DNA of 58,163 bases from a virus: IMG/VR virus record IMGVR_UViG_3300017758_003447, positions 1 to 58,163 of that record. One strand, 5' to 3'. This document shows positions 1 to 58,163 of this stretch, one piece after another. Every line of letters starts with the position of its first letter. The first letter of the stretch is position 1. Both the position numbers and the translations under genes were made by a program. The notes beneath the pieces are model-generated. The model saw only the letters and a program-made list of their open reading frames with translations. It was not told where the DNA came from and made no database searches.

Positions 1-240
1 AAGTGCAACTATTCTGTTGCCAGGTCAGTTGCCAACCCCGTTAGCCTAACTAATTAGGCCGCAAGTGCTAGATTTTCATCTGCATTTGTAAATGTGTTCG
101 CATTAACCGAGCTTACATCCGGACAACTCCATTGCTCTTTTAATTACTGTCGATCCTATTTCACCCCCATAAAACTGTTTAACTTAATGGTGGAGGTGGT
201 CGGTACTGCCCCGACGTCCATATAATCTATTTCAACAACT
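1..240 (-). ncRNA. ssrA: Permuted two-piece tmRNA
   Basis: Read on the minus strand, the acceptor piece comes first and ends in CACCTCC-A-CCA (CCA at 188-190). A 19-base intervening segment follows (169-187), then the coding piece starting GGGGGTG at 168. The two ends form a 7-bp acceptor stem with a G3-U70 wobble, the alanine identity element. The T-arm GTCGG/CCGAC (199-215) closes a 7-base loop, GGCAGTA. The tag frame (54-101) encodes ANTFTNADENLALAA. This order (3' part before 5' part) is the permuted tmRNA known from alphaproteobacteria and some cyanobacteria. The tag ending in LALAA is proteobacterial in type. tmRNA rescues stalled ribosomes and tags nascent proteins for proteolysis. The coding piece may continue past the left edge, and the 5' end of the acceptor piece near 240 is approximate. 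Confidence 0.92.
54..101 (-). other. tmRNA tag-peptide reading frame
   Basis: The resume codon GCG is at 99-101 and the stop TAA at 54-56. The 15 codons read ANTFTNADENLALAA. The C-terminal ALAA is the type of degron recognised by ClpXP and similar proteases. The DENLALAA end resembles the gammaproteobacterial DENYALAA tag and differs from the picocyanobacterial tags I know. Confidence 0.9.
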
Positions 241-256
241 TCAACATTGTGAATAT

Positions 257-284
257 ATTATACACGGAATTTAGAAAAATACAA
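257..284 (-). promoter_or_regulatory. Sigma70-like promoter for the tmRNA
   Basis: On the minus strand a -35-like TTGTAT (279-284), 16 bases and a perfect -10 TATAAT (257-262) lie just upstream of the acceptor piece. This predicts a start near 250. The tmRNA could then be made independently of the late virion genes upstream. Confidence 0.6.
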
Positions 285-291
285 GAAAAAT

Positions 292-1227
292 TTAGATAGG
301 AATGGATTTAAGATTGGAAATAGTCTGTGTTGTAGCAATAGCTGAATTAATTAAGTAAGCCATGCATGGATCAGACATCAAACCTTCAAGTAATCCTGCT
401 AGGGCGGCCATTTTTAAAAGTTCTAAAAATTGTCCAAGATACTTCAAGTCATTTTTGATTATGTCAATTAACAGTTTTGCCAAACCAACTATTGCTAATG
501 CCATTGCAAGTACACCAACTATTCCTTTGATCTTGTCCCATATTTCAGCGAGTATTGATCCTGCTTTCATCAATGCTCCCATTATGTCTTCAATGAATGC
601 ACAAGGGCCTGAAGATACATTTGGCACATTGGCTAATGCTGTTGATAAAGAGTTTACAGATCTAGCTATACTCAAATAATTTGCTAGACCAGGAACAACA
701 ATACCTCCTGGTGAACTTGGCGAAGTTGGTATTCCAACATCACTACCATATAATCCTGTGTTTCCTAAAGTTGACCATGGTGACGCTCCGGCGGCCAATT
801 CATCAATACACATACCACTTTGTCTATTACTCAAATAAGTGATATCTTTTAAAGCACCATTGACATAGTTAATATCTTTTATTTCTGTGTCAGTTAATTT
901 TCTAGATGTTTGTCCGTCACCCAATACTGATCCTGGCACTTCTGCTCTTAGATTCCAATCTGCATTGTCCCAATTATGAGGAAGTTGTGCCTGTTGTTCT
1001 GAAACTTTTCCTGCTATGTCTTTTAATTGATCTTCATGTGGGTTTTTGAATCCAGCATAAGCTGAGCAACTTCTTCCCCATGGGTCTGTGTGCCTAATAA
1101 TATTTAATGCACCACTGTTTAATAAAGATTTTTGTACATCACTGATTGAGCTAGATGATGGTATAATAGTATTTGGAAAATTTAAACTATCTAGATATGC
1201 ACCTGTTATTGTTTTACCTGTTGCCAT
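292..1227 (-). CDS. Uncharacterised protein next to the PAAR spike tip
   Basis: A 311-residue protein I cannot assign to a family. The N-terminal two thirds are polar and rich in Ser, Gly and Pro. About residues 210-275 are strongly hydrophobic or amphipathic, with long Leu/Ala/Ile runs (around IVGVLAMALAIVGLAKLLI), followed by Cys near the C-terminus. It sits 3 bases downstream of the PAAR-protein stop on the same strand, so the two are probably co-expressed late. A role near the baseplate spike, or in contact with the host membrane during injection, would fit the hydrophobic tail and the neighbour. That is inference. Confidence 0.6.
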   Translation of the reverse strand: MATGKTITGAYLDSLNFPNTIIPSSSSISDVQKSLLNSGALNIIRHTDPWGRSCSAYAGFKNPHEDQLKDIAGKVSEQQAQLPHNWDNADWNLRAEVPGSVLGDGQTSRKLTDTEIKDINYVNGALKDITYLSNRQSGMCIDELAAGASPWSTLGNTGLYGSDVGIPTSPSSPGGIVVPGLANYLSIARSVNSLSTALANVPNVSSGPCAFIEDIMGALMKAGSILAEIWDKIKGIVGVLAMALAIVGLAKLLIDIIKNDLKYLGQFLELLKMAALAGLLEGLMSDPCMAYLINSAIATTQTISNLKSIPI

Positions 1228-1230
1228 TTA

Positions 1231-1518
1231 TTAGTCTCCTGCAAAAACTGTTTCTGATCCTGTTTGGACCGTTGATCCACAAGCAATTGGATCAGTAACT
1301 CTACCTATTTGTCTATTTTCAACATACACACTACCAGAACCTGACGATAAAAAACTGTCATGACATACACCTGCACAACAATGGGTTTCCCAAGTATCAC
1401 TTTGTCTGTGTACTGGTAAATTGTCTACGTGAACACTAGGACTAGCACTATTGTTAGCTCTTGATGGCCAACAACCATGTCCTGTACACGTGTCAGTTAA
1501 TCTACATACTGCTTTCAT
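1231..1518 (-). CDS. PAAR-domain spike-tip protein
   Basis: 95 residues with the PAAR repeat pattern: an N-terminal RLTDTCTGHGC, a central segment VHVDNLPVHRQSD, and a C-terminal repeat VYVENRQIGRVTDPIACG. Cys and His residues are available to bind the stabilising metal. PAAR proteins form the sharp cone capping the central spike of T4-like baseplates and type VI secretion systems. Length is normal for a single-domain PAAR protein. A late-promoter-like element (1524-1531) lies directly upstream. Confidence 0.88.
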   Translation of the reverse strand: MKAVCRLTDTCTGHGCWPSRANNSASPSVHVDNLPVHRQSDTWETHCCAGVCHDSFLSSGSGSVYVENRQIGRVTDPIACGSTVQTGSETVFAGD

Positions 1519-1522
1519 AATG

Positions 1523-2752
1523 TTATTTATGTGGAATTAAATGCTTACAGAATAAAGTATGTAATTCCGGAAATATAAGTTTCCAGTTTTCATTTCTAAC
1601 TGTATCAAACATTTTATTTTTTTCCATGAACTTGGCTTTTTCTGTATGCTGGTATGGATTGTTTTCTACAAAAAGTATAATTTCAGTAATCATTTGTTTC
1701 ACTCTTGTATTTTTTATTGTATCTACATTCCAAGCATCTTTTAATGCTTTTGCTATATCTTTCCTAACCACCGTACTCAAACTAGATATACTCATAAACT
1801 TTGGACTTTTCACGTATGATATACTTGGAAAATTAACTTTGATATTTTGCTGTAACCAATCAACTAATTCTTTGAGATATAAAACATTGAATATGGAAAG
1901 TGTAGTACTTACTGCTAAATCTACATTTTTGTTTTGCTGACTAAAACTGTGCCAGTATTTTACGACCTTCTCCATTGTTTGCCAGTCAGTTCCTGATCTT
2001 AAAAAAGAACACTTCTCACCTATAGCATCAATGCTCATAACTAACTCAACTGTTTTAAATGTTTTCAAAGCATCTAAAAATTTTTGTTTTGGTAAGAAGC
2101 TAGAATTAGTGAAAACTTCAAGATGAATGTTTTTTGAAAATCCCCATTCACTTAAATTCTGTACATAATTTAAAAAATATTCACTTAACATTGGCTCACC
2201 GCCAGTTACCTTAAGTTTTTTTATTTCCGCTGATTGTTCTTTGCTGATGTGTTGTATTGCTTTGTTTAATTGATTCCTAGGATCAAGTAGTGTGTCATCT
2301 GGTTCAAGTCCCCAGTGCTCTTGCATATCCGATGAAGATTTGATTTCATTATGAAATCCACTTGATACCCATGGACTACAAGATCTACATTTAAGATTAC
2401 AAAATCTTCCTGATTCAATCTCTAGAAACTCTAAATTTATTTCAGTTGTTTGTGTTAATTGATTCGCTGATTTGGTACGTAACGATCTTACACCATGTTG
2501 ATCTTTTTTATAACATCTCCAACAGCCTGCAACTTCTTCGTTGTTTAACATTTTTTTTCTAAATGTTTTCATGTAGTGACTATCATTAAAAATGTCACTC
2601 AATGAATTGTTGGCATCAACTTTTGGCCTAGGACCACATCCACTATCTGCATCTATATCAAACGTACAGCAAGGAGTTATGGTTGAATCGGCCGTAACAT
2701 CCACTGAACGGAAAGGGTAAAAGCAAAAAAATTTATTGTCAACAGTATCCAT
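1523..2752 (-). CDS. Radical SAM protein with N-terminal twitch-like segment
   Basis: 409 residues. The iron-sulfur motif CNLKCRSC (Cys118, Cys122, Cys125) is the canonical CX3CX2C that binds the 4Fe-4S cluster and S-adenosylmethionine. A second Cys-rich segment comes first: FCFYPF near residue 9, PCC at 28-29, and Cys39, Cys77 and Cys80. This resembles twitch/SPASM auxiliary-cluster segments. Residues near 180 (VTGGEPML) match the GGEP motif. Such proteins recur in cyanophages and pelagic myophages with unknown substrate; peptide or cofactor modification is possible. It lies between the small protein at 2776 and the PAAR gene on the same strand. Confidence 0.88.
   Translation of the reverse strand: MDTVDNKFFCFYPFRSVDVTADSTITPCCTFDIDADSGCGPRPKVDANNSLSDIFNDSHYMKTFRKKMLNNEEVAGCWRCYKKDQHGVRSLRTKSANQLTQTTEINLEFLEIESGRFCNLKCRSCSPWVSSGFHNEIKSSSDMQEHWGLEPDDTLLDPRNQLNKAIQHISKEQSAEIKKLKVTGGEPMLSEYFLNYVQNLSEWGFSKNIHLEVFTNSSFLPKQKFLDALKTFKTVELVMSIDAIGEKCSFLRSGTDWQTMEKVVKYWHSFSQQNKNVDLAVSTTLSIFNVLYLKELVDWLQQNIKVNFPSISYVKSPKFMSISSLSTVVRKDIAKALKDAWNVDTIKNTRVKQMITEIILFVENNPYQHTEKAKFMEKNKMFDTVRNENWKLIFPELHTLFCKHLIPHK
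1524..1531 (-). promoter_or_regulatory. T4-late-type promoter element
   Basis: CATAAATA on the minus strand, 5 bases before the PAAR gene, differs from the T4 late consensus TATAAATA at the first base. It overlaps the 3' end of the upstream radical-SAM gene. A T4-type late start about 10 bases downstream would fall inside the PAAR start region, so the placement is tentative. Confidence 0.35.
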
Positions 2753-2775
2753 GTACTGTTATTTAATAGTAATTT

Positions 2776-3096
2776 CTAACTTTGAATAATGGATGATTTC
2801 TCTTCAGGTGTTGGTACTTTAATACTTGAAATTGTTTGAGAGTACTGTGATGATGCTACTGAATTTGCTTTTGTAACTGCAACTATTTGGCTCATCGGTA
2901 ATACTATTGTATCATCAATGTCCTGCATCATTAAGAACTGACTCATAGCAACACCTTTTGGTGTATGAATTAGCATCAATGGTTTTGAAACTGTAAATGA
3001 ATCTTCACTAGCTTCAACCACTTTAGTAATAACTTCTTCACTCGATACAAGTTTTAATGTTATGATATCATCTTTTTTATATTTGTTTACGATCAT
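2776..3096 (-). CDS. Small conserved phage protein, possible Sm-like barrel
   Basis: 106 residues. The pattern of a charged strand, then SSEEVITKVVEA, SFTVSKPLML and a late IVLPMSQIVAV strand looks like the small beta-barrels of Sm/SH3-type proteins common in T4-like marine phages. This is fold-level intuition, not a family assignment. Its start overlaps the last 4 bases of nrdB, so translation is probably coupled to the ribonucleotide reductase operon. Confidence 0.65.
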   Translation of the reverse strand: MIVNKYKKDDIITLKLVSSEEVITKVVEASEDSFTVSKPLMLIHTPKGVAMSQFLMMQDIDDTIVLPMSQIVAVTKANSVASSQYSQTISSIKVPTPEEKSSIIQS

Positions 3097-4190
3097 AGTT
3101 TAAATCCTTCAAATGTTTTATCGTTTACGTCTTGTTTTACTCCACCAATGATATAACTTTCAACTTCAGTTTCTTGAGGTGCTACTTGTAACCCTGAACT
3201 TGACAACCAATGCTGTGTCCATGGTAATGGGTTTTGAGTTACTGGTTGCTCAAATATTGGATCAAATCCTATTGCTTTCAATCTTTTGTTAGCAATAAAT
3301 TCAACATATCTGTGAAGTAGTTTTTCGTTAAGACCAATTAGTGTTCCATCTTTCATTAAATGCTTCGCCCATGCTTTTTCTTCGTCAACACAATCTTTAT
3401 ACATCTGGATAACATCATCTTTGCATTCTTTTGCAATCTTAACAAAGTCTTTGTCATCACCTTGTTGCCAATTTTTAATGATGTGTGTTGTAAGTGCTAG
3501 ATGCTGAGACTCGTCTCTAGCAATCAATGAAATTATTTTTGCTGAACCTTCCATAAGTTTAAGTTCACCAAATGCGAATGTACAAGCAAACGAAACATAA
3601 AATCGTAAACCTTCTAAAAGATTAACATTTTGTACTGCCATATATAATTGTTTTTTAACATCATACATTGTACCTTTTTTCTTGTATATTAAATCTGTAG
3701 CCATCGTACTAAACAAGTCGTAGTGTTTTGTAACTGATACTGCTCTTTTTAAAATTTCTTTATCATCAAGAATAGTATCAAACACTTCACTTGGATCTGG
3801 ATACACATTTTTCATAATGTGTGTATAAGATCTTGAATGGATTGTTTCAAAGAAATCCCAAGTAATAATACAACCTTCTAATTCAGGATTTGAAACATAA
3901 GGTAAAAAAGCCAAACTTGGTCCTCTACCTTGTACACTATCTAATAGTGTTTGATATTTTAAGTTTGCTGTGAATATATGTTTTTGTTCCGGACGGAAGT
4001 TGGCATAGTCACCTCTGTCTTTTTGCAAACTAACTTCTTCTGGTCTCCAGAAGTAACCCAGCATTGTTTGATTTAATTTATCAAACTGTGGGTATTTGAA
4101 TACATCATACCTTTGCACATTTTGGTCCGCACCAAAGAACATTGGCTCTTTAGTGAAATCGATATCGTCTCTGTTGAATACTGTTTTCAT
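3093..4190 (-). CDS. nrdB: Class I ribonucleotide reductase small (beta) subunit
   Basis: 365 residues, usual NrdB length. Diiron and radical residues align with E. coli numbering: Asp84, Glu115 and His118 in FETIHSR, and the radical Tyr122 in SRSYTHI. Further ligands are in ACTFAFGE and ARDESQH. It provides the tyrosyl radical that NrdA uses to reduce ribonucleotides to deoxyribonucleotides for phage DNA synthesis. It lies 20 bases downstream of nrdA on the same strand and overlaps the next gene by 4 bases, forming an nrdA-nrdB-small-protein operon. Confidence 0.97.
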   Translation of the reverse strand: MKTVFNRDDIDFTKEPMFFGADQNVQRYDVFKYPQFDKLNQTMLGYFWRPEEVSLQKDRGDYANFRPEQKHIFTANLKYQTLLDSVQGRGPSLAFLPYVSNPELEGCIITWDFFETIHSRSYTHIMKNVYPDPSEVFDTILDDKEILKRAVSVTKHYDLFSTMATDLIYKKKGTMYDVKKQLYMAVQNVNLLEGLRFYVSFACTFAFGELKLMEGSAKIISLIARDESQHLALTTHIIKNWQQGDDKDFVKIAKECKDDVIQMYKDCVDEEKAWAKHLMKDGTLIGLNEKLLHRYVEFIANKRLKAIGFDPIFEQPVTQNPLPWTQHWLSSSGLQVAPQETEVESYIIGGVKQDVNDKTFEGFKL

Positions 4191-4210
4191 GTTACTACTT
4201 ATTATTATAC

Positions 4211-6631
4211 TTAAATTTCACAAGCTTCGCAAGAAGAATCTTCTGCTGTAAGATCTTCGCTACTTGTTACTTTTTTAGGTTGGGTTTCTACTACTGGATT
4301 TTCTGGATCTAAGTCCTGTGCCGCATTTTGTATTGGCTGTACTTCAACTTCTACAGAAGCATCTGTTTTAAAATCGTATGTATTTTGGTAATATGACGTT
4401 TTCCAACCCAACTTATAGGTTGTCAATAAGTCTTTAAAAATTACACTCATTGGTACTTCATTGTTATCAAAATGTGTTGGATTGTAAGACCAGTTGCCAG
4501 ATATGGCTTGATCAAAGAACTTCTGCATAACTGACACAATTTTAATATATCCATCATTGCTTGGCATATCCCAAAGTAATGTGTAAAAGTTCTTTAACTT
4601 TCCATAATCAGGAACAATTTGTTTCAATGGTCCTTTTTTACTCTTTTTAACTGATAAAAATCCACGTGGTGGCTCAATTCCATTGGTTGCGTTACTAACA
4701 ACAGAAGAACTTTCTGATGGCATCTGTGCTGACAATGTTGAGTTTCTCATTCCGTGTTCAGCAATTTCTTTTCTCAGTTTTTCCCACTTCATTTTTAATT
4801 TTGTAGAGCATACTTCGTCTAGGTCTTCTTTGTAATGATCTATTGGTAACTCACCTAATGAATATTTTGTTCTATCAAAATATTCACATTTACCTTTTTC
4901 TTTAGCAAGATTCATTGACGCTTGAATTAAGTTAAACTGAAATGCTTCAGATAATTCATGAACATATTTTAATGCTTCTTTATCATTATAACCAACTTGC
5001 TTTTTAGCTAGATAGTGTGCTAGTCCAATATATCCTACACCTAACGAACGTCTTGCTTTTGTACTGATTTCTGCCGCTTTGATTGGATACTTTTGATAAT
5101 CAATAATTTCATCCAAAGCTCTAACAGCCAAGTCACATAATTCTTCTAATTCATCTAAGTCTTTTAATGTACCAACGTTGATAGCAGAAAGAATACACAA
5201 TGCAATCTCTCCATCACCATCAATATGTTGAATTGGTGCAGTTGGTAATGTAATTTCTTGACATAAATTTGACATAGAAACTTTATCTAAGAATGAACTA
5301 TGTGTGTTTACATGATCAATATTCATAATGTAGATTCTGCCTGTCTCAGCTCTTTCTTTCAACAAGTTGTTAAACAACTCAGAGGCTGGTATTTCTTTTC
5401 TCGGTACTGATGAATCTTTTTCAAAATCTTTGTACATCTTATCAAATTTTGGTGTACCAAATGCATCAAATAAACCAGGAACATCATGTGGTGAGAATAA
5501 ACTGATTATTTCATTTTTAATAAATCTTTCATAAAATAATTTAGAAAGCTGAATTGAATAATCTAATTTTCTTACTCTGTTGTCTTCTGTACCTTTGTTA
5601 TTTTTTAGTACAATAATATCTTCAATCTCTTGATGCCAAATTGGAAAGTGTACTGTAGCACAACCACCACGTACTCCATTTTGTGTACAACTTCTAACAG
5701 TTGCTTCAAACTTTTTAAGGAATGGTACAACACCAGTGTGTGCAATTTCACCTCCACGTATTTTAGAATTAAGTCCTCTAATACGTCCTGCGTTAATTCC
5801 AATACCAGCTCGTTGTGCCGTGTATTTTCCTATTGCCATGTCTGATGCAAAAATTGAATCTAATGTATCATCACTATCAACTAGAACACAAGAAGCAAAT
5901 TGTCTTACTGGTGTTCTTACTCCAGCCATTACAGGAGTAGGTATGTTTATTTTAAACATAGAGATAGCATTGTAATATTTTTTAACAATTTGTAATCTTT
6001 GTTGTGTTGGATAATCTGCAAACAATGTTGCCGCGATCATCATGTACATATATTGTGGTGTTTCGTAGATGGAGGTAGAGCTTCTATCTTGTACAAGATA
6101 CTTGTCCACAACTTGTCTTAAACCTGCATACGTAAAATTTAAATCTCTATCATGCTTGATATATGAATCTAATCTCTTCCATTCATCGTCTGAATATTTT
6201 GATAAGATAGATTGATCATATACTCCACGTTCAACATTGGTTCCAACAAAAAATCTCAAAGGCATATGAGCCTCTGCCGCGGTATGTTTTCCAAATACGT
6301 GTTTACGTAGAGAATATAATAATAGTCTTGCCGCAACATATTGATAGTTTGGTGTGTCTAGCGATATCAAATCATTTGCTGACCTAATTAATATGTTTTG
6401 AATTTCTACCGTTGTCATTTTGTTTGTGAACTGTAAACCCGAATTCATTTCAACTTCTGATGCTGACGTGCCAGATAATCCATCACAGGCCGCTTCTGTC
6501 ATTTTATGTATTTTGTTTAGGTCTAATGGTTCTGTGTGACCGTCTCTTTTTACGATCAATAATTCTTGTTCTGTTGTCATCTCTACTCCGAAGTCATATT
6601 TTGTTTTTTGTTTTAGTTGTTCTCTTAACAT
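4211..6631 (-). CDS. nrdA: Class I ribonucleotide reductase large (alpha) subunit
   Basis: 806 residues from the first ATG. An N-terminal ATP cone (VKRDGHTEPLDLNKIHK) is the allosteric activity site. Active-site residues are Cys248 (FASCVL), Asn455/Cys457/Glu459 (SNLCQEITLP) and Cys479 (LCILSAINVG). The Tyr pair of the radical-transfer path is in SYYQNTY, and the C-terminal shuttle pair is CEAC. Two starts are plausible. The ATG at 6631 is 6 bases after a -10 element and would be leaderless. Met18 (6580) is preceded by GGAGTAGAG, a good ribosome binding site, and gives 789 residues. I list the longer form because five other genes show the same promoter geometry. Confidence 0.97.
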   Translation of the reverse strand: MLREQLKQKTKYDFGVEMTTEQELLIVKRDGHTEPLDLNKIHKMTEAACDGLSGTSASEVEMNSGLQFTNKMTTVEIQNILIRSANDLISLDTPNYQYVAARLLLYSLRKHVFGKHTAAEAHMPLRFFVGTNVERGVYDQSILSKYSDDEWKRLDSYIKHDRDLNFTYAGLRQVVDKYLVQDRSSTSIYETPQYMYMMIAATLFADYPTQQRLQIVKKYYNAISMFKINIPTPVMAGVRTPVRQFASCVLVDSDDTLDSIFASDMAIGKYTAQRAGIGINAGRIRGLNSKIRGGEIAHTGVVPFLKKFEATVRSCTQNGVRGGCATVHFPIWHQEIEDIIVLKNNKGTEDNRVRKLDYSIQLSKLFYERFIKNEIISLFSPHDVPGLFDAFGTPKFDKMYKDFEKDSSVPRKEIPASELFNNLLKERAETGRIYIMNIDHVNTHSSFLDKVSMSNLCQEITLPTAPIQHIDGDGEIALCILSAINVGTLKDLDELEELCDLAVRALDEIIDYQKYPIKAAEISTKARRSLGVGYIGLAHYLAKKQVGYNDKEALKYVHELSEAFQFNLIQASMNLAKEKGKCEYFDRTKYSLGELPIDHYKEDLDEVCSTKLKMKWEKLRKEIAEHGMRNSTLSAQMPSESSSVVSNATNGIEPPRGFLSVKKSKKGPLKQIVPDYGKLKNFYTLLWDMPSNDGYIKIVSVMQKFFDQAISGNWSYNPTHFDNNEVPMSVIFKDLLTTYKLGWKTSYYQNTYDFKTDASVEVEVQPIQNAAQDLDPENPVVETQPKKVTSSEDLTAEDSSCEACEI

Positions 6632-6637
6632 TCATTA

Positions 6638-6666
6638 ATAGTAAGAGATAAATCGCAAATTGTCAA
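6638..6666 (-). promoter_or_regulatory. Promoter of the nrdA-nrdB operon
   Basis: Minus strand: perfect -35 TTGACA (6661-6666), 17-base spacer, -10 TACTAT (6638-6643), then 6 bases to an in-frame ATG. Transcription should start at or next to that ATG. It gives a leaderless message, or a leader of about 50 bases if Met18 of NrdA is the true start. Confidence 0.75.
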
Positions 6667-6732
6667 CATTAAAAAAGTATTTTTCTGTCGTAATGTGGAC
6701 AACTATGTAAAGTTGTATTTATTTTAGAAGTG

Positions 6733-7959
6733 CTAAGATGTTAACCAACGTTTTAATAGATAGGACATATTACAGTCAGTGGTTGTATCGCTGTTTCCGT
6801 ACTGTAAAGCCATGTTTCCACCGCTTACTGCTGGTGTAGTAAATGTAATTTTTGACGTATCTGCTGTTTCAGTCCTGTCATCAACATAATGCACATTAGA
6901 TCCATCGGAAATAATTTGTAATCTACCAACTGCATAAGCTGATCCAAACTTTAATGAGTAATCTAACGATATAGTATTAACATCAGCCACTTTAAATGTA
7001 AAAACATTTGCTGATGTATTTTTAACTAAAGTAGTTTTTAATAATGCATTGTCACCAATGTACTGATTAGCGTCAAATTCTGGTCTTGAATCTTGTGTAT
7101 AAATTTTAATATTACTTGCAACTGATACAGACGGCGTTCCAAGTGCTTTGTTTAAAAAAGTTGATAATATTTTTGCCTGACCTGGTGAGTCCATTGTTGA
7201 TAATAATGTTCCATCAATTGAAATTTGTCTTGAAGCAAAACCAAGCTGACTAATATTACCTAAAATATTTAGACTTGCATTAATATTTGAAGTATCAATT
7301 AATCCTAATGCATCTAAAGCCGTTTTAACCTGTGTCTGTGTATATCCTGAATTTGCTGTATCAACAAAACCTGTTCCTGTTGTTAAATCAATATACAACA
7401 TATTTGTCGCTGACGTTTGTACTGTATCCAAATTTGGAAGTGCTGTTTCAATGGCTGTAACAATTTCTGAAACTTTCCATTTTGAAACTACTATTGTGGA
7501 ATTATTTTCTGGTACAGCACCTGATATAAATGTAATTAAAATTCCTGATCCAACTGATATACTGTATTGAGAACTTTCAACTGTGGTAGGTCTATTATTG
7601 ATATCAAATTTTGTAACTACAATGTCATCAGCATTAATAGGTGTTGTCTTACTTGCTGGCTTAGACATTAAACTACCGTTTAGTGTTGTTGAACTTGCAG
7701 TTGTACCATCTCCTTTAAATGAATCAGTATTTGCAAGTTTGAACATCACTAATCTAGTATCAATCAATGATTGTGTCTGTGTTTGTGCGTTTAAAAAAGA
7801 ATCAACCTGAACCATTCTATTACGTTCATCTTGATTTCCAGTACCAATATATAGTTCTCGTGTGTCTAGAGCTAAACCTATCTCACCTTCTGCTAAAGGT
7901 TCTGGTAGATCTGTTCTATTACCTCTACGATTTTTTAATCTAACATAAGTTGTTGCCAT
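6733..7959 (-). CDS. Tail-fibre-like virion protein with Mtd-type N-terminus
   Basis: 408 residues. The N-terminus (RLKNRRGNRTDLPEPLAEGE, then IGLALDTRELYIGTG) matches the short beta module at the start of many phage fibres, including the major tropism determinant, where it docks the fibre to the particle. The rest is Ser/Thr/Asn-rich beta-repeat sequence. The C-terminal end is around CNMSYLLKRWLTS. It probably helps attach to host surface structures. It stands alone, about 80 bases downstream of the nrdA promoter and oriented away from it, with a purine-rich RBS (AGGAATAGAG) before the start. Confidence 0.7.
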   Translation of the reverse strand: MATTYVRLKNRRGNRTDLPEPLAEGEIGLALDTRELYIGTGNQDERNRMVQVDSFLNAQTQTQSLIDTRLVMFKLANTDSFKGDGTTASSTTLNGSLMSKPASKTTPINADDIVVTKFDINNRPTTVESSQYSISVGSGILITFISGAVPENNSTIVVSKWKVSEIVTAIETALPNLDTVQTSATNMLYIDLTTGTGFVDTANSGYTQTQVKTALDALGLIDTSNINASLNILGNISQLGFASRQISIDGTLLSTMDSPGQAKILSTFLNKALGTPSVSVASNIKIYTQDSRPEFDANQYIGDNALLKTTLVKNTSANVFTFKVADVNTISLDYSLKFGSAYAVGRLQIISDGSNVHYVDDRTETADTSKITFTTPAVSGGNMALQYGNSDTTTDCNMSYLLKRWLTS

Positions 7960-7982
7960 AATCTCTATTCCTAAATATATTA

Positions 7983-8660
7983 CTATTTAGTTGCGTTATA
8001 GTATTGTTCTACTTTGTTTAACCAAATATCTGTATAGTGCTTAAATTCGCTTTGTTCTACAACAAACTCCTGGTATTTTCCAGAGTGTGATACAATAAAG
8101 ATTAAACCCGTGTTTATATCTGTTCCATAAACTTCATTGTGTGCTAGGGCATAAGCGGCACATTGAACAAAATAATCTTCAATCCATTCTCGCTTTTTAA
8201 TCTGTCTAGATGTTTTAAAATCTCCTATAGCACCCTTGCCTTTGTACTGACAAACCATATCAGCCGTTCCGGCATAAAGTCCAGGAAAACATAATCCTTG
8301 TTCAATAGCCCAAACTTGCTCTACCTCTTTCATGCCTTGTTCAATAATTACATCACTTAATTCTTTTGCTTGTTTGTAAATTAAATTATTACCAGCTGGT
8401 CTTTCAGTTCCTTCAATATAACATTCTAAATGTTTGTGAGTTATTGTACCTAAGTTTGCTGACTCGGTTACTATACGTTGTGCTTCAGCATTACCAACTC
8501 TTTTTTTCCAGTTGTTAATTGCTGTCATGTCTTTGCCATGAGATAATATTGTGGTTACCGACGGAACTGCTTGTCCATTACCGTCTAGGTAATGACGCTT
8601 GCCTTCTATGGTTTTACGTTTTAAATGTGAATAGTTGAATTTATCTATTAGTAATGTCAA
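7983..8660 (-). CDS. Cas4/RecB-type PD-(D/E)XK exonuclease
   Basis: 225 residues. Motifs fit the PD-(D/E)XK nuclease fold: His75 in GTITHKHLE, Asp134 in GTADM, Asp147-x-Lys149 in IGDFKTS, and a following Gln/Tyr helix (FVQCAAYALA). These are typical of Cas4, the RecB nuclease domain and MGME1-like exonucleases. It probably acts on single-stranded DNA ends in replication, recombination or host DNA breakdown. It is 2 bases upstream of the next gene and lacks the Cys cluster of Cas4, so a cluster-free exonuclease is more likely. Confidence 0.82.
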   Translation of the reverse strand: MTLLIDKFNYSHLKRKTIEGKRHYLDGNGQAVPSVTTILSHGKDMTAINNWKKRVGNAEAQRIVTESANLGTITHKHLECYIEGTERPAGNNLIYKQAKELSDVIIEQGMKEVEQVWAIEQGLCFPGLYAGTADMVCQYKGKGAIGDFKTSRQIKKREWIEDYFVQCAAYALAHNEVYGTDINTGLIFIVSHSGKYQEFVVEQSEFKHYTDIWLNKVEQYYNATK

Positions 8661-8662
8661 AA

Positions 8663-9010
8663 TTAAAGATCTCTATCAATGGTTTTCTTTGCAAGTTTAT
8701 TAACTTTCTTTTCATTATCCATTGTAGCATCTTTAGAGTGTTGTGTCAAACTATTACTTGTATTTAGGACAACCTTTTGTCCATTAACACTTTTAACAAT
8801 TTTTAAGTCTTTTAGTAAATCTCTTATAGAATTGGCTGTAACATTAAATCCTTCTTGCTTACCATTTAACTGTTTTACCAATTTATCAGTTTCAATTTCT
8901 GATTGTCCATTAGCTACCAAAGTTATTAGCAAATTCATTACTTCTGATTTGATTTGTGTAAGGTAACTTTCAGCGATCTCTTGCTGATTAAGTACTTCCG
9001 ACAATTTCAT
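8663..9010 (-). CDS. Uncharacterised small protein, winged-helix-like
   Basis: 115 residues, not recognised. The N-terminal two thirds alternate helices with a short GQKVVLN hairpin. That resembles a winged-helix fold (EIETDKLVKQLN, then ITANS-like helix, then strand pair). The C-terminus is charged (KKVNKLAKKTIDRDL). It lies between the acidic 311-residue protein and the exonuclease with 2-3 base spacing, so it is probably translated in the same operon. Confidence 0.6.
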   Translation of the reverse strand: MKLSEVLNQQEIAESYLTQIKSEVMNLLITLVANGQSEIETDKLVKQLNGKQEGFNVTANSIRDLLKDLKIVKSVNGQKVVLNTSNSLTQHSKDATMDNEKKVNKLAKKTIDRDL

Positions 9011-9013
9011 GGT

Positions 9014-9949
9014 TTACTCTTTTCTGGCTCTACCTAATGGCTCGTCAGCTGGTCCTGAAGCTGAATCATCACCATCAGTTGAAGCATCACTGTCTGATTT
9101 AATTTCATCTTCTAAGTCACCACCTAATTCATCTTCTAAGTCAGGTGTTTCGTCACTCATGTTTGATGAAGCTGGTGCTTCGCCTTGAAGTTTTAATACT
9201 TCGTTGTTTACAGCATCTTTTGTTTCTTTAGCAACTTGTAATAAGTTATCTAATGATGCTGAAACTGAATCTCTAAAAGCAACTGCTTGGTCCATACCAA
9301 ATTCATTTGCCATTTGATCAACAATCGCCGCCAAGTCTTCATTTTGCATTTTGCTAACTTTCTCAATCATGCTTTGTACTTCTTCTGGCATTTGTTGAGA
9401 TGCTAAAACTGTTTGTGCTTGTTCTAGCTCTGCTGTATCTTCAGTAACTTCTTCTTTGTCACCTTGTTTTTTAGCAATCGCTTTTTGTAATCCGGCTGGT
9501 AATTTTTTTTGTGCCGCTGTTAATTCTTCGTTAGTTTTTTCTTTATCACTAACTGCTTTTTTCATTGGCTCAGTTTTGTTACCATCTTTGTCTAAATCTA
9601 AAAAGTCTGGTTTTGCCGCTTCAGTAGTTTCTGTACTACCTACTGGGCTGTCTTGTCCTGCATCGTTGCTATTAGCAGATGGAATATCTTTATCGTCAAT
9701 ATGACTAATCATTAAAACTACTGCTTCTGAAAGCAATAAATTTTTTGCATATTGTGGATTTTCATGATATGTATTAAAAGGCAAAGATCTTTTTAGTGAC
9801 TCACGTTGAGCATCTAAATCTACTTTGGCTTTATAAAGTTCTGCTAGTGATACATTGTCGTACACTTTGAAGCCATAAGTTTCATCTAACCAACGGCTAA
9901 CACGTTCAATACGACTTTCATACTTGGATTGTAGATCATTTAATTTCAT
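9014..9949 (-). CDS. Acidic virion-type protein with EF-hand-like loop
   Basis: 311 residues, not assigned to a family. A folded N-terminal helical part (about 1-95) is followed by a Ser/Glu/Asp linker. The linker contains FLDLDKDGNKTEPM, which has the spacing of an EF-hand or dockerin calcium loop (D-x-D-x-D-G-N). Then comes a helical region and a very acidic tail (EDELGGDLEDEIKSD). Similar DLDKDGN loops occur in other T4-like marine phage structural proteins. A core, scaffold or calcium-stabilised virion role is a guess. Confidence 0.62.
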   Translation of the reverse strand: MKLNDLQSKYESRIERVSRWLDETYGFKVYDNVSLAELYKAKVDLDAQRESLKRSLPFNTYHENPQYAKNLLLSEAVVLMISHIDDKDIPSANSNDAGQDSPVGSTETTEAAKPDFLDLDKDGNKTEPMKKAVSDKEKTNEELTAAQKKLPAGLQKAIAKKQGDKEEVTEDTAELEQAQTVLASQQMPEEVQSMIEKVSKMQNEDLAAIVDQMANEFGMDQAVAFRDSVSASLDNLLQVAKETKDAVNNEVLKLQGEAPASSNMSDETPDLEDELGGDLEDEIKSDSDASTDGDDSASGPADEPLGRARKE

Positions 9950-9960
9950 AACACTTTTAT

Positions 9961-10638
9961 TTAGTCTTTTAATTGATTAATTTCATCTTTGTATCTGTCA
10001 TTGATACTATTTCTTAGATCAGTACAACGGGTTTTAACCTCTTCAAATACTATTTTAGCCTCATTATGAGCTGTTTCATCATCTGATAGTTGTCTCATTT
10101 CTTGTTTTTTCTTATATATTTCAGCTATTAAATCTACATATTTTGTATGCTCAGCGAGTATATCTTGTATTTGTGCGTGATCCATATTCATACCTGTTGA
10201 TAGTCTATGTGTGATCATATATGCTGTTTCATATAATCTTAAACCAGTAACATACTCGTCACGTGATACGTAATCAAGTACATCAAATGTCTTTTTTGGA
10301 CCATGCTGTATTTTGATGAAAAACTTGCCTATTTGTACACCTTCTTTGGTTTTACGTGTGTGTCTTGCTGTTTGAAATTCTTTATCATGGACATTTCTAA
10401 TAATAGTTCTGATCTCAGCCATTTGTTCTTTGGCTTTACCTTTAGTTTTTTTAAATCTCTGTAATTGATTTTCAATATGGTCTAAATAATCAGAAGGTAT
10501 TTTAGTGTATTTGTGTAATATTCTGATTAGTCTAAAATGTTCAATACAGTCCGTAATTGTAGGAAAGTCTTGATAACTTCTATCCTTGCTTTTTTTTGCA
10601 AGTTGTTTTCTATCATCTTCTCGTGTCATATTTGCCAT
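9961..10638 (-). CDS. Uncharacterised helical protein
   Basis: 225 residues, mostly charged helices with coiled-coil potential at about 60-90 and 165-225. No catalytic motif was recognised. A central part (VLDYVSRDEYVTGLRLYE) is the most protein-like conserved segment. A second Met four codons in could also be the start. It precedes the acidic protein on the same strand. Confidence 0.55.
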   Translation of the reverse strand: MANMTREDDRKQLAKKSKDRSYQDFPTITDCIEHFRLIRILHKYTKIPSDYLDHIENQLQRFKKTKGKAKEQMAEIRTIIRNVHDKEFQTARHTRKTKEGVQIGKFFIKIQHGPKKTFDVLDYVSRDEYVTGLRLYETAYMITHRLSTGMNMDHAQIQDILAEHTKYVDLIAEIYKKKQEMRQLSDDETAHNEAKIVFEEVKTRCTDLRNSINDRYKDEINQLKD

Positions 10639-10697
10639 CGTAAAGTTTTAAGTATAGCTTTATATTATTACATTTTAACAAAAAGAGCAAGTCTTTT

Positions 10698-10985
10698 TTA
10701 TCTTCTTCTTAATGATTTATTCATAGCGGCTACTCTTCTAGACGCTGGATTGAATCTTTTTGTAAATTTAATTTTTCTTGTTAGTCTTGCACCCATTCTA
10801 CTTCTTAATTTTTTCATTTGAAAACGTTTTTTAATATCTAGTGGTGCTGAACATACTGATGGATTGGACACTATTCTGCCCTTTTTTCTACCAAAAGTAC
10901 AACGATATTTTCGTACTACTTCTCTACCTTTTTTGCCATAAACAATTTTGGCTTCTTGTACTGGAAAAATATCACTAATAAGCAT
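10698..10985 (-). CDS. Basic Cys-pair protein, paralogue B
   Basis: 95 residues, extremely rich in Arg and Lys. It shares with the adjacent gene the pattern MLI-(S/N)-(D/E)-IF, RCxxGxxKGRIVxNPxxC, API/APLDIKKR, and a late FTKxFNPxSR segment. The two conserved Cys frame a short loop and could bind metal or form a disulfide. The charge suggests binding to nucleic acid or packaged DNA. It overlaps the stop of paralogue A by one base. Confidence 0.7.
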   Translation of the reverse strand: MLISDIFPVQEAKIVYGKKGREVVRKYRCTFGRKKGRIVSNPSVCSAPLDIKKRFQMKKLRSRMGARLTRKIKFTKRFNPASRRVAAMNKSLRRR

Positions 10986-11299
10986 TATCTTTTTCCTAAC
11001 TTTATAGGTGCAGTTCTTCTTCTTGACTTAACTTGTTTGTTTAAGCCTTTAACAATCTTTGATATAGGATTATATTTTTTTGTAAATGATGCTCTTTTAC
11101 CTTGAATAGTTGATTTACCCGCTCTTGTTGTTTTCATTGTTTGACGTTTTTTAATGTTAATAGGTGCTGTACACGTTTCAGGATTAGCTACTATTCTTCC
11201 TTTACGTGGGCCAGCCGCACAACGAAATCTCTTTTTGACTGTGTTTTTATACTTGCCAAAAATTTGCGGAGTTCCTTCAAATATTTCATTAATTAACAT
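10985..11299 (-). CDS. Basic Cys-pair protein, paralogue A
   Basis: 104 residues, tandem duplicate of the next gene downstream. It keeps MLINEIF, FRCAAGPRKGRIVANPETC, INIKKRQTMK and FTKKYNPISK. It ends in a basic tail RRRTAPIKLGKR. The copies differ widely outside these blocks, so the duplication is old. Nucleic-acid binding is inferred from charge only. A Shine-Dalgarno-like AGGAT precedes the start. Confidence 0.7.
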   Translation of the reverse strand: MLINEIFEGTPQIFGKYKNTVKKRFRCAAGPRKGRIVANPETCTAPINIKKRQTMKTTRAGKSTIQGKRASFTKKYNPISKIVKGLNKQVKSRRRTAPIKLGKR

Positions 11300-11302
11300 A
11301 TA

Positions 11303-11590
11303 TTATCCTAATGTCTGTATAATTGCTGGGCCAAACATTGTTGACACATACATTGTTAGCATTGTAAAGAACATGGTTCCTGCTGTCCAAAGGATTATTT
11401 TTTGTACTTTATCAAATCCTTTTTCCATTTGGGCTTCCATTTTTTCCATTCGTGCATCTACACGATCAAATCTATTACTAATTTCTTCATGACGCTCACG
11501 TGATAAAGCCACGTGTACTTGTAAGCTATCTGATTCAATATCGTTTGTTGGTGTTGCCATTTTTAATTTTGCCTCTGGTTTTTGCTCCAT
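11303..11590 (-). CDS. Coiled-coil membrane protein, XhlA-like
   Basis: 95 residues. A polar N-terminus is followed by a coiled coil (RFDRVDARMEKMEAQMEKGF, about 40-60) and one C-terminal membrane span (IILWTAGTMFFTMLTMYVS). This architecture resembles XhlA/haemolysin-type accessory proteins of phage lysis cassettes, although no lysin is adjacent here (the endolysin is at 24805-25446). It has a strong AAAGGAG site before the ATG. It could be a holin-like or membrane-anchored scaffold protein. Confidence 0.68.
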   Translation of the reverse strand: MEQKPEAKLKMATPTNDIESDSLQVHVALSRERHEEISNRFDRVDARMEKMEAQMEKGFDKVQKIILWTAGTMFFTMLTMYVSTMFGPAIIQTLG

Positions 11591-11591
11591 T

Positions 11592-11957
11592 CTACTGCTC
11601 CTTTGTAATCTTAGTATTTGTATTTAACCCTTTTGTTATAATAGTGTTATCAAACAAAACTACCTCATTTAAACGTTCTTTAAGCACACCTACAGGATCG
11701 TTATTAAGAGCAAATAGGTCTTTTTGTTCTACTCCAAATTTAAATGTATATCCATTAGATGTTTTTTCTGGTTTAGTAAAAAACAGTATTTTTTCATATA
11801 TTGATATTAGCTGACGTATATGATCAAAGTCTTTTTCTTGATCACTTTCTGTTTCTTCATTGTTATACTCTAATTCAATATCAGTGGTAATACAATATAT
11901 TTCAATTGTGTCTGCTATCTTAACATATGAATTTTTAGTAGGATTCAAAGTATACAT
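11592..11957 (-). CDS. Uncharacterised small protein
   Basis: 121 residues, no family recognised. It has a beta-rich start (YVKIADTIEIYCITTDIELEY), an acidic stretch, then mixed helix and strand to a Thr/Asn-rich end. The start overlaps the stop of the 636-residue ligase-like gene by one base (TAATG), which supports it as real and coupled. Confidence 0.6.
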   Translation of the reverse strand: MYTLNPTKNSYVKIADTIEIYCITTDIELEYNNEETESDQEKDFDHIRQLISIYEKILFFTKPEKTSNGYTFKFGVEQKDLFALNNDPVGVLKERLNEVVLFDNTIITKGLNTNTKITKEQ

Positions 11958-13867
11958 TATTTGACTAGAGCACCTTTAGCCACACTTTTTCTAATTTTTT
12001 GCTGTGGTCTAACTTTATCTTTTAAAGCTCTTTCTCTCCCCATATCTCTTAATGCTTGATGTAATTCGCTTCTTGGTGCGTATGCTTGAATAAAATGCAT
12101 TGTAGAATGTACTGCATTATTTTTATCTTTGGTTTTCATATAAGGAAAATCAACTGCCCAACGTCTTAACTTTTTAAGTTCGCTTGAAGTTATTTTAAGT
12201 TGTCTTTCTAATTTTAACAAAATTCTTACTGATAAATCTGGTTTAATCATTCCGCCGGCAATATAATATAAAAACTCTTTAATCAAAATATCATTTGATT
12301 GTAATCTATCAACAAATGTTCTGCTTGATTTTTCTTTATCGAATTGTATAATACTACCACTACCAATTAAACTATGTACTAACAAATATAAATCAGTGCC
12401 ATTAGTTCTAAAATAATCAAAGTTATTGTAGCTCAAAGTTCTTCTAGCATAAACTTGAGATATGTTTTTATATTTGTATTCTTCACTTAATATCAATAAT
12501 GCTATACAATAACTATAAACCAATTCACTCACTTGTGGTGCTGAAAACTGTCCAATGTCTTGTCTTGATCTAAATGCTCTACTTTCAGTTAAGTCATTAA
12601 CTAAACTTAACTCATATTCTTCTTTTGCAAAATTCTTTCTACTAAAATCTAATCTATCAACCACTTTGATTGCACTACCAATTCTATCAACTGCTACAAA
12701 GCCTTCTTGATCTCTAACTACATACTCGTCTCCTTCTTGATCAAAAGCATCTATCTGTTTGATATTTTTTAGCTTCTGATACAAAGTATTTTTAATTGCT
12801 GTAAGTTTTAACCAAGCACTATACCATGATTCAATTTGTGATTTATTACTTTGCCAATACAGTTTCCATTGTTCCAGGTCAGCTAATCTACGTTGGCCTG
12901 CTGTTCCTTCTCTACCTGTTTTCAATTTAGCAATAGCCTTTTCAACTCTTTGTTCGTAGTCTACTGCAAAGTTATTAAAAAACTGTTTTGGGTTTTGTGT
13001 AATCTCTCCTGCTCTAATCATATTATTATGATTAGCATGAACTAATTGTTTAAAATCTTTTCCTACTTCTTTTGCTTCTAACCAATCAAATATATTTCCT
13101 GCGGAATTAATATATTTTTCTGCATCGTTGATAGCATTTGTAACAGCTTGATATTCACCTGCTGTTAAATTTACAATACCAGTGTAGTCCTTGATATAAG
13201 CATCATCATACCATACATCATCTGTTTTGTTCAACCCAGCTATGTCAACATCAAAACTTGCTGTCATTGATTCCAACTCACTGCCACTATACGATGTATG
13301 AAACACTATTCCAATTTTTGCTCTTTGCATTTTTTCTGCTAGTTCATTATGCTGTGGAACTGCATACGTTATTGTATTTGGTTTAAATGATATGTAAGGT
13401 TGTCCTTTATAATTTACTGGCTTTAAATCGCCTTGTGTAAACATTAAGTCTCCTTGTAATACATTTTTAATACCTAATTTAGACAAGTGTGTAAATGCTA
13501 TTAGCAATTTATTACGTAAACCTGCTTTGCTTACTTCTTCACCATTCCTAGTAGTATCCTGATGATTGTTTTCAATGTCTTCTCTTGATTTATTAAGTTT
13601 AGGATCTTTATTAAACACACCTTTAGTACCTACAAAAAACTTGCCATCGCTGGGATCTGTTCCACAAAATATTGCCGGTGACCCGTCCCATTTAATAGTA
13701 AGATTAAATTTTTTAGGACTTGATGACTTTGCTACTTGTGAAAGATTTCTTAAAAACTCAACTGCTTTTAAGGCTCCTGCTTTACCTTGGAATAAGGCTA
13801 AATCTTCAAGGTGTGTAAGATGAAGATTCGTGTTTTCATTAATATTAGTGAGATCATTTACTTTCAT
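11957..13867 (-). CDS. Ligase-like nucleotidyltransferase (putative)
   Basis: 636 residues, a family I know only as uncharacterised in T4-like marine phages. The N-terminal third carries motifs like the ATP/NTP-dependent ligase and capping superfamily. TIKWDGSPAIF contains KxDG with Lys59 as the candidate adenylated lysine. FFVGTKGVF follows near residue 77, VLQGDLMF near 137 resembles the glutamate motif III region, and GIVFHTSY near 186 resembles motif IV. The remaining 400 residues are helical and of unknown function. It may seal RNA or DNA ends, or transfer a nucleotide to another target. It overlaps the preceding 85-residue gene by 14 bases. Confidence 0.68.
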   Translation of the reverse strand: MKVNDLTNINENTNLHLTHLEDLALFQGKAGALKAVEFLRNLSQVAKSSSPKKFNLTIKWDGSPAIFCGTDPSDGKFFVGTKGVFNKDPKLNKSREDIENNHQDTTRNGEEVSKAGLRNKLLIAFTHLSKLGIKNVLQGDLMFTQGDLKPVNYKGQPYISFKPNTITYAVPQHNELAEKMQRAKIGIVFHTSYSGSELESMTASFDVDIAGLNKTDDVWYDDAYIKDYTGIVNLTAGEYQAVTNAINDAEKYINSAGNIFDWLEAKEVGKDFKQLVHANHNNMIRAGEITQNPKQFFNNFAVDYEQRVEKAIAKLKTGREGTAGQRRLADLEQWKLYWQSNKSQIESWYSAWLKLTAIKNTLYQKLKNIKQIDAFDQEGDEYVVRDQEGFVAVDRIGSAIKVVDRLDFSRKNFAKEEYELSLVNDLTESRAFRSRQDIGQFSAPQVSELVYSYCIALLILSEEYKYKNISQVYARRTLSYNNFDYFRTNGTDLYLLVHSLIGSGSIIQFDKEKSSRTFVDRLQSNDILIKEFLYYIAGGMIKPDLSVRILLKLERQLKITSSELKKLRRWAVDFPYMKTKDKNNAVHSTMHFIQAYAPRSELHQALRDMGRERALKDKVRPQQKIRKSVAKGALVK

Positions 13868-14111
13868 CTGATTCGTTTAACTTCTTAATACCTCGTTCAA
13901 ATTTTTTCGGGTCTTGTGTCTTAATACTATTAACAAATCTTTTAATTAAATCGTCTGCTACTGATTCATCATATGTTTCATATATCATTTTAGTAAGATT
14001 AATAGCTGACGCTATCACGTGATTTGCTCGTGATTCCATAACATTGTTCACATCTGTCTGTGGAACAACTCTGCTAATTTCTTGTAATATTGAACGTGTA
14101 TGTTTTTTCAT
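13854..14111 (-). CDS. Uncharacterised small helical protein
   Basis: 85 residues, all helical in appearance, no known motif. A DDLIKRFVNSIKTQDPKKFE stretch is the most regular part. The stop overlaps the start of the ligase-like gene. It is the first gene after a late-promoter-like element (14127-14134) and has a GAGGAT ribosome binding site. Confidence 0.55.
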   Translation of the reverse strand: MKKHTRSILQEISRVVPQTDVNNVMESRANHVIASAINLTKMIYETYDESVADDLIKRFVNSIKTQDPKKFERGIKKLNESDESK

Positions 14112-14126
14112 AGTATCCTCTTCAAA

Positions 14127-14134
14127 TATTTATT
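14127..14134 (-). promoter_or_regulatory. T4-late-type promoter element
   Basis: AATAAATA on the minus strand, 16 bases before the ATG of the 85-residue gene, with one mismatch to TATAAATA. It lies in a 58-base gap between this gene and the helicase gene. It marks the likely start of a minus-strand late operon running toward 6700. Confidence 0.5.
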
Positions 14135-14169
14135 AAAGATTTTATGCCCATTTACATACATTTATACGA

Positions 14170-15573
14170 TTATTCTAATTCTTCAAAGTTTTGACGCTGA
14201 CTTTTTAATAAATCTCGCAAACTTTTAGCATTTTCGGTCTTTTCTGCTACCACACTACCTTCTGATTTTTCAGAAACTGTTGATGTTCTTTTACGTATCG
14301 ATGCTGTTAATACGTCTGATGATGTCGGTAGTATGTTATCATCATCTTCATTTAAGTCTGTAATTCTTAATTTGTCAATGTCAAATGCTAAATCAACCTT
14401 TGCACCAACGCCACCCGATGACCTTGTTTTAATCAACTGTATTTGATATCTGCCACGTTCACGCATAGCTCTACTTGTAAAGATACCTATCACGTTATCT
14501 GCTGTATTGATTTTACTAATACCACCTGCAATATGACTCATGTCATATTCTACTTCTTCTACTGCACCTCTGTTTAACTGCGATGCTGTTACTAATACAC
14601 AATGTTGTTCTACAGCAAAATTTCTTAGTTCTTCAGATATATATTTGTCTTTGATAAACATCTCAGATGGAGATATCTTTTTATTGTTAGGCATCATCAA
14701 GTCTAAATAATCTACCAGTATAACATCAGGTGCTACACCTTTATTAATTGTATATTCTTTTACATACGTTCTTAAATCATTCGTAGTTCCGCCTGATCCC
14801 ATGTATTTGACTTGAAACTTCCCAGCAGTTTTTGATTGTAGTTTAACTGCCAAATCTACATCATCAATCTTTTTAAATATTTCGTTTGTTGGTATACCAG
14901 TTGTCATTGCATCTATTCTCATAGATGATAATTCTTCACTTAATTCAAATGTAAAATATAAAACATTAAATCCTTTTTGCACCCAATTTAATGCTAGATT
15001 TTGTAAAAATAAACTCTTACCAGAACCTGATGTTCCTGCAAATATATTAAGTTCACCTTTGTTGAAACCACCATATAGTTTTCTATCTAAACCTGCCCAG
15101 CCTGTACTCATTGTACCATTGTTGTCTTTGAGTGCTAATAATCTTTTCTTTGGATCATCAAAATAATCAGTACCTAAATCTTTTGTCAAACCAATACGTA
15201 CTGCCTCTTTGATCATTTCTTCGACAGGTCCGTATTCACCTTTTTCTAATAAGTCTGTTGAATCAATGATTGCTTTTTCCAATGCCTTGTGTCTGCAAAA
15301 TACTTCAAACTCATCTAAGAACCATTGCTTTTGTGTGTCATCAATATTTGGCACTAATGATAATTCGAGATCAGTCTTTGCTTTAACCTGCTCCAACGTT
15401 GGTAATTTTTTGTATTTTTCACAATACTCAATAATCATTGCTACTACATCAAAGTATTGTTTATTGAAATATCTTCCGTCAATGATATTTCTTACCCTAG
15501 CATACAGTTCTGAATCTGTAACTAGAAATTCTAAGAATAGTTTTTGTAAATCATTTGTATATACTGATGGCAT
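14170..15573 (-). CDS. gp41: Replicative DNA helicase, T4 gp41 type
   Basis: 467 residues. An N-terminal helical DnaB-like domain is followed by a RecA-fold motor. Walker A is GTSGSGKS (180-187), Walker B is in VILVDYLDLMM, and the hydrolysis/coupling segment is VLVTASQLNRG. It unwinds the phage replication fork and pairs with the gp61 primase encoded three genes away. A TTGCAA-N17-TATAAT promoter inside the 3' end of thyX ends 6 bases before the ATG, so the message may be leaderless. No Shine-Dalgarno sequence is visible. Confidence 0.95.
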   Translation of the reverse strand: MPSVYTNDLQKLFLEFLVTDSELYARVRNIIDGRYFNKQYFDVVAMIIEYCEKYKKLPTLEQVKAKTDLELSLVPNIDDTQKQWFLDEFEVFCRHKALEKAIIDSTDLLEKGEYGPVEEMIKEAVRIGLTKDLGTDYFDDPKKRLLALKDNNGTMSTGWAGLDRKLYGGFNKGELNIFAGTSGSGKSLFLQNLALNWVQKGFNVLYFTFELSEELSSMRIDAMTTGIPTNEIFKKIDDVDLAVKLQSKTAGKFQVKYMGSGGTTNDLRTYVKEYTINKGVAPDVILVDYLDLMMPNNKKISPSEMFIKDKYISEELRNFAVEQHCVLVTASQLNRGAVEEVEYDMSHIAGGISKINTADNVIGIFTSRAMRERGRYQIQLIKTRSSGGVGAKVDLAFDIDKLRITDLNEDDDNILPTSSDVLTASIRKRTSTVSEKSEGSVVAEKTENAKSLRDLLKSQRQNFEELE

Positions 15574-15575
15574 TG

Positions 15576-16223
15576 TTATATTATACTTTCATTTTTTTCA
15601 TTTTGCAAGTACTTCCAGCTAATTGGAAAACTTGTTTTGCAATAATCATTGATCATATTAGCCACTTGTTGTGTTTCTAATTGGGTATCTTTAGCACATC
15701 TTAATTGGCATACTCTAGCAAATGCATATAAAGTTCCACTCCAATACCATTCAGTCATCATTGATTGTGGTAGTACCATTCTTGCCATTTCAGGTGCTAC
15801 TCCTTTATCAATCATTGTGTTGTATAGTATTAAACAACTTTCCATTGTTGTTTCCAAATTGTAATCAACAGTTTCTCCTAAATCGACTGTACCGTCACTA
15901 CCTTGTTTACTATCAACTGGTCTTCCTCTCCATGCATCTGGTTTGTATAATTCAGGTGGAAAGTCAACATACCTTCTGCTGATTTCATTCCAGCTCAATC
16001 CAACTTGATGTTTAACTAATTGTCTAGCAACAAATACCGGTGCTTTAATCCTAAATTGTAAACTACAATGAGCAAATGGTGACCAATGATTGTGTGTTGC
16101 AAGAAACTTTATTAATTTCTCATCTGATAAGTCAAATTCAGTTTTGTTCTTACCATAACTAACCCTTGCGGCATTTACTACCGTAAGATCTGATCCCATT
16201 TTATCAATTAGTTCTACGTTCAA
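15576..16223 (-). CDS. thyX: Flavin-dependent thymidylate synthase ThyX
   Basis: 215 residues. It makes dTMP from dUMP with FAD and methylene-tetrahydrofolate. The signature is KHQVGLSWNEISRRY (71-85), a variant of RHRxxSxNxxSxR in which the first Arg-His-Arg is Lys-His-Gln, as in some phage enzymes. The start codon is TTG at 16221-16223, preceded by AGGAG with 6-base spacing. There is no in-frame ATG nearby. It is translated just after clpP, and its 3' end carries the gp41 promoter. Confidence 0.93.
   Translation of the reverse strand: MNVELIDKMGSDLTVVNAARVSYGKNKTEFDLSDEKLIKFLATHNHWSPFAHCSLQFRIKAPVFVARQLVKHQVGLSWNEISRRYVDFPPELYKPDAWRGRPVDSKQGSDGTVDLGETVDYNLETTMESCLILYNTMIDKGVAPEMARMVLPQSMMTEWYWSGTLYAFARVCQLRCAKDTQLETQQVANMINDYCKTSFPISWKYLQNEKNESII
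15580..15608 (-). promoter_or_regulatory. Promoter of gp41, predicted leaderless
   Basis: Minus strand: -35 TTGCAA (15603-15608), 17 bases, -10 TATAAT (15580-15585), 6 bases, ATG. The -35 lies within the last codons of thyX. The start point should fall at or within two bases of the ATG. Confidence 0.65.
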
Positions 16224-16232
16224 TTTATTCTC

Positions 16233-16841
16233 CTAATATGTTGATACGATTTTATCTGCAATACCAAATTTAACTGCTTCTTTGGCACTTAACCATCTAT
16301 CTTCAGGTGGTAGTAAAATATCTCTAACTTTCTTTTCACTTAATCCTGTGCATTTCTTATAGTGGTCAATCATTCTTGCTGTACTCAATTCAAATTCACG
16401 TACTCTAGCAAATAATTCATGTTCTTTACCTACACTACCCCAACTGTATTGATGTGATAATATTGATGTGTTAGGTGTTATTACACGTTTGCCTTTTGCA
16501 CCACTCATAAACGTTAATAATCCACAACTTGCAATCATACCAAGTCCTACTGTTTTTACAGGTATGGCTGATCCTTTCATTGTGTCAATCAATGCAAATG
16601 CCGAATGTACTTGTCCACCAGGTGAATTAATTACTAATGTTAATTCTTTTGGTCTTTGTGAGTTTGGTAGTAAGTTTTTTTCAATAATAGTATTGATTAC
16701 TGGTTTTGTAGTATTACTATCAAATCCATCACTAAAATACATTATACCAGATTCATACATTAACATCCCTGGTTGTAAAGGCGGTTGCTGTGGTTGTTTA
16801 CTTTGTTTTTTTGATGTTTCTTTTGGTTCTTTGATATTCAT
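16233..16841 (-). CDS. clpP: ClpP-like serine protease
   Basis: 202 residues. A Gln/Pro-rich N-terminus (about 1-25) precedes a ClpP fold with the triad Ser105 (GMIASCGL), His130 (SILSHQYSWG) and Asp181 (PPEDRWLSAKEA). In bacteria ClpP forms a barrel protease fed by ClpX or ClpA. A phage copy could redirect host proteolysis, including degradation of tmRNA-tagged proteins, or mature phage proteins. The prohead protease gp21 is separate (57750-58163). An AGGAAAG site precedes the ATG. Confidence 0.9.
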   Translation of the reverse strand: MNIKEPKETSKKQSKQPQQPPLQPGMLMYESGIMYFSDGFDSNTTKPVINTIIEKNLLPNSQRPKELTLVINSPGGQVHSAFALIDTMKGSAIPVKTVGLGMIASCGLLTFMSGAKGKRVITPNTSILSHQYSWGSVGKEHELFARVREFELSTARMIDHYKKCTGLSEKKVRDILLPPEDRWLSAKEAVKFGIADKIVSTY

Positions 16842-16843
16842 TT

Positions 16844-17818
16844 TTATTTCTTTCCTAGTCGTTTTAATACTTCAATTTTTGCTGTATTATTTTCAGCTGA
16901 TTGAATAATTGATTTTAATGTATATACTTGTCCGTACTCTTTTACTGCATCAGCAGTATCTTTAATGTTGTCTTCCCAATCAGGAAAACTAACCATCCAG
17001 TTATTTTCTAGTGCAACATCAATAAGGTTTGTTCCTGCTTTATCTCTATCAGGGCAAACAATTACAGTATTACCAATACCATTAATTAAGTCAATTTGTG
17101 GTTGAGTTAATTTATTTCCTAGTGATGATACAGCATTAATTGATAATGCATCTAACACACCTTCAACTATCACTGTATATTTTCTTTCTTTAAATAAGTT
17201 ATCCATGTTATACATATAACCTGGCTGTACCGAAGAATAATATTTTGGTACATTTTCATATTCTTTAATTAGTCTGCTTGTATATCCTACAACTTTGTTA
17301 TTAAAGTAAAATGGTAAGATAAATCTTTCGTTAATTTTCATATATGGATCCGGTGACCAATATAGTCCTTTAAAAAGATCTAGTTTTCTATCCATGATAT
17401 ATTTGTAAACAAACAATGCTTCAGCTGGTGGATTCTTTTGGTTAAGAACGTGTTCAAAAGGAATAGCATCTTTTGGTAATTTTTGTTCTTTAAAATCTAA
17501 TGTCCACTTATCAGCTTTCTGTACTTGAAAGTCATCATCTTTTTCTTTCATTGCTTGTAACTGTAACTCTTTAATCTTTTGATCTGGTACACCAATACCT
17601 AGTAATAGCTCACGTATCCTTTTACTTAACAGTCTACCAGGTGTATAAGATGCTTTGTATCCACAATTAAAACAATGATAACTTATGATTTCTGAATATT
17701 TAAATCCACCACGTTTTCTTTTGTCAGTACACATTGGACAATCTAAAGACATCCATCCAGAAGGAGTCTTTTTTGCTCGAGCGCCTATATGCGAAATTAT
17801 TACAGTTTGTAAATCCAT
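16844..17818 (-). CDS. gp61: DNA primase, gp61/DnaG-type
   Basis: 324 residues. The N-terminal zinc ribbon is Cys27-x2-Cys30 (CPMC) and Cys49-x2-Cys52 (CFNC). A core ends in a Toprim domain with VIVEGVLDALS and VCPDRDKAG, which supply the metal-binding Glu and the Asp-x-Asp. It makes RNA primers for the lagging strand and works with gp41. The zinc ribbon is complete from this ATG, so the start is well placed. The ATG is only 7 bases from the -10 of a strong promoter and has no ribosome binding site, so it is probably leaderless. Confidence 0.92.
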   Translation of the reverse strand: MDLQTVIISHIGARAKKTPSGWMSLDCPMCTDKRKRGGFKYSEIISYHCFNCGYKASYTPGRLLSKRIRELLLGIGVPDQKIKELQLQAMKEKDDDFQVQKADKWTLDFKEQKLPKDAIPFEHVLNQKNPPAEALFVYKYIMDRKLDLFKGLYWSPDPYMKINERFILPFYFNNKVVGYTSRLIKEYENVPKYYSSVQPGYMYNMDNLFKERKYTVIVEGVLDALSINAVSSLGNKLTQPQIDLINGIGNTVIVCPDRDKAGTNLIDVALENNWMVSFPDWEDNIKDTADAVKEYGQVYTLKSIIQSAENNTAKIEVLKRLGKK

Positions 17819-17825
17819 TATTAGT

Positions 17826-17854
17826 ATTATATGACAAAAATACTAAAAGGTCAA
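17826..17854 (-). promoter_or_regulatory. Promoter of the primase gene, predicted leaderless
   Basis: Minus strand: -35 TTGACC (17849-17854), 17 bases, -10 TATAAT (17826-17831), 7 bases, ATG. It occupies almost the whole 36-base gap after the upstream gene. Confidence 0.72.
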
Positions 17855-18853
17855 TTAAACTTTAAGGATCATTCCACTATAACCTTTTAGGTTAAGTTTG
17901 TATGGATTTTTGGTTCCATGAAGTATTGCATCTGCTATTGATAAACATATATCATTAAAATTAACTCTATAGTTGTCTGCAAATTTCCATAAGTTTTCTA
18001 CTTTTTCCGGATACATTTTTAATAACTCATATGTATCACCAACGTTTCTTTTGTGATTAGCCAATCCTTCGGCTATCAAAGTAGATCCTAATTTAGTAAT
18101 ACTTGCAGGAATATAGTGAACATTTTTTTCTTTCATTATAACATAAGCATCTTCTCCGGAACTAAAATGATCATAGTCACTATCATTAAAACCAATTATA
18201 GCAACTGGTTGTTTAGCTGAAAGAAACTTTGCTAACTCCGGTGTTATATATTGATCCGTAACTACCATGCAATCGTCAGTCGGTTCACTTATCATTTGAA
18301 AAGACCAATATTTTAACATGGCTTCTAATGGTGCCGGATCATGATTTTGAAAGTTTAAATAAATCTTATGAACATCTTTTATTCTACGAGTGGCATTAAT
18401 TGTATAAGTTAATGTTGTTAAATCTCCCTCATATGAATTACAAGTTTCATCCCAAATTACATCTGAAGCGGCAACGTTTGTGGAAAACTTAAAAAATTCT
18501 TCATTGTTAAGTGTGGTTGTTGGATACATTCTTAACTTCTGAAATCTTATGTAGTGTTTTAATTGTTGGTACAATCTTTTTTCCACAGCATGACCTTTGC
18601 CGCACTTGGAAAAGTCTTTTGCATAACAAAAAGTTTTAGCATGAAAATTTAATCCAGATAACACAATTTTTGCCCATTCCGTATAACAAGCATTTAATGA
18701 TTTTATCTCAAAATCAGCTTCATCAATAAATGGTAAAATTATCGTACGAACTATTTCTTGTTTGTCTTTGTCTCTGTTATATTCATTAACAATGTAAACT
18801 TGTTTGTCGGCCACGTTCAAATTTTTATGGACCAATGGAAAATGATCTGACAC
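17855..18853 (-). CDS. Uncharacterised protein
   Basis: 332 residues, no family recognised. It looks like a soluble alpha/beta protein with several Cys, and segments such as PVAIIGFNDSDYDHF and DCMVVTDQYITPELAK that could be Rossmann-like strands. There is no signal peptide or membrane span. It is 1 base from the virion-type gene upstream and stops directly at the primase promoter. Confidence 0.6.
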   Translation of the reverse strand: MSDHFPLVHKNLNVADKQVYIVNEYNRDKDKQEIVRTIILPFIDEADFEIKSLNACYTEWAKIVLSGLNFHAKTFCYAKDFSKCGKGHAVEKRLYQQLKHYIRFQKLRMYPTTTLNNEEFFKFSTNVAASDVIWDETCNSYEGDLTTLTYTINATRRIKDVHKIYLNFQNHDPAPLEAMLKYWSFQMISEPTDDCMVVTDQYITPELAKFLSAKQPVAIIGFNDSDYDHFSSGEDAYVIMKEKNVHYIPASITKLGSTLIAEGLANHKRNVGDTYELLKMYPEKVENLWKFADNYRVNFNDICLSIADAILHGTKNPYKLNLKGYSGMILKV

Positions 18854-18854
18854 T

Positions 18855-19646
18855 TTAATTCCTTAGTAACATTTTGTCAAAAGTACCTGAATTACCCGAA
18901 CCTGCTTTATATCTTACTCTTATATGTCTACAAGATGATTGAAAGAAAAATGGAGTTGGGCCTGTATGAGCTGTCATAGTTATGTCATTGATACCCATAC
19001 CAACTACATCAATTGGAAACCAATGTGAATCTGAATTGCTAGGTGTGTCATCTAAATTACCTTCAATTCTTACATTTCCGGTAAAGTTAGTTGAGTATAA
19101 AGAAATAGTATGATTCCTAGCAGTCAAATTACGCTCTGATGCTCCTGACAAATTATCGCTGTAATAAAATGTATTACGTAACGTAAATGCCGTTGTGTTT
19201 TGTGTTGGTCTGGCTTTTGGTATTGCACCATCAATGATTTCTAGTGTGCCTGTGATTTGGCCGGCTCTATCTGTGTATATTACTGACTGAGTTTTTGTTG
19301 CATCTTCAACGTATGCTGTGAAGTTGTAAAAACCATCAGCTACTTCATACAATTCAGTTGCTGTAAAACTAACAGAAGCAGTACCGTTTATGGCACTATC
19401 AATATCCATTGTTTTAGCAAATATAGTTTCCTTTGATTCAATATCTTGAACTCTGAAATAAACTGTATCACCTGTTAAATCATACTTGTTACGGTCTTGA
19501 TCTAAAAAGGCAAAATTTAGCTTGTTATCTAAGCCGTGATATAGTAAAATGTTTTTATCGTACATAGTCATATTACTATTTACTTGAGATGACACATTTA
19601 GCTGGTGTTGTTCAGCGAAGATATATAATGTATAAGTACTAGACAT
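18855..19646 (-). CDS. Virion protein with BppU/Ig-like N-terminal module
   Basis: 263 residues, beta-rich. Residues about 35-125 (LNFAFLDQDRNKYDLTGDTV to FYNFTAYVED) resemble the N-terminal module of baseplate upper proteins and Ig-like phage domains. The second half is a separate beta domain ending in RHIRVRYKAGSG. It is probably a surface or baseplate accessory protein. It faces the plus-strand gene at 19657 across a shared 10-base gap holding a late-promoter-like element. Confidence 0.66.
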   Translation of the reverse strand: MSSTYTLYIFAEQHQLNVSSQVNSNMTMYDKNILLYHGLDNKLNFAFLDQDRNKYDLTGDTVYFRVQDIESKETIFAKTMDIDSAINGTASVSFTATELYEVADGFYNFTAYVEDATKTQSVIYTDRAGQITGTLEIIDGAIPKARPTQNTTAFTLRNTFYYSDNLSGASERNLTARNHTISLYSTNFTGNVRIEGNLDDTPSNSDSHWFPIDVVGMGINDITMTAHTGPTPFFFQSSCRHIRVRYKAGSGNSGTFDKMLLRN

Positions 19647-19651
19647 ATAGA

Positions 19652-19659
19652 TATTTATG
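19652..19659 (-). promoter_or_regulatory. T4-late-type promoter element
   Basis: CATAAATA on the minus strand, 5 bases before the ATG of the BppU-like gene. It overlaps the start codon of the divergent plus-strand gene, so late transcription here would run antisense only to the first bases of that gene. The spacing to the start codon is short. Confidence 0.35.
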
Positions 19660-20037
19660 GAAAAAATGGATTACGCAGATTTAAAAGAAAAATTCCCGTT
19701 CTTAAGCTGTATACGGCACGGTTTGAATGAGTATGTAGGAATCATACAAAATCAAGACCAATACGTTACAACAATGTACATTTACGACAGAATACCCACT
19801 CAATCACTGAAAGAAAAGTTCCTAGAACTGGGAGAAATGTGGTGGTGGGAATCAAATAGAACTATTCCCATCAATATTTTCCTTAACAGAGAGTTTGACA
19901 GTTTCAAAGATCAAATAAAAACATTCACTACCAAAGACGTTGAAATTATATTTGGTGTAGCCACTAGCTTAAACAATGTGATGAAAAAAAGAATAATTAG
20001 AAGAAATATTTCACTAGTAAAAAAAACTACTAATTAA
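19657..20037 (+). CDS. Conserved T4-like marine phage protein of unknown function
   Basis: 126 residues. YADLKEKFPFLSCIRHG, YVGIIQNQD, LGEMWWWESNRTIPINIFL and KDVEIIFG form a pattern I associate with a conserved cyanophage/pelagiphage protein of unknown role. It is one of the few plus-strand genes on the left half and sits alone between two minus-strand blocks. Met4 (19666), preceded by GGAAAAA, is a better start than the first ATG, which has no ribosome binding site. Confidence 0.75.
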   Translation: MEKMDYADLKEKFPFLSCIRHGLNEYVGIIQNQDQYVTTMYIYDRIPTQSLKEKFLELGEMWWWESNRTIPINIFLNREFDSFKDQIKTFTTKDVEIIFGVATSLNNVMKKRIIRRNISLVKKTTN

Positions 20038-20132
20038 AGACCTACAAACAAATTAGCCAACAATAACAATATACTAGATGTATATACAGCCGATACATAG
20101 TTGAAGCAATTTCGTTTAAAGTGTTTACGCAT
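20034..20132 (-). CDS. Possible 32-residue membrane peptide
   Basis: A short frame starts ATGCGTAAACAC and reads basic N-terminus MRKHFKRN, then a hydrophobic stretch SSILLLLANLFVGL. It fits the 121-base gap between convergent or isolated genes. There is no clear ribosome binding site. A GGATAAT -10-like element lies 8 bases before the ATG, similar to the leaderless promoters elsewhere. Low confidence: chance alone could give this. Confidence 0.3.
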   Translation of the reverse strand: MRKHFKRNCFNYVSAVYTSSILLLLANLFVGL

Positions 20133-20158
20133 ACTTGTAATTATCCATATAGTAAATT

Positions 20159-20737
20159 TTATACAGCATCTTCACAGATTAAATTCATTTGTACTACTAT
20201 TGCATGAGCATAAGCCACTGCATGAGCTTTCTTAAAGTAGTAACTGCCGTCTGTTGGTTTGTTCCAAACATTAGATTCAATCTCTTGCCAATTTTGTTTT
20301 AACAGATATCTTTTTGCTGGTCTTATCACTGCCAATACCATTGCCAATTGTTCTATTGTTTTTGGCTTCATTGTTTTTAAAATGGAACTGTGATCTCCTA
20401 CGTGAAATAATAGTTTGCTGAAATCTTCTTGTTCTAGTAATTCCCATAATGGCTCCTGTGATACCAGTTTGTCTAGATGTTGTTCATCTTTAACATCTTT
20501 GTAAAGAGAGACATTTAAAATATCTAATTTAAAATATCCTCTTTCTTCTGCTTCTTTGTATTCAATATTAGAAACTTTAGCCAACGGATTAACTGGAATA
20601 TCAGTAAAGTAAACACCTGTATTGTGTTTCTTCATTCTATCCTTATCTTTGATCCCAGCTGGGATATGTTTCAAGTGTTTTAATACCTGTTCTCTATCTG
20701 CTGTATCAATGTCTATATCAGTTTTAGCTATTTTCAT
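20159..20737 (-). CDS. Miniature DNA polymerase III alpha-like protein
   Basis: 192 residues that look like a pared-down bacterial Pol III alpha palm and fingers. TDIDIDTADREQVL (6-19) matches the DxD motif, with Asp9 and Asp11 equivalent to E. coli Asp401 and Asp403. GYFKLDILNV (67-76) matches KFDFLGL, with Asp72 equivalent to Asp555. Residues 105-141 (LLFHVGDHSSILKTMKP, then LAVIRP) match the fingers. FKKAHAVAYAHAIVVQ matches the FNKSHAAAY helix. There is no PHP, OB or beta-binding part. Whether it polymerises, or is an accessory fragment, is open. It overlaps the upstream gene by 4 bases. Confidence 0.75.
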   Translation of the reverse strand: MKIAKTDIDIDTADREQVLKHLKHIPAGIKDKDRMKKHNTGVYFTDIPVNPLAKVSNIEYKEAEERGYFKLDILNVSLYKDVKDEQHLDKLVSQEPLWELLEQEDFSKLLFHVGDHSSILKTMKPKTIEQLAMVLAVIRPAKRYLLKQNWQEIESNVWNKPTDGSYYFKKAHAVAYAHAIVVQMNLICEDAV

Positions 20738-21042
20738 ATCTTGATTTTACTAATATCTTTCAGTTGTTTTTTATTACTATTCACTTGTTCTTCAATTCTG
20801 TTTTTCAAAGAGCCCATGTATATTTCAATCATTTTAACTCTTTTTCCCAAACTTTCCATTTCACTTAATGCATTTTGAATAAGTGTTTTGTTTTTATCAA
20901 ATATTTCTTTATCAGATACCTTAACCAATACCTGTAATTTTCCCCACTCTTCAATCAAGTGTTTTCTTTCAGTTTCTGACAAAGTCATTGCAGTAGCTAT
21001 AGAGTTCAAATCTGATATTTCTTGTTTGCTCAATTTTGTCAT
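20734..21042 (-). CDS. Uncharacterised coiled-coil protein
   Basis: 102 residues, nearly all helical with heptad-like spacing (MESLGKRVKMIEIYMGSLKN). No motif was recognised. It overlaps both neighbours by 1-4 bases, between the zinc-finger protein and the Pol III alpha-like protein, so a partner role for one of them is possible. Confidence 0.6.
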   Translation of the reverse strand: MTKLSKQEISDLNSIATAMTLSETERKHLIEEWGKLQVLVKVSDKEIFDKNKTLIQNALSEMESLGKRVKMIEIYMGSLKNRIEEQVNSNKKQLKDISKIKI

Positions 21043-21719
21043 TATATAAATGATGCTTTTGTAATTTCTACTACAAAAGATACATCCTCCTTGCTTTGGT
21101 TAAATCTACTAGCCCACTGTCCTGGTGAAACATAATCTTCTATCATAATCATTTCTTGTGGTGTCAATGATTCTAAAAATTGTAACCCAGAATTTGAATT
21201 ATACAATACCCATGGTGATATTTTACCAGATCTAATTAAATGTATAGTTCTTGGTTTGGAACATTTTGTAAAAAATGTATTCCATGGCATATGGTTTTGT
21301 TCACCCCATGACTTCATTGTGAGTATCGTTCTTTCAACTGCTCTATCAGCCGACTCTCTTACAGCATACTCTTTGATATATTCTTCGTATACTGTGTCAG
21401 TTGACCATCTGTCAACTCTAACTCTGTTTTTTAATAACCATTCAACATAGTTTTCAATTGAAGACACATACACATCAGAAAGATAATTTGCAAACTTTAC
21501 AAATGCAGTATAATATTTGCTAGTCATAAAGTCTTCATAATTTCTTTCAGTTTTCATAGTTGAAGAAGTTATTCTCCAAAAGTGCTGATAACACCTAAAA
21601 GCCAATTGAACGTTTTTATCATTTCTATTTGTCCAACGTCTTTTTGGTTCACACATATGAGCAATCAATGTATGCTCTGAACTAAATGTTTTGTTGCAGA
21701 ATTTACAAGTAAACGTCAT
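21042..21719 (-). CDS. C2H2 zinc-finger protein of unknown function
   Basis: 225 residues from the ATG at 21719. It begins MTFTCKFCNKTFSSEHTLIA then HMC, a C2H2-type finger (CxxC and the H-x-C/H end). A helical body follows with no recognised catalytic motif. I prefer this start over the one at 21791: it overlaps the stop of the 56-residue gene as TAATG, follows a GGGGTGG stretch, and puts the finger at the N-terminus. It probably binds nucleic acid or a replication partner. It lies in the gp62-to-primase block. Confidence 0.72.
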   Translation of the reverse strand: MTFTCKFCNKTFSSEHTLIAHMCEPKRRWTNRNDKNVQLAFRCYQHFWRITSSTMKTERNYEDFMTSKYYTAFVKFANYLSDVYVSSIENYVEWLLKNRVRVDRWSTDTVYEEYIKEYAVRESADRAVERTILTMKSWGEQNHMPWNTFFTKCSKPRTIHLIRSGKISPWVLYNSNSGLQFLESLTPQEMIMIEDYVSPGQWASRFNQSKEDVSFVVEITKASFI

Positions 21720-21889
21720 TACCACCACCCCATTAAATGGCCATTGCCAAGTATAATCATTAAACAAGTGACAATATGCAATATTACCCAAAATGTTCTA
21801 ATGATTAAAACTTGTCTGTCATAATCTTTAGTTTTATCATCTGAGAATGATCCTAATGCATACTGCCATATTTTTAGTAAACTTTTCAT
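21719..21889 (-). CDS. Small membrane protein (56 residues)
   Basis: The frame starts MKSLLKIWQYALGSFSDDKT and ends HLMGWW. A membrane span covers about residues 32-52 (TFWVILHIVTCLMIIL). The start overlaps the stop of the glycosylase gene (ATGA-type coupling) and the stop overlaps the next ATG. This is what a real gene in this packed operon looks like. The function is unknown; similar small membrane proteins occur in T4-like marine phages. Confidence 0.72.
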   Translation of the reverse strand: MKSLLKIWQYALGSFSDDKTKDYDRQVLIIRTFWVILHIVTCLMIILGNGHLMGWW

Positions 21890-22269
21890 AATTTTTCTAT
21901 ATACTTTTTTAATTCTTTGTCTTGCACATCTTTTGGTATTTCATTCTTGTAAAATATTTTATAACTATCACTGCCATACTTGCCTATTCCGTATAAGTCA
22001 GATGCTTCTTTTCCATTCCAACTCAAGAAGTCTACACTCATACCTCTTAATCTCTTAGCCCTAACTTTCCACATACCAAGTGGCTTCAATATTCTTTGTT
22101 GTGTTTTTACTCTGCCACGTATAAATTTTACAGCATTTGGATATCTTTTGAATAACTCTGGCAACACCTGTTTAACTTGTTTTCTATAAGTTTGATTAAG
22201 GCATATGACACCAACCATGTGTTGCCATTTGCTTTTGACTTGTTGTTGTACCATTAAATGTTCTACCAT
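21886..22269 (-). CDS. HhH-GPD DNA glycosylase, MBD4-like
   Basis: 127 residues. VGVICLNQT, LFKRYPNAVKFI, ILKPLGMWKVRAKRL and the helix-hairpin-helix YGIGKYGSDSYKIF (93-106) align well with the catalytic domain of MBD4, a mismatch thymine/uracil glycosylase. The catalytic Asp is probably Asp117 in VQDKELKKYIEKL. It would remove deaminated or mismatched bases, or act on host DNA. It is shorter than most HhH-GPD enzymes because the N-terminal helices are reduced. It overlaps genes on both sides by 4-7 bases. Confidence 0.82.
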   Translation of the reverse strand: MVEHLMVQQQVKSKWQHMVGVICLNQTYRKQVKQVLPELFKRYPNAVKFIRGRVKTQQRILKPLGMWKVRAKRLRGMSVDFLSWNGKEASDLYGIGKYGSDSYKIFYKNEIPKDVQDKELKKYIEKL

Positions 22270-22409
22270 AACTTAAATCTTTCTAGCTTTTTTAATAGTT
22301 CTTTTATGGGTTTATAAACCGTCCATATTTCTTCAATATGGCTATCAAGTTTCTTTTCCAACTTGTCTAACTTCTTCTCAATTCTGTCTAATTGTTTTTT
22401 ATCGATCAT
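22263..22409 (-). CDS. Small coiled-coil protein (48 residues)
   Basis: It reads MIDKKQLDRIEKKLDKLEKK then LDSHIEEIWTVYKPIKELL. The start ATG overlaps the TGA of the clamp-loader gene (ATGA) and the stop TAG lies within the start of the glycosylase gene. It fills the otherwise empty 136-base gap. Heptads IxxKLxxLxxKL predict a coiled coil. Function unknown. Confidence 0.68.
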   Translation of the reverse strand: MIDKKQLDRIEKKLDKLEKKLDSHIEEIWTVYKPIKELLKKLERFKLW

Positions 22410-22882
22410 TTTATCAACTTAATGTCTTTATCTGAATAGCCAGCATCTTTGGCTAATTGTGAAATTTCTTTTTTTGTTAATGTGGATTTCAATAACTGTA
22501 GTTCATCGTTTTTTGCATTTGGATAAACTTCTGATAGAAATTCTTCTACTTTTCCTTTTTTACGTTTGTTTCCTTTAGGTGCTTTGATCCATGGATGAAA
22601 CATTTTCTTTCCTGATCCACATAAGCATAATAACTTCCAAAATAACCTACTAGTATCATGATGTTTCTGTAACGTAGAAAAGTCTCTATTACAGAATTCA
22701 TTGATATTTTCAATATATGATTCTTGTAAATATTTGTTTCCTTTGATACTTGATACAAAACGCATAGCTACATATGGTGAAAATGACTTTTTTTCTTCTT
22801 CATCTAAACTGTCATACCAATCCATATTACCAATATCGATATTGTATAGCATTTGATTTAGGTTTAATTGTTTTTTTGCCAT
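22406..22882 (-). CDS. gp62: Clamp-loader small subunit, gp62-like
   Basis: 158 residues. SFSPYVAMRFVSS, then a Tyr/Asn-rich helix, then LFWKLLCLCGSGKKMFHPWIKAP parallel the small gp62 subunits of T4-like marine phages (PYV-type N-motif and a basic -K-W-K stretch). gp62 joins gp44 to load the gp45 clamp. gp44 and gp45 are not in this window. It is located next to uvsW with a one-base overlap to the upstream gene. Confidence 0.68.
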   Translation of the reverse strand: MAKKQLNLNQMLYNIDIGNMDWYDSLDEEEKKSFSPYVAMRFVSSIKGNKYLQESYIENINEFCNRDFSTLQKHHDTSRLFWKLLCLCGSGKKMFHPWIKAPKGNKRKKGKVEEFLSEVYPNAKNDELQLLKSTLTKKEISQLAKDAGYSDKDIKLIK

Positions 22883-23382
22883 TAAAAGAAAGATCCTACA
22901 TCCATTGTATCTGGTAATTGATTAATATCTTTTGCAAAATACAAACAGTCTGGATTTTCTCCTTCACCTAGTGGAACAGCAATAATATGTCCAAATTTAA
23001 GTTTTGGAAAATACCATTTAACCTCTTGAAATACATTTACTACTTTTATTTCTGCTGAATTTATTAGTCCTGTTGTTAATGGGTTCATTGTTAATGCTTC
23101 AAAGCCTCTATCATTTAAACTTGTTAATGGAACCATCTCACATTGTCCTAACTCTCTTTCAATCACCATTATGCTCCAATCAATTGGCATTTGAATATTA
23201 ACACCTTTTATTTCTAGTACCATGCTAGGTGCATTAAATGACTCTAAAAAAATTAATGGAATAAAAAAGAAATCAATATTTTTTGGATTTGTAGTATCTA
23301 ATACACAGTACTGAAGATCATCAACGAGTTCAGGAACTTTGTTTAGATTATAACTATGGTTGTCTGGTGTTAAAATTTTCAT
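22882..23382 (-). CDS. Conserved uncharacterised replication-block protein
   Basis: 166 residues. IDFFFIPLIFLESFNAPSMV, MPIDWSIMVIERELG, PLTSLNDRGFEALTMNPL and EVKWYFPKLKFGHIIAVPL are blocks I associate with a protein conserved in T4-like marine phages, function unknown. It overlaps uvsW by 4 bases and the gp62 gene by 1. That suggests it takes part in recombination or replication. Confidence 0.7.
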   Translation of the reverse strand: MKILTPDNHSYNLNKVPELVDDLQYCVLDTTNPKNIDFFFIPLIFLESFNAPSMVLEIKGVNIQMPIDWSIMVIERELGQCEMVPLTSLNDRGFEALTMNPLTTGLINSAEIKVVNVFQEVKWYFPKLKFGHIIAVPLGEGENPDCLYFAKDINQLPDTMDVGSFF

Positions 23383-24830
23383 ATGTTTACCTTACTTACA
23401 GTATACGGGTAATTGGCTTCTTTGTAAAACCTTTTTCTTGTTGTTAAGTGTCTTTTTGAATACTTGCATTTAGAAGTTATGTCCCAAATTTGTACATGGT
23501 CTTTATCTTCTGCTTTTCTTATGCCCCTTCCGATACTTTGTATTACCCTTACAAAGCTCTTTCCGGGTTCTACAAGCACCAAGTTAAATATTCTTGGTAT
23601 ATTGATACCCACAGCCGCGACACCGTATGTTGCAATTAATACTTTGTGTTTTTCTGTTGCTACTTCGCTATATTCTTCTTCTCTATCTTCTAGTTTTGTT
23701 TTACCTTGTATAAAAACTGCGTCTGGAATTAGGTCTGCTAGTACTTCACCCGACTTAATTCTATCAACTAGTATTAGAGTATTTCCGCCCGGACGCATTT
23801 CTTCAATTAGATTGCTTAAAAATTGTAATCTGGTTGGGTCACTTACTAGATATGCTACTTCTTCTGGATAGCTTCTAAATGATCTCATGTCTTGTGTTTG
23901 TATAACATTAACATGACATTGTGCTAGTACACCTCTTTCTTGTAATTCTCTTGCTGACAGTTTGTTTGACACTTTGCCAATTGATGCTTCTAAACTTACT
24001 TGTTCAAATTCTTCTTTTGGTATCGTTCCTGTTAGTCCCCATCTAATAGGTATACCCGCAAAAGGCCCCGTTAATAACGTTTTAAGCACGTCTGCACGTG
24101 CCATGTGTACTTCATCTATCATAACGCACGATACATTATCTAAAAATTCATCAATAGGAAAATCAGCTTCTGATTTTTTTGATTTCTTGTGTAAGTTATT
24201 CAAACTTTGCCAAGTACAAATAGTATGTGTGTGTCCTAGTTCTTTACGTTCTCCAAAATACACACCAACGTCTAAACCAACTGTTTTATAGTCTGCTTCT
24301 GTTTGTGTTACCAAACTTTTATTAGGAACAATTACAATAGTTCTTCCAAACTTTTCACACATCTTAGATAGTGCGGCTGTTATAATTGTTTTACCAGCAC
24401 CTGTGGCTACTTCTTGTAAACTCTGTGGATTACTGATATAATCATTAATTACTTGTACTTGATAATCTCTTAACACAATTGGTTCTCCTGCTACTGGATG
24501 ATTCGCTGGCCATACTTTGTCAGCAAAATATTGTTTGTCAATTTTATCAAAAGAAATATCTATATTTTTTCTATAATCCTCAATTTTAATTTCGTATCCA
24601 TTTTCTTCAATAGTAGGCAACACCCTGTCTAACAAATTCAAATAGGTTCTTGCTCCTATATCACAAAAACGTATGTTACCATCCCATCTACCTAGCTTGT
24701 ATGCAGGTAAATGATATGCATACGGTACGAAAAACTTTAACTTATCAGAAATTTTACGTCTAGTAGATACATCTAGACCTTCAAATTTAACGTTTACTTC
24801 GTCTTTAATCTTTAATATTGCCGTGCTCAT
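23379..24830 (-). CDS. uvsW: RNA-DNA and DNA helicase UvsW
   Basis: 483 residues, superfamily 2. An N-terminal small domain (about 1-110) binds DNA. Motif I is EVATGAGKTI, motif II is MIDEVHM, motif III is GLTGTI, and motif VI is QSIGRGIRK. UvsW unwinds branched DNA and R-loops and drives the switch from origin- to recombination-dependent replication. It overlaps the endolysin gene by 26 bases and is in the UvsX-UvsY-UvsW neighbourhood. Confidence 0.94.
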   Translation of the reverse strand: MSTAILKIKDEVNVKFEGLDVSTRRKISDKLKFFVPYAYHLPAYKLGRWDGNIRFCDIGARTYLNLLDRVLPTIEENGYEIKIEDYRKNIDISFDKIDKQYFADKVWPANHPVAGEPIVLRDYQVQVINDYISNPQSLQEVATGAGKTIITAALSKMCEKFGRTIVIVPNKSLVTQTEADYKTVGLDVGVYFGERKELGHTHTICTWQSLNNLHKKSKKSEADFPIDEFLDNVSCVMIDEVHMARADVLKTLLTGPFAGIPIRWGLTGTIPKEEFEQVSLEASIGKVSNKLSARELQERGVLAQCHVNVIQTQDMRSFRSYPEEVAYLVSDPTRLQFLSNLIEEMRPGGNTLILVDRIKSGEVLADLIPDAVFIQGKTKLEDREEEYSEVATEKHKVLIATYGVAAVGINIPRIFNLVLVEPGKSFVRVIQSIGRGIRKAEDKDHVQIWDITSKCKYSKRHLTTRKRFYKEANYPYTVSKVNI

Positions 24831-25446
24831 CTAGATATGTCTCATTTAATTGATGTATTGTAGTTTCAATTCTTCGTGTATATGTTTGTCCTAGTTCACT
24901 AAATTCAGTTAAAAATTTTGCTAGTGTTATAGCATCTGCTTTTTCTTCAAACTTTAACATCATTCCTCTAGCCGTTCTAAAACCTTCATATGCTGGATGA
25001 CGATTTAACAAATCATAATAATATGCTGTACAGTCACACCAATCACTAAAAACTTTTATTCCCCATTTTGCGTCTGGATTGCCTCTAGCTTTTATTTGCT
25101 CCTCGTTTTTATCCCAAGTACGAATGCCAAAAATATTATATGCTTCTTTGGCAAATCTAGATGTTCCCCAACCTGACTCATGTGCCGCTTGAGCTATTAT
25201 TAATGCAGTTGGTATCAGTTGATCTTTCGGCATATCTTTTTCTATTTCATTTAAGCATTTTTTTATTGCATGAATAAACTTATGCTTGTCGTCCTTATAC
25301 TGTACTACTTCAATTACAGAGTGTTCTGTTTTAATAATTTTTTGAACTTTTTTAGTTTGTTTTTTGGGCGTATCTTCTATTAAATCAGTTGTCCAAAATA
25401 ATATTGGTATTACCAACAGTATTGCTATAAAAAGTATTGTTCTCAT
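24805..25446 (-). CDS. Glucosaminidase-type endolysin with N-terminal signal anchor
   Basis: 213 residues. A hydrophobic N-terminus (TILFIAILLVIPILFW, 4-18) is followed by a charged linker. Then comes a glucosaminidase-like domain with AQAAHESGWGTSRFAKEAYN, where Glu90 is the candidate catalytic acid, and FGIRTW. This is the Bax/FlgJ/GH73 pattern that cleaves N-acetylglucosaminyl bonds in peptidoglycan. The N-terminal anchor and secretion fit a SAR-type endolysin released at lysis. The promoter -10 ends 5 bases before the ATG, with no ribosome binding site, so it is probably leaderless. Confidence 0.87.
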   Translation of the reverse strand: MRTILFIAILLVIPILFWTTDLIEDTPKKQTKKVQKIIKTEHSVIEVVQYKDDKHKFIHAIKKCLNEIEKDMPKDQLIPTALIIAQAAHESGWGTSRFAKEAYNIFGIRTWDKNEEQIKARGNPDAKWGIKVFSDWCDCTAYYYDLLNRHPAYEGFRTARGMMLKFEEKADAITLAKFLTEFSELGQTYTRRIETTIHQLNETYLDEHGNIKD

Positions 25447-25451
25447 ATATT

Positions 25452-25479
25452 ATTATAACACAAAATTATTTTTTTGCAA
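25452..25479 (-). promoter_or_regulatory. Promoter of the endolysin gene, predicted leaderless
   Basis: Minus strand: -35 TTGCAA (25474-25479), 16 bases, -10 TATAAT (25452-25457), 5 bases, ATG. The -35 is inside the last codons of uvsY. Confidence 0.65.
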
Positions 25480-25936
25480 ATAATTCCGCATCATCTAACC
25501 CTGCTACCCTTAATTTTACAATGTTATTAATTTGAAACTGCTTTGAATCAATAGCTTTTAACAATCCTAAAAACTTATTCCTCAATAATGCAAACTCATT
25601 TACTAGATTCGAAGTGTCTACTACTTCCTGTTCTCCTTCAATATAGTTTTTTACATCATTTGATGTTAATGCTCGTTGATAGTTTTCTAAATATGTTCTA
25701 TAGTATTTGCTTTTTACTTGTCTTAATTTAATATTTAGAAATTCTAAGATGGCTTCAATTTCTTGCAATTGGTTAAACCTATGTTCTACTATTCCTGGAA
25801 CATTACTAGCATTCTTTTCAATATTTCCTTTCATGCCAGTTTCTACTCTAGCTTCTTCCAACTGATCTTCAAAATGGTCTATACAGTCAGGAAGTTTACT
25901 CAAGTTTTGTGAAACTATATTATACCATTTTGCCAT
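25466..25936 (-). CDS. uvsY: Recombination mediator UvsY
   Basis: 156 residues, close to T4 length. LEFLNIKLRQVKSKYYRTYL, a YxxGE-like NYIEGEQEVVD and LVNEFALLRNKFLGLLKAI match the UvsY pattern. UvsY forms hexamers that displace gp32 and load the UvsX recombinase on single-stranded DNA. The start overlaps the stop of the small acidic gene, which overlaps uvsX. Confidence 0.88.
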   Translation of the reverse strand: MAKWYNIVSQNLSKLPDCIDHFEDQLEEARVETGMKGNIEKNASNVPGIVEHRFNQLQEIEAILEFLNIKLRQVKSKYYRTYLENYQRALTSNDVKNYIEGEQEVVDTSNLVNEFALLRNKFLGLLKAIDSKQFQINNIVKLRVAGLDDAELFAKK

Positions 25937-26199
25937 TAATAATCATCACTTTCTGCATCACTTCCATAATCTTCTGAATAGTCTTCATCATCATCTGTAT
26001 CAAGATAGTAACCATCAATAGCATCAGCTAGATAATCATCAACATCTTTAAACTCTTGCTGAGCTTGATCATCTAACCCATACTCGTCTAATAATAGCAC
26101 AAAGGCTTTAGCGGCATCTAACCTGTCTTTTGCAGGAACGTAGTTACTCAGTTTCTGCCATGTCTCTATTAGAAGCTCGATTTCCGTCTGTGTCATCAT
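25936..26199 (-). CDS. Small acidic protein between uvsX and uvsY
   Basis: 87 residues. An N-terminal helical part (TEIELLIETWQKLSNYVPAK) is followed by a very acidic tail (TDDDEDYSEDYGSDAESDDY). The gene overlaps the 3' end of uvsX by 56 bases. This placement, conserved in other T4-like marine phages as I recall, suggests a regulator of the recombinase or an ssDNA mimic. Met2 could be the true start. Confidence 0.75.
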   Translation of the reverse strand: MMTQTEIELLIETWQKLSNYVPAKDRLDAAKAFVLLLDEYGLDDQAQQEFKDVDDYLADAIDGYYLDTDDDEDYSEDYGSDAESDDY

Positions 26200-27253
26200 T
26201 CTCTACATCCTTTGTTTTACTTGATGGTGTTGGTTCTTTAAATTCAGCCATTACTAAATCTAAATTTTCACCTGTCCATTGTTTTCTAAAATGAATATGT
26301 TCTTTACCCATTCTATCAATATATTTTAGTCTATTTCCTTGTTTTACTAGCAATCCTTTTTTCTCAAAAAGTTCTACCATACCACTATATGGATCCATTC
26401 CTGCCCCATAAGGAATTTTTACTTGTACTCCTTCAAAAGGTTTATTGAATCTAGTTTTCATTACTTTACAAGCGGCTCGTATTCCCATGACATCAGTTAT
26501 TTTATTGCCATCTTCATCTTCTTTAAGTTTTAATTTACGCATAGCAACTACTACACTTGATGCATAAACAAAGCCTTGTCCGCCTGATATTTTATCATCT
26601 GGATCAAACATATCTTGTGATGCATACGTGTGGTTGGTACAAACTAATCCAATATTTAAAGCACCAATTAAGTTTACTGTGTTTCTGATTAGTGCTGTCA
26701 ATGATTTGGCTTTTCTTCCTAAATCACCTTTCATTTCACCTTTTTGAAATTGATCTCTATCTGTTGGTGTTAGTAACATACCTAAACTGTCAACCACAAA
26801 TAAAATTTTTGGTCTTTCTTCTGCTGGTTTGTCTTCATAATCTTTTTTATAATTTATAATGAAGTCACTAATAATTTTAGCAACATCATCTACCATTGCA
26901 ACACTAATTCTTAAAAGTTTTTCTGGTGATGTGTCTACTTCTAATGCATTTAACCATGCTTCGTCTAATGCATTTTCCGAATCCATCACTATACAAAAAA
27001 CTCCTTGTTTTTGTGCATTAGCAATAAGGTTACCTGATGCAATCAAACTCTTACCTGAACCTGATTCACCTGCTAACATTGTTACCCTACCTAGAGGTAT
27101 TCCTTTATTAAAATCTCCACTAATCAAATAATTGAGTGTGTGGTTTCCTGTTGATACCCAATCTGTAGGATCAGAATCAAAACCTGTAGAGATTCCTTGT
27201 ATACTTTTTGTTAAACTTGTTCTAAATTTACTTACATCAAATGGTCTTACCAT
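26144..27253 (-). CDS. uvsX: RecA-like recombinase UvsX
   Basis: 369 residues. Walker A is AGESGSGKS, Walker B is in ILFVVDSLGML, and loop segments are TDRDQFQKGEMKGDLGRKAK and CTNHTYASQDMF. It pairs homologous DNA strands and starts recombination-dependent replication, aided by UvsY and gp32. An AAGGAG ribosome binding site precedes the ATG. An 8-bp hairpin (27275-27302) lies between gp32 and this gene. Confidence 0.96.
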   Translation of the reverse strand: MVRPFDVSKFRTSLTKSIQGISTGFDSDPTDWVSTGNHTLNYLISGDFNKGIPLGRVTMLAGESGSGKSLIASGNLIANAQKQGVFCIVMDSENALDEAWLNALEVDTSPEKLLRISVAMVDDVAKIISDFIINYKKDYEDKPAEERPKILFVVDSLGMLLTPTDRDQFQKGEMKGDLGRKAKSLTALIRNTVNLIGALNIGLVCTNHTYASQDMFDPDDKISGGQGFVYASSVVVAMRKLKLKEDEDGNKITDVMGIRAACKVMKTRFNKPFEGVQVKIPYGAGMDPYSGMVELFEKKGLLVKQGNRLKYIDRMGKEHIHFRKQWTGENLDLVMAEFKEPTPSSKTKDVENDDTDGNRASNRDMAETE

Positions 27254-27274
27254 AATATCTCCTTGCTGATTCTT

Positions 27275-27302
27275 GTGGAGAAATAAATTAATACTTCTCC
27301 AC
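27275..27302 (-). other. RNA hairpin between gp32 and uvsX
   Basis: GTGGAGAA (minus strand) and TTCTCCAC form an 8-bp stem with a 12-base loop in the 67-base gap. No U-tract follows, so it is not a canonical terminator. It may be a processing or attenuation site that separates gp32 and uvsX expression. Confidence 0.5.
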
Positions 27303-27320
27303 TTGAATACATTTTAACTT

Positions 27321-28385
27321 TTATTTGTTAGCTTGTCTACTTCTGATCATTGCTAAGATGTCGTCTGCTGATACTCCAGCGGCCGGTTTAGCTGTGTCAG
27401 TTGCCGTTGCTGTTACTGTTTCATTAACAGTTACCTGTGCAGGTGCAGGTGCTACTGGAGTAGCTACTGCTGGTTGTACTGCTGGTTGTACTGCTTCTGT
27501 TTGTACAGGTTGGGCAGGTGTAGTAGCAACAGGAGTTTCAACAGTTTTGTTAACTGTAGTTGTTGTACTAGCAGAGCTAGATGTGTTTCCACCTCTAGAA
27601 TTAAAACCTGCTGGCTTATAGTATTGACCAAATCTATCTGGATCATACAGTTCACCATCTACAGATGCTTTAAACATTTCTTGCATTACACCAAGTTCTT
27701 CTGCTGAAGGTTTCTTTGGCATAAAGTCTGAAAGATTAAACAAACCATACTGGTCTATAGCACCTCTTTCTGATTCACTTAATGATCTTGCTTTGAACGA
27801 CCAAGTAGATGTTGAATAATCTGCATAGCCACCTTTTTGTGTTTTAGTCAATTTAAAATCTCTACCTGATTCTAAATCAGTTGGTAGATCTTCCATATCA
27901 GGATTCATTAATGCTGATCTGATAATGTTAAAGATTGACGGATTAATCACAAAACGTCTAATTGGATTTTCCGGTGTCTCTTGTTCGTCTAATGTAGAAT
28001 TAACTACATAACCTTGGAAAATGTAACTTCTTTTTTTCCAATATTTTCTTCCCATATCTTCTAGTGCAGGATCTTTAAACCAAGTCCTTACTTCAGATAA
28101 AATTGGGCATGGTTCATTAAACATCTCCATACAAGGAATTTGTACTAGAGTAGGTTTTGTATCTTGTGAACCTTTAATACCAGGAAATGGTAATTTGATC
28201 ATAGCTCTTTCTTGCCAAAAGAATGTATTATCTTTATTGCCGTCTGGTAAAAATCTTAGTGTTGATGTTGTGCCTTCTGGAATATTCCAGAATGGATAAA
28301 TTGCATTATCCCCTACTGTGCTACCACCTTTTTGTTTTGTTTCTTGTTCTGATAGCTTCGCTCTTATTTCTGCTAAAGTCGCCAT
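27321..28385 (-). CDS. gp32: Single-stranded DNA-binding protein gp32
   Basis: 354 residues. An N-terminal basic segment (MATLAEIRAKLSEQ) is followed by an OB-fold core (YPFWNIPEGTTSTLRFLPDG, FFWQERAMIKLPFPG). Then comes a long Ala/Pro/Thr/Val-rich linker (about 265-335) and a short C-terminal tip, DDILAMIRSRQANK. gp32 coats ssDNA in replication and recombination. In T4 it represses its own translation by binding the mRNA leader. Here the leader carries five 10-base repeats (28401-28450) next to the AAAGGAG site. Confidence 0.93.
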   Translation of the reverse strand: MATLAEIRAKLSEQETKQKGGSTVGDNAIYPFWNIPEGTTSTLRFLPDGNKDNTFFWQERAMIKLPFPGIKGSQDTKPTLVQIPCMEMFNEPCPILSEVRTWFKDPALEDMGRKYWKKRSYIFQGYVVNSTLDEQETPENPIRRFVINPSIFNIIRSALMNPDMEDLPTDLESGRDFKLTKTQKGGYADYSTSTWSFKARSLSESERGAIDQYGLFNLSDFMPKKPSAEELGVMQEMFKASVDGELYDPDRFGQYYKPAGFNSRGGNTSSSASTTTTVNKTVETPVATTPAQPVQTEAVQPAVQPAVATPVAPAPAQVTVNETVTATATDTAKPAAGVSADDILAMIRSRQANK

Positions 28386-28394
28386 ATTATTTCT

Positions 28395-28450
28395 CCTTTG
28401 CCTATATTAGCCTTTGTTAGCCTTTGTTAGCCTATGTTTGCCTATGTTTG
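28395..28450 (-). repeat. Tandem 10-base repeats in the gp32 leader
   Basis: Five 10-base units at 28401-28450 read on the mRNA (5' to 3') CAAACATAGG, CAAACATAGG, CTAACAAAGG, CTAACAAAGG, CTAATATAGG. A half copy CAAAGG follows and merges with the ribosome binding site. The units are A-rich and unstructured with an AGG in each, so they could be a gp32 autoregulatory binding array or an array of SD-like decoys. Confidence 0.75.
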
Positions 28451-28490
28451 TATATAATAGTGTTCAATATCATTACTAACATTAAACACT

Positions 28491-28519
28491 AGTATATCTA
28501 TTTATGACGGAAATGTCAA
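28491..28519 (-). promoter_or_regulatory. Promoter of gp32, sigma70-like with embedded late element
   Basis: Minus strand: -35 TTGACA (28514-28519), 17 bases, -10 TATACT (28491-28496). A late-type CATAAATA (28499-28506) lies inside the spacer. Predicted start near 28484, giving a leader of about 100 bases that includes the repeats. The overlap would allow both early/middle and late transcription of gp32. Confidence 0.65.
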
Positions 28520-28528
28520 CCTAAAAAA

Positions 28529-30394
28529 TTAAAAGTTCTTTTTAAAGGTTAACATAAAATTACGTCCATCTTGGTTATATCCGTCTGGTCTTTCATACGT
28601 TTTGTCTGTTATATTGTTTAAAGACAACACAATATTGGTATCTTTTGCTACTTCATATTTGGTATGAAAGTTGGCTACACCTACTGCTGGTTTAGTAATT
28701 GTAGCATAAGTTGATGAATCGATGTCTAGATGTTCTCCCATATACACATATTCAAGTGAATTGTTTGATTTACCTAGTATCCAATCAACTGCTGAAAATG
28801 ATTGCCACCTAGGTCTTCTTGTAACTTGTTTGTTATTGCTGTCTTGTGCAATCGTCCAAGTCAATCCATTTCTAAGAAATACATTTTCATTTATCGTTGA
28901 TGTTGTTTTTATTTCAGCACCATGTCTATTGGATTTTCCTGATGCATTAGAATATGTACTATTACCATATGTGATCATATTATCTAAGTCTGTATCAAAA
29001 TATACAAAGTCCAACGAATGATTGTTAAACTTATATTCAAACCCTATATCAATTGTTTGTGCTTCTTCTGGTTGTAAGTTAGCATTACCACTGTAACCAT
29101 AGCTGTCTGCCCCGTACAGTTCGTATAACGTAGGTGTTTTTACTGCTGTTGTGTAATTACTTTTTAATTTAAAGTTATTTGTTACGGTATATACTCCACC
29201 CAATCTATAAGTTGTGTAGTCGCCAAACAAACTTGGATTGTCATGTCTTATACCTATTGAGTATAAAAAGTCTTCTCCAACATTGACATTACTGTTTAAA
29301 AAAACAGATGCATTGTTTCCTTCTTTGTCTACAGATGATGTGTATGAACCTGTGTTATTAAACGTACCGTCAAACTGTTCATATTCAATTCCTGGTGTAA
29401 AATCAATTTCTTCATTTTGTATTGTGTTAGTAAAAATAAAAGTATTTGAATTGGAATCATATGTGTCAATTTCAGTACCATTAACATATTCTCTATCGTA
29501 TTCTGTTCTAGAGAATGTAAAATTACTAAAACCTAATGAGTTATCAATTTTGCTACCAACTTGATAAAGATTCATATCACTTTTGGATGTGTAATCTAAG
29601 TCATCTGATGTGCCGCTGTCTAAGTCAGCATCACTAGTTCGTTTCATTATTGTGGTTCTTAAATCAAAACCATCATATTTACTTTCAGTATCTAATGTAA
29701 AATTGTTTGCATCAAATCCGTCTTTTTCAGTTCCAGTTGGTGCAACTGATATACCATCTGAAGTTGTTCCATCTGCTGTAAAACTAATAGAATGATTGTT
29801 GATATATTTGTGTACTTTTAAAGTTAAACTTTTTGTATTGTTAGATCCTACAGTTGTTGAAATTGAGTTTTCGTACTTGCCTGTAGTAATAAAATTAATT
29901 ACACCACCAACTGCGTTTGCACCAAATAGTGTTCCTTGTGAACCTTTTACAACTTGTATTGCGGTAACGTGTTTGATAAAATCAGAACCTATGTCGTGCA
30001 ATCCACCTGTTGTAGAGTGATCTTTTATTGCGACACCATTTATTGCAACCATAGTATGATTAGAATTAGTTCCTCTCATGAATACTGACGTTTGTTGTCC
30101 TGTTGATCCTGATTGTATAACTGTCAGTCCGGTAATTCTTTTAATTGCTTGTACTGTGTCTTGTGTGTTTGTGTTTTGTATTGTATAACTGTCAACGTAA
30201 TCTACACTCATTGATTCTGTTGTTTTTGATGTAGGATCTCTTAATACGTAAACTGTTATAGTGACAACTGGTGTGTCATCTTTTTCATATAAAGATTCTG
30301 AATTCCAATTATTTGTTTCTTCTGCATTTACGGAATTAAAAATAAATCCCCATGTAAAGAATAGTAGTATTACAAGTATTGTCTTTTTAGCCAT
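28529..30394 (-). CDS. TonB-dependent outer membrane receptor, BtuB-like
   Basis: 621 residues, close to E. coli BtuB (614). A signal peptide is cleaved near SVNA-EE (24). A TonB-box-like TPVVTITVYV spans 41-50. The plug has FMRGTNSNHTMVAINGVAI and VVKGSQGTLFGANAVGG. The barrel follows to the C-terminal ITDKTYERPDGYNQDGRNF ending in Phe, as in BtuB. It would bind cobalamin or a related ligand and import it with TonB energy. The start overlaps the membrane-protein gene, and AAAGGAG precedes the ATG. It lies downstream of a cobalamin riboswitch, so B12 uptake is the best guess. Siderophore uptake cannot be excluded. Confidence 0.88.
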   Translation of the reverse strand: MAKKTILVILLFFTWGFIFNSVNAEETNNWNSESLYEKDDTPVVTITVYVLRDPTSKTTESMSVDYVDSYTIQNTNTQDTVQAIKRITGLTVIQSGSTGQQTSVFMRGTNSNHTMVAINGVAIKDHSTTGGLHDIGSDFIKHVTAIQVVKGSQGTLFGANAVGGVINFITTGKYENSISTTVGSNNTKSLTLKVHKYINNHSISFTADGTTSDGISVAPTGTEKDGFDANNFTLDTESKYDGFDLRTTIMKRTSDADLDSGTSDDLDYTSKSDMNLYQVGSKIDNSLGFSNFTFSRTEYDREYVNGTEIDTYDSNSNTFIFTNTIQNEEIDFTPGIEYEQFDGTFNNTGSYTSSVDKEGNNASVFLNSNVNVGEDFLYSIGIRHDNPSLFGDYTTYRLGGVYTVTNNFKLKSNYTTAVKTPTLYELYGADSYGYSGNANLQPEEAQTIDIGFEYKFNNHSLDFVYFDTDLDNMITYGNSTYSNASGKSNRHGAEIKTTSTINENVFLRNGLTWTIAQDSNNKQVTRRPRWQSFSAVDWILGKSNNSLEYVYMGEHLDIDSSTYATITKPAVGVANFHTKYEVAKDTNIVLSLNNITDKTYERPDGYNQDGRNFMLTFKKNF

Positions 30395-30894
30395 GAATAA
30401 CTCCTTTTAGCTGTTTCATATATTGCAAATAATACAGAAACATATAAAATAGTACTCACGAATGTATTTTGAAAAAATGGAATAGCCATCGTGTAACACA
30501 TAACTAATCCTTCTAATGTTTTTGGATACATTGTAGACGTCAACCATACAGCAAAATTTGTTATCACATAAAACATTACTGCTGATCCTACTGATACTGA
30601 TGCCAAATGTGTTAAGGATTTTTGTTTTAATGTTGATGTACTTAATAGTGTACATAACATTATACTTCCATAAACCCAAAACATCGATGAATGCATACCC
30701 AAATATAAATCAGATATAAACATCGCCACTAGTGGAATCAACATCGCTGTATAAACATCACGGATCATGTATGGCATGAAAACAGCCATGGCTATGATTG
30801 GTGTGAAGTTAGGTGGATGTGGTATCAATCTACTTAAAGCAAGAATGCCTGAGTAGTATAATATCATTAATAATGTTTTTTTTGTTGTACTCAT
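30370..30894 (-). CDS. Multi-spanning membrane protein, probable vitamin uptake component
   Basis: 174 residues with 5-6 predicted spans. PHPPNFTPIIAMAVFMPYMI, then LIPLVAMFISDLYLGMH matches what I recall as DUF6580, which resembles S components of ECF vitamin transporters. It is the first gene after the cobalamin riboswitch and overlaps the BtuB-like receptor. An inner-membrane partner for cobalamin or a precursor is likely. No ECF ATPase is seen in this window; the phage may rely on host energy components. Confidence 0.75.
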   Translation of the reverse strand: MSTTKKTLLMILYYSGILALSRLIPHPPNFTPIIAMAVFMPYMIRDVYTAMLIPLVAMFISDLYLGMHSSMFWVYGSIMLCTLLSTSTLKQKSLTHLASVSVGSAVMFYVITNFAVWLTSTMYPKTLEGLVMCYTMAIPFFQNTFVSTILYVSVLFAIYETAKRSYSWLKRQYL

Positions 30895-30929
30895 AACAGT
30901 TTTATTTACGTTTCCGTATTGCCACTGTT
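30895..30929 (-). promoter_or_regulatory. Candidate expression-platform hairpin of the riboswitch
   Basis: On the transcript, AACAGT (30924-30929) and ACTGTT (30895-30900) can pair. The 3' arm directly abuts the ATG of the membrane-protein gene. Closing it would hide the start codon region from ribosomes. This fits translational control by the upstream riboswitch, but the pairing is only 6 bp. Confidence 0.4.
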
Positions 30930-30937
30930 AACTTTAC

Positions 30938-31056
30938 ATTGTAGAACTAGACTTTTCCAGGCCTTCATTCGACAGCGGACTGTACCGGGTGGCGCTCCGA
31001 CTTTACGGTTCCTGGAAGAGCCAAGGAATTACACCTTGATTTCCCACCATGCATTT
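30938..31056 (-). ncRNA. Cobalamin riboswitch
   Basis: On the minus strand the transcript has the core GGTGGGAAA (31040-31048), then a hairpin whose loop holds GGTGTAATTCC (31025-31035), then GGAACCGTAAAGTCGGA, then GCGCCACCC (30987-30995) and GAAGGC. This order, GGGAA / GGUG-AAUUCC / ACCGUAA / GCCAC / GAAGGC, is the conserved cobalamin core. The closing P3-like stem TTCCAGG (31011-31017) with CCTGGAA (30955-30961) is 7 bp. The variant looks closer to the short cobalamin type II class than to long AdoCbl elements. The B12-box end is not well resolved. It probably represses the two downstream genes when B12 is abundant. Confidence 0.85.
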
Positions 31057-31074
31057 CGGTACTAATTATTCTTT

Positions 31075-31103
31075 AGTATACCTTTTTGTTGCTCCGAAGT
31101 CAA
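31075..31103 (-). promoter_or_regulatory. Promoter of the cobalamin-riboswitch operon
   Basis: Minus strand: -35 TTGACT (31098-31103), 17 bases, -10 TATACT (31075-31080). Predicted start near 31068, about 20 bases before the riboswitch core. The two B12 genes thus form their own early-type transcription unit inside the late region. Confidence 0.78.
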
Positions 31104-31104
31104 T

Positions 31105-31284
31105 CTATTTTTTAAATGGATTTAAGTTCTTAATTGCACCAGTAACTTTTTTTGATGTTCCTGATACTGCGCCTTTTACTTTATCAGTTGCTCCTGATAC
31201 TGCGCCTGTTACTTTACCTTTTGCTTCATTGGCCATCTTACCAACATTTGGCATTTTTGGCATTTTAAACTTTGGTAATTTCAT
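31105..31284 (-). CDS. Lys-rich repeat protein (59 residues)
   Basis: It reads MKLPKFKMPKMPNVGKMANE then four KGxVxGAVSGxxxK-like repeats ending NPFKK. The ATG follows a strong TTAGGAG. The repeats are of about 11 residues and amphipathic, like LEA- or apolipoprotein-type helices, so membrane or DNA contact is possible. It was too short for default ORF calling. It sits between the 601-residue virion gene and the B12 operon promoter. Confidence 0.72.
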   Translation of the reverse strand: MKLPKFKMPKMPNVGKMANEAKGKVTGAVSGATDKVKGAVSGTSKKVTGAIKNLNPFKK

Positions 31285-31304
31285 AAACTCTCCTAAGATT
31301 TGGT

Positions 31305-31445
31305 TTATCTAATTCCTGATAATGCTACCATTCTAGCTAATTCATCTGAATGATGTGGTAATTTATCTGTACCTTGCATATTTTCTGCATTAACAGTTTC
31401 CGGTGAAGCTTCTTCTTTTGACATTTCATCAGCAATTCTGTTTAA
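31305..31445 (-). other. In-frame extension of the 601-residue ORF after an amber codon
   Basis: The TAG at 31446-31448 is followed in the same frame by 46 sense codons (LNRIADEMSKEEASPETVNA to ARMVALSGIR) and TAA at 31305-31307. The end DELARMVALSGI resembles C-terminal motifs of other T4-like marine virion proteins. No good ribosome binding site precedes the internal ATG at 31424. Read-through, a recent nonsense mutation, or an independent 39-residue ORF are the options. Confidence 0.5.
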
Positions 31446-33251
31446 CTAGTCTGGTTCTGATGGGTGTCTGTCACCGTCTGATACATCTGCATATCCAATT
31501 GAGTCTGCTTCTTTTCTTAACATATCAATAATTTCTTCTTTTGATTTACCCTGGTAATGAGCATCTGTTTTGATTGAATCATGTACTGCATCTCTGTACT
31601 CTTCAAAATCATGCTCTAAATCTGCCGCATCATTTTCTGAAAAGTCACCTTGTGGTATATCACTTGTTTCAACTGGTGCTTCTGTTTCACCTTCAGCTTC
31701 TGCTTTGTAGGCTCTATATTCTTGTGACCATTTAGCATGGTTATCACCTGATACACCATACGCACCTTTGTTTTGAATTCTATCTTTTAATTGTGGATCA
31801 TCAATTTCTTTTGATTTAATATCTTTTAACCAACTGTTGTAACTTACTTTTGGATTTACATTTTTACCAATGTAAGTAAACTTGTCTTTTGCTTTAGCTA
31901 AAGTTTCAGCATCTTCAAAATTCATTGTATCTGAATACATACCTAAAATTCTATCGAAGCTTTCATCTAATTTTGATAGCTCTGGTAAATCTTTTGATTC
32001 ATTACTAGCTACATCTTTTTGTTCTGCTGGATCTTTTACTTTTGCAAGAATTGATCTAATAGTTGCAACATCATCTTGCACCATTGGGTCTTTGTCAATG
32101 CCTGTTAGTTTGTCTGACATTCTAGCTAAGAATACAGAAACTTCATCGTTTTTAGCTCTTGCGGCTAAATCTGAAATCTTGTAAGCCAACTCAGCTTTGC
32201 TATCATTAAACTTCATTATGTTTGATGGTGCATACTCTGATTGTCCTGCTGATCTAGGATGCATTTCTATTGCACCTTTTTCTAATTCTTTTGCGATACG
32301 ATTTCTTAATGACGCATTGTCATTGATTTCTTCATCATGTATTTCTTGTATCATTGGAAGTAGTTCAGCAACTCTGTTGTCCATTGAACTAACTGTAAAT
32401 TTTTCTTTTAGTTTGTTTAGAGTGTCTTGATCATATTCTTTGCTTTCGTGTCTAGCAAAATTTTCTACATAGTTGTTGTAACCTTCAATAGTAGTTAATT
32501 TTTTGATCGTTTCTCTTAATCTGTCTTGTCTTGTTAACATAGAATTATAAACAGAACCACCTTGTTCTTGTATTGCAGGAGAACGTCTCATTACATTTAA
32601 TACTTCTCTGATCTTACTCATTTGTTCACTCATGTTTACAATACTTTGACCAACTTCATCGTAAAGGTTACCACCATTTTGTACGTGACGTGTCATCGCT
32701 CTTGCACCATTCAAGTGAATGAAAGGATATTTAAATCTTTCACCTTGACCGTTTTCAATGTATAATGCTGAAATGTTTCTTGATCTTGCACCAGGAATTT
32801 CTTCATTCACTGGAGATCTGTGTTTAATTAATAGCTTGGCATTTTCTAGTTTTTGAGTACTAGTTTTTACCGTGCCTGCAATGGCTGAATAGCCTTCTGT
32901 TTTAATCTGTTCCATATTGTTATTTAACCTAAAACTATAATTTTTAGGCTTAATTTCCCTTCCAAATTCACGTAAATCAAAGTCTAATAAGTTATCTCTG
33001 GCTAATTTCTTTAAAGAAGCCACTGTAGATGCTACTTCATCTATAGATTCTGGTCCTTTATGTAGCTTTACTTCACTATTTTCTATACTTAGATTTACCA
33101 TTAAATTAGGCTCCTGTATATAAAAGAATCTTGCTTTTTTTGGATCAACAATTTCATTGCCATCTTCTGCATCAAATAATTGTACAGAATAACCACGTCC
33201 TTTTAGAATACGAAATATTTTTTCAGCTACTATGTTATAATCTACTGCCAT
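31446..33251 (-). CDS. Virion-type protein of unknown function next to the terminase
   Basis: 601 residues. The N-terminus is beta-rich (about 1-110), followed by a conserved NMEQIKTEGYSAIAGTVKTS and LLIKHRSPVNEEIPGARSRN block, then a long helical and acidic C-terminal half. Similar blocks occur in proteins next to the terminase in T4-like marine phages; I know of no function. A late-promoter element (33257-33264) precedes it. The ORF continues in frame past an amber stop (see 31305-31445). Confidence 0.8.
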   Translation of the reverse strand: MAVDYNIVAEKIFRILKGRGYSVQLFDAEDGNEIVDPKKARFFYIQEPNLMVNLSIENSEVKLHKGPESIDEVASTVASLKKLARDNLLDFDLREFGREIKPKNYSFRLNNNMEQIKTEGYSAIAGTVKTSTQKLENAKLLIKHRSPVNEEIPGARSRNISALYIENGQGERFKYPFIHLNGARAMTRHVQNGGNLYDEVGQSIVNMSEQMSKIREVLNVMRRSPAIQEQGGSVYNSMLTRQDRLRETIKKLTTIEGYNNYVENFARHESKEYDQDTLNKLKEKFTVSSMDNRVAELLPMIQEIHDEEINDNASLRNRIAKELEKGAIEMHPRSAGQSEYAPSNIMKFNDSKAELAYKISDLAARAKNDEVSVFLARMSDKLTGIDKDPMVQDDVATIRSILAKVKDPAEQKDVASNESKDLPELSKLDESFDRILGMYSDTMNFEDAETLAKAKDKFTYIGKNVNPKVSYNSWLKDIKSKEIDDPQLKDRIQNKGAYGVSGDNHAKWSQEYRAYKAEAEGETEAPVETSDIPQGDFSENDAADLEHDFEEYRDAVHDSIKTDAHYQGKSKEEIIDMLRKEADSIGYADVSDGDRHPSEPD

Positions 33252-33256
33252 ATTGT

Positions 33257-33264
33257 TATTTATC
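33257..33264 (-). promoter_or_regulatory. T4-late-type promoter element
   Basis: GATAAATA on the minus strand, 5 bases before the ATG of the 601-residue gene, with one mismatch to TATAAATA. It sits in the 16-base gap after gp17. Confidence 0.4.
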
Positions 33265-33267
33265 TAT

Positions 33268-34875
33268 CTATATAATCATTGGCATAGGCACAATATTACC
33301 TTCACCATCTTCATCATCACGTTGTCCTAAACTTTGTTCAAATATAGGATCATATTTTGCTAAATTTCCGACTAATCTACAACACAGTAAACTAGCAGAT
33401 ACCAAATCATCATTTTCTCCTAATTTAGCTGAGAATGAATTTCCTTTTGCAACAAATACTTTAAGCTCTCTAATTAAGTTTCTACTATGTATTTGTAACT
33501 TACCTGTTTCAACCCAATTTTTTAATCTTGAACAAGCAGATAGTTTTGCTTTGTGTGTTGTATTAAATCCTTTACGTTTATGTACATCACGTCTTTGTTG
33601 TCCAGCACGTCTAGGTTCATGTGTAAAGAAACCTGGAAATCTATCTTCACCCATTTCTTCAATAGCAACAATGGCCGCTTCACCTAAAGTATTATTTTCT
33701 ATAGTCCAATAAATTTCCGGTTGCGGTGTTCCTTGTTCTTTTAATTGAGTATCTAAATCTTTTAAAATACCTAGTAGTGTTCTAACTTGTCCTTGTACTG
33801 TTGTTTTGTTATGTTGCCATTCAGCTACCTGTGTAAACTCCGGTAAACTAAAAACTTGTATTGCTGAATAATCTCCTCCTGTACCTAAACTAGGATCTAA
33901 GGCTACAACATAAGTGTTTCCTTTTCTAGGCCTTTCATACCAACGTACTTGACCTGTTTTGTATAAAGGATCTTTTCCTGCTAATGTGATTAATTTTAAT
34001 CCATCGATTAGTGTTTCATCAAATGCGATAAATTCACAATCATGCTCACGTCTAAATCTTTCTTCACCTATTCTTGCACGTTCATCTTTGGCCCATTGTT
34101 CATCTCTATCTGGATGTTCTGACCAATGTACATTTATTGCTCTAAAGCCATTGATACCTGTACCATCTCTAGTAGGTTGACCAAATTCGTCAACTTTTTT
34201 ATTTGCACTTCTCCATAGTCCTGCAAACACATCGTCATCATTGTTTGGTGTTGATGTAATAATACACTTACCACCTGTTGACAATGTTGGAGATAGTGAA
34301 GTCCAAAACTCACTGGCCTTCTGTTGTGGTTCAACGAATGCAAACTCATCCATGTAAACTAAAGATATAGACATACCCCTACCTGTTGTTTCAGTTGTGG
34401 TTTGTGCTATAATCCTAGAACCATTATCAAAATCCATTGATCCTTTATTATAACTTGTTACTCCACATCTGATATAGTCAGGTGATTCTTCATAAGCAAA
34501 TCTTACACGTTGCATGATATCCTGGGCACCTTGATATTTGTGTGCCGCAATCAATATTAAAACATCTGGATGAAACATAGCATACCATAACAAGTATCCT
34601 GCCGCACAGGTTGTTTTACCAGTTTGCCTTGCACACATGGCGATTGCAAATCTATTATTATTATATGTTTCTAACAATCTCTCTTGGTACTCAAATGGCT
34701 CAAATTTCATACGTCCTTTAGTAGGATGTTGAATCCACATATGATTTTTCATGAATTGCAAATAACCAGTTTTCTTGTCAGCACATTGTTTTAGATCAAG
34801 TAACTGAGCTTCTGTATACTTGGTTTTTGCGTATGCTTTTTTAGTTAAATTTCCGTCTAGACTTTTATGTACCAT
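33268..34875 (-). CDS. gp17: Terminase large subunit gp17
   Basis: 535 residues. The ATPase motor has Walker A CARQTGKTT (81-89) and Walker B VYMDEFAF (173-180), with a coupling segment CIITSTPN. The C-terminal nuclease domain has YVVALDPSLGTGGDYSA and later acidic residues. It packages phage DNA into proheads and cuts the concatemer, with gp16. An exact T4 late promoter sequence (34881-34888) lies upstream. Confidence 0.96.
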   Translation of the reverse strand: MVHKSLDGNLTKKAYAKTKYTEAQLLDLKQCADKKTGYLQFMKNHMWIQHPTKGRMKFEPFEYQERLLETYNNNRFAIAMCARQTGKTTCAAGYLLWYAMFHPDVLILIAAHKYQGAQDIMQRVRFAYEESPDYIRCGVTSYNKGSMDFDNGSRIIAQTTTETTGRGMSISLVYMDEFAFVEPQQKASEFWTSLSPTLSTGGKCIITSTPNNDDDVFAGLWRSANKKVDEFGQPTRDGTGINGFRAINVHWSEHPDRDEQWAKDERARIGEERFRREHDCEFIAFDETLIDGLKLITLAGKDPLYKTGQVRWYERPRKGNTYVVALDPSLGTGGDYSAIQVFSLPEFTQVAEWQHNKTTVQGQVRTLLGILKDLDTQLKEQGTPQPEIYWTIENNTLGEAAIVAIEEMGEDRFPGFFTHEPRRAGQQRRDVHKRKGFNTTHKAKLSACSRLKNWVETGKLQIHSRNLIRELKVFVAKGNSFSAKLGENDDLVSASLLCCRLVGNLAKYDPIFEQSLGQRDDEDGEGNIVPMPMII

Positions 34876-34880
34876 ACGTA

Positions 34881-34888
34881 TATTTATA
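34881..34888 (-). promoter_or_regulatory. Consensus T4 late promoter before gp17
   Basis: TATAAATA on the minus strand matches the T4 late consensus at all 8 bases. It is 5 bases from the ATG of gp17. It is the only exact match I found among the intergenic gaps examined. Confidence 0.6.
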
Positions 34889-34895
34889 TACGCAG

Positions 34896-35336
34896 TTAAT
34901 GACGTAGATTAAAATACTGGTTTCTATTGTCTATTCCAATAGACATATTAATGAATCTACACAAATATTCAAACTTATCTGATAATTCAGCAAATAATTC
35001 CCCGTTTAAACCAAATTTAACGTGGCTGTAGCTACTCTTTCCAACAAATGTATAGTAAGACACATCTAAACCACTAGAGGCGTTGTACGTGGGGAATACA
35101 CCGGTTACAAACAAACAAACATCACCCAAATCCTTTGCAGGTAATGAACTATATTTGTTTAACTTTAATAAATTTTCTGCAAAGGATAACTTGGGTAAGA
35201 AGTCTGGCTTGTCCACAAATGATGATAATAACATCACGATGTATGCTTCGAGATGAATAGGCAGTTCTAGGGAATGAATATCTTTTGTCTCGCGAACAAT
35301 GTCATAAAAGATTTTTGTGTACTCATCTCGTAACAT
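34896..35336 (-). CDS. Uncharacterised protein upstream of gp17
   Basis: 146 residues. Central LGDVCLFVTGVFPTYNASSG and LDVSYYTFVGKSSYSHV resemble an uncharacterised bacterial family with LGDxCLFxxGFFP and YYxxxGxSAY patterns. No catalytic motif is obvious. It may be host-derived. It lies between the radical-SAM gene and the terminase on the same strand. Confidence 0.62.
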   Translation of the reverse strand: MLRDEYTKIFYDIVRETKDIHSLELPIHLEAYIVMLLSSFVDKPDFLPKLSFAENLLKLNKYSSLPAKDLGDVCLFVTGVFPTYNASSGLDVSYYTFVGKSSYSHVKFGLNGELFAELSDKFEYLCRFINMSIGIDNRNQYFNLRH

Positions 35337-35351
35337 AAAAATATTTACGGA

Positions 35352-36446
35352 CTAATCACGTTTAGATATATTACAAGTTAACTTCCATTTACTATTTGAA
35401 CATTTATCGTAACACAACTGCATTTTTAAACTTCCATCATTATTTCTTTTTTCAGTTTCCCATGCATCAGTCATTTGTTTCCAAAGTCGTGAACTGGCAA
35501 TTTCTTTTAATGAATATTTGGTATAGTCATTAAATCTTTTTTCAATAAAAGGTATCATCCATGGTTCAGTTTTTTGTAACATAAGTTTAGTTGTGTCATA
35601 TTCTAACGAATGCCAACAGCATGGCCAAACTCTACCATGTGAGTTTATGTATATTTTATTTTTTACAAAAGATTTGCATTCAATATCATTAGTTGGATTT
35701 TTTAAATCAATATTCAATCTACGTGCTTCTTCTTCAATTACTTTATCAACATCAGATGATAAAAAATTTCCTTCTTTTTCTCTTAATTCAATCTGTTCAT
35801 CATCATAAATGTCGTCACTGTATCTGGTCGAATACTGAGGAAGAAACTTTGTAAATCCTAATTTCTTAGCAAGTCTTTCTGCTTCATCTACTTGATGTTT
35901 GTTATGCTCAAAGACCAAATACTTCCAAGTAGCATCGCCACCAGCATTGATGTAGGCTTCAACATTGGCTATTAGTCTATCCCAATCTACTCCTTTTCTA
36001 TACAAGTGATTAGTGTCTTTTAATCCATCAATAGCAAAAGTCATTGTAGCTGGGTCACTGGCTTTCTGGCTTTCTTCTTTGCTGATTCTACCTGCTTCTT
36101 GCCAAAACTTAATAGGTCTAATACCGCCATTAGTTTCTACTTCTATTTTTCCAAAATTCTTAACACAGTACTCCCATATCTGTGGCAACTGTGGATGCAT
36201 TATTACATCTCCTAAATTTCCAACAAACCAAAGCTCTACATCTTTTGATTTATTGCGGGATGTAAAATCTAAATCTTCTCGTAATTGATTAAACACTTCA
36301 AACGGAATATGTCTCAAAGGCAACGACTCTATTGTTTTACTAGTGCCATGATCGTGTCTAGCACAATAAGGACATCCTGCATTACAATATGTTGTTGCTT
36401 CAATTTCAACTATTTCAATGTTGTTAATATCTATCTTGTTAAACAT
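35352..36446 (-). CDS. Radical SAM protein with C-terminal SPASM/twitch-like Cys
   Basis: 364 residues. The motif CNAGCPYC (Cys21, Cys25, Cys28) is the canonical CX3CX2C. Phe-Val-Gly-Asn near LWFVGNLGDVIMH replaces the usual GGEP-type strand. A C-terminal Cys group (GRVWPCCWH and CYDKCSNSKWKLTC) probably ligates an auxiliary cluster. This is the second radical-SAM enzyme in the window, unlike the one at 1523. Both sit among virion genes. Substrate unknown. Confidence 0.9.
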   Translation of the reverse strand: MFNKIDINNIEIVEIEATTYCNAGCPYCARHDHGTSKTIESLPLRHIPFEVFNQLREDLDFTSRNKSKDVELWFVGNLGDVIMHPQLPQIWEYCVKNFGKIEVETNGGIRPIKFWQEAGRISKEESQKASDPATMTFAIDGLKDTNHLYRKGVDWDRLIANVEAYINAGGDATWKYLVFEHNKHQVDEAERLAKKLGFTKFLPQYSTRYSDDIYDDEQIELREKEGNFLSSDVDKVIEEEARRLNIDLKNPTNDIECKSFVKNKIYINSHGRVWPCCWHSLEYDTTKLMLQKTEPWMIPFIEKRFNDYTKYSLKEIASSRLWKQMTDAWETEKRNNDGSLKMQLCYDKCSNSKWKLTCNISKRD

Positions 36447-36679
36447 ACACTTATTTAAATTGTGTGTGTAGGTTTTAAATTATGTTATATTTTTGTATGC
36501 GACTTTTTGTATGTGTTGTATGCGATTTATGTGTATGTGTTATATATGTTGTATGCGATTTATGTGTATGTGTTGTATTAGCTTTTGTGTATGTGTTTTG
36601 TATGTTCGCGGTCGAAATCATGGGTGTCTTGGCCGCTCCGCCTCGCGGGTGGTTTCCTTAACTGTGTCTTAATGCTTGT
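36447..36679. repeat. Intergenic island: degenerate tandem repeats plus GC-rich hairpins
   Basis: A 233-base gap. Two perfect 28-base copies beginning TGTTGTATGCGATTTATG (36514-36541 and 36547-36574) repeat at a 33-base period. A degenerate copy is at 36491-36518 and a remnant after 36580. Next, 36608-36655 is unusually GC-rich for this genome. GCGGTC and GGCCGC can form a 6-bp stem, and CCGCCTCGCGG a small hairpin. No ORF of note. It may be a structured leader of the radical-SAM mRNA, a packaging or origin-like site, or an insertion remnant. Confidence 0.6.
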
Positions 36680-37198
36680 TTATTGATCTACTATAGATTG
36701 ATAGTTACCAGTGTTTGTGCCAACTGCCTGTGCCGCTCTATCAAATGCACCGCCTACTTTGCCTGGTATGTCTTTTGCTTTGCCTGGATCTAATCTACTA
36801 GATAGTTCCATTTGCGACAATATGTTCAAATACAAATTTCTAATACGTACTATTTTGTAAGCATCTTCTTTAGTTTCAATGTATCCTTCCATGTTACTAA
36901 ATGGCTCTCCTGATGGAATGGCTTTTATTCTGTTTTTGATCACGTTTGGATCCAGCTGTTTTAGTGCCTGTGGTTGGAAACCTGCTATGGACACACCCAA
37001 CTGTATATCTTTTAGATTACGTGTTAGGTCTTCAATTCCACCAATTGCTTTTAGGCCTGGTTGTCCGCCTCCACGTCTACCCATACGAAAAATTGATTCT
37101 GCTGACTTGGTAAACAACGGTTCTGACATTATGTTGAATGGTTCTTCTACACCTGCCGCTTTAAAATCATCTTGGATCTTTGCCTGTGTACGTGCCAC
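36680..37198 (-). CDS. Virion-type protein, probable -1 frameshift extension of the upstream ORF
   Basis: 172 residues from a GTG at 37198. No ATG and no properly spaced ribosome binding site exist. The frame stays open back to 37270, through ISEAGQIAQILQRDYGNHVA. It therefore looks like the second half of a protein begun in the 37252-37722 gene, entered by -1 slippage. It has Gly/Arg-rich FRMGRRGGGQPGLKAIGG and helical parts. No family recognised. If fused, the product is about 330 residues and probably part of the virion or packaging machinery. Confidence 0.68.
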   Translation of the reverse strand: MARTQAKIQDDFKAAGVEEPFNIMSEPLFTKSAESIFRMGRRGGGQPGLKAIGGIEDLTRNLKDIQLGVSIAGFQPQALKQLDPNVIKNRIKAIPSGEPFSNMEGYIETKEDAYKIVRIRNLYLNILSQMELSSRLDPGKAKDIPGKVGGAFDRAAQAVGTNTGNYQSIVDQ

Positions 37199-37251
37199 AT
37201 GATTGCCGTAATCCCTTTGTAGGATTTGTGCTATTTGTCCAGCTTCACTGA

Positions 37252-37722
37252 TTATTGAGTCTTTTTTTTTGAGTCGCTTTCAGCAACAAATGATTTATAT
37301 TCACTCATCAAAGCCTCAAAGCGATCTTCTGTCACAGCTTCGTCTTCGTTGGTTAATGGATTGTCTCCATGTTTAGCTGGAACGTATTTGAATTTCTTTT
37401 GTGCTTTAACGCCTGAAGTGAAATCATCTTGCTTGAACTGACCGGCTGGTGAATGTACCATCTCTTCATTGTCTTCGTTCATAGATACCTCTGCTTGTAA
37501 ATCGTCTCTTTGTAAAGCTCTTTCAAGCTCGTCTTGTGTAGCTGTTGTTACAACTTCTACCATAGATGAATTAAATTCGTTTTGATCAACTACTGCATCT
37601 GCAACACCACTTTGCTTTAAAGCAAATTCAATTGATGGTGCAATTGATCTATCTTCGTCTAGATCAAAACTTCCTAGATCTTCAACTGTGATTGTGTATG
37701 ATTTTGCTTGAGCTTCCATCAT
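37252..37722 (-). CDS. Acidic virion-type protein, first half of a possible frameshift fusion
   Basis: 156 residues with an acidic N-terminus (VEDLGSFDLDEDRSIAP), a small alpha/beta start, and an acidic middle (EVSMNEDNEEMVH). It ends SDSKKKTQ at a poly-A run that carries the slippery heptamer. No family recognised. It overlaps the next upstream gene by one base and belongs to the packaging/tail operon between gp16 and gp17. Confidence 0.68.
   Translation of the reverse strand: MMEAQAKSYTITVEDLGSFDLDEDRSIAPSIEFALKQSGVADAVVDQNEFNSSMVEVVTTATQDELERALQRDDLQAEVSMNEDNEEMVHSPAGQFKQDDFTSGVKAQKKFKYVPAKHGDNPLTNEDEAVTEDRFEALMSEYKSFVAESDSKKKTQ
37261..37267 (-). other. A-AAA-AAG slippery heptamer
   Basis: Within the reading frame of the 37252-37722 gene the mRNA reads TCA AAA AAA AAG ACT CAA TAA. 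The A-AAA-AAG is the classic bacterial -1 frameshift heptamer, as in dnaX. A -1 slip leads into the frame of the downstream 172-residue ORF with no intervening stop. A homopolymer sequencing error of one A would give the same picture. Confidence 0.6.
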
Positions 37723-38360
37723 TATTTTTTACCTCTATTGTCATTTGACAAAGGTGATTTGGCACCTTTCTCTGACTCTCTTGGTTCACTTGAATCTTTT
37801 GCATCTGTTTTAGTTGCGACACTCAATGGTCCTTCAACTTCAACGTTTGCTCTGTCTGGATCTTTTGCTTTGTTATCGATCAATGTTTGTAGGAAATTCT
37901 TTTTGTGTTCTTCACCAGCAATTTTATCTGCGTCTTTGTACTGCTCATCTTCGCTGTACTCTTTACCCATTTTAGGTTGATAGTCTTCTGCATTGGCTTG
38001 TTGTCTTGCCACTTCTGCTTCGTTCTCTGCCTCAATAGGATCATTAGGACCTTTGACTACAACGTAGTCATAAACTAAACCTAACTTGTCGGAAAGGTTT
38101 CTTCTAATTGTTTCATGCGATACTGGTAAGTGTACTACTGCATCAATTATATAAACTTCAGTGTTTCTAATCTTTGTACCAAAGTCCAATGGATGCTCTT
38201 GCATAATAGTTTTAGTTGGTTTAGAAACAGATACTACATCAAATCTAGATAATTCTGTTTCAATAACGTTCATCATGTCATCAGTAACTTCTGCCGCTAT
38301 TTTAATTCTTAACGGAATCTCTTTTACTGCTTCAGATAGATATGATTTAAAACTCTTCAT
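37722..38360 (-). CDS. Uncharacterised virion-type protein
   Basis: 212 residues from Met15 of the longer frame. It begins MKSFKSYLSEAVKEIPLRIK, a start common to virion proteins of T4-like marine phages. A folded alpha/beta part spans about 10-115 (VYIIDAVVHLPVSHETI), then a charged, disordered C-terminus. The shorter start has GGAGG upstream and avoids overlapping gp16, so I prefer it over the start at 38402. No known function. Confidence 0.7.
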   Translation of the reverse strand: MKSFKSYLSEAVKEIPLRIKIAAEVTDDMMNVIETELSRFDVVSVSKPTKTIMQEHPLDFGTKIRNTEVYIIDAVVHLPVSHETIRRNLSDKLGLVYDYVVVKGPNDPIEAENEAEVARQQANAEDYQPKMGKEYSEDEQYKDADKIAGEEHKKNFLQTLIDNKAKDPDRANVEVEGPLSVATKTDAKDSSEPRESEKGAKSPLSNDNRGKK

Positions 38361-38364
38361 ATTT

Positions 38365-38946
38365 TTATTTATCCTCCTTATCGGATTTATCATCGGTTTC
38401 ATTTACCTTTTGAATCAGCTGATCTAGTAGTTTATTGCGGTCTCCTACCACATATCCTTCGCCTTCTATGACTTCATCAGTGCTTGTACCCTTGTTATCC
38501 CACTGATCTACACGTTGTTTTTTCAACTGTAGCTCAATCATTCTTAGCTTTTTGTCAGCTTTTGCGTTCTTGGCTTCTACGGCATTTTTCAGCATTGTAG
38601 AAGCTACTTCAAACATTTTACCGGCGTGTCTAGCCTCAGAATTCATACCTAAATCCATTAGTTCACGATATGACTTCATTGCTTCATCTGAAAAATCATC
38701 CATATCACCATCATGTGCTTCCAAGTTTTTAACTTGCGGTAAAGCATTGTCAATTTTTTGAGCTGTTGATAATGCTTTTTTTATTACTGCTTCATCTGGT
38801 TGTTCTGGTTGTTCTACTGTTTCTTCAACTACTTCTGTAGTTTTATTTTCAGATGCTTCTTGTTGATTTTCCTCTGCAGATTCTTGTTCCGCTATCATAT
38901 CTTCTATGTTTGGTAAATCAAATGTATCTTCTAATTTTTTATTCAT
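38365..38946 (-). CDS. gp16: Probable terminase small subunit, gp16-like
   Basis: 193 residues. A Glu/Gln/Thr-rich N-terminus (1-55) precedes a helical core, SYRELMDLGMNSEARHAG, then FEVASTMLKNAVEAKNAKAD and LRMIELQLKKQRVD. The helical pattern fits gp16 of T4-like marine phages, which guides gp17 to DNA. gp17 is encoded downstream on the same strand, with four to five genes between. The assignment rests on pattern and context. Confidence 0.62.
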   Translation of the reverse strand: MNKKLEDTFDLPNIEDMIAEQESAEENQQEASENKTTEVVEETVEQPEQPDEAVIKKALSTAQKIDNALPQVKNLEAHDGDMDDFSDEAMKSYRELMDLGMNSEARHAGKMFEVASTMLKNAVEAKNAKADKKLRMIELQLKKQRVDQWDNKGTSTDEVIEGEGYVVGDRNKLLDQLIQKVNETDDKSDKEDK

Positions 38947-38947
38947 A

Positions 38948-39376
38948 TTACTTTATAGCATAGATTGAGTCTTCATTCAAGACCCTAAATCTAATTCCTT
39001 TTCTTTTTGTCCATTCAGCCGCCGCTTTCCACTTTGCTTGATTAATTATAACATCAGCTTTTTCTTTTTGCGACTTAATACTTTCCATTGTTGTCTGACT
39101 TTTTGGTTTTATTTCCACCATCTCAGCAATTTTTTTACCACGTTTATTTACATATATCATAATAAAGTCTGGAACATACATCGTCCACTTTCCTGTAAAC
39201 GGATGTCTATATGGTATTCTTACCGGTTCACTTGCCCAACTTAAAACACTTGGGTGATTATCACACATTCTCATAAATGTTGCTTCCCATCCAGATCTAA
39301 ACCTAGGTGCGTGTTTACCTACATACTTTTGTGGGTTTTTTAAATTATATAAACCTTTATGAAATCTTCTAGCCAT
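38948..39376 (-). CDS. gp4: Head completion nuclease-like protein, gp4/gp50 family
   Basis: 142 residues. It begins with a basic strand MARRFHKGLYNLKNPQKYVG. RSGWEATFMRMCDNHPSVLSW, YVPDFIMIY and EMVEIKPKSQ follow. These form a TnsA/PD-(D/E)XK-like core with Glu (WEATF), Asp (VPDF) and Glu-x-Lys (VEIKPK) as metal residues. T4 gp4 completes DNA-filled heads, and related marine phage proteins have this fold. It neighbours gp16 and the tail tube genes. Confidence 0.84.
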   Translation of the reverse strand: MARRFHKGLYNLKNPQKYVGKHAPRFRSGWEATFMRMCDNHPSVLSWASEPVRIPYRHPFTGKWTMYVPDFIMIYVNKRGKKIAEMVEIKPKSQTTMESIKSQKEKADVIINQAKWKAAAEWTKRKGIRFRVLNEDSIYAIK

Positions 39377-39384
39377 GCTAGTAT

Positions 39385-39822
39385 TTAAGCAATAATATGT
39401 CTACCAATAAATGAATTGGGTGTTTGTGCTTTTCTAATGGCTACTTGGCTTGTGGACGGTCTATAATTATTCAATAACGCAATACCCAAATCACTAAACT
39501 CAATTCCGTTAGTTACTTCTGTAAACAAGTCTTCGATATTAGTATTAAACTTTTTCATAGCATCCATTGTTAATAAACTATATGCTTGAGCCAATGAATC
39601 GCTTTCAACATATTTTCTAAAGATACCATATACTAATTCATATTTTCTGCCATCGATAAATTCTCTTTCTAAATTTAAATTAGAAAGTATTGATGAAGAA
39701 AGATCTTCACCTTTGTTGCCTGGTTGGCCTCCTACAATATTTTCTGTTATAGAACCAAACTGTCTAATAACTTGTTTGATTCCACCAACTGCTTCAATTG
39801 TTCTTGTACTGTTTCTACTCAT
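39385..39822 (-). CDS. Uncharacterised tail-region protein
   Basis: 145 residues, no family recognised. Segments IDGRKYELVYGIFRKYVES and FSDLGIALLNNYRPSTSQV suggest a folded helical protein. It overlaps the tail-tube-like gene upstream by one base and lies next to gp4. A tail completion or baseplate role would fit. That is inference. Confidence 0.62.
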   Translation of the reverse strand: MSRNSTRTIEAVGGIKQVIRQFGSITENIVGGQPGNKGEDLSSSILSNLNLEREFIDGRKYELVYGIFRKYVESDSLAQAYSLLTMDAMKKFNTNIEDLFTEVTNGIEFSDLGIALLNNYRPSTSQVAIRKAQTPNSFIGRHIIA

Positions 39823-40844
39823 TAGTTTTTACCAAATCCTAAAAATCCTGCAACACTTTTTCCTGCATCTTTAACACCACTAATTACCGATGCTTTTGCA
39901 TTTGATGTTGCATTTAAAATATCATTAGTGTTAAAGCCTTGACCTTTTGCTTGTGACAATGAAGATTGAGCTGAACTGTTAACTGCTTTTGCTAAACCCG
40001 GATCAACTTTACCTTCTCCATAACCTATCTTGTCTTTTGAAATTTTTGTTGGCGGTGCGGCGTCTGGTCCACCTGTAACTTCTTTGAAGTCAGATGTTGA
40101 TGACATCATGCCTGTTAAATCTGCTTCAGCTTCTCCAATGTCAACATTTGTTTCTTCAAACATAAAGTTTTCATATTGGAATGCTAATGAAATATTAACA
40201 ATAGCAGATGAACTATAATCCAACGTATCTAAATCTAATCTAGACAAACGTGGATAGACACATCTTACTTTACTAAACTGACCACCTGCAACTTGATATA
40301 TGTCTATGTATTTTAAAATTCTACTATCTCTTCCTAAGTGTGGTGCTAAACCAAAATGATGGTGTTGTTTAAACTGCTCATCTGTTTGAAAAAGATCGTC
40401 TTGATAATTGTGTTTTTCTGACATTTCATCTTCTGCACCCATATTCTTTTTATATAATCTTGCACCTTGAAATTCAAACTCGTATAAAAATCTTGCTAAC
40501 TTGATTCCTAAACCATCATGTGTATCATACATTCTCATTGATATTGGATCAAATGAAACTGTTCTATTAACAATTCTTTTTCTGTTGTATTGATTTAATA
40601 CTGATTGATCAACAGACATTTTTGGTTGATCAACTACATTAACTAGAAAATGTAATCTGTCTTTAAATTCTTTAAGTTCTGTGAAAGTTTGTTTTAAATG
40701 AGGAGGTATTCCGCCAAACTCCTGTAACCCGAATGCCACAACAAACTGGTGTGCTTGTCTTGGTGCTTCGTGCGAAGCCGAACCGCTTTGATAAACAATA
40801 GCGGCTCGGTTTGCGGGTTTTAATACGATTTTTTCATCAGCCAT
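39822..40844 (-). CDS. Tail tube-fold protein, gp54/gp48-like
   Basis: 340 residues. The first two thirds resemble tail tube and tube-initiator folds: HQFVVAFGLQEFGGIPPHL, LHFLVNVVDQPKMSVDQSVL and VRCVYPRLSRLDLDTLDYSS. The C-terminal third is a Gly/Ala/Ser-rich extension (AKAVNSSAQSSLSQAKGQGF). It is directly downstream of gp19. T4 gp54 (tube initiator) has similar length. A baseplate-tube connector is the best guess, or a second tube protein. Confidence 0.66.
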   Translation of the reverse strand: MADEKIVLKPANRAAIVYQSGSASHEAPRQAHQFVVAFGLQEFGGIPPHLKQTFTELKEFKDRLHFLVNVVDQPKMSVDQSVLNQYNRKRIVNRTVSFDPISMRMYDTHDGLGIKLARFLYEFEFQGARLYKKNMGAEDEMSEKHNYQDDLFQTDEQFKQHHHFGLAPHLGRDSRILKYIDIYQVAGGQFSKVRCVYPRLSRLDLDTLDYSSSAIVNISLAFQYENFMFEETNVDIGEAEADLTGMMSSTSDFKEVTGGPDAAPPTKISKDKIGYGEGKVDPGLAKAVNSSAQSSLSQAKGQGFNTNDILNATSNAKASVISGVKDAGKSVAGFLGFGKN

Positions 40845-40877
40845 TAGTATTTCCCAATCTTTTAGTTAATGGTAGTA

Positions 40878-41471
40878 CTATGCTATAGTACCTGAACCAC
40901 CAATACCAAATAATGGGAATATAGTGTCGCCTGGTGCTGAGTGAATTGCGTTATCATATTTCAATGTCAAGATAACTTGAACTGGTTCTGATACTGCATA
41001 ATCACCATCTGAATAATCAACGTTTTGCAAGAAACAACCTTCTAAATCCCATTGTTCTAATTCAGTATCATTAGTACCATCTAATATTTCAATTTTAGTA
41101 TTAAATTTGTACACTGATCCTGAAACAGCTGACGTTTGTTCAAAGTGGTTTAATTGCTTCTGAACTTGCTGTCCAACTAATTTAGAAATGTTGTTGTTAA
41201 TGTCATCACGTAAAGTTAAGTTTACTGATTCCCATGTGTGTTTACCTTGCATATATGCAACTGAGTTGTATGAATGAATTGGCACTTCTTCATGGTTAAT
41301 CTTTGGTCTTGTTGCTGACATAACTTGCTGAGTTAATTGTAATGGAGATGCACCTAAATTACCGAAATTAGTGAATCTAACTCTAAAACGATATTTTAGT
41401 TTTGGCTGTAATATACCACCACGGCCTGTTGAACCGTCTATTGGTACTCCAAATTTTGATAATGTTGCCAT
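40878..41471 (-). CDS. gp19: Tail tube protein gp19
   Basis: 197 residues. MATLSKFGVPIDGSTGRGG, FRVRFTNFGNLGASPLQLTQ and VYKFNTKIEILDGTNDTEL match tail tube proteins that stack into the inner tail. A short C-terminal Gly-rich tail follows. It is transcribed right after the sheath gene gp18, in the T4 order. A terminator-like hairpin (41554-41577) lies between gp18 and gp19. Confidence 0.84.
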   Translation of the reverse strand: MATLSKFGVPIDGSTGRGGILQPKLKYRFRVRFTNFGNLGASPLQLTQQVMSATRPKINHEEVPIHSYNSVAYMQGKHTWESVNLTLRDDINNNISKLVGQQVQKQLNHFEQTSAVSGSVYKFNTKIEILDGTNDTELEQWDLEGCFLQNVDYSDGDYAVSEPVQVILTLKYDNAIHSAPGDTIFPLFGIGGSGTIA

Positions 41472-41553
41472 CTTTTTCTACTCCTAATATACTGTTTATT
41501 TACACTTTAACCTTTAATTTTTTCAAAAAATTAAAAACTAAAGGTAAATTTAA

Positions 41554-41577
41554 AGGGATTGCTTTTACACAATCCCT
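41554..41577 (-). terminator. Terminator after gp18
   Basis: On the minus strand AGGGATTG pairs with CAATCCCT (8 bp) around an 8-base loop and is followed by TTTAAATTT. It directly follows the gp18 stop. Partial termination would set the ratio of sheath and tube proteins. Confidence 0.7.
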
Positions 41578-41590
41578 CAAATTAAATTAA

Positions 41591-44500
41591 TTAACTAGTA
41601 AGTGACTCACCAGTATTTTTGATTCTCAATGGAATATAGATAAATTCAATTGCTTTTACAGGTTGTATAGCAATATCAATCCATAATTCATTTCTATCAA
41701 TTCTTGTACCAGTGTTGTTACTTTCGTCACAAACTACTAAGAAATCAAACAAACCTCTTTTAGAAACTAGATCTTCCATAAATCTGTTAAATGTATCAGT
41801 TACTTGATCTCTTGTAATTCTATCATTTGGTTCAAACAAGAATGATTTTGCTAAAGTATCTAATTGATATCTTAGGTAAACAACCAATCTTGCTACATTA
41901 ATTCTATCCATTGCTGAAGCTGTTGCGGCCAATGTTTTTTGTCCGTATACTGTTAAGCCTCTGTTTGGAATAAACGCAATTGGATTAACTCTGTTAGAAT
42001 ATAATGTGTCTCTTTGACCTTCTGACAATGTTACTGCTTTAAATTCTCCTTCGTTTGAAATGTAACCAACTGATGTTGAGTTGTCTACAAGTCCTCTAGA
42101 GAAACCAGCTGGAGCAAACCATGGAAACGAAACTGTATCATTAAATGCTAAAGTTCTTAACGCGATATGCGTTGCTGGAACTGTTACATTTGAACCTGAT
42201 AAGTCTGATGTGAATCCTGATGGATAGTAAATTCCCGCATATGGTGAAGCTGATGTTAAACCATTTTCATCATTAGTTGGAGATTTAGCTGTGTTAGTTG
42301 CCCATGCTTGTATTGATGTACCATCTGGTTTTAATCTTAATGGTGTATCACCTAATACAAATGCTGTAAGTTTTCTATCTGTACTTAATGTAATCATTTC
42401 ATCTAACAATTCTGGATAACCAGGTGCACAAATCAAGTTAAAGTATCTTGACTCTGCTCTAATATCATCATTGCTTTGAAGAGATGCCTGCATCGCTGTT
42501 ACAACAACTTTTCTTTGTGCGTGTCTACCCATGTAAGGTGAGCCATCAGTTTTTAAACCTGACTCAGTTACCCAAGTGTCGCCGTTGTTTGTACCATCGA
42601 AAGTATAGTTTGTTACATATTTTTTAACATTGTAACCTGAAAGTCTAGTATTGAACAATAAAATACCTGCTGGATATACTGATGGGTTTGGAGCATCTGA
42701 ATCAAATGATGCGTATGCCGTTCCCCAACTTTGTGCATCTTCGCCTGTACCGCCTGGGTTACCAGCCGCGTCTGCAAATACTACACCGTCTGCTGTACTT
42801 TGATCAGTATTGTCTAACAATACCCATTTAGAAGTACTTGAGTTGTATTTGTATATCTTAGGATAAGCATCTAGTTCATCTGAATCAATCCAAATGTCAC
42901 CATTTTGTAATGCTGTTCCATCTGATTGTACAGTTGGTTGTGCTGAAACTATTTGTAAGTCTCTTAAACCACCTGATGCAATTGAACCTGATGTTCCATT
43001 GTCTTTACTGTTAGCATAAGCAAACCATTTCATTGTACCACCGTCGTTTTCAGCGATAAAAATGTCTGCGTCCATGCTAGACTTGTACCACAAAGTGCCG
43101 TTAACAGGATCTTTAGTTGGTGCTGAAGCTGAACCTTCATAAGTCAAGTCTTGCCATAATGATTTATAGAAAAATGCTTTTGAAGATATTCCAGTTGCCG
43201 TGTTATCCACGAAACCTAACTGTGCTGTTGTTATTCCTACTTTGTTACCAGCAGTCGTACCATCATGTATGTAGACAGCTTTACCGCCAGTTCTTGTTAA
43301 TCTTAGATATTGTTTAGTTGCACTTCCAGGAGTAGATATATCTGCTACCACACCGCCTGTTGCTGTTTGGTTGGCTGATTTATTAATCTCAGTTATGATT
43401 TCAGCAAGTGTTACATTTGAACCTGCACCGCCTGCCGCTGTTACTTCAATTGTTTGACCATTAAGTTCAAATATAACATGAGTTTGTGAACCAGTTAAGT
43501 CAATACCATTACCATGTAATGATGTTGTACCAGTTGCAACTGTGTTTTCGCCTGATGATCTAATTCTTAATTTGTATTCAATTTCTTGTACTGATGAAGC
43601 CGCACCTGAGTATTGCATTAAAGATTTTTTACCATAATCAGCTGATGTTACTTGGCTTGACGTATGGAAAAAGTTTGCTTTCATTTCATCTGAAATGTGA
43701 CCTGCATCAAAATCATCAAATCTTACGTAAACTGATGAGTTACCAACTAGACCTGTTTCTTGGCTAGTTGCCGCATCATCTCTTGAATATACGTTAGCTG
43801 ATACTGATGACCATGCACTTGTTGAAGTTGAATAATTTTTAACAACAATGTTAGCACCTTGACCACCTGGTGTTGATTTTAACCAAACGTCACTGTAACC
43901 ATTGTTAACTGCTAATGCTGGTGCTGTACCGTTTCCTGATTGGATATACGTTTTACCGTTACCATCTGAACCTGCCGCTCCAACAGCCGCTTGCCATGAT
44001 GCTGATCCAACAACTTCCCATGAAGTACCAACTTTTTGGTATAATCTTGCTGGTGATGTTGAAGCAACCAAGGCGTAATCTTTTGCCCCACCGTAAGTAG
44101 TTACGGGGTCACCATTTGAAGCGACTAGACCGCCACTTGCTCCTGGTGTGTCTGTTAATACTGTAGGATTCAATTTGTCCCAAGTACTTGAAGTAGTATT
44201 TGCTGTAAATACTCTCCAATCTGTATTTGTTGTATCTAACCAATATGTTCCGTTAGCTGGTGTAAGTTTAGGAGCTGAAGATGAACCTTCTAATTCTGTT
44301 AAGTTTACATCTGCTCTAACTACATAAGCTCTATTAGAGATACCTAAAAATGAGTATGTTGATAGCAAACCATATTCGTTTCTTTCATCTCCATGTAACT
44401 GTGTACCTTGAAGTGAGTGAAACTTAGGTTCGCCAAAGGTTGTAATCAATTCACGTTGTGATGTGATCAAGTACGGAGTACCTGCCGTAGCACTTGTTGT

Positions 44501-44647
44501 ACCAATTGCTGTGTTGCTAGTGCTTGGGTCAATTTTATCTTGACCTGTGGCTACTACAACCAGTGGTACTGTGCCTTGTCCGGCTGGTGAGTACATAGAT
44601 TCATCAGAAACTGAAACTGATACACCTGGTGATACTAATGTTGGCAT
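41591..44647 (-). CDS. gp18: Contractile tail sheath protein gp18, with large insertion
   Basis: 1018 residues, much longer than T4 gp18 (659). The N-terminus (MPTLVSPGVSVSVSDESMYS) and the C-terminal third (RKVVVTAMQASLQSNDDIRA to KAIEFIYIPLRIKNTG) are typical sheath. Between about residues 120 and 690 lie repeated short modules with NGTYWLDT, LWYKSSMD, IWIDSDEL and YNSSTSKW patterns. Similar Trp modules occur in gp15 and the tail fibre. They are probably surface decorations of the sheath. A late-type element (44729-44736) lies upstream. Confidence 0.93.
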   Translation of the reverse strand: MPTLVSPGVSVSVSDESMYSPAGQGTVPLVVVATGQDKIDPSTSNTAIGTTSATAGTPYLITSQRELITTFGEPKFHSLQGTQLHGDERNEYGLLSTYSFLGISNRAYVVRADVNLTELEGSSSAPKLTPANGTYWLDTTNTDWRVFTANTTSSTWDKLNPTVLTDTPGASGGLVASNGDPVTTYGGAKDYALVASTSPARLYQKVGTSWEVVGSASWQAAVGAAGSDGNGKTYIQSGNGTAPALAVNNGYSDVWLKSTPGGQGANIVVKNYSTSTSAWSSVSANVYSRDDAATSQETGLVGNSSVYVRFDDFDAGHISDEMKANFFHTSSQVTSADYGKKSLMQYSGAASSVQEIEYKLRIRSSGENTVATGTTSLHGNGIDLTGSQTHVIFELNGQTIEVTAAGGAGSNVTLAEIITEINKSANQTATGGVVADISTPGSATKQYLRLTRTGGKAVYIHDGTTAGNKVGITTAQLGFVDNTATGISSKAFFYKSLWQDLTYEGSASAPTKDPVNGTLWYKSSMDADIFIAENDGGTMKWFAYANSKDNGTSGSIASGGLRDLQIVSAQPTVQSDGTALQNGDIWIDSDELDAYPKIYKYNSSTSKWVLLDNTDQSTADGVVFADAAGNPGGTGEDAQSWGTAYASFDSDAPNPSVYPAGILLFNTRLSGYNVKKYVTNYTFDGTNNGDTWVTESGLKTDGSPYMGRHAQRKVVVTAMQASLQSNDDIRAESRYFNLICAPGYPELLDEMITLSTDRKLTAFVLGDTPLRLKPDGTSIQAWATNTAKSPTNDENGLTSASPYAGIYYPSGFTSDLSGSNVTVPATHIALRTLAFNDTVSFPWFAPAGFSRGLVDNSTSVGYISNEGEFKAVTLSEGQRDTLYSNRVNPIAFIPNRGLTVYGQKTLAATASAMDRINVARLVVYLRYQLDTLAKSFLFEPNDRITRDQVTDTFNRFMEDLVSKRGLFDFLVVCDESNNTGTRIDRNELWIDIAIQPVKAIEFIYIPLRIKNTGESLTS

Positions 44648-44728
44648 TTTGTATTTCTCCCTGCTATGTTGTATATGAGTATTTTAAAACCTATATACTA
44701 CTTTTAAGTTTTACTATATTAATGTTAA

Positions 44729-44736
44729 TATTTATT
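44729..44736 (-). promoter_or_regulatory. T4-late-type promoter element before gp18
   Basis: AATAAATA on the minus strand, 81 bases before the gp18 ATG, with one mismatch to TATAAATA. It lies in the 146-base divergent region between gp18 and the HNH-like gene. Confidence 0.45.
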
Positions 44737-44793
44737 AGATATTGGAAATAAAGTGCGATTGTAATCCACCTTTAAAGGTATTAAATACAAGTG

Positions 44794-45210
44794 ATGACTA
44801 AATTAGACGATAATAAAACTAAACACGTTAGACCATTGTGTACACGTTGTAAAACACGGCCTTCGGCTTTTAATTACAGACGTAAAGGCAAGATCTATTA
44901 TCGTAGTAAATGCGATAGCTGTATAAAAGAAGATCTAGGTATGCGTACAGGTTTTAAATATTCATGGGAAAAAAGTGGATTTAGAAAAAAACATATATGC
45001 GAAAAATGTGGTTTTAAATCTAAACATCCTTCACAAATGGATGTCTATCATATAGACGGCAACTTAAAAAATGCTAGTTGGAACAACTTAAAAACTATAT
45101 GTGCTAATTGTAGTCGTATTAAAAGCATTGAAGAAGTTGGTTGGGCACAGGGTGATTTACAGCCTGATGCTCCGCCTGTTAGTAAAAAAATAGGTTTGAA
45201 AAAATATTAA
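44794..45210 (+). CDS. Zinc-binding HNH-like protein
   Basis: 138 residues from the ATG at 44794 (an in-frame GTG lies 3 bases upstream). Four CxxC knuckles are visible: CTRC, CDSC, CEKC and CANC. VYHIDGNLKNASWNNLKTIC has the His and Asn spacing of HNH nucleases. It could be a free-standing homing-type endonuclease or a zinc-binding regulator. It is the first plus-strand gene of an accessory cluster and is divergent from gp18. A weak TTGTAA-N17-TAAATA promoter ends 6 bases before the ATG. Confidence 0.75.
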   Translation: MTKLDDNKTKHVRPLCTRCKTRPSAFNYRRKGKIYYRSKCDSCIKEDLGMRTGFKYSWEKSGFRKKHICEKCGFKSKHPSQMDVYHIDGNLKNASWNNLKTICANCSRIKSIEEVGWAQGDLQPDAPPVSKKIGLKKY

Positions 45211-45223
45211 AATTGTATATAAT
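45196..45223 (+). promoter_or_regulatory. Promoter of the ribosomal protein L11 gene
   Basis: Plus strand: -35 TTGAAA (45196-45201), 16 bases, -10 TATAAT (45218-45223). The -10 lies inside an inverted repeat ATTGTA/TACAAT that could bind a regulator. The start near 45230 gives a short leader with an AAAGGAA site. Confidence 0.7.
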
Positions 45224-45246
45224 TACAATATTAAACAAAGGAATTT

Positions 45247-45675
45247 ATGGCAAAAAAAGAAGTTATTGGCTTAATAAAATTACAAATACAAGCAGGTAAG
45301 GCCAACCCTGCTCCACCAGTAGGACCAGCACTTGGTCAAAAAGGAGTCAACATCATGGACTTCTGTAAATCATTTAATGACAAAACTAAAAACAGTATGG
45401 GTAAACTTATACCTGTGGTAATAACTGTTTATAAAGATAAAAGTTTTACATTTGTATTAAAAAAACCACCCACATCATTTTTAATTAAGGAAAAATTAAA
45501 ACTTAAAAAAGGTGGTAAAACTCCTGGTAGATCTAGAATTGCATCAATTAGTAAAGCTCAAGTAGAAGAAATAGCTAAAGAGAAAATGGAAGATTTAAAT
45601 GCGTTGGACCTGGAAGCCGCTGTTAAAATTGTAGCGGGTCAAGCCAGATCCATGGGCATTGATATTAAAAGTTAA
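45247..45675 (+). CDS. rplK: Ribosomal protein L11
   Basis: 142 residues, the same length as bacterial L11 and full length. The N-terminal half ([20 protein letters not shown], then MDFCKSFN) and the C-terminal RNA-binding half ([20 protein letters not shown], then ARSMGIDI) are both intact. L11 binds the GTPase-associated centre of 23S rRNA, helps elongation and termination factors, and is needed to activate RelA in the stringent response. A phage copy could replace or modify host ribosomes. It has its own promoter and ribosome binding site. The sequence is rich in Lys, like an AT-rich host. Confidence 0.95.
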
Positions 45676-45911
45676 TTACTAACTTCTTTAATATTTTCTT
45701 GTTCTAAAAACTTGCGGAGTTCTTTCATTGAACTTTTAGTTAACTTATCAACATCATATATGATCCATTGTTTACTAATGGTATTATAAAATCCTACCTC
45801 ACGAACTTTAGTTGTTTTTTTATCACGATCAATACAAGATTGAATGTGTTGAGGTTTTAACTTTTTTACAATAGTAAAATATTCGCCGATAAATTGATTA
45901 TTCGTAGACAT
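45672..45911 (-). CDS. Uncharacterised small protein
   Basis: 79 residues. A beta-helix pattern ([17 protein letters not shown]) is visible but no family is recognised. The ATG has AGGAG at 7-base spacing. It converges on the L11 gene with a 4-base overlap of stop codons. Its promoter is predicted at 45948-45976. Confidence 0.6.
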
Positions 45912-45947
45912 TGTGTTGCTCCTGCTGATGATGAAATCTACTATGTT

Positions 45948-45976
45948 AGAATAATACGGTTAACTAGATCTGTCAA
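45948..45976 (-). promoter_or_regulatory. Promoter of the 79-residue gene
   Basis: Minus strand: -35 TTGACA (45971-45976), 17 bases, -10 TATTCT (45948-45953). The -35 is inside the dNMP-kinase 3' end. A leader of about 30 bases with AGGAG follows. Confidence 0.55.
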
Positions 45977-46643
45977 CCAATTTTTGCTGATTATTTTTAT
46001 CTTGTTTATCTTTTTGTGATTTTTTAATTTGTTGTACTACTTCTTCTACGTTGTGATTTAAATCTTCTAATGTTCCGGAATTATCTATTGTGTAATCTAC
46101 ACGAGAATTAACCCAGTTCCACTCACTTTCATGTACTCCCATTTCATACAAACTATGTTGTGCAAACGTATCTCCACCAGCGGCTTCAACTGCCATTTCA
46201 TACCAATGCGGCTCTGGTCCTCGTTTGACTCTAATAACTAATCCGCCCATAGTTTTAATTAGACCTACTTCATTTTTAAATCTGCAATCACTAACAACTG
46301 TATTTTTCATACCATGTGATACATATCTATTTTCTAAACTGAATAACCAAATGTTTGGATTAAAATGTTCTCTTAATACATCAGTGCCAATAATTTGTAA
46401 TGCATATCTAGGTGAAAATCTTCTATTTGCTAATTTACTGCTCCACCACTGATCGACTTCTTCTCTATACTTCCTGCTTTTGTCAGAGTCTCCTTCAAGT
46501 AGTTCTCTAGGCCAACCAAAGATATTTGCTACTGCATCTTTAAGAGGAGCCGCAAATGAATCTCTAACAAAACCATGCTTGATAAATCTTTCAGCAACTG
46601 TGTCTTTTCCCGAACCTATAAATCCTACTAAACCTACGATCAT
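45960..46643 (-). CDS. gp1: Deoxynucleoside monophosphate kinase, T4 gp1 family
   Basis: 227 residues. The P-loop is GFIGSGKDT (7-15). FAAPLKDAVANIFGWPRELL and SDCRFKNEVGLIKTMGG match the T4 gp1 family that phosphorylates dNMPs to dNDPs for phage DNA synthesis. The C-terminus is a charged Lys/Asp/Gln tail. It is expressed from a promoter whose -10 ends 5 bases before the ATG, without a ribosome binding site. Confidence 0.88.
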   Translation of the reverse strand: MIVGLVGFIGSGKDTVAERFIKHGFVRDSFAAPLKDAVANIFGWPRELLEGDSDKSRKYREEVDQWWSSKLANRRFSPRYALQIIGTDVLREHFNPNIWLFSLENRYVSHGMKNTVVSDCRFKNEVGLIKTMGGLVIRVKRGPEPHWYEMAVEAAGGDTFAQHSLYEMGVHESEWNWVNSRVDYTIDNSGTLEDLNHNVEEVVQQIKKSQKDKQDKNNQQKLVDRSS

Positions 46644-46648
46644 TTTTT

Positions 46649-46677
46649 ATTATAACTTTTCCTGTTCTATAAGTCAA
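46649..46677 (-). promoter_or_regulatory. Promoter of the dNMP-kinase gene, predicted leaderless
   Basis: Minus strand: -35 TTGACT (46672-46677), 17 bases, -10 TATAAT (46649-46654), 5 bases, ATG. This is one of the clearest of the leaderless-type promoters. Confidence 0.75.
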
Positions 46678-46686
46678 CGACTAATA

Positions 46687-47100
46687 TTAAGCGTCATCTT
46701 TGTGTTTTGGTATATTTGCTACTGGAATACCTTCTTCACGCAACTGTTGGGCCTCTATGTCCGTGCATTCGCCATATATTTTGTCGTCACGTATGCCATT
46801 CATTGCCATCCTAGCTTCTTCCGGAAACCTGTCTCCTACATTTTCAAAGTTCTTTTCAATATACTTGTTGAAGCTACGAGCCATTGTTTTCATTTCATGT
46901 TGTTTATTTTTAACAAAGTCTTTGCTGTTCAATTTGCTTGATATGTTTGGTGCCATTATACCTTTGGTAACATTTTTTGATTCACATTTGATACACTCTA
47001 GCAGATTCTTTTTTTGTAATTTTGAAAATTCTTTACTACTAGCAAACCAACTTTTGAATTCGTATTCGCAGTCTTGACATATTAAATTATAATTTATCAT
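46687..47100 (-). CDS. DUF1178-family zinc-ribbon protein
   Basis: 137 residues from the ATG at 47100, not the upstream TTG at 47118. MINYNLICQDCEYEFKSWFA then SSKEF and CIKCESKNVTKGIMAPNI carry two CxxC pairs of a zinc ribbon. The C-terminal NVGDRFPEEARMAMNGIRDD then REEGIPVANIP is the DUF1178 signature. That family is mostly known from alpha- and betaproteobacteria and has no known function. It looks host-derived. It has a TTGACA promoter ending 6 bases before the ATG. Confidence 0.9.
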   Translation of the reverse strand: MINYNLICQDCEYEFKSWFASSKEFSKLQKKNLLECIKCESKNVTKGIMAPNISSKLNSKDFVKNKQHEMKTMARSFNKYIEKNFENVGDRFPEEARMAMNGIRDDKIYGECTDIEAQQLREEGIPVANIPKHKDDA

Positions 47101-47106
47101 AATATA

Positions 47107-47134
47107 ACTGTAGCACAATTATATATTTTGTCAA
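47107..47134 (-). promoter_or_regulatory. Promoter of the DUF1178 gene, predicted leaderless
   Basis: Minus strand: -35 TTGACA (47129-47134), 16 bases, -10-like TACAGT (47107-47112), 6 bases, ATG at 47100. The -10 is weaker than in the other cases, but the spacing is the same. Confidence 0.55.
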
Positions 47135-47141
47135 ATGATTT

Positions 47142-47888
47142 TTAGCCAATAACGAATGTTAATGGATCTTCACCAGTACCGTATGTTTCAATTTCTCTTT
47201 CTAATTTTTCTATGGCTGTTTGAGCTTCATTTTTTAAATCTGCACCATTCATTGAAACGTTACCTTGGGCACCTGGTAAACTATTGAATTTAGATCTTGC
47301 TTCACCTAACATCATTTTACATTGTGCTAATGCATAATCTCTGATCCAAGGTCTGCTGTATCTTTGTGTTATTAGTGTTTCGGCTGGTTTTTCCATGTAA
47401 ACTTGTAACAATACGTTTTCAGCATTTCTTGGTCTTCTCATTAATATTAGTTTTTGTTTTTCTGTAACATATTTAAAATTTAGATAACCACCAAAAAGTC
47501 TTTTAACAACTTCTTGGTATTGAGCAAAAGCATCCCACGTCATAAGTCCACCAATTCTACCACCTTGTAAAAAGTACAAATTAGTGTATGCTAATTCAAA
47601 AGGATCCATGTCAACACCACCTGTTGATCCTGCTACTGATCTTCTGTATATTTCTTTTACTTCAATTACTTCTTTCGCTAGTGTATATTCGTTTACATCA
47701 GCTTGTAATTGTAAAAAGATATATGCTTCTTCTGTAGAATTACCAGATTTTTGTCTATATCTATCTACAGCTAAATCAATACCTTGCTCGTAGTGTTTTG
47801 GATCTAATTCTACGTCAACCATACCATCACCTAAGATGTTACGTATATCCGTGATTAATTCCTGTCTTTGTGATTTCTGTTTTGCCAT
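47142..47888 (-). CDS. gp13: Neck protein gp13
   Basis: 248 residues. LITDIRNILGDGMVDVELDP, YRQKSGNSTEEAYIFLQLQA and RPWIRDYALAQCKMMLGEAR match gp13 neck proteins of T4-like marine phages. gp13 and gp14 close the filled head and form the tail-binding neck. It is divergent from the gp14-like gene across a 66-base region with late elements on both strands. Confidence 0.8.
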   Translation of the reverse strand: MAKQKSQRQELITDIRNILGDGMVDVELDPKHYEQGIDLAVDRYRQKSGNSTEEAYIFLQLQADVNEYTLAKEVIEVKEIYRRSVAGSTGGVDMDPFELAYTNLYFLQGGRIGGLMTWDAFAQYQEVVKRLFGGYLNFKYVTEKQKLILMRRPRNAENVLLQVYMEKPAETLITQRYSRPWIRDYALAQCKMMLGEARSKFNSLPGAQGNVSMNGADLKNEAQTAIEKLEREIETYGTGEDPLTFVIG

Positions 47889-47896
47889 GTTATAGT

Positions 47897-47904
47897 TATT
47901 TATT
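47897..47904 (-). promoter_or_regulatory. T4-late-type promoter element before gp13
   Basis: AATAAATA on the minus strand, 8 bases before the gp13 ATG, with one mismatch to TATAAATA. It is the left half of a divergent late promoter pair. Confidence 0.5.
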
Positions 47905-47920
47905 CGTATGGATTAGTTTC

Positions 47921-47928
47921 AATAAATA
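47921..47928 (+). promoter_or_regulatory. T4-late-type promoter element before the gp14-like gene
   Basis: AATAAATA on the plus strand, 26 bases before the ATG at 47955. With the minus-strand element at 47897-47904 it makes a divergent late promoter that serves the neck genes in both directions. Confidence 0.55.
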
Positions 47929-47954
47929 CTTAGACAAAGGATATTAACAAAATT

Positions 47955-49202
47955 ATGCCAAGACTCAGTTTATGGAAGCCAAATAAGGGCAATGATTACA
48001 AATTTGCTGATCGTACTATAGCAGAACACTTCTATATAGGCGGTACGGGCGTCTTTATACACAAATACCTAGGACCTCATACGCAAACAGGTAGTATAGC
48101 CGGTGATCAACCTAAAAATTCAGTAGTACATCCAACAGGTATACAAGATATGCTATTTGGTGAAAATAGAGATAGAAAATACGATTCTGATGTCTATGAT
48201 TTACGTGGAGTATATTCTGTACAAGATCAAGATTTTGATATGACACAATTTGGATTGTTTCAAACAGCAGACACACTCTATATAACATTTCATTTAAATG
48301 CTATGGTTGAACAACTTGGTAGAAAAATAATGCCAGGTGATGTTTTTGAATTACCGCATATGGCTGACGATCTAAGATTAGAAGCAAGTTCAATTACATT
48401 AAACAATAAGCCAAGTAAAAAATTTAGAAAAGGTGAAACAATTACTGGTGGTACTTCAGGTACAACAGGTACAGTTGTAAGTTATAATCATAATGCAAAA
48501 GTTGTAAGACTTGCTACCAATGGTATTTTTACAGTAGGTGAAACATTAACAGGTGGCGATAGTACTGCTACACAATCAATTGCACAATTTGAACCAAAAG
48601 AAAAAATGAAAATTAATAAATTCTTTGTTGTAGAAGATGCCGCAAGAGGATCAGATGGTTACGATCCAGGTTGGTGGCCACATATTTGGAGATGTAAAGC
48701 AACTGCCTTACAAGACACACAAGAATTTAGAGATATACTTGGTAGCGGTGATGATAAAGAAGATTTAAAAAATATTATATCTACATATCAATCCGAGATT
48801 GATCTTAATGACGGTATTATTGAAGAAGCTAAACGAAATGTTCCTACTAAAGGAATGGAAGTTGGCCACTTATATACTCATAAAGATGATATGCACAAAG
48901 TTAATCCTAGGAACCAAGATGGAACTCCAGGTAAAGGTATAACAATAACACATACTGGTAACAGCTTCCCAGGATCAATTACAGAAGGTCAATACGTATT
49001 ACGTACTGATTATTCTCCAAGCAGATTATTTAGAAAAACAGGAAATAGATATATTAAAATTTCTGATAACTTTAGAGGATCATATGTTTCAAGTAATAAA
49101 GGATTGGGTAGTTTTGTTAATAACAATGCCTCGTCTACAGTCACAGATGATAATAAAGAGCAACAATATTTAAGTAAGGTAGTTAAACCTAAAACGGATT
49201 AA
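47955..49202 (+). CDS. Neck or virion structural protein, gp14-like
   Basis: 415 residues. MPRLSLWKPNKGNDYKFADR, then IQDMLFGENRDRKYDSDVYD and LGRKIMPGDVFELPHM, then PGWWPHIWRCKATALQDTQE match a conserved virion protein of T4-like marine phages. By position and pattern I call it gp14-like. A middle insert near 155-200 has GGTSGTTGTVV and GIFTVGETLTGG repeats of phage surface type. It is followed 5 bases later by gp15 and starts the plus-strand operon. Confidence 0.6.
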   Translation: MPRLSLWKPNKGNDYKFADRTIAEHFYIGGTGVFIHKYLGPHTQTGSIAGDQPKNSVVHPTGIQDMLFGENRDRKYDSDVYDLRGVYSVQDQDFDMTQFGLFQTADTLYITFHLNAMVEQLGRKIMPGDVFELPHMADDLRLEASSITLNNKPSKKFRKGETITGGTSGTTGTVVSYNHNAKVVRLATNGIFTVGETLTGGDSTATQSIAQFEPKEKMKINKFFVVEDAARGSDGYDPGWWPHIWRCKATALQDTQEFRDILGSGDDKEDLKNIISTYQSEIDLNDGIIEEAKRNVPTKGMEVGHLYTHKDDMHKVNPRNQDGTPGKGITITHTGNSFPGSITEGQYVLRTDYSPSRLFRKTGNRYIKISDNFRGSYVSSNKGLGSFVNNNASSTVTDDNKEQQYLSKVVKPKTD

Positions 49203-49207
49203 AAATT

Positions 49208-50572
49208 ATGGATTACTGGTACGACCAACAGATAAGAAGATATATTTTACAATTCATGAGATTGTTTGATAACTTCAAAGTAAAAACAGGCAAAACAGAT
49301 AATAGCAATTCAGAAAGCTATATAAGAACTCCTGTAAGATATGCCGATATGAGTAGAATGGTGGCTCATATATTGAGACATAATTCAGAAAACGTTGTTT
49401 CATCTGCTCCATTTATGTCAGTTTATATTACTAATTTACAATTGGCTAGAGATAGATTACAAGAACCAAGAATGGTGGATAAGGTACAAGTTGCTGAAAG
49501 AAAATACGATACAACTTCTAAATCTTACATGGCTGAAATTGGTAACACGTATACCGTTGAAAGATTTATGCCCGTTCCATATAACTTAAATATGGGATTA
49601 GATATTTGGTGTTCAAATACAGATCAAAAATTACAGTTAATGGAACAAATATTAGTGTTGTTTAATCCAGCTGTTGAAATACAAGCAAATGACAATCCAT
49701 TAGATTGGACTAATATTACTAATGTAGAACTAGTAGATGTTAACTGGAGTTCAAGAGCTGTGCCGCAAGGTGTTGACACACAATTAGATGTTGCTTCACT
49801 AACTTTTAGTTTACCTATTTGGGTTAACCCACCTGCTAAAGTTAAAAAACAATCTATCATTAGACAGATTGTAGCTAGAGTAAATCAAACAGATTCAATT
49901 GACGACTTAGATTATGATCCTAGATTTATAGATTTCTTTGAAAGTTTTGGTGGACAAATTGGTAACGTTATAGTTACGCCTGAGAATGCTCAAATTTCTG
50001 TAGCAGGAAATAAAGTTGCGTTGCTTGGTGCTTACGGTGTTAATGATAATGAAAAATGGAAAGAGTTTTTAGAAACATATGGTAAATTGCAAGATGGAAT
50101 ATCTAAATTAATTTTAAGACAATCAAGTGACATTGAATCAAGCACAGGAGATGTGTTTGGAACATTGGCTTTTGATCCATCAGATGAAAATAAATTAATA
50201 TTCACTATTGATACAGCAACATTACCATCAAATACTTTATCCGCAGTTGATAAAATTATAGATCCTGAAACCACTTTTCCCGGAACAGGGCTGTCAGCCG
50301 CGGCAACTGGACAAAGATATTTGTTAGTTAATGATATTGCAAAAAATACAAGTGCTTGGGGAAATGGATTTGAAGCTTCTGCAAACGATGTAATTAAATA
50401 TGACGGTACTAATTGGTCTGTTGATTTTGATGCTAGTGCAAATGGTTCTACTGTACAATATGTTACTAATACCAACACTGGTGTACAGTACAAATGGACA
50501 GGAACACAGTGGATTGACAGTTACCAAGGACAATATAAAAATGGTTTTTGGAAATTAGATCTTGCACCTTAG
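49208..50572 (+). CDS. gp15: Tail completion/sheath-terminator protein gp15
   Basis: 454 residues, longer than T4 gp15 (272). The N-terminal half has WYDQQIRRYILQFMRLFDNF, IRTPVRYADMSRMVAHIL, and LQLMEQILVLFNPAVEIQAN. These match the FYxxxxRRY, VPITYxxK and EQILPYFQP patterns of T4 gp15. It caps the tail after sheath and tube assembly. The C-terminal part (about 300-454) is a Trp/Ser/Asn-rich decoration with YDGTNWSVDF and YKWTGTQWIDSY, like modules in gp18. Confidence 0.8.
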   Translation: MDYWYDQQIRRYILQFMRLFDNFKVKTGKTDNSNSESYIRTPVRYADMSRMVAHILRHNSENVVSSAPFMSVYITNLQLARDRLQEPRMVDKVQVAERKYDTTSKSYMAEIGNTYTVERFMPVPYNLNMGLDIWCSNTDQKLQLMEQILVLFNPAVEIQANDNPLDWTNITNVELVDVNWSSRAVPQGVDTQLDVASLTFSLPIWVNPPAKVKKQSIIRQIVARVNQTDSIDDLDYDPRFIDFFESFGGQIGNVIVTPENAQISVAGNKVALLGAYGVNDNEKWKEFLETYGKLQDGISKLILRQSSDIESSTGDVFGTLAFDPSDENKLIFTIDTATLPSNTLSAVDKIIDPETTFPGTGLSAAATGQRYLLVNDIAKNTSAWGNGFEASANDVIKYDGTNWSVDFDASANGSTVQYVTNTNTGVQYKWTGTQWIDSYQGQYKNGFWKLDLAP

Positions 50573-50617
50573 ACAATAATAAAGTAAAATAAAGAATAAA
50601 AACAAGGTGAATTAAAA

Positions 50618-51043
50618 ATGTATACCGCAGTAGGTACAACTTTTGTCGCACAAGACACAGGCAGAATGCTTCTTAATTTAAGAAGTAAAGATGTTTCGTA
50701 TCCCTACACATGGAGTTTCTGGGGTGGCAAGATTGAAAAGGGTGAACAACCTTTAGATGCTTTACGTAGAGAATTAAAAGAAGAAATGGGTTTTGTTCCT
50801 CCTATGGAAAAATTAAATCCACTTGATACATTTAAATCAAAAGACAAAGGATTTATATATTACACCTATGTCATTGTTACTCCAATAGAATTTAAACCAA
50901 ATCTTAATCGTGAAAGTAGTGGCTATGCTTGGGTTGATATTGGCAGATATCCCAAGCCTTTACACAATGGAGCAAAAATAACATTAAGCAATAAAAAGAA
51001 TATTCAAAAATTAAAAAAAATTCTTACACCTGCTGATGATTAA
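50618..51043 (+). CDS. Nudix hydrolase
   Basis: 141 residues. The Nudix box GGKIEKGEQPLDALRRELKE then EMGF (36-59) fits GX5EX7REUXEEXGU. The substrate is not predictable from sequence: dNTP house-cleaning, NAD or capped-RNA processing are all possible. It is followed by three more metabolism genes on the plus strand. The spacer has a GGTGAATT site. Confidence 0.88.
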   Translation: MYTAVGTTFVAQDTGRMLLNLRSKDVSYPYTWSFWGGKIEKGEQPLDALRRELKEEMGFVPPMEKLNPLDTFKSKDKGFIYYTYVIVTPIEFKPNLNRESSGYAWVDIGRYPKPLHNGAKITLSNKKNIQKLKKILTPADD

Positions 51044-51057
51044 AAGTAAATACGATT

Positions 51058-51726
51058 ATGGGAAAAATCTACAAAATTGAGCAATTAAGATTAATGAAAG
51101 ATCTACAAACTTGGAAAGAAGAAGGTAGAACAGAAAAAAGTCTTATTCAATATTTTGATACTAACGGAATAAACAAAAAAAACTATTACAATTTTTGTAA
51201 TGGAATGACTAAAATTGAATCTAGAGCATTGTACAAAACTCTTGTAAATGCTTATCATGACTACACTAAAAACTCAAAAGAAATTGATTTACAATTACGT
51301 TATGATTTAGAAGATGTATATTTTACCATTATTAGTAATTTAAAAACAAATCAACCTAAGTATAAGTTTAAAAATATACTTGTAAATTATAGAAAAAACA
51401 TAAATCCAATTAGGGCATTTTATTTTTTATTACAAGAAATGCAGGCAGGTGAGTTTGACGAAGAAAATCAAGAACATACTTTTATTAGAGACAAACTAAA
51501 AGATGAAGATTTTTTTAAAGAATTGATGTATGATATTGAAACTGATTTAGATAGTTTATCAAACTTAGAAACTAGATACAGACAAAGTAAGATAGCTTAT
51601 CCATTTTTTACAATGCCAATTACATTTGTTCATACACAAGAAATGGTAAAAGATATTAGAAAATGGTTTTCAGTGTTTACAATTTATCATAATAAATTGA
51701 CTTCGCACACACATAAGTATGAATAG
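51058..51726 (+). CDS. Uncharacterised protein
   Basis: 222 residues, helical, rich in Asn, Lys and Tyr. No motif recognised. An NGMTKIESRALYKTLVNAYHD stretch and the end around PITFVHTQEMVKDIRKWFSV look folded. The stop TAG overlaps no neighbour; apt follows 9 bases later with an AGGAAAAA site. It belongs to the Nudix-apt-dehydrogenase operon. Confidence 0.6.
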   Translation: MGKIYKIEQLRLMKDLQTWKEEGRTEKSLIQYFDTNGINKKNYYNFCNGMTKIESRALYKTLVNAYHDYTKNSKEIDLQLRYDLEDVYFTIISNLKTNQPKYKFKNILVNYRKNINPIRAFYFLLQEMQAGEFDEENQEHTFIRDKLKDEDFFKELMYDIETDLDSLSNLETRYRQSKIAYPFFTMPITFVHTQEMVKDIRKWFSVFTIYHNKLTSHTHKYE

Positions 51727-51735
51727 GAAAAAATA

Positions 51736-52260
51736 ATGAACTATAAAGAACATATAATTGAAGTAAAAGATTATCCAAAAGAAGGTATTAGTTTTAAAGA
51801 TCTTACACCATTATGGCAAGACAAAAAAGTTTTTAAATCAATGATATCAGATTTATGCAAACCTTTTGAAACATCAAAAGTTGATATTATTGCATCTGTT
51901 GAATCTCGTGGTTTTGTTACCGGAGCTCCCATGGCAGTACATATGAACGCAGGTTTTGTGCCATTAAGAAAACCTGGCAAATTACCAAGAGATACATTTA
52001 AAGAATCGTTTGAATTAGAGTATGGATCATCAGAAATACATATTCATGAAGATGCTATTAGTAATCAAAATATACTAATTGCTGATGATCTATTAGCAAC
52101 AGGTGGTACGGCAATTGCGGCTTATAATTTAATTACAAAACATTTTCCTAATGCAAATATTGTGGGATTTAGTTTTATTGTAGCACTTGATTATCTAGAT
52201 GGATTGACTGATCTACAAACTTTAGGAATACCAATACATTCACTAGTGGAGTACGCATAG
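51736..52260 (+). CDS. apt: Adenine phosphoribosyltransferase
   Basis: 174 residues. The PRPP-binding loop ILIADDLLATGGTA (113-126) and the adenine-side DIIASVESRGFVTGAPMAVH match bacterial Apt. It converts adenine and PRPP to AMP. This salvages adenine released as host DNA and RNA break down. The stop overlaps the GTG start of the dehydrogenase. Confidence 0.93.
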   Translation: MNYKEHIIEVKDYPKEGISFKDLTPLWQDKKVFKSMISDLCKPFETSKVDIIASVESRGFVTGAPMAVHMNAGFVPLRKPGKLPRDTFKESFELEYGSSEIHIHEDAISNQNILIADDLLATGGTAIAAYNLITKHFPNANIVGFSFIVALDYLDGLTDLQTLGIPIHSLVEYA

Positions 52261-53015
52261 TGAAAATAACAATAGCAGGTTATGGATATGTTGGAAAAGC
52301 CATGCATGAGCTTTTAAAATCAAACTACGATATTAGTATAGTTGATCCAATTATTAATAACACCACTATAGCAGAAACCAATCCAGAAGCAGTAATAATA
52401 TGTGTATCAACTCCACAAGGTTTACATGGCGAATGTGATGTAAGTAACGTTATTCAAGTTATCGATGATACACCAACCAATGTGCCAATTTTAATTAAAA
52501 GTACAATAAGTTTAGAAGGTTGGCAAGAAATTATAAAATGTCCAGCACCTTTGCGTGTTAGTTTTTCTCCAGAATTTCTAAGAGCCAAAACAGCAATAGA
52601 AGATTGTTTGAACAGTACTACTATGTATATAGGACACGGTGGAACTGCATACTGGTCTGATATATTTTTAAAAGCAAAGCCAAATTTGGAAATTAAAACA
52701 TATGATGTTAAAGAATTAATACTAGCAAAGTATTTTAGAAATAGTTTTTTAGCAACTAAAGTTAGTTTTTTCAATCAAATATTTGACTTATGCAAAAAAA
52801 TGAATATTGATTATGAACCTGTTAGACAAGTAATAACTGATGATAAAAGAATTGGCGGAGGACATTCATTGATCACAGATGAGCGTGGCTTTGGTGGACA
52901 TTGTTTTCCTAAAGATACTAATGCTATAAGTGAAACAGCTAAACTTTATGGTTCAGAATTAACAATAATTGATGAAGCTATATATTATAATAAAATTATT
53001 AAATCACGCAAGTAA
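52260..53015 (+). CDS. UDP-glucose/GDP-mannose 6-dehydrogenase-like protein
   Basis: 251 residues, GTG start overlapping the apt stop (TAGTG). The N-terminal Rossmann motif is AGYGYVGKAMHE. FSPEFLRAKTAIEDCL is the sugar-nucleotide segment. RGFGGHCFPKDTNAISE carries the catalytic Cys215. Full-length family members have a third domain (about 400 residues or more) that is missing here, so this is a short two-domain form. It would make sugar-nucleotide acids for glycan or DNA modification. The 3' end overlaps the tail-fibre gene by 17 bases. Confidence 0.9.
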   Translation: MKITIAGYGYVGKAMHELLKSNYDISIVDPIINNTTIAETNPEAVIICVSTPQGLHGECDVSNVIQVIDDTPTNVPILIKSTISLEGWQEIIKCPAPLRVSFSPEFLRAKTAIEDCLNSTTMYIGHGGTAYWSDIFLKAKPNLEIKTYDVKELILAKYFRNSFLATKVSFFNQIFDLCKKMNIDYEPVRQVITDDKRIGGGHSLITDERGFGGHCFPKDTNAISETAKLYGSELTIIDEAIYYNKIIKSRK

Positions 53016-55359
53016 TTAGTCTTACTAAATTTTCTGTATCATCATCTTCAATACATTTACCAATTACATAAACGGAACTACAAGCACTTGGGTGAGCTTG
53101 TCCTACTCCTGGTGTATCACTAGTTACAATTAAGTCACCTTTTTTAACTGGACCAATTACATTAACTTGTACTTTACCACGTAAAGCTACTGGAGATGTT
53201 AGTCCTTGTTCTGTGCTGTTCATTAAGTAAGCTGGTGATAAAGATACAACCCCTGCTACTCTGTGATCCATTTTTTCTGTTGACTCTGTGACTTCTGCTT
53301 CTCCGCCAAATATTAAAACTGTGCCTGGTTCATACTCTTTGTCAGTTCTGTAAAGCTCAGCCAAGTCAGCATATTGAGCCGAAGTTGCTTTGGCGTAAAC
53401 TGTGTTATATTTTGCTGAACTTGAACCAATATCGTATGTTGTGTTTGCGTCTGGCAAAATATTTTTAGTTTTTACGTCTCCAGCTCTAACATTGGAATAA
53501 ACCATTCCAGTTACAGTTGTTGTTGATGCTGTGATATTTGGTGATGTGAAAAAAGCAAATTCATCTGCAGATTCATCCCAAATCATACCTGCGTGGTTTT
53601 GATTACCACCATCATATCTTTCAATTAGTATACCTGAATCATATGTTGCACTATTTTCTTGTCCTGATCTATTTAGATAAATCATTGGATCTTCAACTTC
53701 TAATTGAGTTACATCAACTGTTGTCGTGTCTCCTGAAACTGTTAAATTTCCATTTATAATTACGTTACCGCCAAAATCACCATCTCTAGCATTAACAATA
53801 TCAAAATTACTTGCATTTAAATGACCACCTAATTCTGGTGATGTATCTTCATTAACATTATTAAGACCATCATCATAGTTGTCGTCTGATATTTCCCATT
53901 TGCTTGATGTACTGTTGTATTTTAAAATTTTGTTATTAGCAATACCTGTTGTATCAACATCATTCATTTCAGCAATAGTGTTCTCTGATGCGACTTGAGT
54001 ATCAACATAAGTTTTAGTTGCGGCGTCTGTGCCTGCTGTTGGTGTTCCTAAATTTTGTATCTTGTTAGTTTGTGCATCTAATACTCCACCAAGTTGTGGC
54101 GTTGTATCTTCAACTATGTTTGCTAGAATTGATGAGTTAACTAAAACTTCAATAGCTTGAATGTAGTTTGCTGGCGTACCGGACCCTGTACTAAATGCTG
54201 GGTTTGGTGTCAATGTAGCATTGTTATCACTTGCATGATAGTATACTGAATAAGTGTGTGCCGCTACTGTGCCTGGTGTGTCATAAAAATCAAATGATGC
54301 TGTAAATTTTTTTGCAGTTGAATTGCAATCTTCTGCTGTCCATTCTGAAAGTAGTGCTTCAGGCGAACCACCTTTGTTTCTATATAATCTAATATTGATA
54401 TCTGATGAACCTGTTGATGAACCTGTAAATCTTACCTGTGCTGTCACACGTATTTTTGTTGAAGCATCTTGTACAGATATTGCTGAACTTAATCCACTAG
54501 CCGCTTCACTGCCTAATGTGGCACCTGAAACTGATGATGTTGCTGTGTCATTGTCAACTATCCAATTAGCAACTGTATATCCAAGTTTTTTGTTTTCCCA
54601 TTTAGATGAACCTGTGTTGTATTGTAGTATATCATCATTAGCCAATGATGTAAAATTAACATCTTGGTGTTTGTCAAATGATACTGTACCTAAATAACTT
54701 TCAACCCTTGTGTTTGTAAAGTAAAGATTACTCGAACCTTCTGCAATTTCATCTGTGTTGTCTTTTGTTAAAATTTGTGCGTCAACATAAGCCTTGACCG
54801 ATTGCTGTGATGGCAATTTGGTTGCACTATTGGATGCCATGTTGTCTTCATCTATCAATGCATTTGTAATACGTGCATCTGCTCTGGCATTGGTGAAATA
54901 TAAATTTGTGCCTTCTGATAAATTTGTAGTTGACTTGGTTGCTAATCTTGTATCAAAGTCTGCATTGGCTCTTGCTGATGTGTAATATAAATTTGTCTGT
55001 TCTGGTATATCTGCTGTACTAACTTGATTAGCACTTGTACCAAAATCAATGTGTGTGTCATTAACAGAATTGGCTGTTAAACTCAATGAACCTGTGACTG
55101 TTCCTGTTGTAGTAATATTTCTATTACCAAAATTCCAACCGCCACTATCAGTATATCCTATTGTAGCTACTATTGAACCACCAGATTCTATTTCTATACC
55201 TGATGTATTGCTACCTAAACTACCGCCTTTGTTTAATGTGATTAAACGATCTTTGGTAGTTAAATCAGTAGTAGTTACTTTTACAACGTCATCCACGAAA
55301 CTTACATTCGTATCAAACGAAATAGTTCCTGATGATAATCTACGAGTTTTTGCCGCCAT
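52999..55359 (-). CDS. Long tail fibre-like protein
   Basis: 786 residues. An N-terminal beta module (GIEIESGGSIVATIGYTDSG) is followed by repeats of the form NLYFTNARADARI, NLYYTSARANADF and SSNLYFTNTRVES. Then come Ser/Asn/Thr-rich sections with LQYNTGSSKWENKK and LKYNSTSSKWEISD, and a C-terminal domain (AQYADLAELYRTDKEYEPGT). The last 100 residues resemble C-terminal chaperone or peptidase-like domains of phage fibres. It probably recognises the host surface. Late-type element 55384-55391 upstream; convergent with the dehydrogenase gene. Confidence 0.8.
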   Translation of the reverse strand: MAAKTRRLSSGTISFDTNVSFVDDVVKVTTTDLTTKDRLITLNKGGSLGSNTSGIEIESGGSIVATIGYTDSGGWNFGNRNITTTGTVTGSLSLTANSVNDTHIDFGTSANQVSTADIPEQTNLYYTSARANADFDTRLATKSTTNLSEGTNLYFTNARADARITNALIDEDNMASNSATKLPSQQSVKAYVDAQILTKDNTDEIAEGSSNLYFTNTRVESYLGTVSFDKHQDVNFTSLANDDILQYNTGSSKWENKKLGYTVANWIVDNDTATSSVSGATLGSEAASGLSSAISVQDASTKIRVTAQVRFTGSSTGSSDINIRLYRNKGGSPEALLSEWTAEDCNSTAKKFTASFDFYDTPGTVAAHTYSVYYHASDNNATLTPNPAFSTGSGTPANYIQAIEVLVNSSILANIVEDTTPQLGGVLDAQTNKIQNLGTPTAGTDAATKTYVDTQVASENTIAEMNDVDTTGIANNKILKYNSTSSKWEISDDNYDDGLNNVNEDTSPELGGHLNASNFDIVNARDGDFGGNVIINGNLTVSGDTTTVDVTQLEVEDPMIYLNRSGQENSATYDSGILIERYDGGNQNHAGMIWDESADEFAFFTSPNITASTTTVTGMVYSNVRAGDVKTKNILPDANTTYDIGSSSAKYNTVYAKATSAQYADLAELYRTDKEYEPGTVLIFGGEAEVTESTEKMDHRVAGVVSLSPAYLMNSTEQGLTSPVALRGKVQVNVIGPVKKGDLIVTSDTPGVGQAHPSACSSVYVIGKCIEDDDTENLVRLITCVI

Positions 55360-55383
55360 ATTGAATTTCTGCTCCTATAATAT

Positions 55384-55391
55384 TATTTATC
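55384..55391 (-). promoter_or_regulatory. T4-late-type promoter element before the tail fibre gene
   Basis: GATAAATA on the minus strand, 24 bases before the ATG of the fibre gene, with one mismatch to TATAAATA. It lies just after the gp23 terminator, so the fibre gene is a separate late unit. Confidence 0.5.
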
Positions 55392-55407
55392 TTTATAGAT
55401 TACTATA

Positions 55408-55440
55408 GAAAAAGCCCCCTACTATTTCTAGTAGAGGGCT
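55408..55440 (-). terminator. Terminator after gp23
   Basis: On the minus strand AGCCCTCTACTA pairs with TAGTAGGGGGCT (12 bp, one U-G pair) around a GAAA tetraloop, followed by a T-run (TTTTT). This is a textbook factor-independent terminator. The pairing is perfect only in the minus-strand RNA, which shows the direction. It stops the highly expressed capsid message before the fibre gene. Confidence 0.92.
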
Positions 55441-55476
55441 TAAAATATTATATCTTACAACTTTTGTAATCTAGGA

Positions 55477-56640
55477 TTACGCAAATGATAAGTTAGCTAC
55501 TGCGATTTTAGAAACGTAGTCGCCTGCATTACCAAGTGATGAAGCAGTATTGTTTAACTCTACATAACCGTATCTAGTCATGAAAGAAACTACTGGCTCA
55601 AAAGTTGCTGGATCAATTACAACGCCTGATGACATTAATGGGATGTATGGGCAATAAAACGCCGCCGCATCCACTTCACCTGGACCTTTGTAACCAACAA
55701 GCACGTTAGCTGTTGAGTTTGCATATGAGTTAACATATACTCTCATAGCACCATTTAAAGTACCTACAAATTTAGTATTTGTTGGCGCTTCAAAAGTACC
55801 TTCAGTTGTTCTTGCGAACGCTGAAGTTGTCGCTGATTGAAGAACTGTTAAAGCCGCTGGTGACATTACTGCCCAGTTACCTGCACCTCTTCTAGTTCTT
55901 TGTGCGATTAAGTTAGCTTGTTCATTGATCATGATAGCCAATACTGCGTGTCTGTCACCAACGAAAGTTGGAGTACCAGTGAACGTACCGTTCATGTCAT
56001 AAGTTGACGCGGCTGTACCTGCTAATGTATCTAATGAATTGATAACTTCTTGATCGATCTCAGCTGTGATCTCTTGTGCTAAAGCGGCCATAATTTCTGC
56101 TTCTACATCTAAACCGTGCATAGCATTGGCATCTTGAGCTGACTCAAAAGTCCATCTCGCTGATAGTTTTCTTGTCTTAGCTTCAACAGTTTGTTTCAAT
56201 ACTTGGATTGATAATCTGTTACCTGCTTGACCTTCTAATGTACTTGTTCCTGCCGCATTGTCACCAGATGTGTTACCTGCGTAACCTCTTGAAATTGCAA
56301 ATGGTGATAGTGCTTCTGAACCTGCAGTTACACCTGCTGATGAATCTGCATATCTTACTCTTAATGTGTGGATCTGTCCTACAGGACCCGTCATAGGTTG
56401 TACACCAACGATTTCGTTAGCGATAACTGTAGGCATAACACGTCTGATTACTGGAAGGATAACTTTGTTTAATGCCGCAACATTACCAGCACCTGTGGCG
56501 CCGGCTGTAGCCGCTTCAGCCAAATATGATTGTGTATTTTCTAATACAGCATCCATAGTTTGTCTTTTTTGGCCTTCAAGACCTTCTAGTAACGCAGATT
56601 TTGTGTCATTCCATGCTTCTGTAATTACTTTGTCTGTCAT
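55477..56640 (-). CDS. gp23: Major capsid protein gp23
   Basis: 387 residues, shorter than T4 gp23 (521) but with the usual layout. A charged N-terminal delta-like segment (1-50) precedes VAALNKVILPVIRRVMPTVI and a core with QIHTLRVRYADSS, RKLSARWTFESAQDANAMHG and ITAEIDQEVINSLDTLAG. The C-terminal block is CPYIPLMSSGVVIDPATFEP. It forms the icosahedral head; the N-terminus is probably trimmed by gp21. It lies 2 bases after gp22, in the T4 order 21-22-23. A TAAGGAG site precedes the ATG. Confidence 0.97.
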   Translation of the reverse strand: MTDKVITEAWNDTKSALLEGLEGQKRQTMDAVLENTQSYLAEAATAGATGAGNVAALNKVILPVIRRVMPTVIANEIVGVQPMTGPVGQIHTLRVRYADSSAGVTAGSEALSPFAISRGYAGNTSGDNAAGTSTLEGQAGNRLSIQVLKQTVEAKTRKLSARWTFESAQDANAMHGLDVEAEIMAALAQEITAEIDQEVINSLDTLAGTAASTYDMNGTFTGTPTFVGDRHAVLAIMINEQANLIAQRTRRGAGNWAVMSPAALTVLQSATTSAFARTTEGTFEAPTNTKFVGTLNGAMRVYVNSYANSTANVLVGYKGPGEVDAAAFYCPYIPLMSSGVVIDPATFEPVVSFMTRYGYVELNNTASSLGNAGDYVSKIAVANLSFA

Positions 56641-56642
56641 GT

Positions 56643-57740
56643 TTAACTCCTTAGACCTGCTAGTCTTTTTATATTAATGATATCTTCGTTTTCAGATTTG
56701 ATCGTTTCAGTTGTTTCTCTGTCACCTGTATGTTCTGTAATGATAACTTTGTCTGTATCATTAGCAGACTCCGTTGATTCATTTAATACAGCTGGTAGAT
56801 ACTTGTCAAACTGCTTTTTTAAATTTGCTGTTTGAACTGATTCTAGCAATTCTGTCATTACTTCACGCTTAGATTTTGATAATGGTGAGATAAGTTCGTT
56901 TAGAGTTCTTTCTCTATTGATCTTATCTTCGGCTATTTTAACCTTAGTCTCCATTGTTTCGATTTCAGCGTCTTTTTCAGCTAATTTTCCTTCCAATTTC
57001 TCGTTAGAACCTTGCTGATCAGTAAGTTGTGTTTGTAACTTACGAATTTCTCCACCTTCTGAAAGGTAAGAACTCATGTATTCACCTGCAAATGCTTCAA
57101 ACACTTTTCTACCAAAGTTGTTTTCTTTAGCAACTTTAATATCATCTTTAAGTGTTTTCATTTCATTTTTAAGTGTCGAGCTAATTGTGTTTTCAACTAG
57201 ACCAGCCGCTCTCTTAACAAATGCCGCTTTAGTATCTTCAATAATTTTCTTACCTTCTGATACTAATTTAACTTTTGTTTCAACAACGCCTTTTTTGTCT
57301 TCGTTAAATTCACCTAACTCTTTGGAGAGTTGTCTGACTACAAACTCTTCTAAGTTTGTAAATTGACCTTTGAGTGAATCTCTGTCACCATGTAATTCTT
57401 TAACTTCTTTAACAAGAATTTCATTGATGAACTTTGTCAACGTGCCTGCGTGTTCTCTCATTTTGTTTTTGTAAGCAACTCTTTCAGCTACTAATGATTT
57501 TTTGTCTTCAGCAAATTCTGAAATTTCTTTCTTCAGTTGCTCACCCATCATAGTATCCATTGCTTCAACAATATGAGATTTATCGTTTTCGTAACGTTGT
57601 GCGAACTCTTCTCTTAGTTCCGCAGAGATTTCCTCACGAGCCTCAGACAGCTTCTTCTCCCATGCTTCTTGAAGTGAAACTTTCACTTCTTCAGAAAGTG
57701 CATCGGATGTACCAAAAATTTCTGTTATATTACTTGCCAT
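56643..57740 (-). CDS. gp22: Prohead core scaffold protein gp22
   Basis: 365 residues, almost all charged coiled coil (EEISAELREEFAQRYENDKS, KLVSEGKKIIEDTKAAFVKR). It forms the temporary internal scaffold of the prohead and is degraded by gp21. The C-terminal tail reads ENEDIINIKRLAGLRS, like C-terminal ends of related phage proteins. It is 9 bases from the end of gp21 and 2 bases before gp23. Confidence 0.9.
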   Translation of the reverse strand: MASNITEIFGTSDALSEEVKVSLQEAWEKKLSEAREEISAELREEFAQRYENDKSHIVEAMDTMMGEQLKKEISEFAEDKKSLVAERVAYKNKMREHAGTLTKFINEILVKEVKELHGDRDSLKGQFTNLEEFVVRQLSKELGEFNEDKKGVVETKVKLVSEGKKIIEDTKAAFVKRAAGLVENTISSTLKNEMKTLKDDIKVAKENNFGRKVFEAFAGEYMSSYLSEGGEIRKLQTQLTDQQGSNEKLEGKLAEKDAEIETMETKVKIAEDKINRERTLNELISPLSKSKREVMTELLESVQTANLKKQFDKYLPAVLNESTESANDTDKVIITEHTGDRETTETIKSENEDIINIKRLAGLRS

Positions 57741-57749
57741 CTGAATCTC

Positions 57750-58163
57750 CTATTTCTTCAGCTCACTTATTAGTTTTGTAATTTCGGTAGCTAAAAACTT
57801 TTCAGCTCCACGATCGTACAATGCGGCTTGGCTTAAACCAAAAAGGTTCATTCCGCCTCGCATATTAAGTAAGTTCTCGTATATTGCTTTTGGATATGCA
57901 TCCGGTGCCGAAGGTTGTGCAACAATGTCCACAGTTTGTATTTCAAAACCATTTACTTCGCCGCTCTCGTTTACATTTCCAGAGCCTCTTGAACTTACTC
58001 CTAGTTTGGCACCACTTTCTAACAAAGTGGTAACAATTTTTCCCATTGGTGTTGGCATAATCTTAAGACTGCCGAAACCGTCAGGCCCATCCATCCACAT
58101 ATTTTCAATCATGTGTGATACACGATCAAGATTAACTGTTAAGTTATCTGGATGGTCTGCCTC
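57750..58163 (-). CDS. gp21: Prohead protease gp21, 3' part
   Basis: The frame is open to the right edge, so the N-terminal part lies outside the window. At least 137 residues are visible. They include EADHPDNLTVNLDRVSHMIE (from the edge), GKIVTTLLESGAKLGVSSRG and FEIQTVDIVAQPSAPDAYPK, which match the second half of the gp21 serine protease, including the conserved Ser-Ser-Arg-Gly and Ser-Ala-Pro. It cleaves gp22 and gp23 before DNA packaging. The ATG at 58112 is internal, not the start. Confidence 0.9.
   Translation of the reverse strand, partial: EADHPDNLTVNLDRVSHMIENMWMDGPDGFGSLKIMPTPMGKIVTTLLESGAKLGVSSRGSGNVNESGEVNGFEIQTVDIVAQPSAPDAYPKAIYENLLNMRGGMNLFGLSQAALYDRGAEKFLATEITKLISELKK

Follow-up and report, generated by a model that had tools for sequence, protein, structure and literature searches.

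A conserved nine-adenine tract as a candidate slippage site joining two reading frames in marine T4-like phages

Recoding of structural proteins is known in phages, where it mostly proceeds via ribosomal frameshifting. In the gp10A/10B proteins of T7 and T3 and in the coat and tail proteins of the Listeria phages A118, A500, and PSA, recoding near the stop codon provides a minority of the molecules with a C-terminal extension, and the tail assembly chaperones G and GT of lambda are short and -1 extended forms derived from one late gene. Virion proteins extended by frameshifting have been described in phages (PMC5009743), and for E. coli the heptamer A_AAA_AAG has been named as a motif at which frameshifting is highly efficient (PMC4066793). 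Transcriptional slippage at runs of nine or more nucleotides is encountered in T. thermophilus dnaX, Citrobacter rodentium tssM (A11; PMC4256274), Shigella mxiE and spa13, and IS elements, and where a run of nine A has a conserved length in homologs, purposeful transcriptional slippage is considered very likely (Baranov et al. 2005, PMC1088944). Besides recoding, head-packaged proteins can be processed by proteolysis; gp21 of T4 cleaves after L/I-X-E and strips the leaders from such proteins (PMC9026906). In a limited search of the open-access literature, we found no description of a virion gene of tailed phages with conserved transcriptional slippage at a poly-A tract.

Here, we describe two overlapping reading frames, P1 and P2, at positions 36680-37722 on the minus strand of a 58,163-nucleotide stretch of DNA from a marine T4-like phage, the whole of which is referred to as the window. 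The features that make up the locus are the following:
37252-37722, minus strand: P1, the 0-frame open reading frame of 156 aa, encoding the short product
37262-37270, minus strand: A9 tract of exactly nine A, the candidate slippage site
37261-37267, minus strand: A_AAA_AAG heptamer in the P1 frame
36680-37270, minus strand: P2, the -1 frame extension of 196 codons plus a stop

The 0 frame of P1 ends in GAA AGC GAC TCA AAA AAA AAG ACT CAA TAA; in the -1 frame, no stop codon occurs between the A9 run and that at 36680-36682. A sequence-only reading of this DNA had described a 156-residue frame that ends at a run of nine A with the heptamer in frame, as is confirmed by the sequence at 37261-37270, followed by a -1 frame that lacks an ATG and a spaced ribosome binding site. 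The latter was borne out as well, as the first start codon of the P2 frame in the window is a GTG at 37198 that is not preceded by a well-spaced Shine-Dalgarno sequence. The length of the joined protein had been put at about 330 residues and was recomputed as 347 aa. The A9 tract is the sole A or T run of at least nine in the 58-kb window.

The window belongs to a phage of the T4 superfamily, on the basis of an S77 protease, a gp23-type capsid, two tail-tube genes, a gp4-like head closure, and a large terminase (TerL). The neighboring genes used for comparison are:
37722-38402, minus strand: phrog_14802 virion structural gene, the upstream head gene
33268-34875, minus strand: TerL, the synteny anchor downstream
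55477-56640, minus strand: major capsid protein of the T4 gp23 family

PA5oct-type Pseudomonas jumbo phages encode a TerL with 54% identity to that of the window, and with PA5oct the window has the order sheath, tubes, head closure, 193-aa gene, phrog_14802 gene, P1, and TerL in common. The counterpart of P1 in PA5oct is gp281, annotated as a structural protein detected by mass spectrometry. A role of P1 and P2 in the virion or head is suggested by this gene order together with the protease motif described below, and gene order and the PA5oct annotation are consistent with a location inside the head. Unlike the lambda G/GT genes, which are positioned between the major tail and tape measure genes, the locus lies in the head/packaging region between the gp4-like head closure and TerL rather than ahead of a tape measure gene.

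P1 consists of an N-terminal β-α-β-β-α-β domain and a conserved C-terminal tail (KQDDF..KKFKYV.A..GDN(P/G)L...EYxxF); its structural model has a pLDDT of 67 and yielded only unspecific matches to small α/β proteins in a structure search. P2 is predicted to be an independent domain of mainly helical structure, the core of which is modeled with good confidence (pLDDT 75, pTM 0.71), and the search of known structures gave no match for it below an E value of 0.19. Neither Pfam nor PHROGs holds a family for P1 or P2, and no matches were obtained when P2 or the fusion was compared by tblastn with 50,697 phage records or when genome contigs were scanned for the family. A common origin of P1 and the 226-aa head protein encoded upstream was rejected (hhalign probability 0.2%), and weak matches of the P2 profile to HK97 capsid proteins among PDB sequences (E 0.03) found no support in the structure search.

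Relatives of P1 and P2, designated by L numbers, were collected by scans of IMG/VR. Exactly nine A with P2 in the -1 frame were found at 13 non-identical junctions from many metagenomes (the window type, L003, L019, L146, L150, L020, L115, L119, L021, L112, L101, L108, and L147), across which identity falls to approximately 50% for P1 and approximately 22% for P2. Several of these junctions were assembled identically from 2-5 different metagenomes, including the L021 type (5 samples), the L019 type (3 samples), and the window type (the window plus 2 contigs), and in the homologs the run is always directly followed by GAC(T/C). In two lineages, a run of A10 makes the reading frame continuous, namely L004, with a fusion of 348 aa and an A10 that rests on one assembly, and the L105/L138 type, with A10 in 2 metagenomes. 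In the clade of L018, L114, L132, and L137 there is no run, and P2 has its own ATG that overlaps the P1 stop (TAATG). P2 is absent in the more distant L023-L025 and L163-L171, in which P1 ends at the same position. The gene usually terminates after GDNx(L/M)...Y..(F/K) in the wider family, and a profile of the P1 tail aligns over 44 columns with the C-terminal ends of PA5oct gp281, Munch 239, and GAP32 207 (hhalign E 1.4e-4, probability 52%). Since distant relatives end the gene there and share the tail, the 0-frame product is, by this comparison, the ancestral protein in its complete form, to which P2 was added as a C-terminal extension.

Within clades, dN/dS values of P2 are mostly 0.08-0.33 (0.52 in one near-identical pair), which argues that P2 is translated and, judged by its substitutions, evolves as a protein; the dS of P1 between clades ranges from about 1.1 to saturated. 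When run lengths of 7 to 12 were generated in silico, the long product was obtained only at 7 and 10 in 15 of 15 lineages, and at all other lengths a stop codon followed within 1-6 residues past the run, again in all 15. A comparable dependence of the long product on run length is known for Thermus dnaX (PMC1088944). Taken over these relatives, functional recoding that joins P1 and P2 is very probable, and comparison of the predicted products shows both short P1 and long P1-P2 as forms maintained by selection.

With respect to the mechanism, the position of the run relative to the codons varies between lineages: it reads NNA AAA AAA AAG (class a) in the window, L021, and L101 types and NAA AAA AAA AGA (class b) in the L019, L020, and L150 types. 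A third phase occurs in L046 and L068, outside the clade, and the length of nine is kept in all. Long runs are scarce elsewhere in the window genes as compared to codon-randomised versions: 39 runs of at least 7 were observed versus 64 expected, 8 versus 18.7 for runs of at least 8, and approximately 3.8 runs of at least 9 were expected (300 replicates, of which 4.7% had one or fewer). Lysine is encoded by AAA in 84% of cases, and therefore a single KKK has a fair chance of being written as A9 (p about 0.46-0.64 per junction); the weight of the tract lies in its conservation across lineages and in a P2 that is always in the -1 frame and lacks a start, not in chance at one site. Downstream folding, calculated for pseudoknot-free structures, gave z-scores of +0.2 to -2.4 in most lineages and a stable hairpin only in L101/L108 (z -3.6 to -4.2), such that no hairpin common to the A9 lineages was found, and no Shine-Dalgarno-like element was seen upstream of the heptamer. 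Three of the characteristics of transcriptional slippage after Baranov et al. (2005) are encountered here: a run of at least nine of conserved length, from which the two lineages with A10 and the clade with separate genes depart, the same overlapping reading frames and conserved extension in homologs, and avoidance of such runs in other coding sequence. On the basis of the constant length of nine, the avoidance of runs elsewhere, the lack of a common hairpin, and the correspondence with these characteristics, the shift is judged somewhat more likely to be transcriptional than ribosomal, and polymerase slippage and a ribosomal shift may act together at the tract. The locus resembles the slippage systems mentioned above in having a long A/T run near the end of a reading frame, a stop soon after, and an extension reached via one extra A, with a conserved run length and avoidance of such runs elsewhere. 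It differs from them in being a predicted case, in a virion gene of a dsDNA phage, and in being retained across diverged lineages, with A10 and split-gene alternatives among its relatives.

The best surviving alternative is that P1 and P2 are joined exclusively by programmed -1 ribosomal frameshifting at A_AAA_AAG or A_AAA_AAA, without a contribution of RNA polymerase. One of these heptamers is present in the 0 frame before the stop in every A9 lineage, in class a as the strong A_AAA_AAG that is efficient in E. coli (PMC4066793), and the direction is always -1; moreover, L101/L108 have a downstream hairpin and phage virion proteins provide precedents (PMC5009743). However, the heptamer uses only 6-7 of the nine A and suffices for ribosomal shifting, which leaves unexplained why every split lineage has exactly nine, and the codon phase varies, the downstream structure is not shared, and the A10 lineages fuse the two proteins in frame. 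We therefore consider a purely ribosomal shift doubtful. The sequence-only reading had recognized the classic architecture of programmed -1 frameshifting at this site; comparison upholds the recoding that joins the two frames, but the ribosomal part is not established, in view of the conserved run length, the variable codon phase, the lack of shared structure, and the fit to the slippage criterion (PMC1088944). That reading had named neither the ancestral status of the 0-frame product nor the protease motif past the junction.

A phase-variable tract, by which genomes would toggle between A9 (short product) and A10 (fused product) at the DNA level, is improbable. A9 and A10 are indeed found even among near relatives (L003 and L004), but near-identical junctions from separate metagenomes agree in run length, and mixed populations were not seen among the assembled contigs. 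Still less plausible are two independent genes with P2 translated from an internal GTG or by re-initiation past the P1 stop. The earlier reading had regarded separate genes in relatives as counter-evidence; these were found only in the L018/L114/L132/L137 clade, where P2 has its own start, and six other clades have A9 or A10. The A9 relatives have no start codon where the window has its GTG; in L019, L146, L020, L150, and L101, the P2 frame offers a first one only 134-392 nt beyond the end of P1, within conserved P2 sequence, and any such start is preceded by the conserved [IL]SE segment. Finally, an A missing from the assembly of a continuous A10 gene, as found in L004 and L105/L138 and suggested earlier for the window, can be rejected with near certainty, as related ocean phages retain the same nine A despite long divergence, in 13 non-identical sequences of which several come from independent metagenomes and in each of which both non-fusion frames are closed within 1-6 codons.

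Directly past the junction, the P2 frame contains a motif that fits a protease encoded by the same phage:
37244-37252, minus strand: I-S-E in the P2 frame (KKKDSI-ISE/AGQ), a predicted prohead-protease cleavage motif
57750-58163, minus strand: prohead protease, Peptidase S77 (T4 gp21 family), cut by the window edge

The protease matches PF03420 (E 9e-13) and phrog_207 (E 7e-38), so that both the motif and a cognate S77 protease, as expected for a substrate of a T4-type prohead protease, are present. All 19 P2 homologs have an [ILV]-x-E motif that ends at most 12 residues from the junction or from the beginning of P2, with I or L in 17 and V in 2 (V-V-E in L101/L108), whereas such motifs occur in 4.5% of the 14-aa windows in the remainder of P2 and in 18% genome-wide. 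Its glutamate is invariant in the 18 aligned homologs, and the P2 alignment has only one other invariant column; the motif itself varies (ISE/A in the window, LSE/Q, LTE/N, and LSE/R, among others, with the slash marking the predicted cut). The clade with two genes has the same motif in a short leader, MRYxEI(T/V)E, that precedes P2. At junctions of class b, the 0-frame stop that overlaps the L codon partly dictates it, but not the E. The N-terminus of the phrog_14802 gene, MKSFKSYLSE/AV, also fits the motif, and its YLxEAV leader is invariant. These sequence patterns tip the balance slightly toward release of P2 by the prohead protease.

The following scheme, in which polymerase slippage has the main part, may be proposed. 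The A9 tract would be a purposeful slippage site that allows two proteins to be made from one late virion gene, with the extra A added mainly by RNA polymerase and possibly some ribosomal -1 shifting at A_AAA_AA(G/A). Both forms would be taken into the prohead, with the P1 part serving as the carrier in the minor, long form, and cleavage after [ILV]-x-E past the junction would free P2 inside the head. The overall logic would be Gag-Pol-like: fuse, package, and cut. As a whole, this account of a slippage-made long form, entry into the prohead via P1, and liberation of P2 by the protease is considered probable. The likeness to retroviral Gag-Pol, which is drawn here, concerns a recoded minor fusion that is carried in by its N-terminal part and cut by a particle protease; the differences are a dsDNA phage, host transcription, a prohead serine protease, a P2 fold that matches no known structure, and a cleavage that is predicted. 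With the T4 internal proteins, of which the capsid targeting sequences are cut by gp21, the A9 phages share the L/I-X-E motif, the S77 protease, and the gp23-type capsid, but their "leader" would be an entire other structural protein, joined by recoding. In contrast to the T7/T3 and Listeria cases, P1 is not a major capsid or tail protein, a homopolymer replaces the slippery site with structure, and the window phage has the protease motif directly past the junction.

Beyond the clade, A runs of at least nine were found in the 3 kb before TerL in 4 of 68 distant TerL relatives, and in three of these four (L043, L046, and L068) the run is located at the C-terminus of a P1-like gene. The third codon phase of L046 and L068 reads TTY AAA AAA AAA GAC TAG, and a different module (KYVKGMKK...MYATATKMAKK) follows in their -1 frame; L029 and L033 lack a run and carry this module as an in-frame fusion. 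L043 has a third domain that continues in frame beyond its A9, so that here the short form would arise from slippage. Using the P1-like protein of L046 as a query brought up no additional members with A9, which leaves two sequences for the L046/L068 type. These cases suggest that the switch is used with different cargo. That it constitutes a reusable loading device, with exchangeable C-terminal modules attached by slippage and brought into the prohead, and with at least P2 released by the protease, is a tentative extension of the same comparisons. As a separate observation, the module can be written as KYVKGMKK.KGDFKKRYGDDA..VMYATATKMAKK, and occurs in frame in L029/L033 and in -1 after A9 in L046/L068.

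Automated gene callers split genes of this kind or label them as errors. The family offers natural experiments in the form of A9 split, A10 fused, separate, and P2-lacking variants, which make the importance of the short-to-long ratio and of the freeing of recoded cargo by the protease directly testable. If true, the account would imply a Gag-Pol-like loading scheme in dsDNA phages.

Several other genes and repeats in the window and its relatives were recorded. Two radical SAM/SPASM-type genes are present (35352-36446 and 1523-2752, both minus strand), one of which lies between P2 and TerL, and imperfect direct repeats (TATGTGTTGTATGCGATTTATGTG) occupy 36450-36620 between the radical SAM gene and P2. 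In the relatives L018-L022 and L101, P2 is directly followed by a gene of 439-440 aa that is probably also of the radical SAM/SPASM type, and in the L021/L112 clade a second A9 is found at the start of this 439-aa gene (L110:7036, L112:7036). The window further contains bacterial transport genes, encoding a TonB-dependent outer-membrane receptor with plug and barrel (28529-30394, minus strand) followed by a DUF6580 membrane protein (30370-30894, minus strand). A complete gene for ribosomal protein L11 (PF03946, PF00298; 45247-45675, plus strand) adjoins the tail sheath gene on the opposite strand.
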